Assembly: GCA_010031465.1 (NCBI GenBank)
Contig: RGZR01000001.1
Coordinates: 1 to 48,866 of the forward strand
Reading direction: 5' to 3'
Source: Flavobacteriia bacterium
Lineage (GTDB): Bacteria > Bacteroidota > Bacteroidia > Flavobacteriales > Flavobacteriaceae
Length of the DNA: 48,866 nt
Position 1 is the first letter of the stretch; each line of letters starts with the position of its first letter. Below the pieces are notes generated by a model. It saw nothing but the letters and a program-made list of their open reading frames with translations. It searched no databases and was not told the origin of the DNA. The position numbers were made by a program, and so were the translations under genes. Shown in pieces: positions 1 to 48,866 of the stretch.

Positions 1-733
1 AGTCGAGAGAAAGTAAATGGTGTTTATCTCTTCCTGTTACCGAAATATTTATGGATGTTGTATCGGGAACAATAAGGGGTCTCATATTAATATTGTGAGG
101 GGCTATCGGATTTAAAATCCAACATTGAGAGTCGGGTGAAACAATAGGCCCTCCACTGCTCATTGAATACCCAGTCGATCCTGTGGGTGTAGAAATGATT
201 AATCCGTCAGACCAGTAGGTAGTTAATGGTTGTCCATCCAACTCAGCCTCAATATTGAGCATGGCAGTTGTGTTTTTCCGATTGATGCTTACTTCGTTTA
301 AGGCAAAGCCAAAATCTTCTAGTGCTGATAGTGGGGCTTTTGAACTCACCTGCAATACAGAACGGGAGACATAGCTAAACTGAGAATCAAAAAAAGCATT
401 GAGCCCTTCTGAAAGGGCATCACGATGGAGTGAAGTTAAAAAACCTAACCGGCCTGTGTTGATTCCAAAAATGGGTATTTCTGTATTGCCTACTACAGTA
501 ATTGCCCGTAATAGGGTACCGTCTCCACCAATTGAGAAAAGAAAATCGACCTTTTCTCGTATGATTTCGTTCCCGTCAAAATAGGGGTACTTTTCGGCCT
601 GAGCCCCCATGTGTTTTTTTAAACGGTCTACTAAAAGCACGTCGTGTTTATGTGTGCTTAAATAGGCCAATGTTCGATTGATAAACGTCAGGGTTTCCTC
701 AGAAAAAAAGGCACTGTAAAGAGCAATTTTCAT
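1..733 (-). CDS. nadK: NAD kinase (C-terminus cut by window start)
   Basis: Phosphorylates NAD to NADP with ATP in the cytoplasm. The first 244 residues are visible and the 3' end lies outside the window; the family is usually about 290-300 residues. Reading the minus strand from the ATG at 733 gives the GGDGT motif at residues 69-73 (catalytic Asp71), NTGRLGFL at 92-99, the NE pair at 146-147 in LNEVSI, and the conserved TPTGSTGYS loop at 182-190. It is divergent from pdxJ across a 123-bp gap with a promoter-like box for each direction. The neighbourhood fits flavobacterial chromosomes. Identity is secure from the motifs; only the length is unknown. Confidence 0.96.
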   Translation of the reverse strand, partial: MKIALYSAFFSEETLTFINRTLAYLSTHKHDVLLVDRLKKHMGAQAEKYPYFDGNEIIREKVDFLFSIGGDGTLLRAITVVGNTEIPIFGINTGRLGFLTSLHRDALSEGLNAFFDSQFSYVSRSVLQVSSKAPLSALEDFGFALNEVSINRKNTTAMLNIEAELDGQPLTTYWSDGLIISTPTGSTGYSMSSGGPIVSPDSQCWILNPIAPHNINMRPLIVPDTTSINISVTGRDKHHLLSLD

Positions 734-750
734 AGTTTAACTTCTTGTTT

Positions 751-758
751 CAAAGGTA
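751..758 (-). promoter_or_regulatory. -7 box of nadK promoter
   Basis: On the minus strand the sequence is TACCTTTG, a perfect match to the Bacteroidota -7 consensus TAnnTTTG. It lies 17 bases upstream of the nadK ATG. No convincing -33 TTTG is seen at the expected 19-base distance, so this is a moderate call. Confidence 0.5.
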
Positions 759-840
759 CAAAACTCAAGATTAAGAATGCCCTGACTACAACTTTGAATA
801 AAAAAAATGATTTTGTGAGTAAATATTAAGCTGAAGCCAA

Positions 841-848
841 TACTTTTG
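841..848 (+). promoter_or_regulatory. -7 box of pdxJ promoter
   Basis: TACTTTTG matches TAnnTTTG exactly and is followed by C, as in many Bacteroidota promoters. A TTTG lies at 812-815, but its spacing of 25 is longer than the usual 19. The box ends only 8 bases before the pdxJ ATG, so the transcript would have almost no 5' leader. Confidence 0.5.
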
Positions 849-856
849 CCAGATAA

Positions 857-1573
857 ATGACCCGATTAAGTGTAAATATCAATAAAGTAGCTACTCTTCG
901 AAATGCTCGGGGAGGGACTATGCCAAATGTATTGCAAGTGGCAATCGATTTACAGCGTTTTGGGGCTCAAGGAATAACCATTCATCCTCGGCCAGACCAA
1001 CGCCATATTCGGTACAGTGATGCAAAAGAGCTCCCTTTTGTTGTAACTACAGAATTTAATATTGAAGGTAACCCAATTCCAGAATTCATGGATTTGGTAT
1101 GTGCCATTCGTCCTACCCAAGTTACTTTGGTTCCTGATGCTGAAGATGCTATCACATCCAATGCAGGCTGGGACACTCATACCCACAAAGACTTTTTGAA
1201 AAAAGTAATCCAGCGTTTGAAAGCCGAGGGAATACGCACTTCAATTTTTGTAGATCCTGACCCCACCATGGTTGAGGGAGCACTGGCAACGGGAACAGAT
1301 CGAGTAGAATTATACACTGAAACCTATGCTCATCAGTATCCGATAAATCCAGAAAAAGCCATTGAACCCTTTATTGCCACTGCAACAAAAGCAAATGAAT
1401 TGGGTATTGGTCTTAATGCTGGGCACGATTTGAGTTTAGACAATATCGCCTATTTTGCAAAGCATATTCCTAACTTGGAAGAGGTTTCTATTGGGCATGC
1501 GTTGATTTGTGAAAGTCTGTATTTAGGATTTGAAAATGTAATCCCCATGTACTTACAACGTTTACAGGTTTGA
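857..1573 (+). CDS. pdxJ: Pyridoxine 5'-phosphate synthase
   Basis: Condenses 1-deoxyxylulose 5-phosphate with 3-amino-2-oxopropyl phosphate to make pyridoxine 5'-phosphate, the last ring-forming step of DXP-dependent vitamin B6 synthesis. The 238 residues match the usual length. The start LSVNINKVATLRNARGG, the HPRPDQRHI segment, TEFNIEGNP, DAEDAITSNAGWD, the GLNAGHDLSLDN motif and IGHALI are all characteristic of PdxJ. The ATG at 857 is fixed by the conserved N-terminus. The stop codon overlaps the TTG start of the next gene by three bases (TTGA), which suggests translational coupling. Confidence 0.97.
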   Translation: MTRLSVNINKVATLRNARGGTMPNVLQVAIDLQRFGAQGITIHPRPDQRHIRYSDAKELPFVVTTEFNIEGNPIPEFMDLVCAIRPTQVTLVPDAEDAITSNAGWDTHTHKDFLKKVIQRLKAEGIRTSIFVDPDPTMVEGALATGTDRVELYTETYAHQYPINPEKAIEPFIATATKANELGIGLNAGHDLSLDNIAYFAKHIPNLEEVSIGHALICESLYLGFENVIPMYLQRLQV

Positions 1574-2349
1574 ATTTACTTCACAGCACGATTATTGGAG
1601 ATTCAGGAAGAGACCTCTTAATTCTACATGGATTTTTAGGAATGGGCGACAACTGGAAAACCCATGCCAAAGGGTGGGCCGCTATGGGTTATCGAGTGCA
1701 TTTAATTGATCAACGTAACCACGGAAGAAGCTTTTGGAGCGATAAATTTTCCTACAAAAGTATGGTCGAGGATTTGGCTCATTATTGCCAGGTAAACGAA
1801 GTAAAACGTCCCATTTTATTAGGCCATTCAATGGGGGGGAAAACGGTAATGCAGTATGCGTGTACCTATCCAGAGCGTGTTTCTACTTTCATTGTTGCTG
1901 ATATTGCTCCCAAGGCCTATACTTCACATCATCAATTAATTTTAAACGGGTTGGCCGCCTTAGATTTTTCTCAAATTAAAACTAGAAATCAGGCGAATGA
2001 GGCCTTATCTGTTTATGTGAAAGACGAAAACACACGTCAATTTTTATTAAAAAACATCTACTGGGAAACTCCCGAAAAACTTGGCCTTCGAATCAATATT
2101 AATATTCTCAAAAACGCCAGTGAAGTCATTGGGGAAGGTTTGGATGCAAATGCCCAATCAAGTGTGCCTTGTTTATTTTTAAAAGGAGGCAATTCAGAAT
2201 ACATACTCAACCAAGATCATTTGATAATTCAACATCATTTTCCCAATGCTGAAATAAAAGAAATTGCTGCGGCAGGTCACTGGCTTCATGCAGAGCAACC
2301 TACAATCTTTTTTCAGCAGGTGAATGCTTGGCTTAACAGCGGTGTGTAA
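1570..2349 (+). CDS. Alpha/beta hydrolase (YbfF-like esterase)
   Basis: A 259-residue alpha/beta-hydrolase-fold protein without a signal peptide. Visible are an oxyanion-type LHGFLGMGDNW stretch near residue 19, DQRNHGRS near 47, the nucleophile elbow GHSMGG with Ser87, and the late catalytic His in AAAGHWLHAEQP near 241. It resembles YbfF-type esterases acting on small esters; the substrate cannot be told from sequence. The start is a TTG overlapping the pdxJ stop. The next ATG, near 1628, would remove the first beta strand, so TTG is preferred. Cotranscription with pdxJ is likely. Confidence 0.85.
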   Translation: MNLLHSTIIGDSGRDLLILHGFLGMGDNWKTHAKGWAAMGYRVHLIDQRNHGRSFWSDKFSYKSMVEDLAHYCQVNEVKRPILLGHSMGGKTVMQYACTYPERVSTFIVADIAPKAYTSHHQLILNGLAALDFSQIKTRNQANEALSVYVKDENTRQFLLKNIYWETPEKLGLRININILKNASEVIGEGLDANAQSSVPCLFLKGGNSEYILNQDHLIIQHHFPNAEIKEIAAAGHWLHAEQPTIFFQQVNAWLNSGV

Positions 2350-2351
2350 TC

Positions 2352-2381
2352 TGTAACATTTTAAATAAAGTTGTGACATTT
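2352..2381. repeat. Paired 10-bp direct repeat upstream of a promoter
   Basis: TGTAACATTT at 2352-2361 and TGTGACATTT at 2372-2381 differ at one base and start 20 bp apart, close to two helical turns. They lie immediately upstream of the -33 element of the acetyltransferase promoter, where a regulator could bind. Function is inference only. Confidence 0.35.
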
Positions 2382-2391
2382 ATAAGGTTTT

Positions 2392-2422
2392 CTTGAGCAC
2401 TAAAGGAGTTGTTTTACTTTTG
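2392..2422 (+). promoter_or_regulatory. Promoter of the GNAT-aspartokinase operon
   Basis: CTTG at 2392-2395 (-33 element, 3 of 4 to TTTG), a 19-base spacer, and TACTTTTG at 2415-2422 (perfect TAnnTTTG) followed by CA. Both spacing and boxes fit the Bacteroidota primary sigma factor consensus. Transcription would start near 2428, leaving a leader of about 40 bases before the ATG at 2469. Confidence 0.7.
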
Positions 2423-2468
2423 CAGCACAATATTTAGAAGACCAGTAAAGCATTCTAAACAAGTACTC

Positions 2469-2957
2469 ATGAAAGTAATCCTCAGAAAAGCAATTGCATC
2501 GGATAGTAAAGCTCTTTTGGCCTTAATCAAAGAACTCGCTGTTTTTGAAAAGGAGCCTGAGAGTGTTCACATTACCGAAGAAGATATCCGAACATACGGA
2601 TTTGAAAGCCCTTCTAAGTTTAACTGTTTTGTAGCTGAGGTAAACGGCGTTGTGGTAGGCATGGCCTTGTACTACCCTAGGTTTTCCACTTGGAAAGGAC
2701 CTACGCTACATTTAGAAGATTTAATTGTTTCTGAAGCCTATAAAGGCAAAGGAATTGGTACTCAACTCTACACAGCATTCATTCAAGAAGCCTATTCTTT
2801 AGGTGTAGCTCGAATTGAATGGAATGTTTTGGATTGGAATGCTCCCGCAATTTCTTTTTATGAAAAAAGTGGCGCTGATGTATTACACGAATGGAGTACA
2901 GTTCAAATGCACCGTGCTGAAATGAAAGTTTTTTTAGACAAACAACAAAGAGAATGA
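2469..2957 (+). CDS. GNAT family N-acetyltransferase
   Basis: A 162-residue acetyltransferase of the GNAT superfamily, transferring acetyl from acetyl-CoA to an amine. The acetyl-CoA binding motif is visible as VSEAYKGKGIGTQLY (R/Q-x-x-G-x-G/A type), followed by the typical WNAPAISFYEKSGA segment. It resembles the diamine/thialysine acetyltransferase branch (long LEDLIV strand before the CoA loop), but the substrate is unknown. The ATG at 2469 is chosen because the protein then begins MKVILRKA, as is usual for this family; the open frame extends 60 bases upstream across the promoter. It overlaps the aspartokinase start by 4 bases (ATGA). Confidence 0.88.
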   Translation: MKVILRKAIASDSKALLALIKELAVFEKEPESVHITEEDIRTYGFESPSKFNCFVAEVNGVVVGMALYYPRFSTWKGPTLHLEDLIVSEAYKGKGIGTQLYTAFIQEAYSLGVARIEWNVLDWNAPAISFYEKSGADVLHEWSTVQMHRAEMKVFLDKQQRE

Positions 2958-4216
2958 AAGTTTATAAATTTGGAGGGGCCTCTGTAAAAGATGCTGACGG
3001 AGTGAAAAATTTACTTTCCGTTTTAACTAAAACGGGCGTAAAAAACACTTTAATTGTTGTTTCTGCAATGGGAAAAACAACCAATGCCCTTGAAAAAGTG
3101 ATAGAATCTTATTTTGCTGATAAGACAAAAATACCTCCTGAATTATTGGAAATAAAGGCCTACCATTTTGACATTATTGAAGGCCTTTTTGCTCAAAAAA
3201 GCAAAGAAGTAATTGAAAATGTTCAAGCATTATTCAATGAGCTTCAAGATTTTTTAAAATACAATAAAGCACCAAATTACAGCTTTGTTTATGACCAAGT
3301 GGTCAGTTTTGGAGAACTGATTTCAACTACCATTATCCATCACTTTATGACCACTCAGGGCATATCCAATTTTTGGCTTGATGCTCGTGAATGCGTCAAA
3401 ACTGACGATTATTATCGTGCGGCGAATTTGAATTGGGAAAACACCCAAAACCTAATTAAAAATGCTGTAGCTGGAAAAGAGGTCGTAATTACCCAAGGTT
3501 TTATTGGCAGCAACGCTAATAATTTTACTACTACATTAGGCAGAGAGGGATCCGACTATAGTGCCGCTATCTTTGCTTACGCGTTAAACGCGGATTCAGT
3601 TACCATTTGGAAAGATGTACCCGGGGTATTAAACGGCGACCCTCGCGTTTTCTCTAACACCCAACTTCTTCATCAAATTTCGTACAGAGAAGCCATAGAA
3701 TTGGCCTTTTATGGCGCCTCGGTTATTCATCCAAAAACATTACAACCCCTTCAGCGAAAAGAAATTCCGTTGTACGTACGTTCATTTGAAAAGCCAGAAA
3801 CAGCAGGAACAGCAGTGGCAAAAGGAAAACCCCTTGTACCCCATGTTCCTTGCTTTATTGTAAAAAAAGAGCAAGTTTTAATTCGGCTTTCAAGTATTGA
3901 CTTTTCCTTTATTGTAGAAGAAAATATCAGCTACATTTTTAATTTACTACATGAATATCAAATGCCCGTGGAGTTAATTCAAAATTCTGCCATCAGTTTT
4001 TCTGTTTGTGTATCTAATAAATACAAACGATTAGAGGAATTAGTTTTGGTACTTCGCTCTCGATTTAATGTTGATGTACTTGAAAATGTGGATCTATTTA
4101 CCATCCGTCATTTTGATGAAAAGGCTATAAAAAGCATACATCAAAAGGGAAAAAAAATTGTACTTGAGCAACGTACCCAAGAAACTGCTCAGTTTGTTTT
4201 ATGTGATGCCGAGTAA
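2954..4216 (+). CDS. Aspartate kinase (monofunctional)
   Basis: Phosphorylates L-aspartate as the first step towards lysine, threonine, methionine and diaminopimelate. 420 residues is normal for the monofunctional Bacteroidota form. It begins with KFGGASV (residues 5-11) and contains the FGE-type segment VSFGELIS, TLGREGSDYSAA and WKDVPGVLNGDPR, with a C-terminal ACT-type regulatory region from about residue 300. It overlaps the upstream GNAT gene by ATGA and overlaps the convergent arsC by 28 bases, so no terminator separates the two. Feedback inhibition by lysine or threonine is probable from the ACT region but cannot be assigned. Confidence 0.95.
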   Translation: MKVYKFGGASVKDADGVKNLLSVLTKTGVKNTLIVVSAMGKTTNALEKVIESYFADKTKIPPELLEIKAYHFDIIEGLFAQKSKEVIENVQALFNELQDFLKYNKAPNYSFVYDQVVSFGELISTTIIHHFMTTQGISNFWLDARECVKTDDYYRAANLNWENTQNLIKNAVAGKEVVITQGFIGSNANNFTTTLGREGSDYSAAIFAYALNADSVTIWKDVPGVLNGDPRVFSNTQLLHQISYREAIELAFYGASVIHPKTLQPLQRKEIPLYVRSFEKPETAGTAVAKGKPLVPHVPCFIVKKEQVLIRLSSIDFSFIVEENISYIFNLLHEYQMPVELIQNSAISFSVCVSNKYKRLEELVLVLRSRFNVDVLENVDLFTIRHFDEKAIKSIHQKGKKIVLEQRTQETAQFVLCDAE

Positions 4217-4635
4217 ATTTCTAGCGCTAATTTTTTTGCAAAGGCTTTAATTTCTTCTCGTGTAGCGCGAAAAGCTGCTTCAATTTCGGCTTCGGTGCCA
4301 TTGAGTTTAGATGGGTCTGAAAAATTGTGATGTATGCGTTGGGCTTTTTGAGCAGGAATCACCGGGCAATTTTCTGCTGCATGGTCACATACCGTGAGTA
4401 TATAATCAAAAGCAATTTCAAGATACTCTGCTACTAAATTAGAGGTGTGATGGCTTATGTCAATTCCCGCCTCTGCCATGGTGGAAATCGCTCTTGGGTT
4501 TACCCCATGTGTTTCAATTCCTGCACTATAAACGTTGGCTTGTCCTCCGGTATAATAGCGTAACCATCCTTCAGCAATTTGACTTCTACAGGAATTCCCA
4601 GTGCAGAGAACTAATATGTTTTTTTTGTTTTTCAT
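4189..4635 (-). CDS. arsC: Arsenate reductase, thioredoxin-coupled (ArsC, LMW-PTPase fold)
   Basis: A 148-residue low-molecular-weight phosphatase-fold protein. The P-loop CTGNSCRSQ has its nucleophile at Cys11, and two further cysteines at 83 and 90 (VCDHAAENC) match the spacing of the redox triad of thioredoxin-linked arsenate reductases. The DPS motif near residue 107 supplies the catalytic Asp. These features favour arsenate reductase over a plain tyrosine phosphatase. The open frame extends 132 bases upstream, but the ATG at 4635 gives the expected N-terminus MKNKKNILVLC. There is no arsenite pump or ArsR regulator nearby. It lies 25 bases after the dehydrogenase gene and is probably cotranscribed with it. 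Confidence 0.88.
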   Translation of the reverse strand: MKNKKNILVLCTGNSCRSQIAEGWLRYYTGGQANVYSAGIETHGVNPRAISTMAEAGIDISHHTSNLVAEYLEIAFDYILTVCDHAAENCPVIPAQKAQRIHHNFSDPSKLNGTEAEIEAAFRATREEIKAFAKKLALEIYSASHKTN

Positions 4636-4660
4636 AACGAATGAAAGAAAATTAAAATCA

Positions 4661-5608
4661 TTAAGGATACAATAATTTAACTTTTGAAACGATAGTCTCA
4701 GCCAATTTACGATGGCTTTCAAAGGTCCATCCGGCAACATGCGGGCTGAGAAGCACATTTTCAGCATGCAAAAGATAGTCTAAAGATGCGGGCCGCTCTG
4801 TTTTTGAAAAGATAGATTGAAAGGAGGATGTTTCAAATTCAAGTACATCCAATCCGGCGCCTAGAATTTTTCCTGACCTAAGCCCTTCAATCAAGTGATC
4901 AGTCACAACTGCCTTCCCTCTAGCCGTATTGAGAAACCAGAAAGGATGCTGCATTTTAGCAATAAAAGAGGCGTTTATCATCCCATGGGTATCCTGACTT
5001 TGCGGAATGTGTAAACTTAAAACATGGGCTTGTTCCTGTAGTGTTTGAAGGGAAACTTGTAGTGCGTTCTCATCACCCACATCTGCTTTTATATCGTAGC
5101 AAAGCACCTTGACCTTAAATCCTTTTAATTTCTCAGCAAAACTTTTTCCTGTGTTGCCATAACCAATAAGGCCAATGGTTTTTCCTTCCAGTTCCCAGCC
5201 TCTGTGTGCTTCACGTAACCAGTTTCCTGATTGGATACTCAAATGGGCCTGCCGTAGTTTATTCAATATACTCAAAAGCATGCCCAAGGCGTGTTCACCT
5301 ACTGCGTTTCTATTGCCCTCTGGAGCAGCAAGTAAATGAATCCCCTTGTTTTCTGCATACAGAATATCAATATTCTCCAATCCTGCGCCCACCCGAGCAA
5401 TAAATTTAAGCGATTTGGCTTTCTCAAGAAATGAACGGTTTATGGGAAATCGACTTCGAAGTACAATCCCCTCATAGGAGGCAATATTTTTTTCAATTTC
5501 CTCTCGAGGAATTTCGTAGGCAATATCGTTAACAAACCCCAAGGCAGATAACCCTTCTAATAAGCAGGGGTGATTTTCATCAATGTGAAGAATACGTTTG
5601 TATACCAT
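4661..5608 (-). CDS. D-2-hydroxyacid dehydrogenase (phosphoglycerate dehydrogenase-like)
   Basis: A 315-residue NAD-dependent D-isomer 2-hydroxyacid dehydrogenase. The nucleotide-binding loop GYGNTG is at residues 149-154, and the catalytic triad is Arg230 (NTARG), Glu257 (LDVLEFE) and His290 (SPHVAGW). It lacks the C-terminal ACT domain of long SerA enzymes, so its role as a 3-phosphoglycerate dehydrogenase for serine synthesis is plausible but not proven; glycerate or another D-hydroxyacid is possible. The start codon overlaps the mgtE stop by one base (TAATG on the minus strand), indicating an operon. Confidence 0.88.
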   Translation of the reverse strand: MVYKRILHIDENHPCLLEGLSALGFVNDIAYEIPREEIEKNIASYEGIVLRSRFPINRSFLEKAKSLKFIARVGAGLENIDILYAENKGIHLLAAPEGNRNAVGEHALGMLLSILNKLRQAHLSIQSGNWLREAHRGWELEGKTIGLIGYGNTGKSFAEKLKGFKVKVLCYDIKADVGDENALQVSLQTLQEQAHVLSLHIPQSQDTHGMINASFIAKMQHPFWFLNTARGKAVVTDHLIEGLRSGKILGAGLDVLEFETSSFQSIFSKTERPASLDYLLHAENVLLSPHVAGWTFESHRKLAETIVSKVKLLYP

Positions 5609-6966
5609 TAGAAGCCCAATGCCATTTTTGCAATGTAAAAGAATAAGAAAATACCAAAAATATCATTCGCAGTAGTAATAAAAGGGCCGGTTGCAATAGC
5701 CGGATCAATTCCTCTTTTATTTAAAATTATAGGAACAAAGGTTCCCACAAGGGCCGATACGATAATCACTAACATCATTGAACCTGCAATTGTTATACTG
5801 ACAGCAATACCTTGATTTACAAAATAACCGAAGAGTAAAATAACAAGGGCTAAGGCAAATCCGTTGATCAGGCTCAGGCCTACTTCTTTTACTAGGCGAA
5901 CTAAAAGGGATCCTTTCACCGCATTTTTTGCCAAACCTTGAACGATAATAGCCGAAGATTGTACACCCACATTCCCAGCCATAGCAGCAATAAGGGGGGT
6001 GTAAAAAAACAAGTTTCTCAATCGGGGTTCTTCCATTGCAGATTCAAAGTCTTGTAATATAAACACACTTCCTAAACCTCCTAAAAGTCCTAAAAATAAC
6101 CAAGGGAGTCTTGCTTTAACCAATTCAAAAATAGTATCATCTGCTTCCACATCATTAGAAATACCCGCTGCTAGTTGATAGTCTTTTTCAGCTTCCTCTT
6201 GAATAACATCAATTATATCATCAATGGTAATACGTCCGAGTAATTCGTTTTTGTGATTGACTACGGGAATGGCCTCTAAGTCGTATTTTGACATTATTTT
6301 TGCTACCTCTTCTTTAGGCTGATCTACGGTAACAAAATCAACTTTTGGTATATAAATGTCTTTTACCTTAGCTCTTGAATTGGCCGTAATCAAATCTTTT
6401 AAAGACAGTCTTCCTTTGAGTTTGTTTTTAGTATCAACCACATATATAGAATGAACACGAGTTACATTTTCTGCTTGTTCTCGCATGCTGTTTAGGCATT
6501 TTAATACACTTAAATCTTCCTCAACCTTTACCAATTCTTTAGCCATTAATCCTCCTGCAGTATCTTCATCATAACGCAAAAGTTCACGAATGTCTTGAAG
6601 ATGTTCATCGTCTTCAATTTGCGACATGACCTTTTCTTTACGAGACTCAGGCAGTTCAGAAATAAGGTCAGCAGCGTCATCGGTATCCAGCTCTGCAATT
6701 TCATTAGCGATCTCTTTGGCAGAAAGATTTTCTAAAATGCCTTCTCTAATGTCGGGATCAACTTCTGCAAGGGCATCAGCAGTAGTGCCACTGTCTAAAT
6801 GCTTTATTAAAAACGTGGCTTCATCAAGGGAAAGAAAATCAATAATTTCAGCGATATCGGCATAATGAATGGACTTGAGTTTGCGTTTTAATTTCGCATT
6901 TTCTCCATTTTCAATAAGAACTTTAATTTCTTCTAAAAAAGAAGAGTCAATTTGAAACCTTGCCAT
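5608..6966 (-). CDS. mgtE: Magnesium transporter MgtE
   Basis: Inner-membrane Mg2+ channel/transporter of 452 residues, the normal family length. The order is an N-terminal acidic superhelical domain (about 20-130, rich in Asp/Glu), paired CBS domains (about 135-255), a connecting helix, then five hydrophobic segments from about residue 285 to the end. In characterised MgtE the N and CBS domains sense cytoplasmic magnesium and gate the pore. The 5' end overlaps rsmA by 20 bases and the 3' end abuts the dehydrogenase. Identity is secure. Confidence 0.95.
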   Translation of the reverse strand: MARFQIDSSFLEEIKVLIENGENAKLKRKLKSIHYADIAEIIDFLSLDEATFLIKHLDSGTTADALAEVDPDIREGILENLSAKEIANEIAELDTDDAADLISELPESRKEKVMSQIEDDEHLQDIRELLRYDEDTAGGLMAKELVKVEEDLSVLKCLNSMREQAENVTRVHSIYVVDTKNKLKGRLSLKDLITANSRAKVKDIYIPKVDFVTVDQPKEEVAKIMSKYDLEAIPVVNHKNELLGRITIDDIIDVIQEEAEKDYQLAAGISNDVEADDTIFELVKARLPWLFLGLLGGLGSVFILQDFESAMEEPRLRNLFFYTPLIAAMAGNVGVQSSAIIVQGLAKNAVKGSLLVRLVKEVGLSLINGFALALVILLFGYFVNQGIAVSITIAGSMMLVIIVSALVGTFVPIILNKRGIDPAIATGPFITTANDIFGIFLFFYIAKMALGF

Positions 6967-7732
6967 TGCTTATCCTTTTTGTCAGTTCTGTGAACTCCGT
7001 ACCTGAAAGTGTTTCGGGGCGCCTGTCAAAGATAGCATCTTCTCTTAAAACTTCTGGAATATTCAGTGTTTTTAAACTGTTTCTCAGGGTTTTTCTACGT
7101 TGTTGAAAGCTTAATTTTACTATTTGGACCAATAATTTTTTATCACAATCCAAGCTAAAGTCTTTTTTAATTCTCATCTCCAACACGGCAGAATCTACTT
7201 TTGGTGGAGGTGAAAACACATTAGGAGGAACCGTAAATAAATAAGTAGGAGTGTAATACAACTGGCATAAAACGGAAATAATCCCATATTTTTTTGAACC
7301 TGGAGGTTCACAGATTCGTTCAGCCACTTCTTTTTGAAACATCCCTGCAAAAAAAGGGATTTGCTCTTTGTAGTCGATCACCTTAAACACAATTTGAGAG
7401 GAAATGTTATAGGGAAAATTTCCAATTATTGCAAAGGGTTTTGACCCCATAAGTACCTTTAAATCAAGGGTTAAAAAATCAGCTTGCATCAGGGATGCCT
7501 CTTTTGAAGAAAAGCGATTTTTCAAAAACACAATAGACTCTGAATCAATTTCTACAAGGTGAATGTCTCGGTTTTTGCCTACTAAAAATTGAGTCAATAC
7601 CCCCATTCCAGGACCAATTTCTAAAACAGTGGTGCAGGATTGATGATCCAATAGACCGGCTATTTTTTCGGCAACAGAAAGATCCTTTAAAAAGTGCTGT
7701 CCCAACTTTTTTTTGGGTCGTACAGGCTTCAT
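6947..7732 (-). CDS. rsmA: 16S rRNA dimethyladenosine transferase (RsmA/KsgA)
   Basis: Dimethylates two adjacent adenines in the 3' terminal hairpin of 16S rRNA during 30S maturation, using S-adenosylmethionine. The 261 residues show KKKLGQHFL at the N-terminus, the SAM loop EIGPGMG at residues 38-44, and the catalytic NFPY at 105-108 (NLPY in E. coli). The C-terminal domain contains FQQRRKTLRNSL. It overlaps the downstream mgtE by 20 bases and the upstream DUF4286 gene by 4. Close linkage of rsmA with mgtE and serS fits Bacteroidota genomes. Confidence 0.96.
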   Translation of the reverse strand: MKPVRPKKKLGQHFLKDLSVAEKIAGLLDHQSCTTVLEIGPGMGVLTQFLVGKNRDIHLVEIDSESIVFLKNRFSSKEASLMQADFLTLDLKVLMGSKPFAIIGNFPYNISSQIVFKVIDYKEQIPFFAGMFQKEVAERICEPPGSKKYGIISVLCQLYYTPTYLFTVPPNVFSPPPKVDSAVLEMRIKKDFSLDCDKKLLVQIVKLSFQQRRKTLRNSLKTLNIPEVLREDAIFDRRPETLSGTEFTELTKRISNGKVSN

Positions 7733-8037
7733 ACGTGTTGGCTTATCAATTCCAATTCCGTTTCAAAAGAAAGTACTTTGTCTAGGAATTCTTCCCTTAC
7801 CCAATTTTGATAGAAGGCGGGATATAATTTTTTAAAGTCGTTTAGATCTCCAACAGAATTAGCTTTATGTTGAATAGCATAGGTGGGATCCGACTCGTTT
7901 TGACGTAATTTCAGCACATCGATTCCCGTAAAGTTTCCCAACGCAACGGCCTTGGGAATATACTTTTCTAGCATCCACTCCATCCACATCGTTTCTGTTG
8001 AAGCATCTACTTGTGAAGTGATATTTATGATTACCAT
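7729..8037 (-). CDS. DUF4286 family protein
   Basis: A 102-residue protein matching the small conserved Bacteroidota family DUF4286: an N-terminal NITSQVD strand, a WMEWM helix typical of a ferredoxin-like alpha/beta fold, and a YPAFYQNWVREEFLDKVLSFE C-terminal helix region. It has no signal peptide or known catalytic motif. It overlaps rsmA by 4 bases and serS by one, so it is translated within this RNA-maturation operon. The function is unknown. Confidence 0.8.
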   Translation of the reverse strand: MVIINITSQVDASTETMWMEWMLEKYIPKAVALGNFTGIDVLKLRQNESDPTYAIQHKANSVGDLNDFKKLYPAFYQNWVREEFLDKVLSFETELELISQHV

Positions 8038-9308
8038 TAGAGAATCATTTCAAATCCTGTGTAGGGAACCAGCGCTTTTGGGATACGAATTCCTTCAGAG
8101 GTTTGGCAATTTTCCAAAAGCCCTGCTAAAACACGAGGTAAGGCCAATGAACTGCCATTTAAGGTATGTACACTCTGTTTAGTTCCTTCTTTGTCTCGGT
8201 AACGCAGTTTGAGTCGCTCTGCTTGAAAACCGTTAAACGTTGAGACCGAACTAATTTCTAACCAGCGTTCTTGTGCAGTAGAATAAATTTCAAAATCATA
8301 GGTAAGGGCCGAGGTAAACCCTAAATCACCTCCACAAAGGCGCAAGATTCTATAGGGCAGTTGAAGTTCATTTAATATTCCTTTTACGTGCTCTACCATG
8401 CCGTCTAGTGCTGTTAGGGCGTGTTGGGGTTCTTCAATCCGAACGATTTCTACCTTGTCAAATTGATGCAATCGATTTAAGCCTCTTACATGCGCCCCAT
8501 AACTGCCTGCTTCACGTCGAAAACAAGGTGTGTAGCCCGTTAAACAAATAGGAAGATCATTTACTTCAAGCAGTACATCTCGATATAAATTGGTTAAAGG
8601 AACTTCAGCCGTTGGGATTAAGTATAAATTATCATTTTGCACATGATACATCTGTCCCTCCTTATCCGGCAACTGTCCCGTTCCAAAACCAGAATCTTCA
8701 TTTACTAGGTGGGGCACTTGAATTTCTCGGTATCCTGCTGCTGTATTTCGGTCTAAAAAATAGTTGATCAATGCGCGTTGTAATCGGGCTCCTTTACCTT
8801 TATATACTGGAAAACCAGCTCCTGTGATCTTGGTACCCAATTCAAAATCAATTAAATCGTATTTAGCAGCCAGCTCCCAATGGGGTAATGCACTAGCGTG
8901 AAGCGATGGTAACTCGCCATTGCGATAAATCTCCTCATTATCCGTTTCCGAACTTCCTGAGTGTACGCTTTCGTGGGGAATATTAGGAACTTGCGTTCGC
9001 AAATCGAATAGAGATTGCGTTGTTTTTTGAAGTGCTTCTTGAAGAGTTTTGGTTTCGTTTTTTAAGTCTGTAGTTTCAGCTTTAAGGACATTTGCTTTTT
9101 CGATTTCTCCTTTTTTAAAAAGGATTCCAATTTTTTTAGCCAATTGATTTGCGGCTGCTAACTTTTGATCTAAAAGGGCTTGTTCATTTCTACGTTGTTG
9201 ATCAAGTGTGATAATTTGATCTACCAAATCTAATTTTGGAAAGTTGCGTTTTTGTAATCCTTTGATTACTGCATCTCGATTTTCTCGAATGTATTGCAAT
9301 GCAAGCAT
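8037..9308 (-). CDS. serS: Seryl-tRNA synthetase
   Basis: Class II aminoacyl-tRNA synthetase charging tRNA-Ser (and tRNA-Sec where present). The 423 residues contain an N-terminal long coiled-coil arm (about 25-105, rich in Lys/Glu/Gln) that contacts the tRNA long variable arm, then motif 2 (PCFRREAGSYG) with the LNRLHQFDKVE segment, and motif 3 near the C-terminus (LALPRVLAGLLEN). The start MLALQYIREN is the usual N-terminus. A TATTTTTG -7-like box lies just upstream in the gap to ribF. Identity is certain. Confidence 0.97.
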   Translation of the reverse strand: MLALQYIRENRDAVIKGLQKRNFPKLDLVDQIITLDQQRRNEQALLDQKLAAANQLAKKIGILFKKGEIEKANVLKAETTDLKNETKTLQEALQKTTQSLFDLRTQVPNIPHESVHSGSSETDNEEIYRNGELPSLHASALPHWELAAKYDLIDFELGTKITGAGFPVYKGKGARLQRALINYFLDRNTAAGYREIQVPHLVNEDSGFGTGQLPDKEGQMYHVQNDNLYLIPTAEVPLTNLYRDVLLEVNDLPICLTGYTPCFRREAGSYGAHVRGLNRLHQFDKVEIVRIEEPQHALTALDGMVEHVKGILNELQLPYRILRLCGGDLGFTSALTYDFEIYSTAQERWLEISSVSTFNGFQAERLKLRYRDKEGTKQSVHTLNGSSLALPRVLAGLLENCQTSEGIRIPKALVPYTGFEMIL

Positions 9309-9322
9309 GAAACTCTTTTGTG

Positions 9323-9330
9323 CAAAAATA
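9323..9330 (-). promoter_or_regulatory. Possible -7 box for serS
   Basis: The minus strand reads TATTTTTGC, matching TAnnTTTG, 14 bases upstream of the serS ATG. No -33 element is evident. It could supply an internal promoter for the serS-to-arsC part of the block, since the 30-base gap also permits readthrough from ribF. Confidence 0.4.
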
Positions 9331-9338
9331 AATTAATT

Positions 9339-10277
9339 TTAGTTCAAGCCTTTCTCATTTAGTATTTTGTTGCATAACTCCTGATCAATACGCAATTGGG
9401 TTTGTAGGGCGGTTAAAGAATCAAACTTTTTTTCTTCGCGAATTTTTTTCAAAACAAATACAGTGAGTTCCTCACCGTATAGGTTTTGGTTAAATGAAAA
9501 GATATGGACTTCTAGGGTTTGGTGAGTGCCTTCAACGGTGGGTCGGTTGCCCACATTCATCATCCCGAAATAGGTTTTTTCTAGGTGGGCCACTTTTACT
9601 AGATACACTCCTTTCGGAGGAAGTATTTTATAAGAAGCTTCTACCGCTAAATTTGCTGTAGGAAAATCTAATGTACGGCCCACTTGATCCCCGTGGATTA
9701 CGGTGGCTGAAAATTCAAAATCTCGACCCAAATAGCATGTTACCTTCTGAAAATCACCTGCGGCAATAGCCGTTCTGATTTTGGTTGAACTTACGGTTAC
9801 AGCATCTACTTCTTGAGCAGGAATCACCTCCACCTCAAATCCATATGTTTTTCCCATACCCATTAAATCTTCAACACTAGCTTCTCGGTTGCGTCCAAAT
9901 CGGTGGTCGTATCCTATATAAAGTGAAGCAATGTGGAGCCGATCTACTAAAATATCTCGAGTAAACGCTAAAGCCGATAATGTTGAAAATGCAGTGGTAA
10001 AAGGTTGAATAATCAAATGATCGATACCTAAATTTTTTAAAAACTGTTCTTTTTCTTTTAAAGTATCTATTAGGAGCAAATCATTTGATTTTTGAAGTAC
10101 CATTCTGGGATGTGGAAAAAAAGTAAGCACATTCGCTACACAATTTTTTTCCCTTGCTTTGACTACAAGGGTTTGAATAATCTTTTGATGTCCCAAATGC
10201 ACCCCATCAAATGTACCAATTGTAAGTATTGCTGGTTTTGTAGAGGTGTAGTTTGTGATGTCGTGAATCACAGTCAT
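9339..10277 (-). CDS. ribF: Bifunctional riboflavin kinase / FAD synthetase
   Basis: Converts riboflavin to FMN and then FAD. The 312 residues (normal length) show the nucleotidyltransferase motif FDGVHLGHQ near residue 24 and YDHRFGRNR in the FAD synthetase half, STKIRTAI at the junction, then the riboflavin kinase half from about 185 with GRTLDFPTANL and EVHIFSF. It is the first gene of the minus-strand block leading to serS. A TATTTTTG box lies 28 bases upstream of the ATG. Confidence 0.96.
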   Translation of the reverse strand: MTVIHDITNYTSTKPAILTIGTFDGVHLGHQKIIQTLVVKAREKNCVANVLTFFPHPRMVLQKSNDLLLIDTLKEKEQFLKNLGIDHLIIQPFTTAFSTLSALAFTRDILVDRLHIASLYIGYDHRFGRNREASVEDLMGMGKTYGFEVEVIPAQEVDAVTVSSTKIRTAIAAGDFQKVTCYLGRDFEFSATVIHGDQVGRTLDFPTANLAVEASYKILPPKGVYLVKVAHLEKTYFGMMNVGNRPTVEGTHQTLEVHIFSFNQNLYGEELTVFVLKKIREEKKFDSLTALQTQLRIDQELCNKILNEKGLN

Positions 10278-10305
10278 TTATGCTACTCGCTTTTCTTTTG
10301 TTGAA

Positions 10306-10313
10306 CAAAAATA
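10306..10313 (-). promoter_or_regulatory. -7 box of ribF promoter
   Basis: Minus strand TATTTTTG fits TAnnTTTG, 28 bases upstream of the ribF ATG, in the 94-bp divergent gap with the metalloprotease gene. No proper -33 partner was found. Confidence 0.45.
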
Positions 10314-10371
10314 AACCTTTATCACGCAAAGACTCATTAGTTTCCTTATTTTTAAATGCTAATCAAGATAT

Positions 10372-13300
10372 TTGAAAACGAATAATTTCTTTAGGAGACT
10401 TTCACAGCAGGTTATCCTCATTTTATTTTTTTGGATTTCATGGTCTGCTGCAGGGCAACAGTATTGGACCGCAGTATCTGCGCCAAAGGCGAGTCTATCT
10501 CAGTTTGAAGTATGGGGATCTTCCTATTATCAATTGTCTGCCAGTGGAACACAGCAAGGAATACCTTCGTATAAATCTTTTTCAAATCAATTGGTACTTC
10601 CCAATGAAATGGGTAAAGAAGAGGTCTTTCAACTCAGGGAAATTCCCATATTGTCTCCTGCCTTAGCCTTGCAATATCCCTTAATTAAAACGTATGAAGG
10701 AACCAGTATAGAACGCCCAAAAGTTACGGTGCGTGTGAGTTCTTCTAGAGCAGGAATTAATGCTTGGATTCAAGGGTTGGAAGGGCCTGACCTCTTTATT
10801 CAGCCTGTTAGAGCTCAAAAGGGGCTACACTATTCCTATCGAAAAACCCAGTTTGATCAACGCACTCCTTTTTATTGTAAAACGGAAGCCCTCTTAACCC
10901 GAGAAAAAGTAAAATCAACCCCTTCGACAGCTAAAAATTTTTCAAATACCCTCCGTAGTTTTAGAATTGCCATAGCAGCAACTTCGGGCTATGTAAATCA
11001 TTGGGGCGATGAGAATGACGAAAACGGAACAAATCAAGAAGACGCCCTAGCTGCAGTAGTAAGTACGATAAATCGAATCAGTAGTGTATTTGAAGCAGAT
11101 CTAAATGTCCGATTAACTCTTGTGTCGGGTGTTGATCTATTGTTTGCTGATGCAAATACGGATCCCTTTACTGGAGAATATGGTGATCAACTTCAAACCA
11201 CCTTAGATACTTTTTTAGGTGATAGTGAATATGATGTTGGTCACTTATTTGATTTTGGAGAACCAAATGGAGATGCGGGATGTATAGCCTGTGTTTGTAT
11301 CTCCGGTTCGAAAGGACAAGGATATTCTACACACCCTTTTGAAGATATATATGGGGGAGAATTCCGTAACGATTATTTTGACTTAGACTATGCAGGCCAT
11401 GAAATAGGGCATCAATTTGGGGCCTATCATACCTTTGGTTTTGATGCAGAAGGAACAGGGGTAAATGCAGAACCGGGAAGTGGATCAACCATAATGGGAT
11501 ATGCCGGAATAACGGGAGTAGATGATGTGCAATTGCACGGCGACCCTTATTTTCACTATTACAGTATTGAAAGTATACGTGACTATGTGGCTACCTTATC
11601 TTGTGGCGAAACCCAAACCCAAAACGAACCTTTATTAGTGGTTTCAGCAGGTCTAGATTATGCAATTCCTAAAGGAACTGCCTATGAACTTAGTGCCAGT
11701 AGCAATGCCGCTTCGGATAACGTTACCTATAGTTGGGAACAACTGGATAGTGGTCAAATTACAGCTTCAAATTTCGGACCCTATAATGCCGCTGGGGCTA
11801 TGGCGAGATCACTCCCCCCATCCTCTTCACCCTCTAGAATGATCCCCAAAATCACACGGGTTTTAGCAAATAAACTGACTCAAGAGAACCCAAAAGTTAA
11901 CGACCCTTGGGAAACTGTTCCGTTGATTGGACGGTCAATGCGCTGGGGGGTTACAGCTCGTCAGCCTTTTGATGAAGGACATAATGTATCGCAAGACGAT
12001 ATGTCAATTACGGTTGTATCTACGGCAGGTCCTTTTGAGGTGACCTCACAAAATAACGATTCCGTACTTTGGAAAGGGGGGGCAAAAGAACGCATAACGT
12101 GGAAGGTTGGGGGCACTGACATCAGTCCGATTAAAACGCAAGAAGTGGAACTATATCTTTCAACAAATGGGGGCTTGACCTTTCCTATCCTTTTGGCTGA
12201 TAATGTTCCCAATACTGGGTCTTATGAAGTTGAAGTACCCAATACCATAGATGCAGATAGAGCACGGATTAAAATTAAAGCTAAAAACAATATTTTCTTT
12301 GCTGTGAATAAAGTTAATTTTTCTGTTCGATCACGCGATATTGTTCTCCAATTTGACCCATACCGTATAGAAAATTGCGGTCAAAATAGTCAGCGTTTTT
12401 CTTTTGCAATACTTCGTAAAGAAGGGGTTACGGCTTCTTTTTCACTTCAAGCAGACGAACTGCCCAATGGCGTCAGAGCAAGCTTTTCAAAATCTAATTA
12501 CGGAGCAAACGACACTTCGGGTTACATAACTTTTTCGGGCTTATCCGCCTTAATTCCAAACGATTACCAATGGTCTATTCACACCCAAGGGATTACAGTA
12601 GAAGAAGCCTTTCCTGTTGTTTTACAGCAACGCAGTGCTTCTTTTACAGAATTAGCATTAAATGCACCCGAAGACGAAAGTAAGGCAATAGATTTAAGGC
12701 CCCTTTTGGAATGGCAAAGTAATCCGAATGCCGATTTATATCGCGTACAACTGTCTAACTCAGAAAGCTTTTCAACCGTTTTGCTTGACAGTCTGGTTTC
12801 AACACCTTATTTGCGTCTTACTGATTTAACTCCCACTACTTCATATTACTGGAGAGTACAACAACAAAACAACTGCGGTAAAAGTGCGTTCACTTCCCCA
12901 TTTGTTTTTGAAACCAATAGCCTATCCTGTCTCAGTTTAACCTCGGAAGAATTACCCCAAGTTCTAAAAGACGCTACCAATTTTACTACTGGAGTTACTT
13001 TTGTTTACATTCCCGTTTACTACGATTTGCCCATTGTAGATTTAGACATTTTGGTCAATATAGAACACACATGGCTAGAAGACCTTTCAATTTATTTGTT
13101 AAGCCCAAATAATAAAGAATATCTTTTGAGTAGTGGATTAGGAGAGTCAGAAGATGACTATACCCAAACTCTTTTTGATCAAGAAGCGGAATTGGACATA
13201 TTTGAAGGCTCAGCCCCTTTTACAGGCAGCTTTAAGCCCCTTCAAAGTATTGAGGAATTGTACGGTACTTCACCCAAAGGCCTATGGAAACTAAAAATTG

Positions 13301-14205
13301 AAGATCAATTTGTTGAAGATTCGGGACGGGTTACTGAGGTTCAACTCAATTTTTGTTTTGCAGGTGAGGCTTTGCCTAATAGCGACGCCGATTCTTTTGC
13401 TGATGTTGATGACAATTGCCCTGAAATTTCCAATGAAGATCAGCTCGATACCGATGAAAATGGAATTGGTGATGTTTGCGATGTCTTTTCGGCTCAGAAC
13501 ATTACGTTAAGTAAAAAGAACACAAGTTGCCCGGATAAAAATAATGGAGCAATTGAAATAAACGTCAAGGCGGACATTGTCTATCGAGCCGAAATTTTAG
13601 GCCCCGCAAATTTTAAAGGCAATTACGTATTTTCTGTTCTAGGAAAATTGGTTACCGATTTAGCGCCAGGAAAGTATAGTATTTGTGTTACAGCAGATCA
13701 ATACCCTGATTTTATTTATTGTTTTGAAACCGAGATTTTGGCTCCTGCACCGCTAGATGTTCAGGCCGTTTTCCAACCCTCATTGGCTACAGTTAGCCTC
13801 AATCTTTCAGGAAGTGACCAGTACACCGTTGAGGTTAATAATCTAGAAGTTGAGCTCAGTGGAACTCAACAAATTGAAATTCCATTAACGCAAAAGCAAA
13901 CACGAATTAAGGTAACAACAAGTCTAGATTGTCAAGGCAGTTATGAGTCTTGGTTTAATTTAGATCAATTTGCAAGAATCGTTCCCAATCCTGTTCGTGA
14001 TCATGCCACTCTAATTTTGCCAGAAGGACAAACGCCAGAGGTGTTTCTTTATGGTCCTTCAGGTGATTTGTTTTGGCAGGGGAAAAGCCAAAGTAGCGAC
14101 AACCAAACCCTAGTGCTTCCTATGGAGCATTATGCCCCAGGGTGGTATTTGGTTCAACTCAATTACAGCTCTTATTCTGAAACGCTTAAACTGTTAAAAC
14201 GATGA
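10372..14205 (+). CDS. Secreted reprolysin-like zinc metalloprotease with T9SS sorting domain
   Basis: A 1277-residue extracellular multidomain protease. Order: signal peptide (about 1-28, hydrophobic LILFFWISWSAAG), a propeptide-like region to about 190, a metzincin catalytic domain with HEIGHQFGAYH (His343, Glu344, His347, His353) and a Met-turn near Met375, an Ig/PKD-like region, a fibronectin type III module (about 762-845), a proprotein-convertase P-like beta-sandwich (about 849-993), an Asp-rich thrombospondin type 3 calcium-binding segment (about 1002-1039), and a Por/T9SS C-terminal sorting domain starting near IVPNPVRD (1201-1277). It would be exported by Sec, then by type IX secretion, and attached or released at the surface, probably for protein degradation. 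The start is TTG at 10372; no in-frame ATG precedes the signal peptide. Confidence 0.9.
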   Translation: MKTNNFFRRLSQQVILILFFWISWSAAGQQYWTAVSAPKASLSQFEVWGSSYYQLSASGTQQGIPSYKSFSNQLVLPNEMGKEEVFQLREIPILSPALALQYPLIKTYEGTSIERPKVTVRVSSSRAGINAWIQGLEGPDLFIQPVRAQKGLHYSYRKTQFDQRTPFYCKTEALLTREKVKSTPSTAKNFSNTLRSFRIAIAATSGYVNHWGDENDENGTNQEDALAAVVSTINRISSVFEADLNVRLTLVSGVDLLFADANTDPFTGEYGDQLQTTLDTFLGDSEYDVGHLFDFGEPNGDAGCIACVCISGSKGQGYSTHPFEDIYGGEFRNDYFDLDYAGHEIGHQFGAYHTFGFDAEGTGVNAEPGSGSTIMGYAGITGVDDVQLHGDPYFHYYSIESIRDYVATLSCGETQTQNEPLLVVSAGLDYAIPKGTAYELSASSNAASDNVTYSWEQLDSGQITASNFGPYNAAGAMARSLPPSSSPSRMIPKITRVLANKLTQENPKVNDPWETVPLIGRSMRWGVTARQPFDEGHNVSQDDMSITVVSTAGPFEVTSQNNDSVLWKGGAKERITWKVGGTDISPIKTQEVELYLSTNGGLTFPILLADNVPNTGSYEVEVPNTIDADRARIKIKAKNNIFFAVNKVNFSVRSRDIVLQFDPYRIENCGQNSQRFSFAILRKEGVTASFSLQADELPNGVRASFSKSNYGANDTSGYITFSGLSALIPNDYQWSIHTQGITVEEAFPVVLQQRSASFTELALNAPEDESKAIDLRPLLEWQSNPNADLYRVQLSNSESFSTVLLDSLVSTPYLRLTDLTPTTSYYWRVQQQNNCGKSAFTSPFVFETNSLSCLSLTSEELPQVLKDATNFTTGVTFVYIPVYYDLPIVDLDILVNIEHTWLEDLSIYLLSPNNKEYLLSSGLGESEDDYTQTLFDQEAELDIFEGSAPFTGSFKPLQSIEELYGTSPKGLWKLKIEDQFVEDSGRVTEVQLNFCFAGEALPNSDADSFADVDDNCPEISNEDQLDTDENGIGDVCDVFSAQNITLSKKNTSCPDKNNGAIEINVKADIVYRAEILGPANFKGNYVFSVLGKLVTDLAPGKYSICVTADQYPDFIYCFETEILAPAPLDVQAVFQPSLATVSLNLSGSDQYTVEVNNLEVELSGTQQIEIPLTQKQTRIKVTTSLDCQGSYESWFNLDQFARIVPNPVRDHATLILPEGQTPEVFLYGPSGDLFWQGKSQSSDNQTLVLPMEHYAPGWYLVQLNYSSYSETLKLLKR

Positions 14206-14876
14206 GGAACTTTTGGATATTGATGTTCTGTATTGTTTGGAGTTGTGGTCCTGACCCCATTCCTGAACCAGAGCCTTCCCTTTTAATCAGCCCTGCCAAT
14301 AATGATTTGTGTACTACGGCCTCTAAGGTGAATGATGCAGAAAGTCAAGTACGTTTTCAGTGGACGGCAGCGCTCCATACCGAAATTTATGAATTGATTG
14401 TACAAAATACGCAAACCGGCCAACAGTACTCCAAACAAACTTCATTGCTTTCTGAATCGCTCATTTTACCCATGGGTGCTCCCTACCGATGGTATGTGCT
14501 ATCTAAAGCAATACTTACCCCAGCCGTTGGGCAGAGTGAATCATGGAAATTTTATTTAGAAGGAGAATCCAATGCAAGCTACGTTCCCTTTCCTGCACTC
14601 TTGCTTTCTCCCAAAAATGAGGCCATTATTGACAAAACAGACAAAGGGGTGTATACTTTTCAATGGGAAGGTCTTGATTTAGATAATGATATTGACCATT
14701 ATGCCCTTTATTTGGGAACAGATCCTGATGCGTTAAGTTTGAAAAAAGATTTTATTTCAGAACAACGAACCGATTTAACACTTACCCCTTCGGCAACCTA
14801 TTATTGGCAAATCGTAACTTTTGATAAAGAAGGAAATCAGTCGACTTCTTTGGTGTTTTCTTTTCAGATAAACTAA
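14202..14876 (+). CDS. Lipoprotein with two fibronectin type III-like modules
   Basis: A 224-residue predicted lipoprotein: a short signal peptide ends in the lipobox VWSC (Cys15), followed by a Pro-rich linker. Two repeats of about 95 residues have the signature of Fn3-like domains (FQWTAALHTEIYELIVQ with YRWYVLSKA, and YTFQWEGLDLDNDIDHYALYL with YYWQIVTFDKEGN). The start overlaps the protease stop by ATGA, so the two are coexpressed. The protease also carries an Fn3-like module, so this lipoprotein may bind the same partner or anchor the protease; that is inference. The 3' end overlaps pth by 4 bases. Confidence 0.75.
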   Translation: MRNFWILMFCIVWSCGPDPIPEPEPSLLISPANNDLCTTASKVNDAESQVRFQWTAALHTEIYELIVQNTQTGQQYSKQTSLLSESLILPMGAPYRWYVLSKAILTPAVGQSESWKFYLEGESNASYVPFPALLLSPKNEAIIDKTDKGVYTFQWEGLDLDNDIDHYALYLGTDPDALSLKKDFISEQRTDLTLTPSATYYWQIVTFDKEGNQSTSLVFSFQIN

Positions 14877-15439
14877 ACGCCGTTAAATTCATTCATGGTC
14901 TGTTGAAGTCCCACCAATCCGAAAGAACGAATAGCTTCGGCGCATTTTTCTAGGCGTGGGGGGAGAAGGTTTTGTTCTTCCTCTGTCCAGGGATCCAACA
15001 CAAAACGAACCTGATCAAAAGCCTTTTGTTCTTGACCAATACCAAACCGCAAACGGGCATAATGGGGGGTATTCAGTTGCGCTTCAATATCTTTTAAGCC
15101 ATTGTGACCGGCTGGACTTCCCTTAGCGCGAAGGCGTAGGGTGCCGAATGGCAAATGCAACTCATCAGTAATGATTAGAATACGCTCAACGGAAATATTT
15201 TCTTGTAAGGCCCAATAACGAACAGCTTTTCCACTTCGGTTCATAAAAGTAGTGGGCTTTATCAAGAGAAATTGTCGTCCCTTTTGAGTAAATGTAAAGG
15301 TGTCTGCTAGTTTTTTTGACTCCCATTTGCCCTGTTCTTGTGCGCACACTATATCAAGAATAGAGAAACCAACATTATGACGTGTATTATGGTATTCCTC
15401 TCCAGGATTTCCTAAGCCCACAATTAAAAACTTCATCAT
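14873..15439 (-). CDS. pth: Peptidyl-tRNA hydrolase
   Basis: Cleaves peptidyl-tRNA released by stalled ribosomes, recycling tRNA. The 188 residues match the family. The active-site region LGNPGEEYHNTRHNVGF contains Asn11 and catalytic His21, with FMNRSGKAV, the Asp of ITDELHLPFG and GSPAGHNGLKDI further along. The start is a double ATG at 15439 or 15436. It is separated from rplY by a clear terminator, so it needs its own promoter although rplY and pth are neighbours on the same strand. Confidence 0.96.
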   Translation of the reverse strand: MMKFLIVGLGNPGEEYHNTRHNVGFSILDIVCAQEQGKWESKKLADTFTFTQKGRQFLLIKPTTFMNRSGKAVRYWALQENISVERILIITDELHLPFGTLRLRAKGSPAGHNGLKDIEAQLNTPHYARLRFGIGQEQKAFDQVRFVLDPWTEEEQNLLPPRLEKCAEAIRSFGLVGLQQTMNEFNGV

Positions 15440-15483
15440 ACTGGGTTAAGGTTTTTTTTAAAAAATAGGTTACGGATATATAG

Positions 15484-15533
15484 CACACTACTAAAATAAA
15501 AAAAAAGCATGTGGTAAAATGCCACATGCTTTT
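15484..15533 (-). terminator. Rho-independent terminator after rplY
   Basis: A 12-bp perfect stem (AAAAGCATGTGG at 15503-15514 with CCACATGCTTTT at 15522-15533) encloses a 7-base loop. Read on the minus strand it is followed by a long T tract (complement of the A run at 15491-15506). It sits just downstream of rplY and would end the prs-rplY transcript. Confidence 0.88.
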
Positions 15534-15552
15534 AAATTAAGTGCTATACAAT

Positions 15553-16227
15553 TTATTCTTGTGGTGCTTCGGCTTGAGATTCACTAGCACTTTCTGCAGC
15601 GGCATCGGCTGGTGCTCCAGCAGTTGCCTCATCTGTAGTTGCCTCATCATCTTCATCAAGATCTGTATCTTTGACGGATGCTCTAGAAGTACGAACTTGA
15701 CATACTACAGTATTGTCAGGATGAAGTATAGTATAAGAATTTGTTTGTAATTCAGAAGTGTACAATTTATGCCCTAATTTCAGTTTTGAAATATTGGCAA
15801 TAATGTAATCGGGCAAATCTTTTGGAAGAGCACGTACACGTAATTTACGTTTATTAAGGCGTAATACACCACCACTGTTTAGAACTCCAGGCGCAGCTCC
15901 TTCAATCTTAACGGGAATATTCATTGAGATTTCTTTGTCTTCAGATAAACTGTAGAAGTCAACATGAAGAATTTTGTCTGAAAGGGGATGAAATTGAATG
16001 TCTTGTAAAATAGCATTGAGTTTGTTTCCGCCTTCAAATTCAATAACCACGGTGTGGGCATTGGGGGTGTACACTAATTTGCTGAAATCAAGCTCCGGTG
16101 CTGAAAAGTGAAGGGGTTCTCCTCCACCATATAAAACACAAGGAACTCTTCCAGCATTGCGCAACGCTTTGGTCGAAACCTTGCCTACGCTTTCTCTTTT
16201 AGAGGCTTTAATTGTGATTGATTTCAT
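15553..16227 (-). CDS. rplY: 50S ribosomal protein L25 (CTC form)
   Basis: Binds 5S rRNA in the large subunit. The 224-residue protein is the long CTC-type with an N-terminal L25 domain (residues 1 to about 95, including [15 protein letters not shown] and [11 protein letters not shown]) and a C-terminal TL5-like beta domain (about 96-185). It ends in an acidic, Ala/Glu-rich tail from about 187 that looks disordered. It lies 10 bases downstream of prs, forming the prs-rplY pair conserved in many bacteria. Confidence 0.95.
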
Positions 16228-16237
16228 TTTCTTTTAT

Positions 16238-17170
16238 TTACATTATAAATTTTGAACTTATTGACTGATTTTGATGCACGTTTCGCATCACTTCAGCGAA
16301 TAATGGGGCGCAAGATAATACTTTTACTTTAGGGTGACTAACTTTTGGCGGAATAGAATCGGTAACAATCAAACTTTCGAGTTGAGAATTTTCTACTTTT
16401 TCATAGGCATTCCCTGAGAGTAGGGCATGAGTACAAATGGCACGAACGGAAAGCGCCCCTCTTTCTTTCATCAAATCCGCTGCTTTTGTTAGGGTGCCAG
16501 CAGTGTCCACCATATCGTCTACTAAAATGACATTTTTGCCGGTAACGTCACCAATTAATTCCATATGCGAAATAACATTTGCTTTTTCTCTTTGCTTGTA
16601 GCATATAACCACATCGCAATTGAGAAATTTAGAATAAGCATAAGCCCGTTTAGAGCCGCCCATATCAGGTGATGCAATGGTAAGGTTATCTAAGTGTAAC
16701 GATTCGATATAAGGTAAAAAGAGCGTAGAGGCAAAGAGGTGGTCCACCGGTTTTTCAAAAAATCCTTGAATTTGATCGGCGTGTAAGTCCATTGTTATGA
16801 TGCGGGTGGCCCCAGCAGCTTCTAACAGTTTTGCAATTAATTTTGCACCTATCGGAACACGGGGTTTGTCTTTTCGGTCTTGTCTGGCCCAACCGAAATA
16901 GGGCATAACCGCGGTAATATGTCGAGCAGAAGCACGTTTGGCTGCATCAAGCATCAGCAGCATTTCCATTAAATTTTCAGAAGAGGGATGCGTAGATCCG
17001 ATAATAAAAATACGGGCCCCGCGTATAGATTCTTCAAACGAAGGTTGAAATTCGCCATCGCTGTAACGCGAAAAATTTACCTTGCCTAAAGGCGATTCAT
17101 AGGCTTTGGCAATAACTTCTGCCAGGGCAGTACTTTGTGTACATGCAAAAATTTTTACGGGAGTTTCCAT
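16238..17170 (-). CDS. prs: Ribose-phosphate pyrophosphokinase
   Basis: Makes PRPP from ribose 5-phosphate and ATP, feeding purine, pyrimidine, NAD, His and Trp synthesis. The 310 residues contain FSRYSDGEFQPSFEESIRG, PYFGWARQDRKDKPR (the ATP flexible loop), DLHADQIQGFF, and the PRPP-binding loop VILVDDMVDTAGTLTKAA. The length is normal and the N-terminus METPVKIFACTQS is typical. It is the first gene of the prs-rplY unit. Confidence 0.97.
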   Translation of the reverse strand: METPVKIFACTQSTALAEVIAKAYESPLGKVNFSRYSDGEFQPSFEESIRGARIFIIGSTHPSSENLMEMLLMLDAAKRASARHITAVMPYFGWARQDRKDKPRVPIGAKLIAKLLEAAGATRIITMDLHADQIQGFFEKPVDHLFASTLFLPYIESLHLDNLTIASPDMGGSKRAYAYSKFLNCDVVICYKQREKANVISHMELIGDVTGKNVILVDDMVDTAGTLTKAADLMKERGALSVRAICTHALLSGNAYEKVENSQLESLIVTDSIPPKVSHPKVKVLSCAPLFAEVMRNVHQNQSISSKFIM

Positions 17171-17188
17171 ACGATTTGTAATAGGCTA

Positions 17189-17196
17189 CAAAGGTA
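17189..17196 (-). promoter_or_regulatory. -7 box of prs promoter
   Basis: The minus strand reads TACCTTTG, a perfect TAnnTTTG, 18 bases upstream of the prs ATG. No clear -33 TTTG is present at 19 bases. Confidence 0.5.
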
Positions 17197-17254
17197 AAAA
17201 TAAAATGCTTCTAGGCTTTGTCTGTTTTTTGAATTAGAGGATGAAATAATTTAC

Positions 17255-17262
17255 TATTTTTG
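17255..17262 (+). promoter_or_regulatory. -7 box of tRNA-Leu promoter
   Basis: TATTTTTGC matches TAnnTTTG and ends 11 bases before the mature tRNA 5' end. A TTTG at 17228-17231 is 23 bases upstream, slightly too far for the consensus spacing. Confidence 0.5.
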
Positions 17263-17273
17263 CCCTCACTATT

Positions 17274-17357
17274 GCCTCGGTGGCGGAACTGGTAGACGCG
17301 CTGGATTCAAAATCCTGTTCTGGCAACGGAGTGTGGGTTCGATTCCCACCCGAGGTA
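17274..17357 (+). tRNA. tRNA-Leu (CAA anticodon)
   Basis: An 84-nt class II tRNA. The acceptor stem GCCTCGG pairs with CCGAGGT, and the anticodon loop TTCAAAA gives CAA (reads UUG). The long variable arm (TGTTCTGGCAACGGAGT region) and T-arm GTGGG-TTCGATT-CCCAC fit tRNA-Leu. CCA is not encoded. It stands alone with its own promoter-like box and terminator. Confidence 0.95.
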
Positions 17358-17364
17358 CTTAAAG

Positions 17365-17408
17365 AATCCGTAACTAATTGTTTAACATTAAGTTGCGGAT
17401 TTTTATTT
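17365..17408 (+). terminator. Rho-independent terminator after tRNA-Leu
   Basis: AATCCGTAAC (17365-17374) pairs with GTTGCGGATT (17392-17401), 10 bp with one G-T wobble, around a 17-base loop, followed by TTTTATTT. It lies 7 bases after the tRNA and would end its transcript before the convergent sugar isomerase gene. Confidence 0.75.
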
Positions 17409-17468
17409 ACATATTCCAACAAAAAGCAAAAAAATCTACTAATTAATTTACTATAGGAGCAAAATCCG

Positions 17469-18518
17469 TTAAGACTCCAAGGCGTCTTTACAATACTGTA
17501 CACATTTTTTAATTTCAGCAAGAACTGATGACCCTTCGGGAGTTTTGTATTCGTATTCAATAGAGGCTGAAATGGCGTATTGGTTATCCCGAATCAATTG
17601 CAAAGCTTCCACAATGGGGGTGTCTCCTTGTCCAAAAGGAACATTTTCTTTTCCATTGGCCGGGTTGTGGCGGTCTTTAATATGCATGCTCAACATATGG
17701 TTGTGTTTGTTTTGAATCAACTCAAGAGCGTCAGTATTCCCAGCGGCAGTATAATGCCCCAAATCCATATTCATGGCATTATGGCTGGATTGGTTAAGGG
17801 CCACATCCCACCATTCGGGGTGTTGTTGTTCGTGTCCGTGATAGGCTACTTTAATGCCGTTTTGTTCGGCCATTTTACCCAGCTTTAGCGTGTAGTCTTC
17901 CTCACGCGGAAGTTCTAAGGTAACGTGTGATGCCCCCAAGAGCCTTCCTGCTTGCATGGCATAATTAATATTTTCGTCAGAGTTCCCCTTGCGCAACAAA
18001 TAATCGGGTTTAAAGGCATAAATGGAAACTCCTGCATCGTTGTACATTTTTCTCAGTTGGGTAAAGTCGTCAACAGAACGGTTTTTACTCCACACTTCTA
18101 CTTCTTTGTCAAAGGATGCCTGTTGTTTAGTTAACTCTTCCAATTGTTTGGATTCTTCTTTTGTAATTTCCTTGTTTCTTTCTTTTCGCATTAATCCGTA
18201 ATATAGACGTCGATCCATTTTATTTTGAGGCCGTCCAATAAAAGATTCAGCCGTACTGCCCATCAGTTCAACGGCATTAACTCCAGATTCCAAAATATAC
18301 TGTAAGGTAGCTTCCGCACTTTGGTCTTCCATATCGCGAAAAGAATAGGTGATTAGCCCCAATTGCACCCCATTAATAGCACTTTGTGTACGCATTAAAT
18401 TGGGAATGTAAGCGGGCATGCCCCAAGCTTTAGTTCCTAATATAGCGCTACCGGCAGTCAATACTGTTGTATTGGATAAAAATTGCCTACGAGAGATTGA
18501 GGATTTTTTAGCAGTCAT
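17469..18518 (-). CDS. Tat-exported sugar phosphate isomerase/epimerase family protein
   Basis: A 349-residue TIM-barrel protein of the xylose-isomerase-like (AP endonuclease 2) superfamily. The N-terminus has a twin-arginine signal SRRQFLSN followed by a hydrophobic stretch ending near ILGTKAWG, so it is probably periplasmic. Metal-binding-type segments include YSFRDMEDQS, VAYHGHEQQH, NMDLGHYTAAG, LSMHIKDRHN and the late Glu of SIEYEYKTPEG. The insertion after the first barrel strands (about 85-140) is Lys/Glu-rich. Its substrate is unknown; exported relatives occur with 3-keto-sugar enzymes. It is divergent from xylB with a palindrome between. Confidence 0.82.
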   Translation of the reverse strand: MTAKKSSISRRQFLSNTTVLTAGSAILGTKAWGMPAYIPNLMRTQSAINGVQLGLITYSFRDMEDQSAEATLQYILESGVNAVELMGSTAESFIGRPQNKMDRRLYYGLMRKERNKEITKEESKQLEELTKQQASFDKEVEVWSKNRSVDDFTQLRKMYNDAGVSIYAFKPDYLLRKGNSDENINYAMQAGRLLGASHVTLELPREEDYTLKLGKMAEQNGIKVAYHGHEQQHPEWWDVALNQSSHNAMNMDLGHYTAAGNTDALELIQNKHNHMLSMHIKDRHNPANGKENVPFGQGDTPIVEALQLIRDNQYAISASIEYEYKTPEGSSVLAEIKKCVQYCKDALES

Positions 18519-18543
18519 AACAACGAAGTTTAAAAGATTATGT

Positions 18544-18558
18544 ATTGTAACTTACAAT
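18544..18558. promoter_or_regulatory. Perfect 15-bp palindrome, candidate operator
   Basis: ATTGTAA-C-TTACAAT is a perfect inverted repeat with a single central base, in the 124-bp gap between the divergent sugar isomerase gene and xylB. Size, symmetry and location suit a dimeric repressor site controlling both directions. No regulator gene is in the window, so the binding protein is unknown. Confidence 0.45.
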
Positions 18559-18631
18559 GTACTTTATTTTTTATGAATCTGACCATAGAAGCGAGGCTAT
18601 TTCTAAAAAAATAATAGTTTTACTGAAATTC

Positions 18632-18639
18632 TAGTTTCG
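18632..18639 (+). promoter_or_regulatory. Weak -7 box upstream of xylB
   Basis: TAGTTTCG differs by one base from TAnnTTTG and ends 3 bases before the xylB ATG. A very similar TAGCTTCG precedes etfB. If used, the xylB mRNA would be essentially leaderless. Confidence 0.3.
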
Positions 18640-18642
18640 CAC

Positions 18643-20133
18643 ATGTATACAATTGGTTATGATGTAGGAAGTTCATCAATAAAGATTGCCTTAGTAGAGG
18701 CGAAAACCCATAAAAAAGTAGCCGTAATTACTGAACCTCAACAAGAAATGCCAATACATGCCCCGCAATCGGATTGGGCAGAGCAAGATCCGAACCTCTG
18801 GTGGGGTCATGTTTGCAGTGGAACAAAACGCCTACTCAAAGAGAATAACATTGATCCGAAACACATCTTGGCCGTGGGTATTTCCTACCAGATGCATGGT
18901 CTTGTTCTGGTTGATAAAAACCATCAATCTCTTCGAAATGCTATTATTTGGTGTGATAGCCGAGCGGTCGAAATTGGAGAAAATGCTGCCGTAGCTTTAG
19001 GGGAAGCAAAGTACGGTCCGTACCTTTTTAATGCCCCCGGAAATTTTACAGCATCCAAATTAAAATGGGTAAAAGAACACGAATCAGAGGTGTATGAAAA
19101 AATACATCATTATATGTTACCCGGTGATTATATTGCCCTTCAACTAACAGGAGAAATAGCAACTACAATCAACGGTTTGTCTGAAGGGATTCTTTGGGAT
19201 TACAAAGAAAAAAAAGTAGCCGATTGGATGCTCGCCCATTATGGAATTGATTCCGCACTTACCCCTCCTGTAGTCAGTAATTTTGAAGACCAAGGTAAGG
19301 TTACCGAACAGGCATCAATAGCTACGGGCTTACCCAAAAATATTCCCATCCGCTACCGTGCGGGTGATCAACCCAACAATGCATTGTCTTTAAACATTTT
19401 AAAACCGGGTGAAGTGGCCGCTACTGGAGGAACCTCTGGTGTATTGTTTGCCGTTTCTGAACGGGAGACCAGCAAAGAGTTTTACAGAGTGAATCATTTT
19501 GCTCATGTCAATTACACTCCCGCTACACCCACAATAGGAACGTTATTGTGCATCAATGGCGCGGGAATTCAATACAGTTGGTTACGTAAAATGTCTCAAA
19601 TCAGTGAATTTTCAGAAATGAATGAAAAGGCCGAACAGGTTCCCATTGGAGCTGAAGGACTGATAAACCTTCCCTTTGGAAATGGGGCCGAACGGATGTT
19701 GTATAACCGCACCCCTGGGGCTCAGTTTTGCAATTTAAATTTAAACAGGCACCACCAAGGGCATCTGTGTCGAGCTGCACTTGAGGGGATTGCCTTTTCT
19801 TTTGCCTACGGAATGGAAATCATGCAGGAAGATAACCTCACTATTAATGTCATACGAGCGGGGAATGATAACTTATTTCGTTCTTCTCTCTTTTCAACAA
19901 CGGTAGCCAGTTTGTTAGGCCAACCCATTGAAATTTTTGATACCACAGGAGCTATAGGGGCTGCACGAGCTGCAGGAATTGAAAACAAAAACCTAGAACT
20001 TTTTAGCGCTCAATTAGCTTCCCTTGACAAGGTAGCCGAAATTCAGCCCATTGCCTCAAATGAACCCTATGTGATCGCCTACAATCACTGGAAGAAAACA
20101 TTAGAAACTAATTTGAATAATTTAAAACATTAA
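18643..20133 (+). CDS. xylB: Xylulokinase (FGGY carbohydrate kinase)
   Basis: Phosphorylates D-xylulose to xylulose 5-phosphate, which enters the pentose phosphate pathway. The 496 residues show the N-terminal phosphate loop [13 protein letters not shown], the substrate region [10 protein letters not shown], the catalytic Asp in [12 protein letters not shown], and the ATP-binding half with [10 protein letters not shown] and [13 protein letters not shown]. Assignment as xylulokinase rather than another FGGY kinase rests on similarity and on xylA lying 2 bases downstream. Confidence 0.92.
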
Positions 20134-20135
20134 TT

Positions 20136-21461
20136 ATGATATTAACAGGAGACAAAGAATTTTACAAGGGTATTGGTCCTATCCCTTTTGAGGGAAAAGA
20201 ATCAGACAACCCTTTAGCCTTTAAATATTACAATCCTGATCAAAAAGTTATGGGAAAAACCATGCGTGAGCACTTTAAATTTGCCGTGGCTTATTGGCAT
20301 AGTTTCTGTGGTCAGGGAGGGGATCCGTTTGGACCAGGAACACAATTATTTCCTTGGGATCAATCGTCTGATCCTATTCAAAGAGCAAAAGACAAAGCCG
20401 ATGCTGCATTTGAATTCATTACAAAAATGGGATTTGATTATTTCTGTTTTCACGATGTAGATTTAGTAGACGAAGCCCCTTCATTGGCTGAAATGGAAAC
20501 ACGGCTGCAAACCATTGGAGCCTATGTGGCCGAAAAGAAAAAAGCATCGGGAGTCAAATTGCTTTGGGGTACGGCAAATTGTTTTTCAAACCCCGTGTAT
20601 ATGAACGGAGCGGCTACCAATCCTGATTTTAATGTTGTCGCTCGTGCTGGGGCGCAAATCAAAATGGCACTAGACCTAACCATGACTTTAGGTGGAGAAA
20701 ATTATGTGTTCTGGGGAGGAAGAGAAGGGTATATGTCCTTACTCAATACCGATATGGGTCGAGAACTAGACCACATGGCCCAAATGTTAAACCTTGCGAA
20801 AGATTATGCCCGTGCCCAAGGGTTTAAGGGTACCTTTTTTATAGAACCCAAACCTATGGAGCCCATGAAGCACCAATATGATTTTGACGCCGCTACCGCT
20901 ATCGGATTTTTGGAGCATTATGGTTTACATCAAGATTTTAAATTAAATATTGAAGTCAATCACGCAACCCTAGCACAACACACCTTTGAACACGAGCTTG
21001 CTGTTGCTGCCAATTCGGGAATGCTGGGAAGTATAGATGCCAATCGTGGTGATTATCAAAACGGATGGGATACAGACCAATTTCCCAATAATATTTATGA
21101 GGCTACTGAGGCAATGTTAGTGTTGCTCCAGTCAGGTGGATTACAGGGAGGGGGAATTAATTTTGACGCTAAAATCCGAAGAAACTCAATCGATATGGAA
21201 GATATTTTTCATGCCCATATTGGCGGTGCAGACACCTTTGCACGCGGACTTTTAGCGGCTGAAAAAATCCTAACTAAATCAGCATTGCCAGCGCTCAAAA
21301 AGGAACGATATGCGTCCTTTGATCAGGGGCAAGGAAAAGCTTTTGAAGAAGGAAAACTAACTTTAGAAGAACTTTCTACAATCGCTTTAGGATCAGCAGC
21401 TCCCCAGCGAATTGGCGGAAAGCAAGAACGCTATGAAAACATTATTAATCAATTCATTTAG
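20136..21461 (+). CDS. xylA: Xylose isomerase
   Basis: Converts D-xylose to D-xylulose with two divalent metals. The 441 residues make it the long class II form. Signature segments include [11 protein letters not shown] with the catalytic His, [23 protein letters not shown] with metal Glu, [18 protein letters not shown], and GSIDANRGD with metal Asp. It starts 2 bases after xylB, and its last 29 bases overlap the next gene in a different frame. No xylose transporter or xylR is in the window. Confidence 0.97.
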
Positions 21462-22506
21462 AAAGCTGAAAAATTTTCCTGATTTACCCAAGGTAGTTGT
21501 CATTGTATTCCTTTTGTTTTTGGGGTGTACGGGTACCAAACCGCATGCGGTTGTACTAAAAGAGGGTATGGTGTTGATTCCGGAAGGTGATTTTTATATG
21601 GGGAGTGACGACTCCCAATCCAGACCCGATGAATCACCAAAACATCGGGTTCATGTCGATGCGTTTTGGATGGATCAAACCGAGGTAACCAACGCGCAAT
21701 TTAAAGCCTTTGTAGAGGCTACGGGCTATATTACCACTGCTGAACTTCCGCCTGATTGGGAAGAGCTAAAAAAAGAGCTCCCCCCTGATACGCCCAAACC
21801 TCACGATTCATTGTTACAAGCAGCATCGCTTGTATTTGTTCCTACTGAGGGGCCGATCAACTTAAACCAATATGATCAATGGTGGAAATGGCAACCCAAA
21901 GCCAGTTGGCAGCATCCCCTAGGTCCTGAAAGCACACTGGAAGGAAAAGAAAACCATCCGGCGATACACATTTCATGGTATGACGCTCAAGCCTATGCTG
22001 CTTGGGCCGGCAAGCGCCTGCCCACCGAAGCAGAGTGGGAATGGGCAGCAAGTGGTGGTTCAGCTCAAAAATATCCCTGGGGAGAAGAACCCGTAACAGA
22101 AGGTAAACCAAAAGCCAATGCGTGGGAAGGTACTTTCCCCTACCAAAACGATTTGCGGGATCAGTTTTTTTACACGGCTCCTGTTGGAGCCTTTGAAGCC
22201 AATGCTTTTGGGTTGTATGATATGGCAGGAAATGTATGGGAATGGTGTTCGGATTGGTACGATTATACCTATTACCAATCTCAAGCCAATCAAAAGGGGA
22301 TAAACCCTAAAGGACCAGAACGGTCTTACGACCCTTATCAGCCTTACACTCAGCAAAAGGTAATGCGAGGAGGTTCCTTTTTATGTAACGATGCATATTG
22401 TTCAGGTTACCGTGTGGCTGCTCGAATGAAATCATCTCCCGATACGGGCTTACAACATACGGGTTTTCGCTTAGTAAAGTCGGTATCAGAGGCGGAATCA
22501 GATTAA
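21433..22506 (+). CDS. FGE/SUMF1-family lipoprotein with both catalytic cysteines
   Basis: A 357-residue protein of the formylglycine-generating enzyme (SUMF1) family. The N-terminus has a basic region, a hydrophobic [12 protein letters not shown] with a lipobox (Cys32), so it is a predicted lipoprotein. The FGE fold is seen from residue 44: [63 protein letters not shown] and [16 protein letters not shown]. The last contains Cys318 and Cys323 at the spacing of the copper-binding cysteine pair of true FGEs, and the GFRLV ending is typical. FGE converts sulfatase cysteine to formylglycine; no sulfatase is nearby. The ATG at 21433 overlaps xylA by 29 bases; a TTG at 21412 is possible. Confidence 0.82.
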
Positions 22507-22511
22507 AATAA

Positions 22512-22538
22512 AAAAAATGACACAGTGTCATTTTTTTT
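22512..22538 (+). terminator. Terminator after the xylB-xylA-FGE operon
   Basis: An A run, ATGACA-CAG-TGTCAT with a tight 3-base loop, and a run of eight T form a stem extended by A-T pairs. It lies 5 bases past the FGE-like stop, and its symmetry would let it act in both directions. Confidence 0.85.
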
Positions 22539-22540
22539 AT

Positions 22541-22548
22541 TAGCTTCG
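22541..22548 (+). promoter_or_regulatory. Weak -7 box upstream of etfB
   Basis: TAGCTTCG is one base from TAnnTTTG and lies 16 bases before the etfB ATG, immediately after the terminator hairpin. Weak on its own, but the position suits an operon promoter. Confidence 0.35.
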
Positions 22549-22564
22549 TAAAAAATACCCAAAT

Positions 22565-23311
22565 ATGAAGATACTTGTTTGCATTAGTTGTGTGCCCGAT
22601 ACCACCACCAAAATAAATTTTACCGCAGACCAAAAAGCTTTTGAGACTCAAGGCGTTCAATACATTATTAACCCTAATGATGAGTTTGGGTTAACCCGAG
22701 CAATTCGATTGCAACAAAGCCATGGGGCTCATGTTACAGTTGTGACCGTAGGCGATGTGAGTTGCGAGCCAATTCTTCGAAAATGTTTGGCCATCGGAGC
22801 CGATGCGGCTCTTCGAATTGACACCCAACCACAAGACGGTTACTTCGTATCTAAGCAGCTTGAGGCTTTATGTCAAAAGCAATCTTTTGATCTTATCCTT
22901 ACCGGACGTGAATCAATAGATTACAATGGAGGTATGGTAGGGGGGATGCTAGCTACTCTTTTAAACCTTCCCTTTGTAACCCATTGCGTAGGGTTAGAAA
23001 TTAACGGAGACGAAGCGATTATGCAACGCGAAATTGATGGTGGCAAAGAACACACAAAGGCAAACTTACCCGTTGTGCTTGGCGCGCAAAAGGGGTTGGT
23101 TGAAGAAAAAGACCTTATTATCCCAAATATGAGAGGCATTATGCAGGCACGTCAGAAACCGTTAACGGTTGAAGCACCCGTTGCCCTAGACCCCCGAAGT
23201 CAAATTGAGCATTACGAAAAGCCTGAAGCTCGGGGTCCTGTAACCCTTTTTGATCTCTCAGATGTTGATGGATTACTAAACGCATTACAAAACCAAGCAA
23301 AAGTTCTTTAA
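22565..23311 (+). CDS. etfB: Electron transfer flavoprotein subunit beta
   Basis: Small subunit of the AMP/FAD electron carrier that takes electrons from acyl-CoA and related dehydrogenases to ETF:quinone oxidoreductase. The 248 residues carry KILVCISCVPDTTTKI, NPNDEFGLTRAIRL, LTGRESIDYNGGMVG (the ETF beta signature region) and GAQKGLVEEKDLIIPNMRGIMQARQKPL. It begins a tightly spaced operon with etfA 2 bases downstream. No acyl-CoA dehydrogenase or ETF-QO lies in the window. Confidence 0.95.
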   Translation: MKILVCISCVPDTTTKINFTADQKAFETQGVQYIINPNDEFGLTRAIRLQQSHGAHVTVVTVGDVSCEPILRKCLAIGADAALRIDTQPQDGYFVSKQLEALCQKQSFDLILTGRESIDYNGGMVGGMLATLLNLPFVTHCVGLEINGDEAIMQREIDGGKEHTKANLPVVLGAQKGLVEEKDLIIPNMRGIMQARQKPLTVEAPVALDPRSQIEHYEKPEARGPVTLFDLSDVDGLLNALQNQAKVL

Positions 23312-23313
23312 TC

Positions 23314-24270
23314 ATGGCAGTAGTTACTTTTATTGAAACCCATAACGGAAAAGCAAGTAAGGCAAGTTTAGAATTATTGTCTTACGGACGATCAATGGCA
23401 GCAGCAACATCTGCTTCTCTAGTAGCAGTTATTTTTTCTGATTCAGATACCCAAGAACTTAAAGACCACGGTGCCGACGTGATTTATACTGTCGATACCG
23501 CTTCGGATTCCTATTTTAATTTGGAAAGATACAGCACAACACTAGCCGAAATATCTGCTTTAGAAAAGGCCACTTTAGTAGTCGTAAGTTCAAGTTCAGA
23601 GGGGCGGTATTTGGGTCCTTCACTAGCTGTAAAAACGGAAGCTACATATTTATCTAATGCGGTAGCCCTTCCTACAGCATACAATCCATTCACTGTAAAG
23701 CAAAGCTGTTTTACAAATAAAGGCTTTGCAATTTCAGAAAGTTTGTCTTCCTCCACGGTATTGTCCCTCTCTTCAAATTCCTTTGGAATTCATCCGCAAC
23801 CAGGAAGGGGGGAAGTCAAAACCCATCCTTATGCTTCAACGCAGTCTAAACTAGAGGTCACTAAAGTGGAACACGCTCAAGAATCGATTTCTATAGCCGA
23901 CGCGGATATTGTAGTTTCAGGAGGAAGAGGGTTAAAGGGACCCGAACATTGGCATTTAATTGAAGATTTAGCCTCAACATTAGGAGCGGCCACTGCCTGT
24001 TCAAAGCCCGTTTCTGATTTGGGTTGGCGACCCCATAGCGAACATGTGGGGCAAACCGGAAAGCCCGTGGCTTCAAATTTATATATTGCAATTGGGATTT
24101 CGGGAGCAATACAGCATTTAGCAGGAATCAATGCCTCTAAAGTAAAAGTGGTTATAAATAATGATCCAGAAGCGCCCTTTTTTAAGGCAGCAGACTACGG
24201 AATTGTGGGTGATGCTTTTGAAGTTGTTCCTGTTCTTATTGAGAAATTAAAAGCCCTAAAAAAAGCGTAA
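23314..24270 (+). CDS. etfA: Electron transfer flavoprotein subunit alpha
   Basis: FAD-binding subunit of the ETF heterodimer. The 318 residues have an N-terminal domain (about 1-185) with [19 protein letters not shown], and a C-terminal FAD domain with [56 protein letters not shown] and [20 protein letters not shown], the ETF alpha signature. It lies between etfB (2-base gap) and scoA (1-base gap), so ETF and CoA transferase are made together. Confidence 0.96.
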
Positions 24271-24271
24271 A

Positions 24272-24970
24272 ATGATTACTAAAACAGTCGCTGATGTTGC
24301 TGATGCCCTACACGGTATTCAGAACGGTATGACTGTAATGGTAGGCGGTTTTGGACTGAGTGGAATTCCAGAAAACGCTATCGCTGAACTGGTGCGATTG
24401 GAAGTCAAAAACCTTACCTGTATTTCGAACAATGCAGGGGTTGATGATTTTGGACTGGGGTTATTGCTTCAAAAAAAACAAATTCATACCATGATTGCCT
24501 CTTATGTAGGAGAAAATACCTTGTTTGAGCAACAAATGATTTCAGGAGAACTCGAGGTGATCTTAACCCCACAAGGCACATTGGCCGAAAAATGTAGAGC
24601 GGCACAAATGGGAATCCCAGCCTTTTATACGCCAGCAGGATATGGTACGGAAGTAGCTGAAGGAAAGGAAACCAGAGAATTTGACGGCAAACAGTTTGTT
24701 TTAGAAACTGCCTACAAAGCAGATTTTGCCTTAGTAAAAGCATGGAAAGGCGACGAGGCAGGAAATTTAATTTTTAGAGGAACAGCAAGAAACTTTAATC
24801 CGCTGATGTGCGGTGCGGCTACAATAACGGTAGCTGAAGTGGAAGAATTACTGCCGGCGGGTGCCCTTAATCCAAATGAAATTCATGTACCCGGAATTTT
24901 TGTAAATCGAATTTTTAAAGGAATTCGATTTGAAAAACGAATTGAGCAACGAACAGTGCAACCCAAATAA
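24272..24970 (+). CDS. scoA: 3-oxoacid CoA-transferase subunit A
   Basis: Alpha subunit of succinyl-CoA:3-ketoacid CoA transferase, which activates acetoacetate to acetoacetyl-CoA. The 232 residues show [52 protein letters not shown], the [23 protein letters not shown] stretch and [17 protein letters not shown] family member using another acid cannot be excluded. It starts one base after etfA. Confidence 0.92.
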
Positions 24971-24972
24971 AA

Positions 24973-25635
24973 ATGGCACTAGATAAAAATCATATCGCGA
25001 AAAGAATTGCCCAAGAATTACAGTCGGGATACTATGTGAATTTGGGAATAGGTATTCCTACACTCGTAGCAAACTATGTACCTCCAGGTTTGGAAATTGA
25101 ATTTCAAAGTGAAAATGGCATATTGGGTATGGGCCCCTTTCCTGTTGAAGGTCAAGAAGATCCCGATTTGATCAATGCAGGTAAGCAAACCATAACGGCA
25201 CTTCCTGGGGCGAGTTTTTTTGATTCTTCCACAAGCTTTGGAATGATACGCGGGCAGCATGTAGATTTAACCGTATTGGGTGCAATGGAGGTTTCTGAAC
25301 GAGGAGATATTGCCAATTGGAAAATCCCGGGAAAACTAGTGAAGGGAATGGGGGGTGCGATGGATTTAGTGGCCTCTGCTAAAAATATCATCGTGGCCAT
25401 GATGCAGGTAAATCGAAGTGGAGAATCAAAATTAGTATCTCACTGTAGTTTGCCCTTAACAGGTGTAGCCTGTGTAAAACGCATAGTTACAGAGTTAGCT
25501 GTTTTTGATATTGTAAAAGAGGGTTTTCTTCTTGTAGAAAGAGCGCCAGGGGAAACAATTGAAACCATTCAAAACGCAACAGCCGGCACTTTGATCGTCC
25601 CAGATCAGATTCCTGAAATGAGATTTTCTCTTTAA
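24973..25635 (+). CDS. scoB: 3-oxoacid CoA-transferase subunit B
   Basis: Beta subunit carrying the catalytic glutamate, Glu47 in the conserved SENGILGMGPFP. The 220 residues also show GYYVNLGIGIPTLVANYVP, STSFGMIRGQHVDLTVLGAMEVSERGD and GMGGAMDLVA, as expected. It follows scoA by 2 bases and ends the etfBA-scoAB cluster. There is no strong terminator in the 48 bp before the DUF1080 gene, though that gap ends in a T-rich stretch. Confidence 0.94.
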   Translation: MALDKNHIAKRIAQELQSGYYVNLGIGIPTLVANYVPPGLEIEFQSENGILGMGPFPVEGQEDPDLINAGKQTITALPGASFFDSSTSFGMIRGQHVDLTVLGAMEVSERGDIANWKIPGKLVKGMGGAMDLVASAKNIIVAMMQVNRSGESKLVSHCSLPLTGVACVKRIVTELAVFDIVKEGFLLVERAPGETIETIQNATAGTLIVPDQIPEMRFSL

Positions 25636-25683
25636 GAGGTTGGTTTTCATTTTTCTTTCTTAATTTTAATAAAATTTTATACA

Positions 25684-26427
25684 ATGACACGCACCACATT
25701 TTACTTAGTATTAAGCTTTATTCTATTTGTTCAATGTCAAAATGCAACGTCTTCTAATAAAGCAACTTCAGAAGATTCATCAATGAAAGCAGAAGAGCAG
25801 GCTTGGATAGACCTCAGCCCAAAGGACAGTTTTGACGGATGGCACATTTATCAAAATGAAGACGGAACCAAAACTGGGTGGACTGTTGCAGATGGTGTGT
25901 TTACCTACAATTCAGCCGATGCTAGTGGAGAAGGCAATAAGAGTTTATTAACCAATGCCACCTTTGGAAGTTTTGAAATTCAATTTGAATGGAAACTTTC
26001 ACCGGAATCCAATAGCGGTTTTATGTGGGGGGTAAGTGAAGACCCCATGTATGAACATCCCTTTGTTACCGGACCTGAAATACAAATTATTGATACTCAA
26101 GTGTATGGAGATGACCCAGAGCATCAAGTACACACAGCTGGAGCACTTTATGATATGGTGCCCCCCGATCATTTAATGGCAAAACCTGCAGGCGAATGGA
26201 ACAGTTATCATATTACTATTAACCACGAAACAAATTTAGGAACTGTGGTACATAACGGTATGGAAATTAACCGTTTCCCATTGCATGGTACCGAATGGGA
26301 TACCATGGTAGCCAATAGTAAATTTGCCACTATGGAAGGTTTCGGAAAGTACACTGAAGGGCATTTGAGTTTACAAGATCACCCGGGAATTATTTCCTTT
26401 CGAAATATTAAAATCAGAAAACTGTAG
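25684..26427 (+). CDS. DUF1080 lipoprotein (3-keto-glycoside hydrolase family)
   Basis: A 247-residue predicted lipoprotein: signal peptide with lipobox FVQC (Cys18), a Ser/Thr-rich linker, then a concanavalin-like DUF1080 domain from about residue 40. Recognisable segments are LSPKDSFDGWHIYQN, FGSFEIQFEWKLSPESNSGFMWG, GPEIQIID, AGALYDMVPP, GEWNSYHITINH and the ending GIISFRNIKIRKL. Some members cleave 3-keto-glycosides; activity here is inferred from family only. It lies in the outer or inner membrane facing the periplasm. The next gene begins 2 bases downstream. Confidence 0.85.
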   Translation: MTRTTFYLVLSFILFVQCQNATSSNKATSEDSSMKAEEQAWIDLSPKDSFDGWHIYQNEDGTKTGWTVADGVFTYNSADASGEGNKSLLTNATFGSFEIQFEWKLSPESNSGFMWGVSEDPMYEHPFVTGPEIQIIDTQVYGDDPEHQVHTAGALYDMVPPDHLMAKPAGEWNSYHITINHETNLGTVVHNGMEINRFPLHGTEWDTMVANSKFATMEGFGKYTEGHLSLQDHPGIISFRNIKIRKL

Positions 26428-26429
26428 TA

Positions 26430-26771
26430 ATGGTTCAAAAAACCTCTTCTCGAATTGATTTAAACAGACTGTTCAGTAGTGTATTAATCATTTTATTACT
26501 CTTGCCTACGGGGTTAAAACTGATACATGCTATTGCTTATCATTCTACTTCGGAAGATTGTAAAATTGATAGGGTTCACTTACACGCTACTAATCAACAT
26601 AATGAAGCCCTAGATTATTTTTTCCAGCCCCTGGCCCAAAATATAGAAGTTCCTGAGTTTACTCTTGTACCCCCTACTTTTTGGACAATACAATCCGTTT
26701 ACTCGGTTCATTTATTTTCCTACTCTCAAACCGGAAAAAGTTCTCGAGCGCCCCCTGTTTTTGTTTTCTAA
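26430..26771 (+). CDS. Small His/Cys-containing exported protein of the uptake cassette
   Basis: A 113-residue protein I cannot name. It has one hydrophobic segment (about 15-33, SVLIILLLLPTGLKLIHA) acting as signal or anchor, then a region with potential metal ligands: HAIAYHSTSEDC, HLHATNQH. It ends with SRAPPVFVF, a tail I associate with small Bacteroidota proteins encoded beside TonB receptors. It lies 2 bases after the DUF1080 gene and about 60 bases before a lipoprotein gene and a ZnuD-like receptor, suggesting a role in periplasmic metal handling or sensing; this is inference. Confidence 0.6.
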   Translation: MVQKTSSRIDLNRLFSSVLIILLLLPTGLKLIHAIAYHSTSEDCKIDRVHLHATNQHNEALDYFFQPLAQNIEVPEFTLVPPTFWTIQSVYSVHLFSYSQTGKSSRAPPVFVF

Positions 26772-26834
26772 ATATAACCATAGAGTCAATACTTGATTCT
26801 CAATCTTAGTAAAACAAAAACCCTAATTTATCTC

Positions 26835-27377
26835 ATGAAAATTTATCAAAAGTATCTAAAAACCTTTGCGTTAACTGTATTCATTATCTCCCTATCATGT
26901 ACTAAAGAGGCACCAGAATTGGTTGATGAACAGGAACTCATCACCACTGTTCGCCTCTCTATAAAAGGCCCAAATAACAGCCTTCAAGAAGCGGAATGGA
27001 AAATGGACGCTCCAAATACAAGTACCATTCAATTGGCCCCTCAAACACAGTATGAAGTAACGATCTCTATTTGGGATGAAAGTGATCCCTCAGATCCAGA
27101 AAATATTACAAACGAAGTAAAATCGGAAGCTGATGAGCATCAGTTTTTTTATGAATTTGCAGGTGTAGAGATTGACTTTAATTCAGCAACTTCGGATGTA
27201 GTCGATTCACAAAACAACCCCCTTTATGTTGTTTCTGAATGGAATACTGGTGCACTGGGTGAAGGCTCAGTTCAAGTTTACTTGATTCATGATCCCACAA
27301 CTAAAACCAGTACCAATCGAGCAGGTTTTGGCGGTGCCACCGATGTGCAAGTTGCGTTTGATATTCGTATTGAATAA
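26835..27377 (+). CDS. Uncharacterised lipoprotein paired with a TonB receptor
   Basis: A 180-residue predicted lipoprotein (signal peptide with ISLSC, Cys22). After an acidic linker come a predicted beta-sandwich region with LITTVRLSIKGPN, the conserved-looking EADEHQFFYEFA segment near residue 110, and GGATDVQVAFDIRIE at the C-terminus. These resemble a Bacteroidota family found beside TonB-dependent receptors, sometimes considered part of metal uptake; no biochemical function is established to my knowledge. The ATG at 26835 is chosen over an upstream in-frame start at 26793 because it directly begins the signal peptide. The receptor starts 11 bases downstream. Confidence 0.7.
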   Translation: MKIYQKYLKTFALTVFIISLSCTKEAPELVDEQELITTVRLSIKGPNNSLQEAEWKMDAPNTSTIQLAPQTQYEVTISIWDESDPSDPENITNEVKSEADEHQFFYEFAGVEIDFNSATSDVVDSQNNPLYVVSEWNTGALGEGSVQVYLIHDPTTKTSTNRAGFGGATDVQVAFDIRIE

Positions 27378-27388
27378 TGTATAACTAG

Positions 27389-29800
27389 GTGTTTCGTGCT
27401 GAATGTATTTTTTGTTTTCTCATAAGCTTTTGGAGTGGTTTTTTAACCGCTCAAGAGTGCCCTTTTTATTTGCAAGGTAGAGTGATCGATTTGCATGACG
27501 GGACACCTATTTTTGGAGCCATACTTCGAATTGAAAACACAGGGCAATTTGCACAAACCGATGAAGATGGGGTTTATCTGCTCAAAAACGTTTGTTTGGA
27601 GGAATTGCGATTGATCATTTCTCATTCTGAGTGTCAAACTCTAGAACGCCGAATTCAACTTTCCGAGAATCAAAGTATAGATTTCGAATTAGAGCATCAT
27701 ATCAATACACTAGAGGAGATTGTTGTGTCCGAAAAACAAAAGGCAAATGTGAATCAGAGCGTAGCCGAGGCACGTTTAACCGCTACACAAATTGATCAAT
27801 ACAGCAGTCAAAGTTTAGCGACTGCCTTGGGGTCGCTTACAGGAGTTGCTACACTAAAAACAGGGAATGCTATAGCCAAACCAGTTATACATGGACTGTA
27901 TGGAAGTCGTGTAGGAATAGTAGCAGAAGGAATCCGACTGCAAGATCAAGAATGGGGAGCTGACCATGCGCCCACCATTGACCTTAACGCGTTTGAAAGC
28001 GTTCAAGTAGTAAAAGGGGCATCTGCACTTAAATACGGTGGGGATACCGCTGGAGGAGTTATCATTTTAAATTCCTTTACTCCTTTGCCACGGGATAGTC
28101 TATATGGCAAAACAAGACTGACAGGCTCAAGTAATGGACGTGGTGGGGCGGTATCTTCGCAATGGATATTGACGCGCGCTACGGGATTTTATTTTAGCGG
28201 GCAACTCACGGCAAAACGTTTTGGAGATTTATCCACACCTGAGTACATACTAACCAATACAGGGCTTAAAGAAGGAAACATAAATTTCAAAATTGGCCGA
28301 TCAAAAGTGATTAAAGGCTGGGAATTATTCTATTCGCGATTTCAAAATGAAACGGGGATTTTAAGAGCTGCACACATCGGAAATATCCAAGACCTATTGC
28401 GGGCACTGCAATCAGAGGTACCTTTGGTACAAGACCCTTTTTCTTATAGGATAGATGCCCCCAAACAGCAAGGAGTTCACCACTCTATTCAGGCCAAAGT
28501 ATACAATCAGTTTTCAGAGCACAGTAAATGGAAAATCGACTATAATTACCAGCAAAATCAACGTAAAGAATTTGATATACGACGCGGGGATCGAGCCGAT
28601 CTACCCGCGCTGGATTTACAGCTACAAACCCATAGTATTTTAGGAAGCATTCAAAAAAAAGTAGACTTTGATTGGGACTTTGAGTGGGGCATCAACGGAT
28701 ACCTTCAAGACAATTACTCTAATCCGGATACTGGAGTGAAACGATTAATTCCCGATTACCTCAAGTACCAATGGGGTAGTTTTTTAACAGGAAAATATGA
28801 GCCAAACAACTTAGGCTCTTTTGAATGGGGGCTTCGACTGGATCAAGTGAATTGGGATGTACAAAAATACTATACCCGTAAAGACTGGACGGACCGAGGG
28901 TACGACCAATTGTTTCCTTCTTTTGAAAAGGAATATTTGCCTACACAACTTCTAACACAACCCCAATTTCAGTTTATCACCCTTTCTGCTCATGCGGGAT
29001 TCTCAATTCAACTTGGCCCAGCGCTAAAAAGTACCGGGGCCTATATTTTGTCTCAGCGCTCACCCAATGCAGCAGAACTTTTTAGTGACGGACTCCATCA
29101 TTCTTTAGCCACAATAGAATACGGAAATTTAACTTTAGACAAAGAGACTTCACATAAAATTTTAGTCTCCGTATCTACCGAAAAAAATCCGTTTTCTTTT
29201 TCTCTTGAACCCTACCTGGCACGGATTCACAATTACATTTATATTGCACCCAAAGAGGTGCAACAAACCATACGTGGCGCTTTTCCAGTTTGGCAATACA
29301 ATGCAACCGAGGCCCTGTTGTGGGGATTTGATTTTCAAGGATCACTAGATCTCTCCCCTCGAGTTCAATTCAATTCAAAAACTTCATATGTTCGTATTAA
29401 TGATATAAGCCAATCTCAACCGGTAATTTCAATACCTCCCTTTCAGACAAATCAGAAGTTGTCTTACATTTTTCCAAAAAAGGAAGTGCGTATTGAAATT
29501 GAAAATCAATTTGTATCTTCCCAACGTTATTTTCCCGATTTTAATGTGGTTGTAAATACCTTAGAGGGAGATAAAATAGTGGGTCAGTTAGTGGATTTTA
29601 GCACCCCTCCCAAAGCCTATTCACTATACAACCTAAATATTTCCTTACCTTTGAAAGTAACCCCAAAATTATCTGGACAACTCCGCCTTATGATCCACAA
29701 TATAACCCAAACAGCCTACCGTGATTACCTCAACAGAATGCGTTTTTATGCAGACGAGATGGGAAGAAACGGTAGTATTCAACTGATTCTTAACCACTAA
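27389..29800 (+). CDS. TonB-dependent outer membrane receptor, ZnuD-like
   Basis: An 803-residue outer-membrane receptor. Signal peptide (about 1-21), a carboxypeptidase-like beta domain (about 27-105), a plug (about 115-225) with VIHGLYGSRVGIVAEGIRL, GADHAPTIDLNAFESVQVVKG and SALKYGGDTAGGVI, then a barrel to the C-terminus. The arrangement GL-x-G-x-RV followed by DHA in the plug is shared with ZnuD-type zinc receptors and relatives. Substrate is not proven; copper or another ligand is possible. The start is GTG at 27389; the preceding ATG at 27378 is out of frame and runs into a stop. With the two preceding genes it forms an uptake cassette. Confidence 0.85.
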   Translation: MFRAECIFCFLISFWSGFLTAQECPFYLQGRVIDLHDGTPIFGAILRIENTGQFAQTDEDGVYLLKNVCLEELRLIISHSECQTLERRIQLSENQSIDFELEHHINTLEEIVVSEKQKANVNQSVAEARLTATQIDQYSSQSLATALGSLTGVATLKTGNAIAKPVIHGLYGSRVGIVAEGIRLQDQEWGADHAPTIDLNAFESVQVVKGASALKYGGDTAGGVIILNSFTPLPRDSLYGKTRLTGSSNGRGGAVSSQWILTRATGFYFSGQLTAKRFGDLSTPEYILTNTGLKEGNINFKIGRSKVIKGWELFYSRFQNETGILRAAHIGNIQDLLRALQSEVPLVQDPFSYRIDAPKQQGVHHSIQAKVYNQFSEHSKWKIDYNYQQNQRKEFDIRRGDRADLPALDLQLQTHSILGSIQKKVDFDWDFEWGINGYLQDNYSNPDTGVKRLIPDYLKYQWGSFLTGKYEPNNLGSFEWGLRLDQVNWDVQKYYTRKDWTDRGYDQLFPSFEKEYLPTQLLTQPQFQFITLSAHAGFSIQLGPALKSTGAYILSQRSPNAAELFSDGLHHSLATIEYGNLTLDKETSHKILVSVSTEKNPFSFSLEPYLARIHNYIYIAPKEVQQTIRGAFPVWQYNATEALLWGFDFQGSLDLSPRVQFNSKTSYVRINDISQSQPVISIPPFQTNQKLSYIFPKKEVRIEIENQFVSSQRYFPDFNVVVNTLEGDKIVGQLVDFSTPPKAYSLYNLNISLPLKVTPKLSGQLRLMIHNITQTAYRDYLNRMRFYADEMGRNGSIQLILNH

Positions 29801-29812
29801 ACTTCCCTTTTT

Positions 29813-30498
29813 TTGAAGTATTTAATTCTTACACTTTTGTGTTGTGTAACATTATTGGATGCCTATTTAATTGGCTTCGATATCCCCTAATGGTCAGCTT
29901 TGGGCTGAAATATATATAGCCCTTTTATTTGCTGATTACTATTGCTTAACATCAAAGTATAAGCGAAAAACGATTTTTTTTGCCCTTTTGTTTTTGGGTT
30001 TGGGCGACCTTTTTCTGAACCTTGAAACCCCTTCGTATATGTTACAATGGGGAGTGTTTTTTTATTGGGTTATGCAGCTATTATTGCTCATAGATTTTAT
30101 TTGTTTTCCAAATCCCCTTCGGTATTCAATCAGAGAGCACAGTTTAGGCATTTTATTTTATGCTTCTTATTTCATCATTTTTATGAACCATGTATATGCA
30201 AGTTTGGGTAACATGAAATGGCACGGCTTGGTGTATGGAATTACTTTTTCTCTCTTTGGTAGTTTAACCCTTATGGAATTACTTAAACTTCCTAATATGG
30301 AAAATGGTTTGCTCTTTTTTGGTCTTTTGCTCTTTTCCGTTCGCGATGTATTATTAACCTACAATAAGCGCTATTTTGAAAACGACGTTTTTACTTATCC
30401 TATTCCCCTTTTTCATGTCATTGGATTTTATTTTATGTTAAGCTTTCATAAAAAAAGAAGAAATTGTATTTTCAATGGAAGCAAAAAACCCAATATGA
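29813..30498 (+). pseudogene. Integral membrane protein gene with two apparent +1 frameshifts
   Basis: Three reading frames join into one plausible 227-residue multi-spanning protein. Frame 1 begins at TTG 29813 and encodes a hydrophobic N-terminal helix until CCC-TAA at 29885-29890. Frame 2 (from 29889, open from 29871) encodes about six more hydrophobic helices with LGLGDLFLNLE, reminiscent of YhhN/TMEM86 proteins. After the A7 run at 30450-30456, frame 3 ends at TGA 30496-30498, overlapping the next ATG as ATGA. Removing one C and one A restores the full gene. Alternatives are a TTG start at 29871 fused in frame to the following gene (392 residues), sequencing errors, or programmed slippage. 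Family assignment is weak. Confidence 0.55.
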
Positions 30499-31049
30499 GA
30501 TTTATAGTAGTCCTGCTATACCTGCTGTTTATTCAGTTTACGTTGGCTCAAGAAGACACTGTAGAAGGTTTGTATGCTGATCCCTCTGTAGAAACTCAAT
30601 ATGCCTTTGTTCAAGAATTGCTCTATGTGGCAGGCTATGTACCTGAACAACTTGAAATTTATCAAACCCTTCCGAATTATGCTCATGTTTACAGGGTAAA
30701 GTTAGATTCATTAACAGGAGGTTTTATGTTTGTTCGTTGGGATAAAAACAAAAAAGAACATTTTTTAGACAACAAAAGGATCGATCCAGGATTGTATTAC
30801 AATCTCAATGTCGCTCGAGAATTGATGCGTTCTCAAGCCAAAAAAACATTTTTTACCTCAGAAGATATTGCCATACAAGCTTCAGATCAAAAGAAGATTA
30901 ATACCCAAGATATTCTAGAAATACGGGAAAGTTTTGAACTTAAAGAAGAAGAAAAAAGGATAGAAGCTCTAGAATTAAAAAAAAACCAAAAGCAAAAAGA
31001 ACAACTAAAGATAGAACGAAAATCGAAACGTAAAAAAATTAAATCGTAA
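30495..31049 (+). CDS. Secreted protein with basic coiled-coil C-terminus, unknown function
   Basis: A 184-residue protein with a clean signal peptide (MRFIVVLLYLLFIQFTLAQ, cleavage after about residue 18). The middle (about 20-130) contains YAFVQELLYVAGYVPEQ, VYRVKLDSLTGGFMFVRWD and GLYYNLNVARELMRS; I do not recognise the family. The last 50 residues are almost all Lys/Glu/Arg, predicted coiled coil, ending very basic. An internal signal peptide argues this is a separate gene although the frame is open from the upstream membrane gene. The 3' end overlaps the convergent Rieske gene by 11 bases. Confidence 0.6.
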   Translation: MRFIVVLLYLLFIQFTLAQEDTVEGLYADPSVETQYAFVQELLYVAGYVPEQLEIYQTLPNYAHVYRVKLDSLTGGFMFVRWDKNKKEHFLDNKRIDPGLYYNLNVARELMRSQAKKTFFTSEDIAIQASDQKKINTQDILEIRESFELKEEEKRIEALELKKNQKQKEQLKIERKSKRKKIKS

Positions 31050-31479
31050 TCGTTAACGTATCCCCTTCTAAAGTGGCAGTATAACAGGTCAACCCTCCAC
31101 TACAAGAATTTGAATAGGTGTTGTTGTGATGCCCACATTCAAATGATGAACCGTCGTAGCTCCAACGATCACGATTGCCTTGATGAGGACATTTGTTGTC
31201 AAAAACGCGGACTTCCTCTTTATTGATACGCAACAACAAAATATTTTTGGAGGTGTAATTTAACCACCCGCCCACTGTTTTTAATCCATTTAAATCTCCA
31301 TCATTCAGGTTAAGGACCAAAGGTTCTTTTGCAGAACTCCCATTGTTATTGTTGTTTAGAACGGGGTCCATAGATTCCATATCCTCAGTGCTGCACGCTT
31401 CGATTAGGGATATACCAAAACTTGCAAAAACCACGTTTTTACAAGCTGTTTTTAAAAAGTCTCTACGGTTGTTTTTCAT
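31039..31479 (-). CDS. Tat-type Rieske [2Fe-2S] lipoprotein
   Basis: A 146-residue protein with twin arginines (NRRDFLK) and a hydrophobic stretch ending in a lipobox IEAC (Cys29), so it is probably exported folded and lipidated. After an Asn/Ser-rich linker, the Rieske domain holds Cys97-x-His99 (CPHQG) and Cys115-x-x-His118 (CGHH), the four cluster ligands. It is a single-domain Rieske protein, not a bc1 or oxygenase subunit. Its partner is unknown; no cytochrome or oxidoreductase is adjacent. It is divergent from the TonB receptor at 31588. Confidence 0.88.
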   Translation of the reverse strand: MKNNRRDFLKTACKNVVFASFGISLIEACSTEDMESMDPVLNNNNNGSSAKEPLVLNLNDGDLNGLKTVGGWLNYTSKNILLLRINKEEVRVFDNKCPHQGNRDRWSYDGSSFECGHHNNTYSNSCSGGLTCYTATLEGDTLTITI

Positions 31480-31541
31480 TTTTGTTTAAAATTAAATAAA
31501 AATAATTAAACAAACAAATAGTTTACCTTGCCTCTTTACTT

Positions 31542-31549
31542 TATTTTTG
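31542..31549 (+). promoter_or_regulatory. -7 box of the second TonB receptor gene
   Basis: TATTTTTG matches TAnnTTTG, 38 bases upstream of the receptor ATG at 31588. The -33 region (around TAGTTT at 31519-31524) is a poor match. Confidence 0.4.
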
Positions 31550-31587
31550 TTGTCAATTGTGAGTACATAGTTTATAATAAAACAAGC

Positions 31588-33951
31588 ATGGTAAAAAATA
31601 TAGCGTTAGCATTGAGTCTTTTCTTCCTTTCTTATGTAACTGCCCAAGAAACAGGAACACTTACGGGACGCGTCCTTGATTTAAAATCACAACAACCCCT
31701 TGAAGGAGCTACACTTATTTTGGAAGGAACAACCCTTGGGGTTGTCACTAATGAACAAGGATATTTCAGTATTGAAAATATACCCGTTCAAACCTACAAT
31801 GTAGCGGTTAGTTTTTTAGGCTATGAATCGCAGACCTTGTACAATGTAATTGTAAAATCGGTGGGAAATATTCCGCTGCTCTTCCAGTTAGAGGAACTTA
31901 CAGAATCATTAGACGAGGTAGTGGTTACAAAAAGTCCATTTAAAACCACAACTGAAACACCGCTATCAACGCAAACTTTTTCGGCAGTAGAAATTGAAAC
32001 CTATCCAGGTGGGAATAATGACATAACTAAGGTAGTTCAAAGTATGCCGGGAATTTCTCCTTCTATCGGTGGGTTTCGAAATGATATCATTATTCGAGGA
32101 GGTGCGCCTAATGAAACGGTATATTACCTTGATGGGATTGAAATCCCTAACATAAATCACTTTAGTACGCAGGGTAGTGCAGGCGGCCCTGTAGGTATGA
32201 TTAATGTTTCTTTTGTTCGAGAGGTGACACTATCAAGTTCTGCCTTTGGAGCCGAATACGATAATCCCTTATCCGGTGTGCTCGCATTTGAACAACGAGA
32301 AGGAGACCCGAATGGTTTTGGAGGTAATTTTAGGTTTGGAGCTAGTGAAGCAGCATTAACTTTAGAAGGCCCCCTTTTTAATAGAAAAAGTGATGAACCT
32401 GCTAAAACCACCTTTTTATTTTCTGTTCGACGCAGTTATTTGCAATTCCTTTTTGAATTAATAGGCCTCCCCATTCGCCCAGATTATTGGGATTACCAAT
32501 GGAAAATCAAACACGAAATTGACGCGTATAATTCGTTAACTTTTATTGGGTTGGGGGCAATTGACGATTTTTCAGTAAAACCTCCTAAAGAATTTGATTT
32601 GGAGCAACAATCTGTTCTTGAGCAAGTCCCAATTATTAATCAACGCAGTACCACTGTTGGTCTTTCTTGGAAAAGGAACTACAAAAACGGAAACGGTTTT
32701 ATGACTACAGCTTTAAGTACAAACCGCCTGGACAACATCTTTTCGCGCTTTCAAGACAATGTAGCGCAAACCGGGGTAATTTTTGAAAACGACAGTTATG
32801 AATGGGAAACCAAACTGAGGTACCAAACCACTCATTATCTGAACGAATGGAAGTGGTCGGCAGGGCTTAATTTACAACAATCAGCGTATCAAAATAACAC
32901 CCGTTTTGTGTTTTACGATATCGCCTATGCTACAACGTTTGATTTTATCAAATACGGAATGTTTACCAAAGCATCACGAAGCTATTTTAATGATCGCTTA
33001 AACGTTTCCTTGGGCCTCCGTGCAGATGCAGATACCTTTACTACAGGATCTACACTAGTAGACAATCTTTCTCCACGCATGTCCTTTTCTTATGCACTAA
33101 CAGAAAATCAAGAGTGGAAATTTAATGCCAGTATGGGGCGTTATTTTAAAATCCCAACCTACACCATGTTAGGATTTCAAGATCAACAAGGAGATTTTAT
33201 TAATCAATCCGCTGAGTATACCCAAAGTAATCATTGGGTTGCGGGCTTAGAATATAACCTTACACCTTCCTCACGCTTTACCGTCGAGGGGTTTTTAAAA
33301 CGGTACAATCAGTATCCAATATCTTTAATTGATGGAGTGGCCTTGGCTAACAAAGGCGGCGGATTTGAGGTTTTAGGGAATGAAGCCATTACCTCTACAG
33401 GTAAAGGGAAAAGTTCTGGAGCAGAGCTTCTTTTTCAACAAAAATTAGCCCGTAATTTTTACGGCGTGTTTGCTTATACATACTTTTTTAGTGAATTTAC
33501 TGGGATTGATCAAAAGTTTCGCCCTTCGGTTTGGGACAGTCGGCATTTGATTTCTTTTTCAGGAGGCTATAAACTTAGAAGAAATTGGGAAATTAGTGCC
33601 CGCTGGAGATTTGCAGGTAAAAACCCCTATGTACCTGTAGACGTTGAACAAAGTGCGTTATCCTACCCCGAACTCATCTTAGACTATGATCGTTTAGGTG
33701 AGGTTAAGTTAGACGCTTTTAATTTGGCCGATATTCGCTTTGACAAAAAATGGAATTTTAAAAACTTGTCATTCAACCTTTATATAGAAGTTCAAAACTT
33801 TCTGGCTCAACCCAACCCAACACCCGAAGAATATGGATTGAGTAGAAATGAAGACGGAAGCATTAAAAAACCTCTTACCTTAACTCCTTTATCCACAACA
33901 GAAGGAAACAGAACCCCTTTGCCTTCTTTTGGATTTGTACTTTATTTTTAA
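31588..33951 (+). CDS. TonB-dependent receptor with carboxypeptidase-like domain
   Basis: A 787-residue outer-membrane receptor. Signal peptide (1-19, ending VTAQ), a carboxypeptidase regulatory-like domain (about 24-105, LTGRVLDLKSQQPLEGAT), a plug (about 115-235, VQSMPGISPSIGGFRNDIIIRGG, YLDGIEIPNINHFSTQG), and a barrel ending FGFVLYF with the aromatic C-terminus of outer-membrane proteins. No SusD partner follows, so it is not a SusCD glycan pair. Substrate unknown. The ATG at 31588 begins the signal peptide; the open frame continues 60 bases upstream. It ends 3 bases from the convergent rimM stop. Confidence 0.9.
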   Translation: MVKNIALALSLFFLSYVTAQETGTLTGRVLDLKSQQPLEGATLILEGTTLGVVTNEQGYFSIENIPVQTYNVAVSFLGYESQTLYNVIVKSVGNIPLLFQLEELTESLDEVVVTKSPFKTTTETPLSTQTFSAVEIETYPGGNNDITKVVQSMPGISPSIGGFRNDIIIRGGAPNETVYYLDGIEIPNINHFSTQGSAGGPVGMINVSFVREVTLSSSAFGAEYDNPLSGVLAFEQREGDPNGFGGNFRFGASEAALTLEGPLFNRKSDEPAKTTFLFSVRRSYLQFLFELIGLPIRPDYWDYQWKIKHEIDAYNSLTFIGLGAIDDFSVKPPKEFDLEQQSVLEQVPIINQRSTTVGLSWKRNYKNGNGFMTTALSTNRLDNIFSRFQDNVAQTGVIFENDSYEWETKLRYQTTHYLNEWKWSAGLNLQQSAYQNNTRFVFYDIAYATTFDFIKYGMFTKASRSYFNDRLNVSLGLRADADTFTTGSTLVDNLSPRMSFSYALTENQEWKFNASMGRYFKIPTYTMLGFQDQQGDFINQSAEYTQSNHWVAGLEYNLTPSSRFTVEGFLKRYNQYPISLIDGVALANKGGGFEVLGNEAITSTGKGKSSGAELLFQQKLARNFYGVFAYTYFFSEFTGIDQKFRPSVWDSRHLISFSGGYKLRRNWEISARWRFAGKNPYVPVDVEQSALSYPELILDYDRLGEVKLDAFNLADIRFDKKWNFKNLSFNLYIEVQNFLAQPNPTPEEYGLSRNEDGSIKKPLTLTPLSTTEGNRTPLPSFGFVLYF

Positions 33952-33954
33952 CGG

Positions 33955-34473
33955 TTAGAGTTCGAGAAGCCCCTCAGGCAATTGCATTACAATCTTTTTT
34001 AGGTCGCGGTGTATAGCCACGATAAAATCGTCGTGAATGGGTATTAATACTTCTTTTCTCTCTTCGGTTTGTACTTGAAATAGGGCTTGGGCGCCACTTT
34101 CAATCACCTGTTGAATTGCCCCCAGTAGTTTGCCGTCTTCCTCAATAGAAAATCCAACCACTTCATGATAGTAAAATTGAGTGCCTTTAAGCGGAGGCAA
34201 AAGAGACAAAGGCAAATAGAGGTCTTTTTTGAGTAAAGCCATTGCGGCTGCTTCATTGTCAACCGAATCAAATTGAATACGAAGTAATTCCGATTTATGT
34301 AGTTGGCATTTTTTTATAAAAAAAGGAACCAATCCTGTGGAAAGTTCCACGAAAATTGATTCCAATGTGATGTATTCTTCTGGGGTATCGCTATCCACTT
34401 TAGCTAGCATTTCCCCTTTAAAACTGAACTTCGCAACTAAAGTACCTACATAAAAACAATCTTCCTTTTTCAT
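33955..34473 (-). CDS. rimM: Ribosome maturation factor RimM
   Basis: Binds S19 and helps 16S rRNA 3' domain processing. The 172 residues show FYVGTLVAKFSFKGEMLAKVD at the N-terminus, typical of the RimM beta barrel, and the PRC-barrel-like half with YYHEVVGFSIEEDGKLLGAIQQVIES and LIPIHDDFIVAIHRDLKKIVMQLPEGLLEL, which closely matches the usual C-terminus. The start at 34473 (MKKEDCFYVG) is preferred over an upstream in-frame ATG inside rpsP. It follows rpsP by 16 bases, as in most bacteria. Confidence 0.95.
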   Translation of the reverse strand: MKKEDCFYVGTLVAKFSFKGEMLAKVDSDTPEEYITLESIFVELSTGLVPFFIKKCQLHKSELLRIQFDSVDNEAAAMALLKKDLYLPLSLLPPLKGTQFYYHEVVGFSIEEDGKLLGAIQQVIESGAQALFQVQTEERKEVLIPIHDDFIVAIHRDLKKIVMQLPEGLLEL

Positions 34474-34489
34474 TGGGAAAAAGAACGGT

Positions 34490-35245
34490 TTATCCCTCTT
34501 TTTCTTCTGAAGCGGCTTCTTCTGTATTTTCTTCAGTTGAATCTGTGGTTTCAGCAACTGGCTCTTCTACAGGGGCTTCAGTTTCAGCAACAGCTTCTTC
34601 TACAGGGGCTTCAGTTTCAGCAACAGCTTCTTCTACAGGGGCTTCAGTCTCAGCAACAGCATCTTCTGCAGGGGCTTCAGTTTCAGCTACCGTTTCTTCA
34701 ACGGCTACTTCTTCTGTAGTATTTTCAACTGCTTCAGCTACCGCTTCTTCAGTAGCTTGTTCTTCTGATGCATCGGCTTCAACGGCTTCGACTTCTGCAG
34801 CTGCTGCTTGAGCAAGGCGTTTCTCTCCGGCTGCTTTTTCGTCTTCTATACGTTTGGCATACGCTTCCGCTTTACCTTTAGAGATACCGTCTTTTTTCGC
34901 ATCAATTTTCGCTACTTTTTCTTCTAACCAAGCGGCTAATTTTTTATCCGCTTCTTCTTCTGTCAAAGCTCCTTTGCGAACACCTCCGTTAAGGTGGTGT
35001 TTAAGTAAGGCTCCGCGGTAAGATAGAAGTGTTCTTGCTGTATCGGTAGGCTGAGCTCCTTTTTCTAACCAAGAAACGGCACTATCGATATCGATTTCAA
35101 CTGTGGCGGGATTTGTGTTTGGATTGTAGATTCCTAGTTTTTCGAGATACCTACCGTCTCGTTTTGCGCGCGCATCGGCGGCGACAACCCAATAAAAAGG
35201 TTTTCCTTTTTTACCGTGTCGTTGAAGTCTAATTTTTACTGGCAT
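34490..35245 (-). CDS. rpsP: 30S ribosomal protein S16 with long acidic repeat tail
   Basis: S16 binds 16S rRNA in the 30S body. Residues 1 to about 85 form the core (VKIRLQRHGKKGKPFYWVV, GRYLEKLGIYNPN). The protein continues to 251 residues. About 90-150 is a helical Lys/Glu/Ala segment, then an Ala/Glu/Val acidic tail with four tandem copies of an 11-residue unit (AETEAPVEEAV and variants, 187-230). Many Bacteroidota S16 proteins are extended, but this tail is longer than the ones I know. The start MPVKIRL is conventional. A structured leader precedes the gene. Confidence 0.93.
   Translation of the reverse strand: MPVKIRLQRHGKKGKPFYWVVAADARAKRDGRYLEKLGIYNPNTNPATVEIDIDSAVSWLEKGAQPTDTARTLLSYRGALLKHHLNGGVRKGALTEEEADKKLAAWLEEKVAKIDAKKDGISKGKAEAYAKRIEDEKAAGEKRLAQAAAAEVEAVEADASEEQATEEAVAEAVENTTEEVAVEETVAETEAPAEDAVAETEAPVEEAVAETEAPVEEAVAETEAPVEEPVAETTDSTEENTEEAASEEKEG
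34556..34687 (-). repeat. Four tandem 33-bp repeats inside rpsP
   Basis: 132 bp equals 4 copies of a 33-bp unit encoding AETEAP(V/A)E(E/D)(A/P)V. The middle copies are nearly identical at DNA level, so copy number could change by slippage or recombination without breaking frame. Confidence 0.85.
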
Positions 35246-35250
35246 AACCT

Positions 35251-35288
35251 ATTAATTTGTGAGGATTCTCGATCCTCTGATTATTAAT
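35251..35288 (-). promoter_or_regulatory. Hairpin in the rpsP leader
   Basis: GAGGAT (35261-35266) pairs with ATCCTC (35272-35277) around TCTCG, and outside an internal loop ATTAAT (35251-35256) pairs with ATTAAT (35283-35288). The structure fills most of the predicted 45-base leader of the rpsP-rimM mRNA and ends 5 bases from the ATG, so it could control translation. No known motif is matched with certainty. Confidence 0.5.
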
Positions 35289-35297
35289 TCTGGGCTG

Positions 35298-35305
35298 CAA
35301 ATATA
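35298..35305 (-). promoter_or_regulatory. -7 box of rpsP promoter
   Basis: The minus strand reads TATATTTGC, matching TAnnTTTG, 52 bases upstream of the rpsP ATG. CTTTTG upstream sits at 16 rather than 19 bases. The 217-bp gap to the SRAP gene holds only this, the leader hairpin and no further ORF. Confidence 0.5.
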
Positions 35306-35462
35306 GTGTATTTTACATATGCAAAAGTTTTTTTTAACTAATTTCTATATAGAGTGCGTTATCAAACTGAATCGTATGGATTTCTTATGACATAGTAGGT
35401 AGTACTTTCCTTCTATACTTTGAAAATAAAGTATTTTTACATAGATTTTTTTAGAATTTAAA

Positions 35463-36080
35463 ATGTGTTTTTACAGTGCCTTGTCAGCTTCAGGGGCCAC
35501 TCGGATCAAAAATGAGTGGGATGTAGTGGGTGAGCCCATTTCAGGAAATTTTAACGGCTTTGAGCATCCTATTACAAGTGTATTGACTGCATCAAATCCC
35601 AATCAAATCTTATCGATGGAGTGGGGTTTGCTTCCCCATTGGGCACAAGACCGTTCCTTTCAAAAAAGTACGCTCAACGCAAAAGGGGAAACTTGCGAAT
35701 CAAAACCTTCGTTTAAAGAGGCACAACGATGCTTAGTTTTGGCAGATTCGTTTTTTGAGTGGCGGTGGCTGGATGTAAAAGGAAAACAAAAACAAAAATT
35801 TGAACTTACCCTTTCTAATCAAAATCCTTTTGCCTTTGCAGGTTTATACGATAAATGGTGGGACCCCCATGCGCAACGAAGCGTATTTTCATATGCAATC
35901 GTCACCACCGAAGCGCAAGGAATTATGAGAGAAATACACAACAGTAAATTACGAATGCCGCTTATAGTGGATACTGCTGATCACAAAGCATGGTTGCATG
36001 GCGAATGGATAAACCCCGTGTCGGATATCCATGCCACTCCCGACGACGCCAGCGGTCAGCTTTCGTTTTGGACTTCATAA
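35463..36080 (+). CDS. SRAP domain protein (YedK/HMCES, abasic site processing)
   Basis: Crosslinks to abasic sites in single-stranded DNA and shields them from breakage. The 205 residues begin MCFYSALS, so Cys2 is exposed as the catalytic nucleophile after Met removal. Asn72 (TLNAKGET), Glu99 (FFEW) and His159 (REIHNSKLRMPLIV) match the other active-site residues of YedK. No SOS box was recognised upstream and the gene seems monocistronic. Confidence 0.92.
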   Translation: MCFYSALSASGATRIKNEWDVVGEPISGNFNGFEHPITSVLTASNPNQILSMEWGLLPHWAQDRSFQKSTLNAKGETCESKPSFKEAQRCLVLADSFFEWRWLDVKGKQKQKFELTLSNQNPFAFAGLYDKWWDPHAQRSVFSYAIVTTEAQGIMREIHNSKLRMPLIVDTADHKAWLHGEWINPVSDIHATPDDASGQLSFWTS

Positions 36081-36150
36081 GCGTAGAATGCACCCCCTCA
36101 ATAAGCGAATAAAAAACTGTCAGTTGCCCTTTCTATAGTAAAGGCCAAAA

Positions 36151-36182
36151 GTTGCTCAGCGGAATAAAAAATAGTACTTTTG
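36151..36182 (+). promoter_or_regulatory. Promoter of tig-clpP-clpX
   Basis: GTTG at 36151-36154 (-33), 20 bases of spacer, then TACTTTTG at 36175-36182 followed by C. This is one of the best promoter matches in the window, with an expected start near 36189 and an ATG at 36204. Confidence 0.68.
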
Positions 36183-36203
36183 CGCACTAAATTTACAACG
36201 ACA

Positions 36204-37535
36204 ATGAACATTAGCAGAACGGACATAGACGCCTTAAATGCAGAAGTAACCATCCAAATCGATCGGAGTGATTTTGAAACCCAAGTAAATTCAATTTTAC
36301 AAGACTATAAGAAAAACGTGAACCTTCCAGGATTTCGTAAAGGGCATGTGCCTATGGGAATGATTAAAAAACGGTACGAAATGGCTGTGATTGCAGAAGA
36401 AGTCAACAAACTGCTACGTGATAAGCTCGATTCGTATTTAAAAGAAGAAAAAATTGATCTTCTTGGATACCCGCTACCAAAAGAAAGTGAAACCCCTATG
36501 GATTGGACTGCGAATTCTATGGACTTTGCTTTTGAATTGGGTCTTGCTCCAAAATTTGAAGTTAAACTGGACAGTCTAAAAAAGGTGACCCAATATGAAA
36601 TTGAACCTGACACCAAAATGATTAACGAACAGGTTGAATATATCCGCAAACAATACGGTAAGTTAATTTCTCAGAAACATCCAGAAAAGGGGTTTGAAAT
36701 TACCGCTCAATTTAGAAATGAACTTGCTGAGCTTGAAAAAATCAGTATGATCACCTTTGAAAACCTGAAGTCTAAAAAAGTGATTGAGGATTTAAAAACT
36801 CAAACCATTGGAGCGGTGGTTAGCTATCCTGTAAAAGGATTGTTCTCTGACGAAGACCAAGCCAAACGGTTGTTAGGATTGGATGATCAAAAATGGGATC
36901 TGCTTAAAAAAGAGGACCTAACCCTAGAAGTTAAAGAAATCAATAAACGAGAGTTGGCCTCCTTAGACCAAACGCTTTTTGACAAACTCTATGAACCCGG
37001 CACGGTGACTTCGGAAGCGGAATTAAAGACCAAAATAAAAGAGGGATTAAAAAAACAGTTTGAACCCCAAACCGAACAAAAATTACTTAACGACATTACA
37101 GAGTATTTGGTTGATAAAACCAAATTCGATTTGCCTAAAACCTTTTTGCAAAAGTGGATTCAATCCAATGCTAAAGAGGAAATGAACGATGAACAAGCCA
37201 AAGAAGAATACCAACGCTCTGAAAAAGGAATACGCTATCAATTAATAGAAAGTCAACTGGTTAAAGAAAATAAATTGGACATGACTTTTGACGAATTAAA
37301 GGCCTTTACTGGAAACTTGGTGCGAAATCAAATGTTGCAATACGGACAACAACCCGATGAGCAACAAATGGAGGGCATTATTTCAAATGTATTGTCAAAT
37401 CAAGAAGAAACACGCCGTATTTCTGAACAGTTGATGAGCAACAAAATACTTACCTTTTTTAAGGAAAAAGCCCCTTTAAAAGTTAAAAAGGTGGGTTTTG
37501 ATGTATTTGTCAAAGAAGCTTATGGCAAATCATAA
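36204..37535 (+). CDS. tig: Trigger factor chaperone
   Basis: Ribosome-bound chaperone and prolyl isomerase for nascent chains. The 443 residues include the L23-binding signature GFRKGHVP near residue 41 (GFRxGxxP) in the N-terminal domain, a shorter, divergent PPIase region, and a helical C-terminal domain with basic and acidic stretches. The ATG at 36204 gives the usual start MNISRTDID; the open frame extends 24 bases upstream. It lies 38 bases before clpP in the conserved tig-clpP-clpX order. Confidence 0.95.
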   Translation: MNISRTDIDALNAEVTIQIDRSDFETQVNSILQDYKKNVNLPGFRKGHVPMGMIKKRYEMAVIAEEVNKLLRDKLDSYLKEEKIDLLGYPLPKESETPMDWTANSMDFAFELGLAPKFEVKLDSLKKVTQYEIEPDTKMINEQVEYIRKQYGKLISQKHPEKGFEITAQFRNELAELEKISMITFENLKSKKVIEDLKTQTIGAVVSYPVKGLFSDEDQAKRLLGLDDQKWDLLKKEDLTLEVKEINKRELASLDQTLFDKLYEPGTVTSEAELKTKIKEGLKKQFEPQTEQKLLNDITEYLVDKTKFDLPKTFLQKWIQSNAKEEMNDEQAKEEYQRSEKGIRYQLIESQLVKENKLDMTFDELKAFTGNLVRNQMLQYGQQPDEQQMEGIISNVLSNQEETRRISEQLMSNKILTFFKEKAPLKVKKVGFDVFVKEAYGKS

Positions 37536-37573
37536 TCGCATTATTTTCATTACTTTTAATAAAATTACCCGAA

Positions 37574-38239
37574 ATGAATTACGGAAAGGAATTTAAAAAA
37601 TACGCTACCAAACACCACGGGGTAAACGCCATGTATTATGATAAGATTGTCAGTAGTATGACACCCTACATCATAGAAGAACGTCAACTCAATGTGGCTC
37701 AAATGGATGTTTTTTCACGTTTAATGATGGACCGTATTATGTTCTTAGGAACTGCTATAGACGATCACGTTGCAAACGTGATTCAAGCCCAACTTCTCTT
37801 TTTGCAAAGTACTGATGCAAAACGCGATATTCAGATGTATATCAATTCTCCAGGAGGTAGTGTTTATGCCGGATTAGGCATTTATGATACCATGCAATTT
37901 ATTAGCCCCAATGTAGCCACTATTTGTACGGGGATTGCAGCCTCTATGGGTGCAGTTCTTTTGTGCGCAGGCCATGAAGGAAAACGTTCGGCCTTACCCC
38001 ATGCCCGTGTAATGATTCATCAACCCTTAGGGGGAGCCCAAGGACAAGCTTCAGACATCGAAATTACAGCTCGTGAAATTCTGAAACTCAAAGACGAATT
38101 GTATCAAATCATTGCCAAACATTCAGGACAAAGTTTTGAAAAAGTTACTAATGACAGTGACCGTGACTATTGGATGAAAGCTGATGAAGCTAAAGTATAC
38201 GGCATGGTAGATGAAGTATTAGAAAACGCCCCTCAATAA
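37574..38239 (+). CDS. clpP: ATP-dependent Clp protease proteolytic subunit
   Basis: Serine protease that forms the ClpXP barrel. The 221 residues carry an N-terminal propeptide-like stretch, [18 protein letters not shown], the catalytic Ser124 in [11 protein letters not shown], His149 in RVMIHQP, and an Asp in the [13 protein letters not shown] region. Length and position between tig and clpX are as expected. It ends 11 bases before clpX. Confidence 0.97.
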
Positions 38240-38250
38240 ATCGATACCCC

Positions 38251-39477
38251 ATGAGCGCTACGGATCTAAATTGTTCTTTTTGTGGAAGACCCAAACCGGA
38301 AACTCAACTTTTGATAGCAGGACTTGATGCTCACATTTGTGATCGTTGTATTATTCAGGCACATGGTATAGTTCAAGAGGAAACTGCTGAAGAAGCTATA
38401 AATGAGGTCGATCTAGAATTAAAGCCACCAAAAGAAATTAAATCTTTTTTAGATCAATACGTTATCGGACAAGAGGCTTCCAAAAGAGTATTGTCTGTCG
38501 CGGTATACAACCATTACAAACGATTGATGCAAGTGCCTTCTAAAGAAGAGGTTGAAATTCAAAAAAGTAATGTGTTGTTGGTGGGGCCCACAGGAACGGG
38601 AAAAACCCTTTTAGCACAAACCATAGCCCGTTATTTAAATGTTCCCATTGCCATTGTTGATGCTACCGTTTTAACCGAAGCAGGCTACGTGGGTGAAGAT
38701 GTTGAAAGTATTTTATCACGTTTGCTACAAGCCGCAGATTATGATTTAACTCGTGCACAACGTGGAATTGTTTTTATTGATGAAATTGATAAAATTGCCC
38801 GTAAAAGCGACAATCCCTCCATCACGCGTGATGTATCAGGAGAAGGCGTACAACAGGCACTGCTCAAATTATTAGAGGGTACCGTTGTTAATGTTCCCCC
38901 AAAAGGAGGCAGAAAACATCCGGATCAAAAATTTATTGAAGTAGATACTTCCAATATTCTTTTCATCGCCGGAGGGGCTTTTGATGGCATCGATGCGCAC
39001 ATAAGTAAACGATTAAATTTACAAGCCATTGGGTATAAAACGGCACAAGAACAACGGCATGTTCAAAAAGAAAACTTGCTGCAATACATTACACCAAAAG
39101 ATGTTAGGTCGTTTGGACTTATCCCTGAAATAATTGGAAGACTCCCCGTTTTGACCTATATGAATTCTCTTGACAAGGACACTTTACTGCAAATAATGAC
39201 CGTTCCTAAAAATGCCTTAACCAAACAATACGCCCGGCTTTTTGAAATGGACGGAATTGATTTGCAATTTACAGCGGGTGCACTTGAATTTATGGTAGAT
39301 AAAGCACTTACTTTTAATCTAGGCGCCAGGGGATTACGTTCGCTATGTGAAGCCGTTTTAAACGATGCAATGTTTGAACTTCCTGATAGTGATGTAAAAA
39401 AATTAAAGGTCACGAAACAATACGTAGATCAAAAACTATCAAAGGTAGAATGGCCTCAACTTAAAGCCGTTTCTTAA
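38251..39477 (+). CDS. clpX: ATP-dependent Clp protease ATP-binding subunit ClpX
   Basis: Unfoldase of ClpXP. The 408 residues show an N-terminal zinc domain with Cys8, Cys11, Cys30 and Cys33, Walker [11 protein letters not shown], Walker [12 protein letters not shown], sensor/box motifs and the ARGLR arginine segment ([10 protein letters not shown]). It shares its TTAA stop with the convergent GH3 gene (4-base overlap). Confidence 0.97.
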
Positions 39478-40994
39478 GCATTCATTTGAAGCAATTCCTC
39501 TACTATTTTTCTCGAATTTGACAATCTAGGTACTTTATGTTGACCGCCTAGTTTCCCATTTTTTGCCAACCATTCGTAAAACAACCCTTTTCGAGCTACG
39601 TTAATCGTAAGTCTATCTAAAGTCATATTCTTATAACGCTTGGCTTCATAATCGGAATTTTCTTCTTGAAGCGCTTGATCAAGCAATGCCGCAAACAGTT
39701 CCATTTTCTCGGGTTCTCTTTCGAATTCTATAACCCATTCATGCGCTCCCTTTTTTTGATTTTGCATAAAAATTGGAGCTGCTGTATAATTTGAGACGAC
39801 ACAGTTTAAATCTCTAGTCACCTTTTGAATTGCCTTTTCTGCATTATCAATTATTAATTCTTCGCCAAAAGCATTGATGTGGTGCTTGGTTCTACCGGTA
39901 ACTTGAATTCGATAAGGCGAAAGATGGGTAAAGCGAACGGTATCTCCAATTTTGTAACGCCAAAGTCCTGCATTTGTGGTTATAACAAGCGCATAATTTG
40001 TATTTAATTGGACTTCAGAAAGGGGGATGCAATTTGCTTCATCAAGGGCATCATTATCCAGATTAAAGGGTATGAATTCATAGAATATCCCATAGTCCAA
40101 CATAAGCAGAAGGTCCTCAGAATTGTTTTGGTCTTGAATAGCAAAAAACCCCTCAGAAGCATTGTATATTTCGTAAAATTGAAAGCCAGGTTTTGGAAAA
40201 AGACTACGGTACAAGTCGCGATACGGTTTAAAACTTACCCCACCATGAAAATAGACCTCTGCATCGGGCCATACCTCAGTAACCGTCGTTTTGCCTGTTT
40301 CGCGTAATACATTTTGTAGCAGTATTAACATCCATGAAGGAATTCCGGCCAAACTGGTTACTTTTTCAGGCAGTGTTTCTGTAATTATCGCTTTCATTTT
40401 GGTTTCCCATTCTGCAATTAAAGAAGTTTTATGGCTTGGGGTGCTGCTCAGTTCAGCCCAGAAGGGGAGGTTTTGAATAATTATGGCAGATAAATCTCCA
40501 AAAGAGCTGTTGTTTTCGTTATACAATTCATGACTTCCCCCAAGCCGTAAGCATTTGCCGCTAAGCAATTGGGAATGTTCATTATTATTGAAGTAAAGGG
40601 ATAGCATATCTTTTCCCGCTTTGTAATGACAATCTTCTAACGCTTCTGTGCTAACGGGAATAAATTTGCTTTTGGCTTGAGTGGTTCCACTTGATTTGGC
40701 AAACCACTTTATCGGACTAGGCCAAAAAATATTTTGAGTTCCCTTTCGGCAGCGCTCAATAGCTTCACTTATGGATTCGTAATTGCTTAAGGGAATTTTA
40801 TTTTTAAAATCGTTATAAGATTCAATGCTTTCAAAACCGTAGCGTTTGCCAACCTCGGTATATTTCGCTTTGGATATCAAATGGTACCGTAACTCTTCCT
40901 GAACTTCATTAGGAAATTTCATAAAAAGTTCTATTTGGTGAATTCTCTTTTTAAGAATCCAAGAGGCTATAGAGTGAAATAAGGGTAAGGGCAT
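39474..40994 (-). CDS. GH3 family protein (acyl-adenylate/amide synthetase-like)
   Basis: A 506-residue homologue of plant GH3 acyl-acid amido synthetases, a family also widespread in Bacteroidota. The ATP region [18 protein letters not shown], the [12 protein letters not shown] motif and [13 protein letters not shown] with the C-terminal [11 protein letters not shown] segment match adenylate-forming GH3 proteins. The bacterial substrate is unknown; a carboxylic acid to amino acid conjugation is plausible. It ends overlapping clpX by 4 bases. Confidence 0.86.
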
Positions 40995-41044
40995 AAAATA
41001 TTCGTTATCTTACTGCATAAAAATAAAGAAATATCAGCGAGCAG

Positions 41045-41839
41045 ATGTTTAAAACTACCTTAAAAAAAATGAAGACGGAAATGGCCAGTCCGATTCAATA
41101 CTATTTAGAAACTGAAAATGGGTTTTTGAATATTAATTTTTGCTTAGAAAAACAGCTCACACTTCAACATAAAGGTTCTCAGTGTTTACAATGTTCTCTT
41201 GAACGCCCCATTTTTAGACTGGGGTTTTGTCAGCGTTGTTTTTTTGACAGTCCAGCCGCTGGAGAGTGGATTATGCGCCCCGAATTAAGTAAGGCGCATT
41301 TGGGACAAGCCGATCGTGACCTAGCCTATGAAGCGGAGGTACAATTACAACCCCACATTGTGTATCTGGCTTTAAGTAGCCACTTAAAAGTAGGGGTAAC
41401 ACGTAAAAGCCAGTTGCCTACCCGTTGGATTGATCAAGGAGCGCATCAAGCTATGGCACTTTTAGAAGTTCCTAATCGATACCTTGCCGGTGTAGGTGAA
41501 GTGGCCTTAAAAGCCCATTTTTCAGACAAAACCAATTGGAGAAAAATGCTGCAAAAGCCAACAGAAAATATTGATTGGGAAGAAGAACGAAACAAGGCAT
41601 TGGATGTTTTACCCAACGATTTAAAACCCTATATAGTTCATGATTCTACAGAAAAGATAACCCTAGATTTTCCTGTGCACCAGTATCCTGAAAAAGTGAC
41701 CAGTTTAAACCTTGAAAAGACCCCTTTTTTTGAAGGGCAATTGGTGGGAATTAAAGGGCAATATTGGATCTTCGAAGATCAAACCGTGTTTAATGTACGC
41801 GGAAATGAAGGCCAAAAAATAATGTTGACAATTGCTTAA
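41045..41839 (+). CDS. DUF2797 protein with CxxC zinc ribbon
   Basis: A 264-residue protein matching DUF2797. A CxxC-x11-CxxC metal knuckle (Cys47, Cys50, Cys62, Cys65) is followed by a segment HIVYLALSSHLKVGVTRKS and TRWIDQGA that looks like the beta-strand and KVG-type pattern of GIY-YIG/T5orf172 nucleases. Whether it has nuclease activity is unknown. It starts about 50 bases from the divergent GH3 gene and overlaps rluF convergently by 4 bases. Confidence 0.75.
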   Translation: MFKTTLKKMKTEMASPIQYYLETENGFLNINFCLEKQLTLQHKGSQCLQCSLERPIFRLGFCQRCFFDSPAAGEWIMRPELSKAHLGQADRDLAYEAEVQLQPHIVYLALSSHLKVGVTRKSQLPTRWIDQGAHQAMALLEVPNRYLAGVGEVALKAHFSDKTNWRKMLQKPTENIDWEEERNKALDVLPNDLKPYIVHDSTEKITLDFPVHQYPEKVTSLNLEKTPFFEGQLVGIKGQYWIFEDQTVFNVRGNEGQKIMLTIA

Positions 41840-42567
41840 TGGATGTGCTTTGAAGAATCGGCTATTCGACGATTTAATTCACTGAGTTCTTTCCGGGTTA
41901 ACTCTCGGTATTTCCCTACTCCCATATCCAGTTCAATATTCATAATCCGAATCCGTTTTAAAGCAACCACACGGTAATCCAAATACTCACACATACGTCT
42001 GATTTGACGATTTAAACCTTGGGTAAGTATAATTCTAAACTTATTTTTATGGAGTTGTTCTACCACACATTTCCGGGTTACGGTATCTAAAACAGGCACA
42101 CCATTTGCCATTTTTTCAATAAAGTCCTTCGTAATCGGTTTGTTGACCGTTACGACATACTCCTTCTCATGGTTGTTTCGAGCCCGTAAAATCTTGTTCA
42201 CTATATCCCCGTCATTGGTTAGCAATATCAATCCTTCACTGGGTTTGTCTAACCGTCCGATAGGAAAAATACGAATGGGGTAATTGATGTAATCAATAAT
42301 GTTGTCTTTTTCCACTCGAGTATCAGTAGTACATACAATCCCGACAGGTTTATTAAACGCGAGATAAACTTGACGATCCCCTTGCGAATCAATAGAATGG
42401 CCATCTACCGAAATGTGATCGTTTGAGGTTACTTTTTGCCCCATAACAACGGGAACCCCGTTAACGGCTATGCGGCCTGCTTCAATAAGTTTATCAGCCT
42501 CTCTTCGAGAACAATACCCTACTTCACTTAGGTGTTTATTTATACGTACGCCTTCTTCTGTTGCCAT
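41836..42567 (-). CDS. rluF: 23S rRNA pseudouridine synthase RluF (RsuA family)
   Basis: Isomerises uridine in 23S rRNA. The 243 residues have an N-terminal S4 domain (about 6-65, RINKHLSEVGYCSRREADKLIEAGRI), the catalytic Asp in GRLDKPSEGLILLTND, and the C-terminal RsuA/RluB-type segment GLNRQIRRMCEYLDYRVVALKRIRI typical of RluF (U2604). Start MATEEGV at 42567 is used; an upstream frame adds only two residues. The gap to the downstream stop is the shared TTAA with DUF2797. Confidence 0.9.
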   Translation of the reverse strand: MATEEGVRINKHLSEVGYCSRREADKLIEAGRIAVNGVPVVMGQKVTSNDHISVDGHSIDSQGDRQVYLAFNKPVGIVCTTDTRVEKDNIIDYINYPIRIFPIGRLDKPSEGLILLTNDGDIVNKILRARNNHEKEYVVTVNKPITKDFIEKMANGVPVLDTVTRKCVVEQLHKNKFRIILTQGLNRQIRRMCEYLDYRVVALKRIRIMNIELDMGVGKYRELTRKELSELNRRIADSSKHIH

Positions 42568-42573
42568 AACCAA

Positions 42574-43275
42574 CTATATCTTAATTTCGTCTTGGGGGGC
42601 GAGATTGAATTTTTTTCGGAAGAGGTACACAAAAAAATACAAAAAGGGAGTGTCCAAAAACGCTACCAGTATTTTAAACAGAAAACCTGAAATCACTAAT
42701 CCCACAAACTGATCCCAAGACAGGATATTGAACAGACACAGCAGTCCAATTACCGCAACAGTATCAACGAGTTGCGAGCTAAAGGTTGAAAAATTATTAC
42801 GTAGCCATAGGTGTTTTCCGTGGGTAAACTTTTTCCAAAAATGATAAATTCGGATGTCGACAAATTGTGCGGCCAGATAGGCGATCATCGAGGCAAAAAC
42901 AGCAATGGGTGATAGTGCAAAAACGCGTTCAAAAAGAGCATCACTCACGGGTGAGTTTTCCAATGCTGGAACAGCATTGGCAAGAAGAAGTATTCCCATG
43001 GAAAAAAAGGAAGCAAAAATTCCCGCGACCACCACTTCATTTGCTTTTTTCTTCCCGTAGATTTCAGAAATCAAATCGGTAATTAAAAAGGTAAGGGGGT
43101 AGGGTAAAATTCCCACAGAAAGCTCAAAAAGGGAATTGCCAAAAATTGAAATTTGTATTGGGTACCAATAGAAGAATTTTTGAAATATTAAGTTAGACAC
43201 TACCAGCGAGGTAATAAATAATCCCGCCAAATAGAGGTATATTTTACGGGCGTGTTCTATGGGTTCAGCAGCCAT
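42574..43275 (-). CDS. Queuosine precursor transporter (YhhQ/VUT family)
   Basis: An inner-membrane protein of 233 residues with about six hydrophobic helices. The PLTFLITDLISEIYGKKKAN motif (DLxxEIYGxxxA) and the FSSQLVDTVAVIGL region are characteristic of the YhhQ/VUT family, which takes up the queuosine precursors preQ0/preQ1. It lies 6 bases upstream of rluF, consistent with an RNA-modification operon. Confidence 0.9.
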   Translation of the reverse strand: MAAEPIEHARKIYLYLAGLFITSLVVSNLIFQKFFYWYPIQISIFGNSLFELSVGILPYPLTFLITDLISEIYGKKKANEVVVAGIFASFFSMGILLLANAVPALENSPVSDALFERVFALSPIAVFASMIAYLAAQFVDIRIYHFWKKFTHGKHLWLRNNFSTFSSQLVDTVAVIGLLCLFNILSWDQFVGLVISGFLFKILVAFLDTPFLYFFVYLFRKKFNLAPQDEIKI

Positions 43276-45042
43276 TTATTGAATATTTAAGTCAAAAGGG
43301 AGTAAGGCCTGAAAGACGGTATACGAATTGGGATTGGTAAATGATTCTAAGGTGTGTTGCATCTTTTTAGGCACCCATCCTTCTAAGGGATGAGGAGAAA
43401 AAAGCGAAACAGAAACTCCCTGAAGGAGCGATTGTAAACTTTCTTCAAACTGAGGATAGGTCATCACATTGTATTCTTGAATTCCTGCGGCTTGTGCTGC
43501 AGCGTTTAGGGCATCTTGTATTCCTCCCAATTGGTCGGCTAGCCCTTGAGCCACAGCTTGATTTCCACTCCACACGCGTCCTTGGGCTAGGGTTTCAACT
43601 TCTCTTGCTGCTAATGAGCGCCCTTGTGCAACTCGATCTTTAAACAGGGCATAGGTTTGTTCAATTCCCTTTTCGGTTTGTGTTCTAAAATTATCCGTCA
43701 TAGGTGAAAAAAAACTATATCCTAGCCCGTTGGGATGGGTTTCAACACGTTCTGCACGAATGCCATTAGAGGCTAAAAAACCACTTGCATTAGGCAGGGT
43801 GGCAAATACGCCTATAGACCCCGTGACGGTTAGTGGGTCTAAAAAGATTTGATCGGCCCCAGCAGCGATATAATACCCCCCTGATGCGGCTACATTCCCC
43901 ATGGAGACAATCACGGGCTTTTTTGCTTTTACTTTTTCTATGGCTTGCCAAAGAAGCTCTGAGGTTAGTGCACTTCCCCCCGGAGAATCAACACGAAGTA
44001 CAACGGCTTTAATCCAATCGTCTTTTGCTAGGGTTTCAAACGCTTTTACAAAAGCCTCTTGCGTAATATAACTTTCCGATTCGGGTCCATACAAAATGGT
44101 TCCTTGTGCATACACTACCGCAATACGGTCTTTAATTTCTGAATTGTATTGCGAGGCGCTTCCCAAAAGTGAGGCTGTAGATACGTAGGATACGGAATCT
44201 TCTGCTGAAATTCCTAAGCGTTCTTTTACCATGGCTTCGAGGTCACTTTCATAGCCAAGTTGATCAACCAGGTGGGCTTCAAGGGCATCTAAGGGTACTG
44301 CAATTTTCGATTCTTGCGCCAGGGCATCAAGTGCAGATGGGCTCAAGCTTCGGGTTTCTGCCATTTCGTTGCGAAGGGTTTCCCATAGATTATTGAGCAA
44401 ACTTTTTATTTGAAAACGATTGTCAGCACTCATCTCATTTTCTAAAAAAGGCTCAACGGCACTTTTGTATTTTCCGTGACGTATAACCTCCATTTTTAGA
44501 CCGTAACGGTCTTGAAAATCTTTGTAGTATAAAACCTCTGAGGCCAACCCTTTAAATTCAATCATACCCGCTGGATTTAGAACAAGAGAATCCGCTACCG
44601 AGGTGAGGTAATAAGATTTTTGACTTGCAATATCATGATAGGCATAAATGAATTTTCCTGTTGCTTTAAATTTTAGCAATGCGTTTCGAATTTCTCTTAT
44701 TTGACTCCATCCGGCGGAGATAAAATCGGCCTGTAAAACAATTCCTTCAATATTAGGATGCTGGGCAGCTGTGTCTATCGCAAGTAAAAGCTCATGGAGA
44801 CCAATAATTTTATCATTAAGTTCGAACAAGACTTCAATTTCATTAAACGTAGGGGGACGGTCCGCAATTTGGGTATTCAAATTAAGTGTTACCACGCTAT
44901 TGGGTCTTGAAATTTTTGGCGCCATAGGCTCTTGTAGTATACTTGCTATACCGGAAATGAGCAGTAGCCCAAAAACCAAAAGTAAAGTCAGCGCTGTTAG
45001 TGTCCCTAATACGGAGGCAAAAAAACTTTTAATGAAATTCAT
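43276..45042 (-). CDS. sppA: Signal peptide peptidase SppA (67K type)
   Basis: Membrane-anchored serine protease degrading cleaved signal peptides. The 588 residues are the long double-domain form. A TM segment (about 10-33) follows the start, then the N-terminal half holds the catalytic Lys in RHGKYKSAVEPF and the C-terminal half the Ser in GNVAASGGYYIA (Ser-Lys dyad). The start MNFIKS (45042) fits a TM anchor; an in-frame ATG two codons upstream is equally possible. It follows a TATATTTG promoter and its stop abuts the transporter gene by one base. Confidence 0.93.
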   Translation of the reverse strand: MNFIKSFFASVLGTLTALTLLLVFGLLLISGIASILQEPMAPKISRPNSVVTLNLNTQIADRPPTFNEIEVLFELNDKIIGLHELLLAIDTAAQHPNIEGIVLQADFISAGWSQIREIRNALLKFKATGKFIYAYHDIASQKSYYLTSVADSLVLNPAGMIEFKGLASEVLYYKDFQDRYGLKMEVIRHGKYKSAVEPFLENEMSADNRFQIKSLLNNLWETLRNEMAETRSLSPSALDALAQESKIAVPLDALEAHLVDQLGYESDLEAMVKERLGISAEDSVSYVSTASLLGSASQYNSEIKDRIAVVYAQGTILYGPESESYITQEAFVKAFETLAKDDWIKAVVLRVDSPGGSALTSELLWQAIEKVKAKKPVIVSMGNVAASGGYYIAAGADQIFLDPLTVTGSIGVFATLPNASGFLASNGIRAERVETHPNGLGYSFFSPMTDNFRTQTEKGIEQTYALFKDRVAQGRSLAAREVETLAQGRVWSGNQAVAQGLADQLGGIQDALNAAAQAAGIQEYNVMTYPQFEESLQSLLQGVSVSLFSPHPLEGWVPKKMQHTLESFTNPNSYTVFQALLPFDLNIQ

Positions 45043-45061
45043 GTGCATGCAATTAACGCTA

Positions 45062-45069
45062 CAAATATA
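45062..45069 (-). promoter_or_regulatory. Promoter of sppA
   Basis: The minus strand has TATATTTG (TAnnTTTG) at this position, with TCTG 19 bases upstream as a partial -33 element. It lies about 20 bases before the sppA ATG and overlaps the oppositely directed folK promoter region. Confidence 0.6.
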
Positions 45070-45077
45070 GGGTTTTG

Positions 45078-45085
45078 TAGCTTTG
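45078..45085 (+). promoter_or_regulatory. -7 box of folK promoter
   Basis: TAGCTTTGC matches TAnnTTTG, ending 7 bases before the GTG start of folK. No good -33 box. The sppA and folK boxes lie within 24 bases on opposite strands, so the two promoters probably compete for polymerase. Confidence 0.45.
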
Positions 45086-45092
45086 CCCCAGA

Positions 45093-45992
45093 GTGAAGAG
45101 AAGGAACCACAATAGCGCAATTATCTCATTAGGAAGCAATCAAGGCAACCGTTTGCTGTTTATGCAAAAAGCACTTTGCCTATTAGAACAAGAAACCCTT
45201 ACCCTTGAAGATTGTTCATCCTTATATGAAACCCCACCTTGGGGATTTGAAAGTTTACCTTTTTATAATGCCGTAGCGGTAATAAAAACTTCACTTTCTC
45301 CCCTTGAGTTACTTGAAGAGCTGCTTAAAATTGAACGTCAACTCGGTCGAATACGAGCTACAGAGTCAACAGGTTATGAAGCCCGAACCATAGATTTGGA
45401 TCTGTTGCTTTACAATGATGTAATACTAGAAAGCCCTTCTCTTTCCATGCCGCATCCCCGATTGCATTTACGAAATTTTGTATTAGACCCTCTCGTTGAG
45501 GTAGCGCCCCAATGGGTCCACCCGCAATTTGGAAAAACCATGGTTCAATTGCGAGCGGAAAGTGAAGATACCGCAACGGGTGAAAAACTGCCCTTTGAAC
45601 ACTGGACGCCTCCGATATTTGATTTTTTCCCTTACCTCGCCGTAGAAGGAAATATTGGTGCGGGAAAAACCACCTTAACTCAAAAAATAGCAATGCGTTT
45701 TGGGGTTTCTAAAATTCATGAACTGTTTTCTAAAAACCCCCATTTGGTTCACTTTTATGAAAATCCAGACATTCATGCCCTATCGGTAGAGTCTTTTTTT
45801 TTACAAGATCGAGCGCAACAACTTTCTCATTTTTGGAAGCATCATAAAGGCAAGGCTGTGGCCGATTATTCTTTTGATAAATCGTTAATATTTGCTTCTC
45901 AAACCTTGGAATCCTCGCTTTTTGACTCCTTTCAGCACACCTTTTCAGCAGCACAAAAATCCCTCCTGTTGAACAGCTGCATCAGCAGATAA
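45093..45992 (+). CDS. folK: FolK (HPPK) fused to a truncated deoxynucleoside kinase
   Basis: Residues 1 to about 165 are 6-hydroxymethyl-7,8-dihydropterin pyrophosphokinase for folate synthesis: LGSNQGNR, ETPPWGFESLPFYN, and the EARTIDLDLLLYND motif with its metal Asp pair, then PHPRLHLRNFVLDPL. Residues about 180-289 begin a deoxynucleoside kinase with P-loop GNIGAGKTT (186-194) and a QDR motif (238-240). At about residue 289 the frame diverges into ten unrelated residues and a stop, while the rest of the kinase continues in another frame. FolK should still work; the kinase should not. Start is GTG at 45093; no in-frame ATG is upstream. Confidence 0.85.
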   Translation: MKRRNHNSAIISLGSNQGNRLLFMQKALCLLEQETLTLEDCSSLYETPPWGFESLPFYNAVAVIKTSLSPLELLEELLKIERQLGRIRATESTGYEARTIDLDLLLYNDVILESPSLSMPHPRLHLRNFVLDPLVEVAPQWVHPQFGKTMVQLRAESEDTATGEKLPFEHWTPPIFDFFPYLAVEGNIGAGKTTLTQKIAMRFGVSKIHELFSKNPHLVHFYENPDIHALSVESFFLQDRAQQLSHFWKHHKGKAVADYSFDKSLIFASQTLESSLFDSFQHTFSAAQKSLLLNSCISR

Positions 45993-46216
45993 GACGCCGT
46001 GGGCGTTCTTTTGAACAAACCATAGAAACGTCTTATCTAAATGCGTTAGAAAAAAAATACAAGCAATGGTGTTCTTTACCTTCAGAATACCCCAAAGTAA
46101 TTCTCTCAACTAAAGGAATTGATTTTGAAGCCAATGAAGCTGACTTTCAATACGTTTTGCGGGCTATTTTCCGAATTGGAGTTTTGCGAACACATCCCAC
46201 ACCACCACTCCAGTAG
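45956..46216 (+). pseudogene. C-terminal remnant of the deoxynucleoside kinase half
   Basis: In the frame beginning AAA-ATC-CCT this reads PPVEQLHQQIRRRGRSFEQ and IETSYLNALEKKYKQW, the usual C-terminal dNK region, then IDFEANEADF, ending at TAG 46214-46216. A PDL-x-x-Y-L type strand expected between SAAQK and PPVEQ is missing. The net loss is 1 mod 3 bases, consistent with a deletion of about 22 or 25 bases. The end overlaps trmH by 53 bases on the other strand. Confidence 0.7.
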
Positions 46217-46700
46217 CTACGCTGATATTGAGGGAATGTTTGGTTCCGAATTGGGGAATTTCAAGCACCCCATCACATTGAGAAACCACATCTTGACTTA
46301 CCCCCTGTACTTCATGACCCAGCACAAAAGCGTATTTTGTGTTCTGTTGGGGAACAAATTCAGATAAAGGAAGGGCTTTATCTGCTTGTTCTACAGCCCA
46401 AACCTGTACGTTTTCTTTTTGGAGTTTTTCAACTACCTCTAGGGTTGTATTGCCATATTCCCAAGCCACGTTTTCTGTAGCACCAAGCGCCGTTTTATGA
46501 ATGTCCTTATGGGGAGGTGTTGCCGTAATTCCACAAAGGAAAACCTTTTCAATTAAAAAGGCATCGGCTGTACGAAACACAGAACCGATATTATTTAAAC
46601 TGCGCACATTGTCTAAAATGAGAATTATAGGCGATTTTTGAGCCGCCTTAAATTCGGCTTCGGTTTTCCGATCGAGTTCTTCGTTTTTGAGTTTGCGCAT
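46164..46700 (-). CDS. TrmH/SpoU family RNA 2'-O-methyltransferase
   Basis: A 178-residue SPOUT-class methyltransferase. The three family motifs are present: LDNVRSLNNIGSVFRTADAF (motif 1), FVLGHEVQGVS (motif 2) and IPQFGTKHSLNISVATGVV (motif 3) including the knot region. It lacks a separate RNA-binding N-terminal domain, so the target (tRNA or 23S rRNA) is uncertain. It is divergent from mutS and ends overlapping the damaged kinase. Confidence 0.92.
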   Translation of the reverse strand: MRKLKNEELDRKTEAEFKAAQKSPIILILDNVRSLNNIGSVFRTADAFLIEKVFLCGITATPPHKDIHKTALGATENVAWEYGNTTLEVVEKLQKENVQVWAVEQADKALPLSEFVPQQNTKYAFVLGHEVQGVSQDVVSQCDGVLEIPQFGTKHSLNISVATGVVVWDVFAKLQFGK

Positions 46701-46807
46701 AACTTGTTAGAAAAAACAAAAGTACACAGTCTTATTTTTCTCAAGCTATTTGCATCTTTGTTTTTGAACTCCAAACAAAATAAATACATTCGTAAAAACG
46801 GTAAATT

Positions 46808-48866
46808 TTGGCTAAAGCAACCAAGGAAACCCCTTTAATGAAACAGTACAACAGCATCAAGGCGAAATACCCTGATGCCCTTTTGTTGTTTCGAGTGGGT
46901 GATTTTTATGAAACATTTGGTTCTGATGCAGTAAAAGCCGCTTCAATTTTAGGTATTATTTTAACTAAACGAGGTGCAGGAAGTACTAGTGAAACCGAAT
47001 TGGCAGGATTTCCTCACCACTCTTTAGACACCTATTTGCCAAAATTGGTGAAAGCCGGCTGTAGGGTGGCCATTTGTGACCAATTGGAAGACCCTAAATT
47101 GGCCAAAACAATAGTAAAAAGGGGTGTTACCGAATTAATTACCCCTGGGGTTTCCCTTCACGATGATGTTTTAAACCAAAAAGAACACAATTATTTAGCA
47201 GCTGTATATTTTGACAAAAAATGGGGGGTTGCTTTTTTGGACATCTCAACGGGTGATTTTTGGACCGCTGAGGGAACAGTGGCCCAAGTAGATCAATTGT
47301 TGCAGTGCTATACCCCCAGTGAAGTGCTCATTGCAAAACCGAAAAAGGCCCTTTTTACGGAAGCGTTTGGCACTTCCCATCCCTGTTTTTTAATGGAAGA
47401 TTGGGCTTTTGAACAGAGCACGGCCTTTGAGAAATTGACCACTCACTTTTCAACCACTTCATTAACAGGGTTTGGCTTAGACGCCTATACTGCTGCCGTT
47501 TGTGCTGCTGGGGCGGTGTTGCATTATCTTTCAGAAACACAGCACAATAAGCTTCAGCACATTACCCGTATTCATCCTATTCACCAAGAATCATATGTGT
47601 GGCTGGATCGGTTTACCCAACGCAACTTAGAGTTGTTTCAACCCACCCATCCTGAAGGGGTGCCTTTAATTCAAATTTTAGATCACACACGAACGGCTAT
47701 GGGCGGGCGTTTGTTACGCCGTTGGTTGGCCTTTCCTTTAGTGGATCCTAAGGCGATTCAGCACCGCTTGGCCTGTGTACGGGTTTTTTATGACGATCAT
47801 GACATCCGAACAAAAACGCATGAGGCCCTTGGTGATATTGTTGATCTAGAGCGTATCATGGCTAAAATTGCCACAGAAAAAATTAGTCCCCGTGCTTTGG
47901 TTCAACTTCTCTATGCACTAGAGAGCTTGGCAAAATTGAAATCGGAACTCAAGCAAACCCAACATCAGGTGTTCCTTAACGAAATAATGGAGCTGCCTGA
48001 CACGAAAGCTGTAGTAGACTTATTACAACAGACCCTAGACCCTGATGCTCCTGTTTTGGTATCAAAAGGCAAAGTGATTGCTGCTGGGGTTTCAGCTGAG
48101 TTGGATCATTTGCGCAGTCTTCGCAATACAAGTCAATCGCATTTAGATGCCTTGCTTGAAAGGGAAACCAAACGTACTCAAATCCCCTCCCTTAAAATTG
48201 CCTTTAATTCAGTTTTTGGCTATTACATTGAAGTGCGCAATACGCATAAAGACAAGGTGCCTGAAGATTGGATACGTAAACAAACCTTAGTGAATGCTGA
48301 GCGGTACATCACAGAAGAGCTCAAAACATTTGAAACTCAAATACTTCATGCTGGCGAGGAAATACAACGCCTAGAACAGGAATTGTACACCGCACTTTTA
48401 CATCGATTACAACAGCATTTGTCTCTCTTAAAACAAAATGCAGCTGCCGTGGCGCGTTGGGATGTATTGTCTTGTTTTGCTCAACTGGCGGTAAAACACA
48501 ACTACTGTGAACCCGAAATACACGAGGGCGTAACCCTCGAATTACAAGGCGCTCGTCATCCGGTGATTGAACTACACTTGCCTTTGGGCACACCCTACAT
48601 AGCAAATGATGTGACCCTTGACCCTGCTGATCAGCAAATGATTATGATTACCGGGCCCAATATGTCCGGTAAATCAGCCTTGTTGCGTCAAACGGCTTTA
48701 GTCGTTTTGATGGCGCAAATGGGAAGCTTTGTTCCCGCAACCCAAGCCAAAATGGGGATTGTTGATAAGCTGTTTACGCGTGTAGGAGCTAGCGACAACA
48801 TTTCAATGGGGGCGTCTACTTTTATGGTTGAAATGAACGAAACGGCTTCAATTCTCAATACGCTCT
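46808..48866 (+). CDS. mutS: DNA mismatch repair protein MutS (3' end cut by window)
   Basis: Recognises base mismatches and starts methyl-directed repair. 686 codons are visible. The mismatch-binding segment FRVGDFYETFG (Phe-x-Glu motif), the connector, the lever/clamp region with long helices, and the ATPase Walker A GPNMSGKSALL starting at residue 616 are seen; Walker B and the end lie beyond the window. The start TTG at 46808 gives MAKATKETPLMKQYNSIK, the usual beginning of flavobacterial MutS; the ATG at 46838 would remove ten residues. Confidence 0.97.
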   Translation, partial: MAKATKETPLMKQYNSIKAKYPDALLLFRVGDFYETFGSDAVKAASILGIILTKRGAGSTSETELAGFPHHSLDTYLPKLVKAGCRVAICDQLEDPKLAKTIVKRGVTELITPGVSLHDDVLNQKEHNYLAAVYFDKKWGVAFLDISTGDFWTAEGTVAQVDQLLQCYTPSEVLIAKPKKALFTEAFGTSHPCFLMEDWAFEQSTAFEKLTTHFSTTSLTGFGLDAYTAAVCAAGAVLHYLSETQHNKLQHITRIHPIHQESYVWLDRFTQRNLELFQPTHPEGVPLIQILDHTRTAMGGRLLRRWLAFPLVDPKAIQHRLACVRVFYDDHDIRTKTHEALGDIVDLERIMAKIATEKISPRALVQLLYALESLAKLKSELKQTQHQVFLNEIMELPDTKAVVDLLQQTLDPDAPVLVSKGKVIAAGVSAELDHLRSLRNTSQSHLDALLERETKRTQIPSLKIAFNSVFGYYIEVRNTHKDKVPEDWIRKQTLVNAERYITEELKTFETQILHAGEEIQRLEQELYTALLHRLQQHLSLLKQNAAAVARWDVLSCFAQLAVKHNYCEPEIHEGVTLELQGARHPVIELHLPLGTPYIANDVTLDPADQQMIMITGPNMSGKSALLRQTALVVLMAQMGSFVPATQAKMGIVDKLFTRVGASDNISMGASTFMVEMNETASILNTL

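Follow-up and report, generated by a model that had tools for sequence, protein, structure and literature searches.

The stretch of DNA analysed here (the window) is 48,866 nt from the genome assembly of a Flavobacteriia bacterium. Three open reading frames lie in close order on its plus strand, where the initial annotation had placed an outer-membrane uptake cassette:

26430..26771, + strand: small ORF, probably a leader, 113 aa, exported, with a His/Cys cluster and the C-terminal residues SSRAPPVFVF
26835..27377, + strand: lipoprotein gene, 180 aa, with a predicted Ig-like β-sandwich and surface-export-like residues after the lipid Cys
27389..29800, + strand: TonB-dependent receptor gene, GTG start, ZnuD-like, with an N-terminal CarboxypepD_reg-like domain

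The order in the window is thus leader-lipoprotein-receptor, while most of the loci fetched have leader-receptor-lipoprotein. The leader ATG is located 2 bases past the stop codon of the preceding gene; a promoter or operator of its own between the two was ruled out, as there is no room. By eye, the leader starts at or near another gene's stop in many relatives. A gap of 63 nt separates the leader from the lipoprotein gene, for which the best start is the ATG at 26835, giving the lipobox LSC, rather than the TTG at 26793 that opens the longest ORF. No intrinsic terminator was found behind the leader, the sole site in 25600-30000 being within the receptor gene, and an Rfam scan of 25600-30000 returned no match at E≤1.

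A gene-neighbourhood survey, the first check suggested with the initial annotation, showed that receptor and lipoprotein co-occur. The receptor (E≤1e-60) was found in 63/149 genomes of the family and the lipoprotein in 62/149; 61/149 have both, conservation beyond chance. In the rest of a phylum-wide Bacteroidota sample, 67 other genomes had a lipoprotein match at E≤3.4e-12. Sixty of these loci were fetched and 55 have a receptor homologue inside the fetched stretch, at a distance from the lipoprotein gene of ≤254 nt in 53 of the 55. Receptors are absent from the fetched stretch in G210 (locus L140) and L184, and at L182 a distance of 1.8 kb, holding an ORF on the opposite strand, separates the receptor and lipoprotein genes.

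A small ORF with a PP-containing tail precedes the receptor in 41/41 discovery loci and 22/22 held-out loci, or 63/63 family loci overall; the filter (PP among the 14 C-terminal residues) was chosen once the first 41 had been inspected. A leader was also found in 35/60 phylum-sample loci elsewhere in Bacteroidota and in 76 of the 78 receptor-bearing named loci; in the two exceptions the receptor is cut by the end of the contig. The named loci include those of Ulvibacter litoralis and Cellulophaga baltica. The leader search covered only the region in front of whichever gene, receptor or lipoprotein, came first. Four loci first scored as leaderless (L158, L165, L166 and L185) were moved to the leader group after a laxer search, a match in an odd frame at L178 was rejected and not counted, and the last RxPP was used at six loci with more than one PP (L160, L161, L162, L167, L175 and L189). 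Among the TonB receptors of the window's own genome, only the window receptor (L004) has a PP-tailed leader before it; 8 of 11 plug matches were inspected (L001-L008), several of these loci having a partial receptor frame.

The first ORF encodes, as annotated, a small exported protein with clustered His and Cys. It has an N-terminal hydrophobic segment and the residues H33, H38, C44, H50, H52 and H57, and no Pfam match at E≤1. The first reading of this DNA overlooked two features, the C-terminal RAPP of the protein and RNA pairing at the end of its gene:

26745..26756, + strand: codons of the RAPP arrest motif, CGA GCG CCC CCT, read from the sequence
26757..26771, + strand: 5' arm of a stem, formed by the codons after RAPP and the stop (VFVF-stop), from the fold and a swap test across genomes
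26782..26800, + strand: inner 8-bp hairpin between the arms, from the predicted fold of the window genome alone
26806..26821, + strand: 3' arm, which stops 13 nt short of the lipoprotein ATG, from the predicted fold

R[AG]PP occurs in 49/63 family leaders and [RK]xPP in 62/63. In 61/63 leaders [RK]xPP is located ≤8 residues from the C-terminal end, compared with 3/287 other small ORFs; PP was part of the search filter, the Arg of RxPP was not. Exactly three residues stand behind PP in 34/63, and the remainder of the leader is variable, with a mean column identity of 16%. CxxC is present in 60/94 leaders, and in these 60 the last Cys lies a median of 46 positions before the Arg of RxPP, leaving 45 residues between (10th-90th percentile 44-51 positions). 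The window leader lacks both the near-invariant second Cys and CxxC, so this spacing does not apply to it; in its case 49 positions lead from the last His of the cluster to the RAPP Arg (Arg106). The leader of the nearest relative (L039) also lacks CxxC. HYC_CC_PP (NF047658) was considered as the same leader and rejected, the copy in the window's own genome (L079) having no RxPP tail. On sequence criteria, the small gene has the anatomy of a RAPP-type leader, namely a small exported protein encoded upstream of a gene with RAPP near its stop, and it may arrest ribosomes as published for RAPP/RGPP peptides, CruR among them (PMC12992588).

Several published systems resemble this arrangement. In the CruR-bfrG(crtA)-bp2921 operon of Bordetella pertussis, a small exported leader likewise heads a TonB-receptor operon, the third gene is likewise an accessory protein, and CruR has RAPP near its C terminus with 45 residues from CxxC to RAPP, the median of the CxxC leaders here (PMC9426467). 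That operon differs in its metal, copper, and in having a 162-nt intergenic region, Rho termination and a PepSY partner (PMC9426467), whereas the present cassettes have a lipoprotein partner, a ZnuD-like receptor, a His-rich motif and pairing across the start region of the following gene; in the window the gap measures 63 nt and the leader has no CxxC. CutF-CutO shares an exported metal-binding leader with a C-terminal proline motif, and an mRNA stem-loop that shields the start region of the next gene, as proposed below; however, copper favours stalling and oxidase expression in that system, the proline motif is not RAPP, and in the available text arrest is not demonstrated (PMC9973294). TonB-like proteins and Bacteroidota are among the neighbours of CutF-like proteins, some CutF-like clusters are rich in His alone and regarded as not copper-specific (Ni, Co), and the accessible part of the study names no zinc system (PMC9973294). 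RAPP leaders before TonB receptors are already in print as the RAPP/RGPP uORFs, the same class of small secretory proteins found across Gram-negative phyla (EMBO J 2025, PMC12992588), although the available portion of that report gives no zinc link, lipoprotein partner, RNA stem or leader/operator alternation. With SecM, ApdA and ApdP, too, the next gene is controlled by an exported leader that arrests close to its end; these peptides monitor protein localisation (PMC10951233, PMC10987492), whereas a metal-binding motif is added here.

The RNA immediately in front of the next start codon can pair with the codons past RAPP, and this pairing is genome-specific beyond chance. The window stem has a fold z of -3.77, and 0/200 shuffles were as stable. 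With kinship ignored throughout, pairing was better between the two arms of one genome than between arms exchanged among genomes, both in the discovery set (n=41, permutation p≤0.0005) and in the held-out set (n=22, p≤0.0005), the phylum set (n=31, p≤0.0002) and the named set (n=67, p≤0.0002). The named set omitted eight loci as presumed repeats of genomes already used, and also L213, which matches none; with L213 kept (n=68), own arms scored 15.50 vs. 13.51 (p≤0.0002). A pairing score ≥17 was reached by 49% of 63 leader ends vs. 8% of 438 other ORF ends. In an alignment of every named locus whose gap measures 24-52 nt (n=49), 81.0% of cells pair, and covariation scored above each of the 500 shuffles and above all slid controls; the number of pairs with changes on both sides, five, is not unusual (230/500 shuffles), and the further pair types are just mildly unusual (42/500 shuffles). 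In an alignment of 33 of these 49 loci, 90.2% pair, 4/8 pairs have two-sided changes and covariation is above 500/500 shuffles, a count that favours the stem because its loci were picked by eye as alignable; RNAalifold returned no consensus structure for this 33-locus alignment. The stem is short and AU-rich, and a strong ungapped stem is missing in about half of the leaders, including that of L039.

These observations bear on the role of the small protein, which had been annotated as an uptake component. Such a protein could function as a mature chaperone in the periplasm, binding metal and delivering it to the receptor, with RAPP incidental, and its export, its His/Cys-rich composition and its being encoded with the receptor in 63/63 family loci would all fit. 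Against this, [RK]xPP is fixed near the stop while the rest of the protein varies, the gene end joins in genome-specific pairing, and the relatives CruR and CutF are reported to be short-lived (PMC9426467, PMC9973294), so we regard this role as highly improbable. Because RxPP is the most conserved feature and the gene ends inside the pairing stretch, we set the uptake-subunit reading aside; the protein has the anatomy and position of an arrest-peptide leader, and the small gene is probably a leader ORF rather than a part of the uptake machinery.

The lipoprotein contains EADEHQFFYEF and GGATDVQVAFDI, as annotated, and Y73, H102, L150, H152 and D170 are invariant across 58 lipoproteins. Its predicted structure (pLDDT 93.4) is an Ig-like β-sandwich. 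There was no match in Pfam at E≤1, none by Foldseek with the model at E≤0.001 and none below E 0.002 in a PDB profile search; VIA-align scores were at Z≤8.4, a level that common Ig-like arrangements also reach and that points to no function. A literature search covering few subscription papers found no description of this family. After the lipid Cys, the window protein reads C-TKEAPE, resembling C-X-K-(D/E)2, and the consensus of the 58 is C-S-x-DDD. The export motif of surface lipoproteins (LES) has polar or charged and then acidic residues behind this Cys (PMC5080379), and the lipoprotein may well be located on the surface.

The receptor (model pLDDT 85.3) consists of CarboxypepD_reg-like, Plug and barrel domains, and the plug DHA and GL-x-G-x-RV signature noted initially is present as GADHAP and GLYGSRV. 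Three sets of residues are candidates for metal contact:

27458..27700, + strand: N-terminal domain with C24, H36, C69, H79, C82, H103 and H104, a possible periplasmic metal site, each residue conserved in 59-62/63 receptors
27962..27967, + strand: plug D192-H193, aligned with the ZnuD zinc ligands D99-H100, with an inferred chain numbering offset of 14
29096..29098, + strand: H570, aligned with the ZnuD zinc ligand H499

Neisserial ZnuD is not known to have an N-terminal Cys/His domain, a leader or a lipoprotein partner. ZnuD (PDB 4RDR) has, like the window receptor, a D/E-H pair in the plug and a His in loop 6 (PMC4557270). Position 192 is D or E in 63/63 receptors, H193 is present in 63/63 and a His at position 570 in 57/63; the position of ZnuD E340 is acidic in just 44/63. 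ZnuD was the only PDB sequence match at E≤1e-5 and the top PDB profile match (88.8 bits), ahead of a TonB-linked receptor (78.7, mainly over the N-terminal domain and plug), OprC (69) and the colicin I receptor (59.5), with the best heme receptor at 47. Against NCBIfam, the ZnuD profile NF038289 gave 86.5 bits, not reaching its cut-off of 950, and heme families outscored it at 112 and 97 bits, all far below cut-offs; TIGR01785 (TonB-dependent heme receptor) gave 112.2 bits against a cut-off of 316.85.

HmuY-HmuR is a lipoprotein and receptor pair of Bacteroidota. The window receptor could similarly import heme or an organic metal complex, as would suit the pairing with a lipoprotein, the NCBIfam TonB-hemin profile that covers the receptor at 112 bits, and a conserved His between stretches that we take to be like FRAP and NPNL. 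However, the closest solved relative is ZnuD rather than a heme receptor, the lipoprotein has no Pfam match, and ZnuD itself resembles heme receptors yet binds zinc and not heme (PMC4557270), which makes heme-type import quite improbable in our judgement. Since ZnuD is the top solved relative and three of its four zinc ligands are well conserved, zinc appears the likeliest metal.

Gene neighbours elsewhere point in the same direction. At L182 the gene of a ZigA-like GTPase (311 bits) begins 68 nt after the lipoprotein gene, and in G305 the palindrome found at related cassettes (WTGCAACAnTGTTGCAW) also precedes an AztD-like zinc chaperone gene and a MerC gene; the AztD-like, ZigA-like and ZnuD assignments are all under curated cut-offs. 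Fur-family genes adjoin the lipoprotein or receptor gene in G210, G321, G301 and G305, the G210 protein being placed at family level only. The palindrome lies upstream of 11/25 leaderless cassettes vs. 1/35 with a leader; it was read from L140, which therefore matches by construction. A literature search of limited scope tied no named regulator to it. At ≤3 mismatches the window's genome has 25 copies vs. 13 for a control pattern, the nearest on the window contig being at 16820 in a search limited to this one palindrome type. No Zur/Fur-type site, for which the initial annotation had suggested a search, was found by this means at the window cassette, where there is no room before the leader, and one Fur-family gene was found in the 85% complete assembly. 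In a Caulobacter Zur study, a DUF2946 protein encoded next to czr genes is listed as having a predicted Zur site (PMC4176598), and a Riemerella ZntR study lists TonB receptors with no usable link to the cassette (PMC11960050).

Copper is a possible metal as well. The same arrest-leader design would then be a Bacteroidota branch of CruR with a copper-importing receptor. RAPP and the CruR spacing agree with this, CxxC leaders, 60 of the 94, are of the copper type, and the copper porin OprC is third among the profile matches. The L182 leader passes the DUF2946 cut-off (35.2 bits, cut-off 23.7), while the window leader does not match this family (PF11162) and only 4/94 leaders do at E≤0.01. A CopA-like ATPase gene after the L151 cassette and a CcoI-like ATPase gene divergent to that of L134, both labelled by eye from motifs, would also fit copper. 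Other labels given by eye from motifs are second and third thioredoxin-reductase-like genes (L297, L298) and RuvB-like genes (L295, L296). Against copper, the ZnuD ligand positions are kept and an OprC-type Met/Cys site was not noticed among the conserved columns, CxxC is missing in the window copy and its nearest relative, the neighbours and palindrome partners are of zinc type, and the uORF study reports RAPP/RGPP uORFs of Cu-related genes as not seen in Bacteroidota (PMC12992588). We consider the copper version unlikely.

We therefore favour, with moderate confidence, an outer-membrane acquisition cassette for zinc or a zinc-like divalent metal, governed by a ribosome-arrest leader. From the initial annotation, the idea of a cassette for metal uptake, with a lipoprotein of its own and zinc as the first candidate, is retained on the strength of the survey, of ZnuD as nearest solved relative with matching ligand positions, and of the zinc-type neighbours and shared palindrome elsewhere; the small protein is now read as a probable leader. 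Transcription would enter from the upstream gene, and the leader would be translated and exported co-translationally. When metal is scarce, the nascent leader would stall at RAPP, the P and A sites of the ribosome being occupied by the two proline codons; the stalled ribosome would cover the codons past RAPP and free the RNA upstream of the next start codon, so that the exposed start site allows translation of the lipoprotein (in the window) or the receptor (elsewhere). When metal is present, it would bind the His/Cys cluster of the leader, and folding or pulling of the chain would release the arrest; the ribosome would end at the nearby stop, the stem would form and translation of the uptake genes would fall. 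CruR, a published relative, works in this manner for copper. The lipoprotein may capture metal for the ZnuD-like receptor, which would pass it on via the D/E-H ... H site, with a possible contribution of the N-terminal Cys/His domain.

More tentatively, a zinc sensor acting as a nascent chain may have taken the place of a Zur-type repressor for this cassette in Flavobacteria; the sensor would be the exported leader with its His/Cys cluster, and its RAPP arrest, relieved by zinc, would work a start-masking stem. Related cassettes would switch between operator and leader control, and the window lineage would retain a His-based sensor after losing CxxC. In the published accounts available, the metal-sensing arrest leaders that have been studied functionally, CruR and CutF, sense copper, and the literature search, covering few subscription papers, found no arrest leader linked to zinc. 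A zinc version widespread in Bacteroidota, if true, would mean that nascent chains can replace a metal-responsive repressor, and would explain how metal could still control a cassette that begins just 2 bases behind an unrelated gene and has no visible promoter or operator. It would also offer a function hypothesis for a lipoprotein family with five invariant residues and no Pfam match, and the route of zinc across the flavobacterial outer membrane would become directly testable.

The cassette comprises three ORFs on the same strand:

26430–26771, + strand: exported small protein with clustered His and Cys, 113 aa (the leader)
26835–27377, + strand: lipoprotein, 180 aa
27389–29800, + strand: TonB-dependent receptor, 803 aa

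The window is on contig C1 of a 1.85-Mb assembly that is 85% complete. Of 149 family genomes surveyed, 62 have the lipoprotein, 63 the receptor (E ≤ 1e-60) and 61 both. We fetched 62 receptor-bearing relatives, plus a contig end carrying only the lipoprotein; with the window this gave 63 receptor loci, handled in two rounds (41 discovery, 22 held out). A lipoprotein of the same family is recognisable beside the receptor in 61/63 loci, including L068 and L071, recognised by eye, and L082, where BLAST gives a match but no clean ORF is seen. The exceptions are L098, with a different lipoprotein, and L101, which has none. In a phylum-wide sample of Bacteroidota, the lipoprotein family occurs at E ≤ 0.001 in 87/296 genomes; 67 genomes besides the window's match at E ≤ 3.4e-12, and most remaining matches cover only the N-terminal part. 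When 60 of the 67 were fetched, a receptor homologue was present in the fetched stretch in 55, lying within 254 nt of the lipoprotein in 53. The initial annotation was right to group the three genes. Behind the window cassette (29871–31049 and 31042–33951), the first ORF joins a YhhN domain to a C-terminal half without a match; this long frame, which starts with TTG, may contain two genes. Next come a Rieske-type protein, whose TAT-signal match is weak, and another TonB receptor that has CarboxypepD_reg.

All 41 discovery loci have, upstream of whichever comes first, receptor or lipoprotein, an ORF of 97–136 aa whose last 14 residues include PP, and such a PP-tailed ORF precedes the cassette in all 22 held-out loci. 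The C-terminal motif of these 63 leaders reads R[AG]PP in 49, RxPP in 59 and [RK]xPP in 62, with exactly three residues after PP in 34. [RK]xPP lies within 8 residues of the end in 61/63 leaders, versus 3/287 of the remaining small ORFs on those strands. Among 80 loci with organism names (the named set), the receptor is found in 78 and the leader in 76; in both receptor loci that miss the leader, the receptor gene is cut by the end of the contig. The phylum sample yields leaders in 31/60 loci by the first criterion (30 of 31 with R[AG]PP), to which a more permissive search adds four (35/60), against a background in which any PP-tailed small ORF lies within 900 nt upstream of 7/103 other genes. 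The body of the leader is highly variable, with a mean column identity of 16% across 94 leaders; near-invariant are H33, H38, one Cys column and R106, while the invariance of the two prolines is a product of the search filter. At least four His lie within residues 20–80 in 85/94 leaders. The cluster of the window leader consists of H33, H38, C44, H50, H52 and H57, and both a second Cys and CxxC are absent. The window leader's ATG is only two bases past the stop of a 3-keto-disaccharide-hydrolase-like gene, so that a separate promoter or operator would not fit in between. From its conserved RxPP tail and its position before the cassette, the small gene is probably a leader, a regulator rather than the uptake component it had been taken for, and that earlier assignment is not borne out.

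Some loci have, behind the cassette, another small His/Cys ORF that resembles a leader: 3′ of the receptor in L101, where it has RAPP near its end, and 3′ of the lipoprotein in L048, L064, L073 and L099. These ORFs suggest that leaders occur in tandem or that a further gene is controlled. L079, on contig C19 of the window's genome, has a small exported Cys protein of the HYC_CC_PP family, possibly another metal-related small protein of Bacteroidota.

In the window, the post-RAPP codons and stop (26757–26771) pair with 26806–26821 around an inner hairpin, and the 3′ arm ends 13 nt before the lipoprotein ATG. The stability of this stem has z = −3.77, with 0/200 shuffles as stable, and the mean z at the same place over 41 loci is −2.17. 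A swap test compared each leader's own arms with arms exchanged between genomes, which separates pairing from base composition. Own arms outscored swapped arms in the discovery (17.15 vs. 13.59) and held-out (16.23 vs. 13.46) sets, each with permutation p ≤ 0.0005, and in the phylum (15.42 vs. 13.19, 31 loci) and named (15.48 vs. 13.46, 67 loci) sets, each with p ≤ 0.0002, the relatedness of loci being ignored in these and the other RNA pairing tests. Scores of at least 17 were reached by 49% of 63, 35% of 31 and 40% of 67 leader ends, versus 8% of 438 other ORF ends (≥150 aa). When every named locus with a 24–52-nt gap is aligned (49 loci), 81.0% of cells pair, and none of 500 shuffles and no slid control reaches the observed covariation score. 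Nineteen cells changed on both sides, a number attained in 0/500 shuffles, with 20 in the slid control +1; the number of pairs with two-sided changes, five, is ordinary (230/500 shuffles). Figures are better for 33 loci chosen by eye (90.2% paired, 4/8 pairs with two-sided changes), and RNAalifold predicted no consensus stem on that alignment. A strong ungapped stem is missing in about half of the loci. A second similar-looking hairpin, of the TACTGCTATT..GCAGTA type, occurs in receptor signal-peptide codons in L042, L044, L048, L063, L072, L075 and L077.

Upstream of leaderless cassettes we found a palindrome, WTGCAACAnTGTTGCAW, the pattern being read from L140 (the locus of genome G210) and matched with up to 3 mismatches within 150 nt. 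In the first grouping it occurred in 11/29 leaderless vs. 1/31 leader loci, with ~0.005 per locus expected; after four loci were moved to the leader group, the counts were 11/25 vs. 1/35 (p = 0.0001, relatedness ignored). Eight genomes with leaderless cassettes hold 19 sites at ≤1 mismatch, compared with 2 for a control pattern, and in 7/8 the cassette itself carries such a site, the sole one in G210 and G301. Sites away from the cassette occupy 11 further places. In G305 they precede an AztD-like gene (66 bits, cut-off 400; also matches to AztD in the PDB), a MerC gene, a DUF4625 lipoprotein and a thioredoxin-reductase-like gene, and by eye a gene similar to the last follows the site in G332 and G391. 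The palindrome stands beside a RuvB-like gene, no pointer to zinc, in G328 and G195, and the other places are uninformative. In G210, G321, G301 and G305 a Fur-family gene is the neighbour of the lipoprotein or receptor; the G210 protein is given no subtype by NCBIfam, and the fetched G210 stretch contains no receptor. A single Fur-family gene is present in 22/35 genomes with a leader vs. 7/25 leaderless ones (p = 0.01). The window genome has one, together with two ZIP-family genes.

The receptor's only PDB sequence match at E ≤ 1e-5 is the zinc receptor ZnuD. A profile of 58 receptors also placed ZnuD first (88.8 bits), followed by a TonB-linked receptor (78.7, mainly N-terminal domain and plug), OprC (69), the colicin I receptor (59.5) and, at 47 bits, a heme receptor. 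NCBIfam gave the receptor 112 and 97 bits for heme families vs. 86.5 for ZnuD, all far under the cut-offs. Zinc in ZnuD is bound by D99, H100, E340 and H499 (PMC4557270). With a numbering offset of 14 that was inferred, and the third position placed from the profile alignment alone, the aligned positions in 63 receptors are Asp/Glu in 63, His in 63, acidic in 44 and His in 57. Just before the plug sits a conserved Cys/His set of the N-terminal domain (27458–27700), with C24, C69, C82, H36, H79, H103 and H104 each kept in 59–62 of 63 receptors; the set possibly relays metal in the periplasm or serves as a redox site. The lipoprotein is modelled as an Ig-like sandwich (pLDDT 93.4), for which structure comparisons found no close solved relative. 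Y73, H102, L150, H152 and D170 are invariant in 58 lipoproteins, and the residues after the lipid Cys resemble a surface-export signal described in PMC5080379.

Near the lipoprotein, COG0523 GTPases were recognised by motif in three phylum loci (L157, L182, L184). That of L182 has its nearest match in ZigA, a zinc chaperone (311 bits, cut-off 600), and lies 68 nt after the lipoprotein, with a leader–receptor pair 1.8 kb upstream of the latter. The fetched stretch of L184 shows no receptor, and in L157 an ORF judged MerC-like by eye lies ahead of the receptor. Of the metal uptake originally proposed, with zinc as the metal, the involvement of a metal stands, and ZnuD as nearest solved relative and the ligand positions make zinc fairly likely; a share of the small protein in uptake is not supported.

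Ribosome arrest by RAPP and RGPP has been published (PMC12992588; PMC10951233), and small secretory proteins with either near the C terminus have been described upstream of TonB receptors across Gram-negative phyla (PMC12992588). For CruR of Bordetella pertussis, arrest has been shown with the two Pro codons in the P and A sites (PMC12992588); CruR is the first gene of a TonB-receptor operon and senses copper via CxxC, 45 residues before RAPP (PMC9426467). CxxC is present in 60/94 of our leaders, with the same median of 45 residues to RxPP. DUF2946, the CruR family, is matched at E ≤ 0.01 by 4/94 leaders, and the L182 leader exceeds its cut-off (35.2 vs. 23.7 bits). Unlike CruR, the window leader has neither a DUF2946 match nor the second Cys of a CxxC. 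Because the CxxC spacing is shared and some leaders match DUF2946, the family seems to grade into CruR, with the window copy failing two CruR features. Copper as the metal would fit the CxxC-bearing leaders and a CopA-like neighbour in L151, and we regard it as rather improbable. CutF-like proteins form a broader published class, in which some members have His only and are believed to sense other metals (PMC9973294). For zinc, the metal we favour, a Cys2His2 finger has been studied on ribosomes stalled by a SecM variant ending in RGPP, and it is already known that zinc can drive the folding of a nascent chain while an arrest motif keeps the ribosome stalled (PMC8100117).

RAPP leaders before TonB receptors are, as a class, already in print. 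In the literature searched we found no description of the present variant, in which a His-rich, partly CxxC-less leader, a ZnuD-like receptor, a surface-type lipoprotein and pairing over the next start are combined with alternation with a Fur-type palindrome. In SecM, the stalled ribosome frees the start region of the next gene. The pairing layout here is the same, and is also that proposed for CutF, with the stalled ribosome exposing the next gene's start region. Judging from the usual footprint, most of the 5′ arm would lie under a ribosome that has stalled at the Pro codons, and metal-sensing arrest at RAPP would in this way govern translation of the lipoprotein and receptor genes behind the leader.
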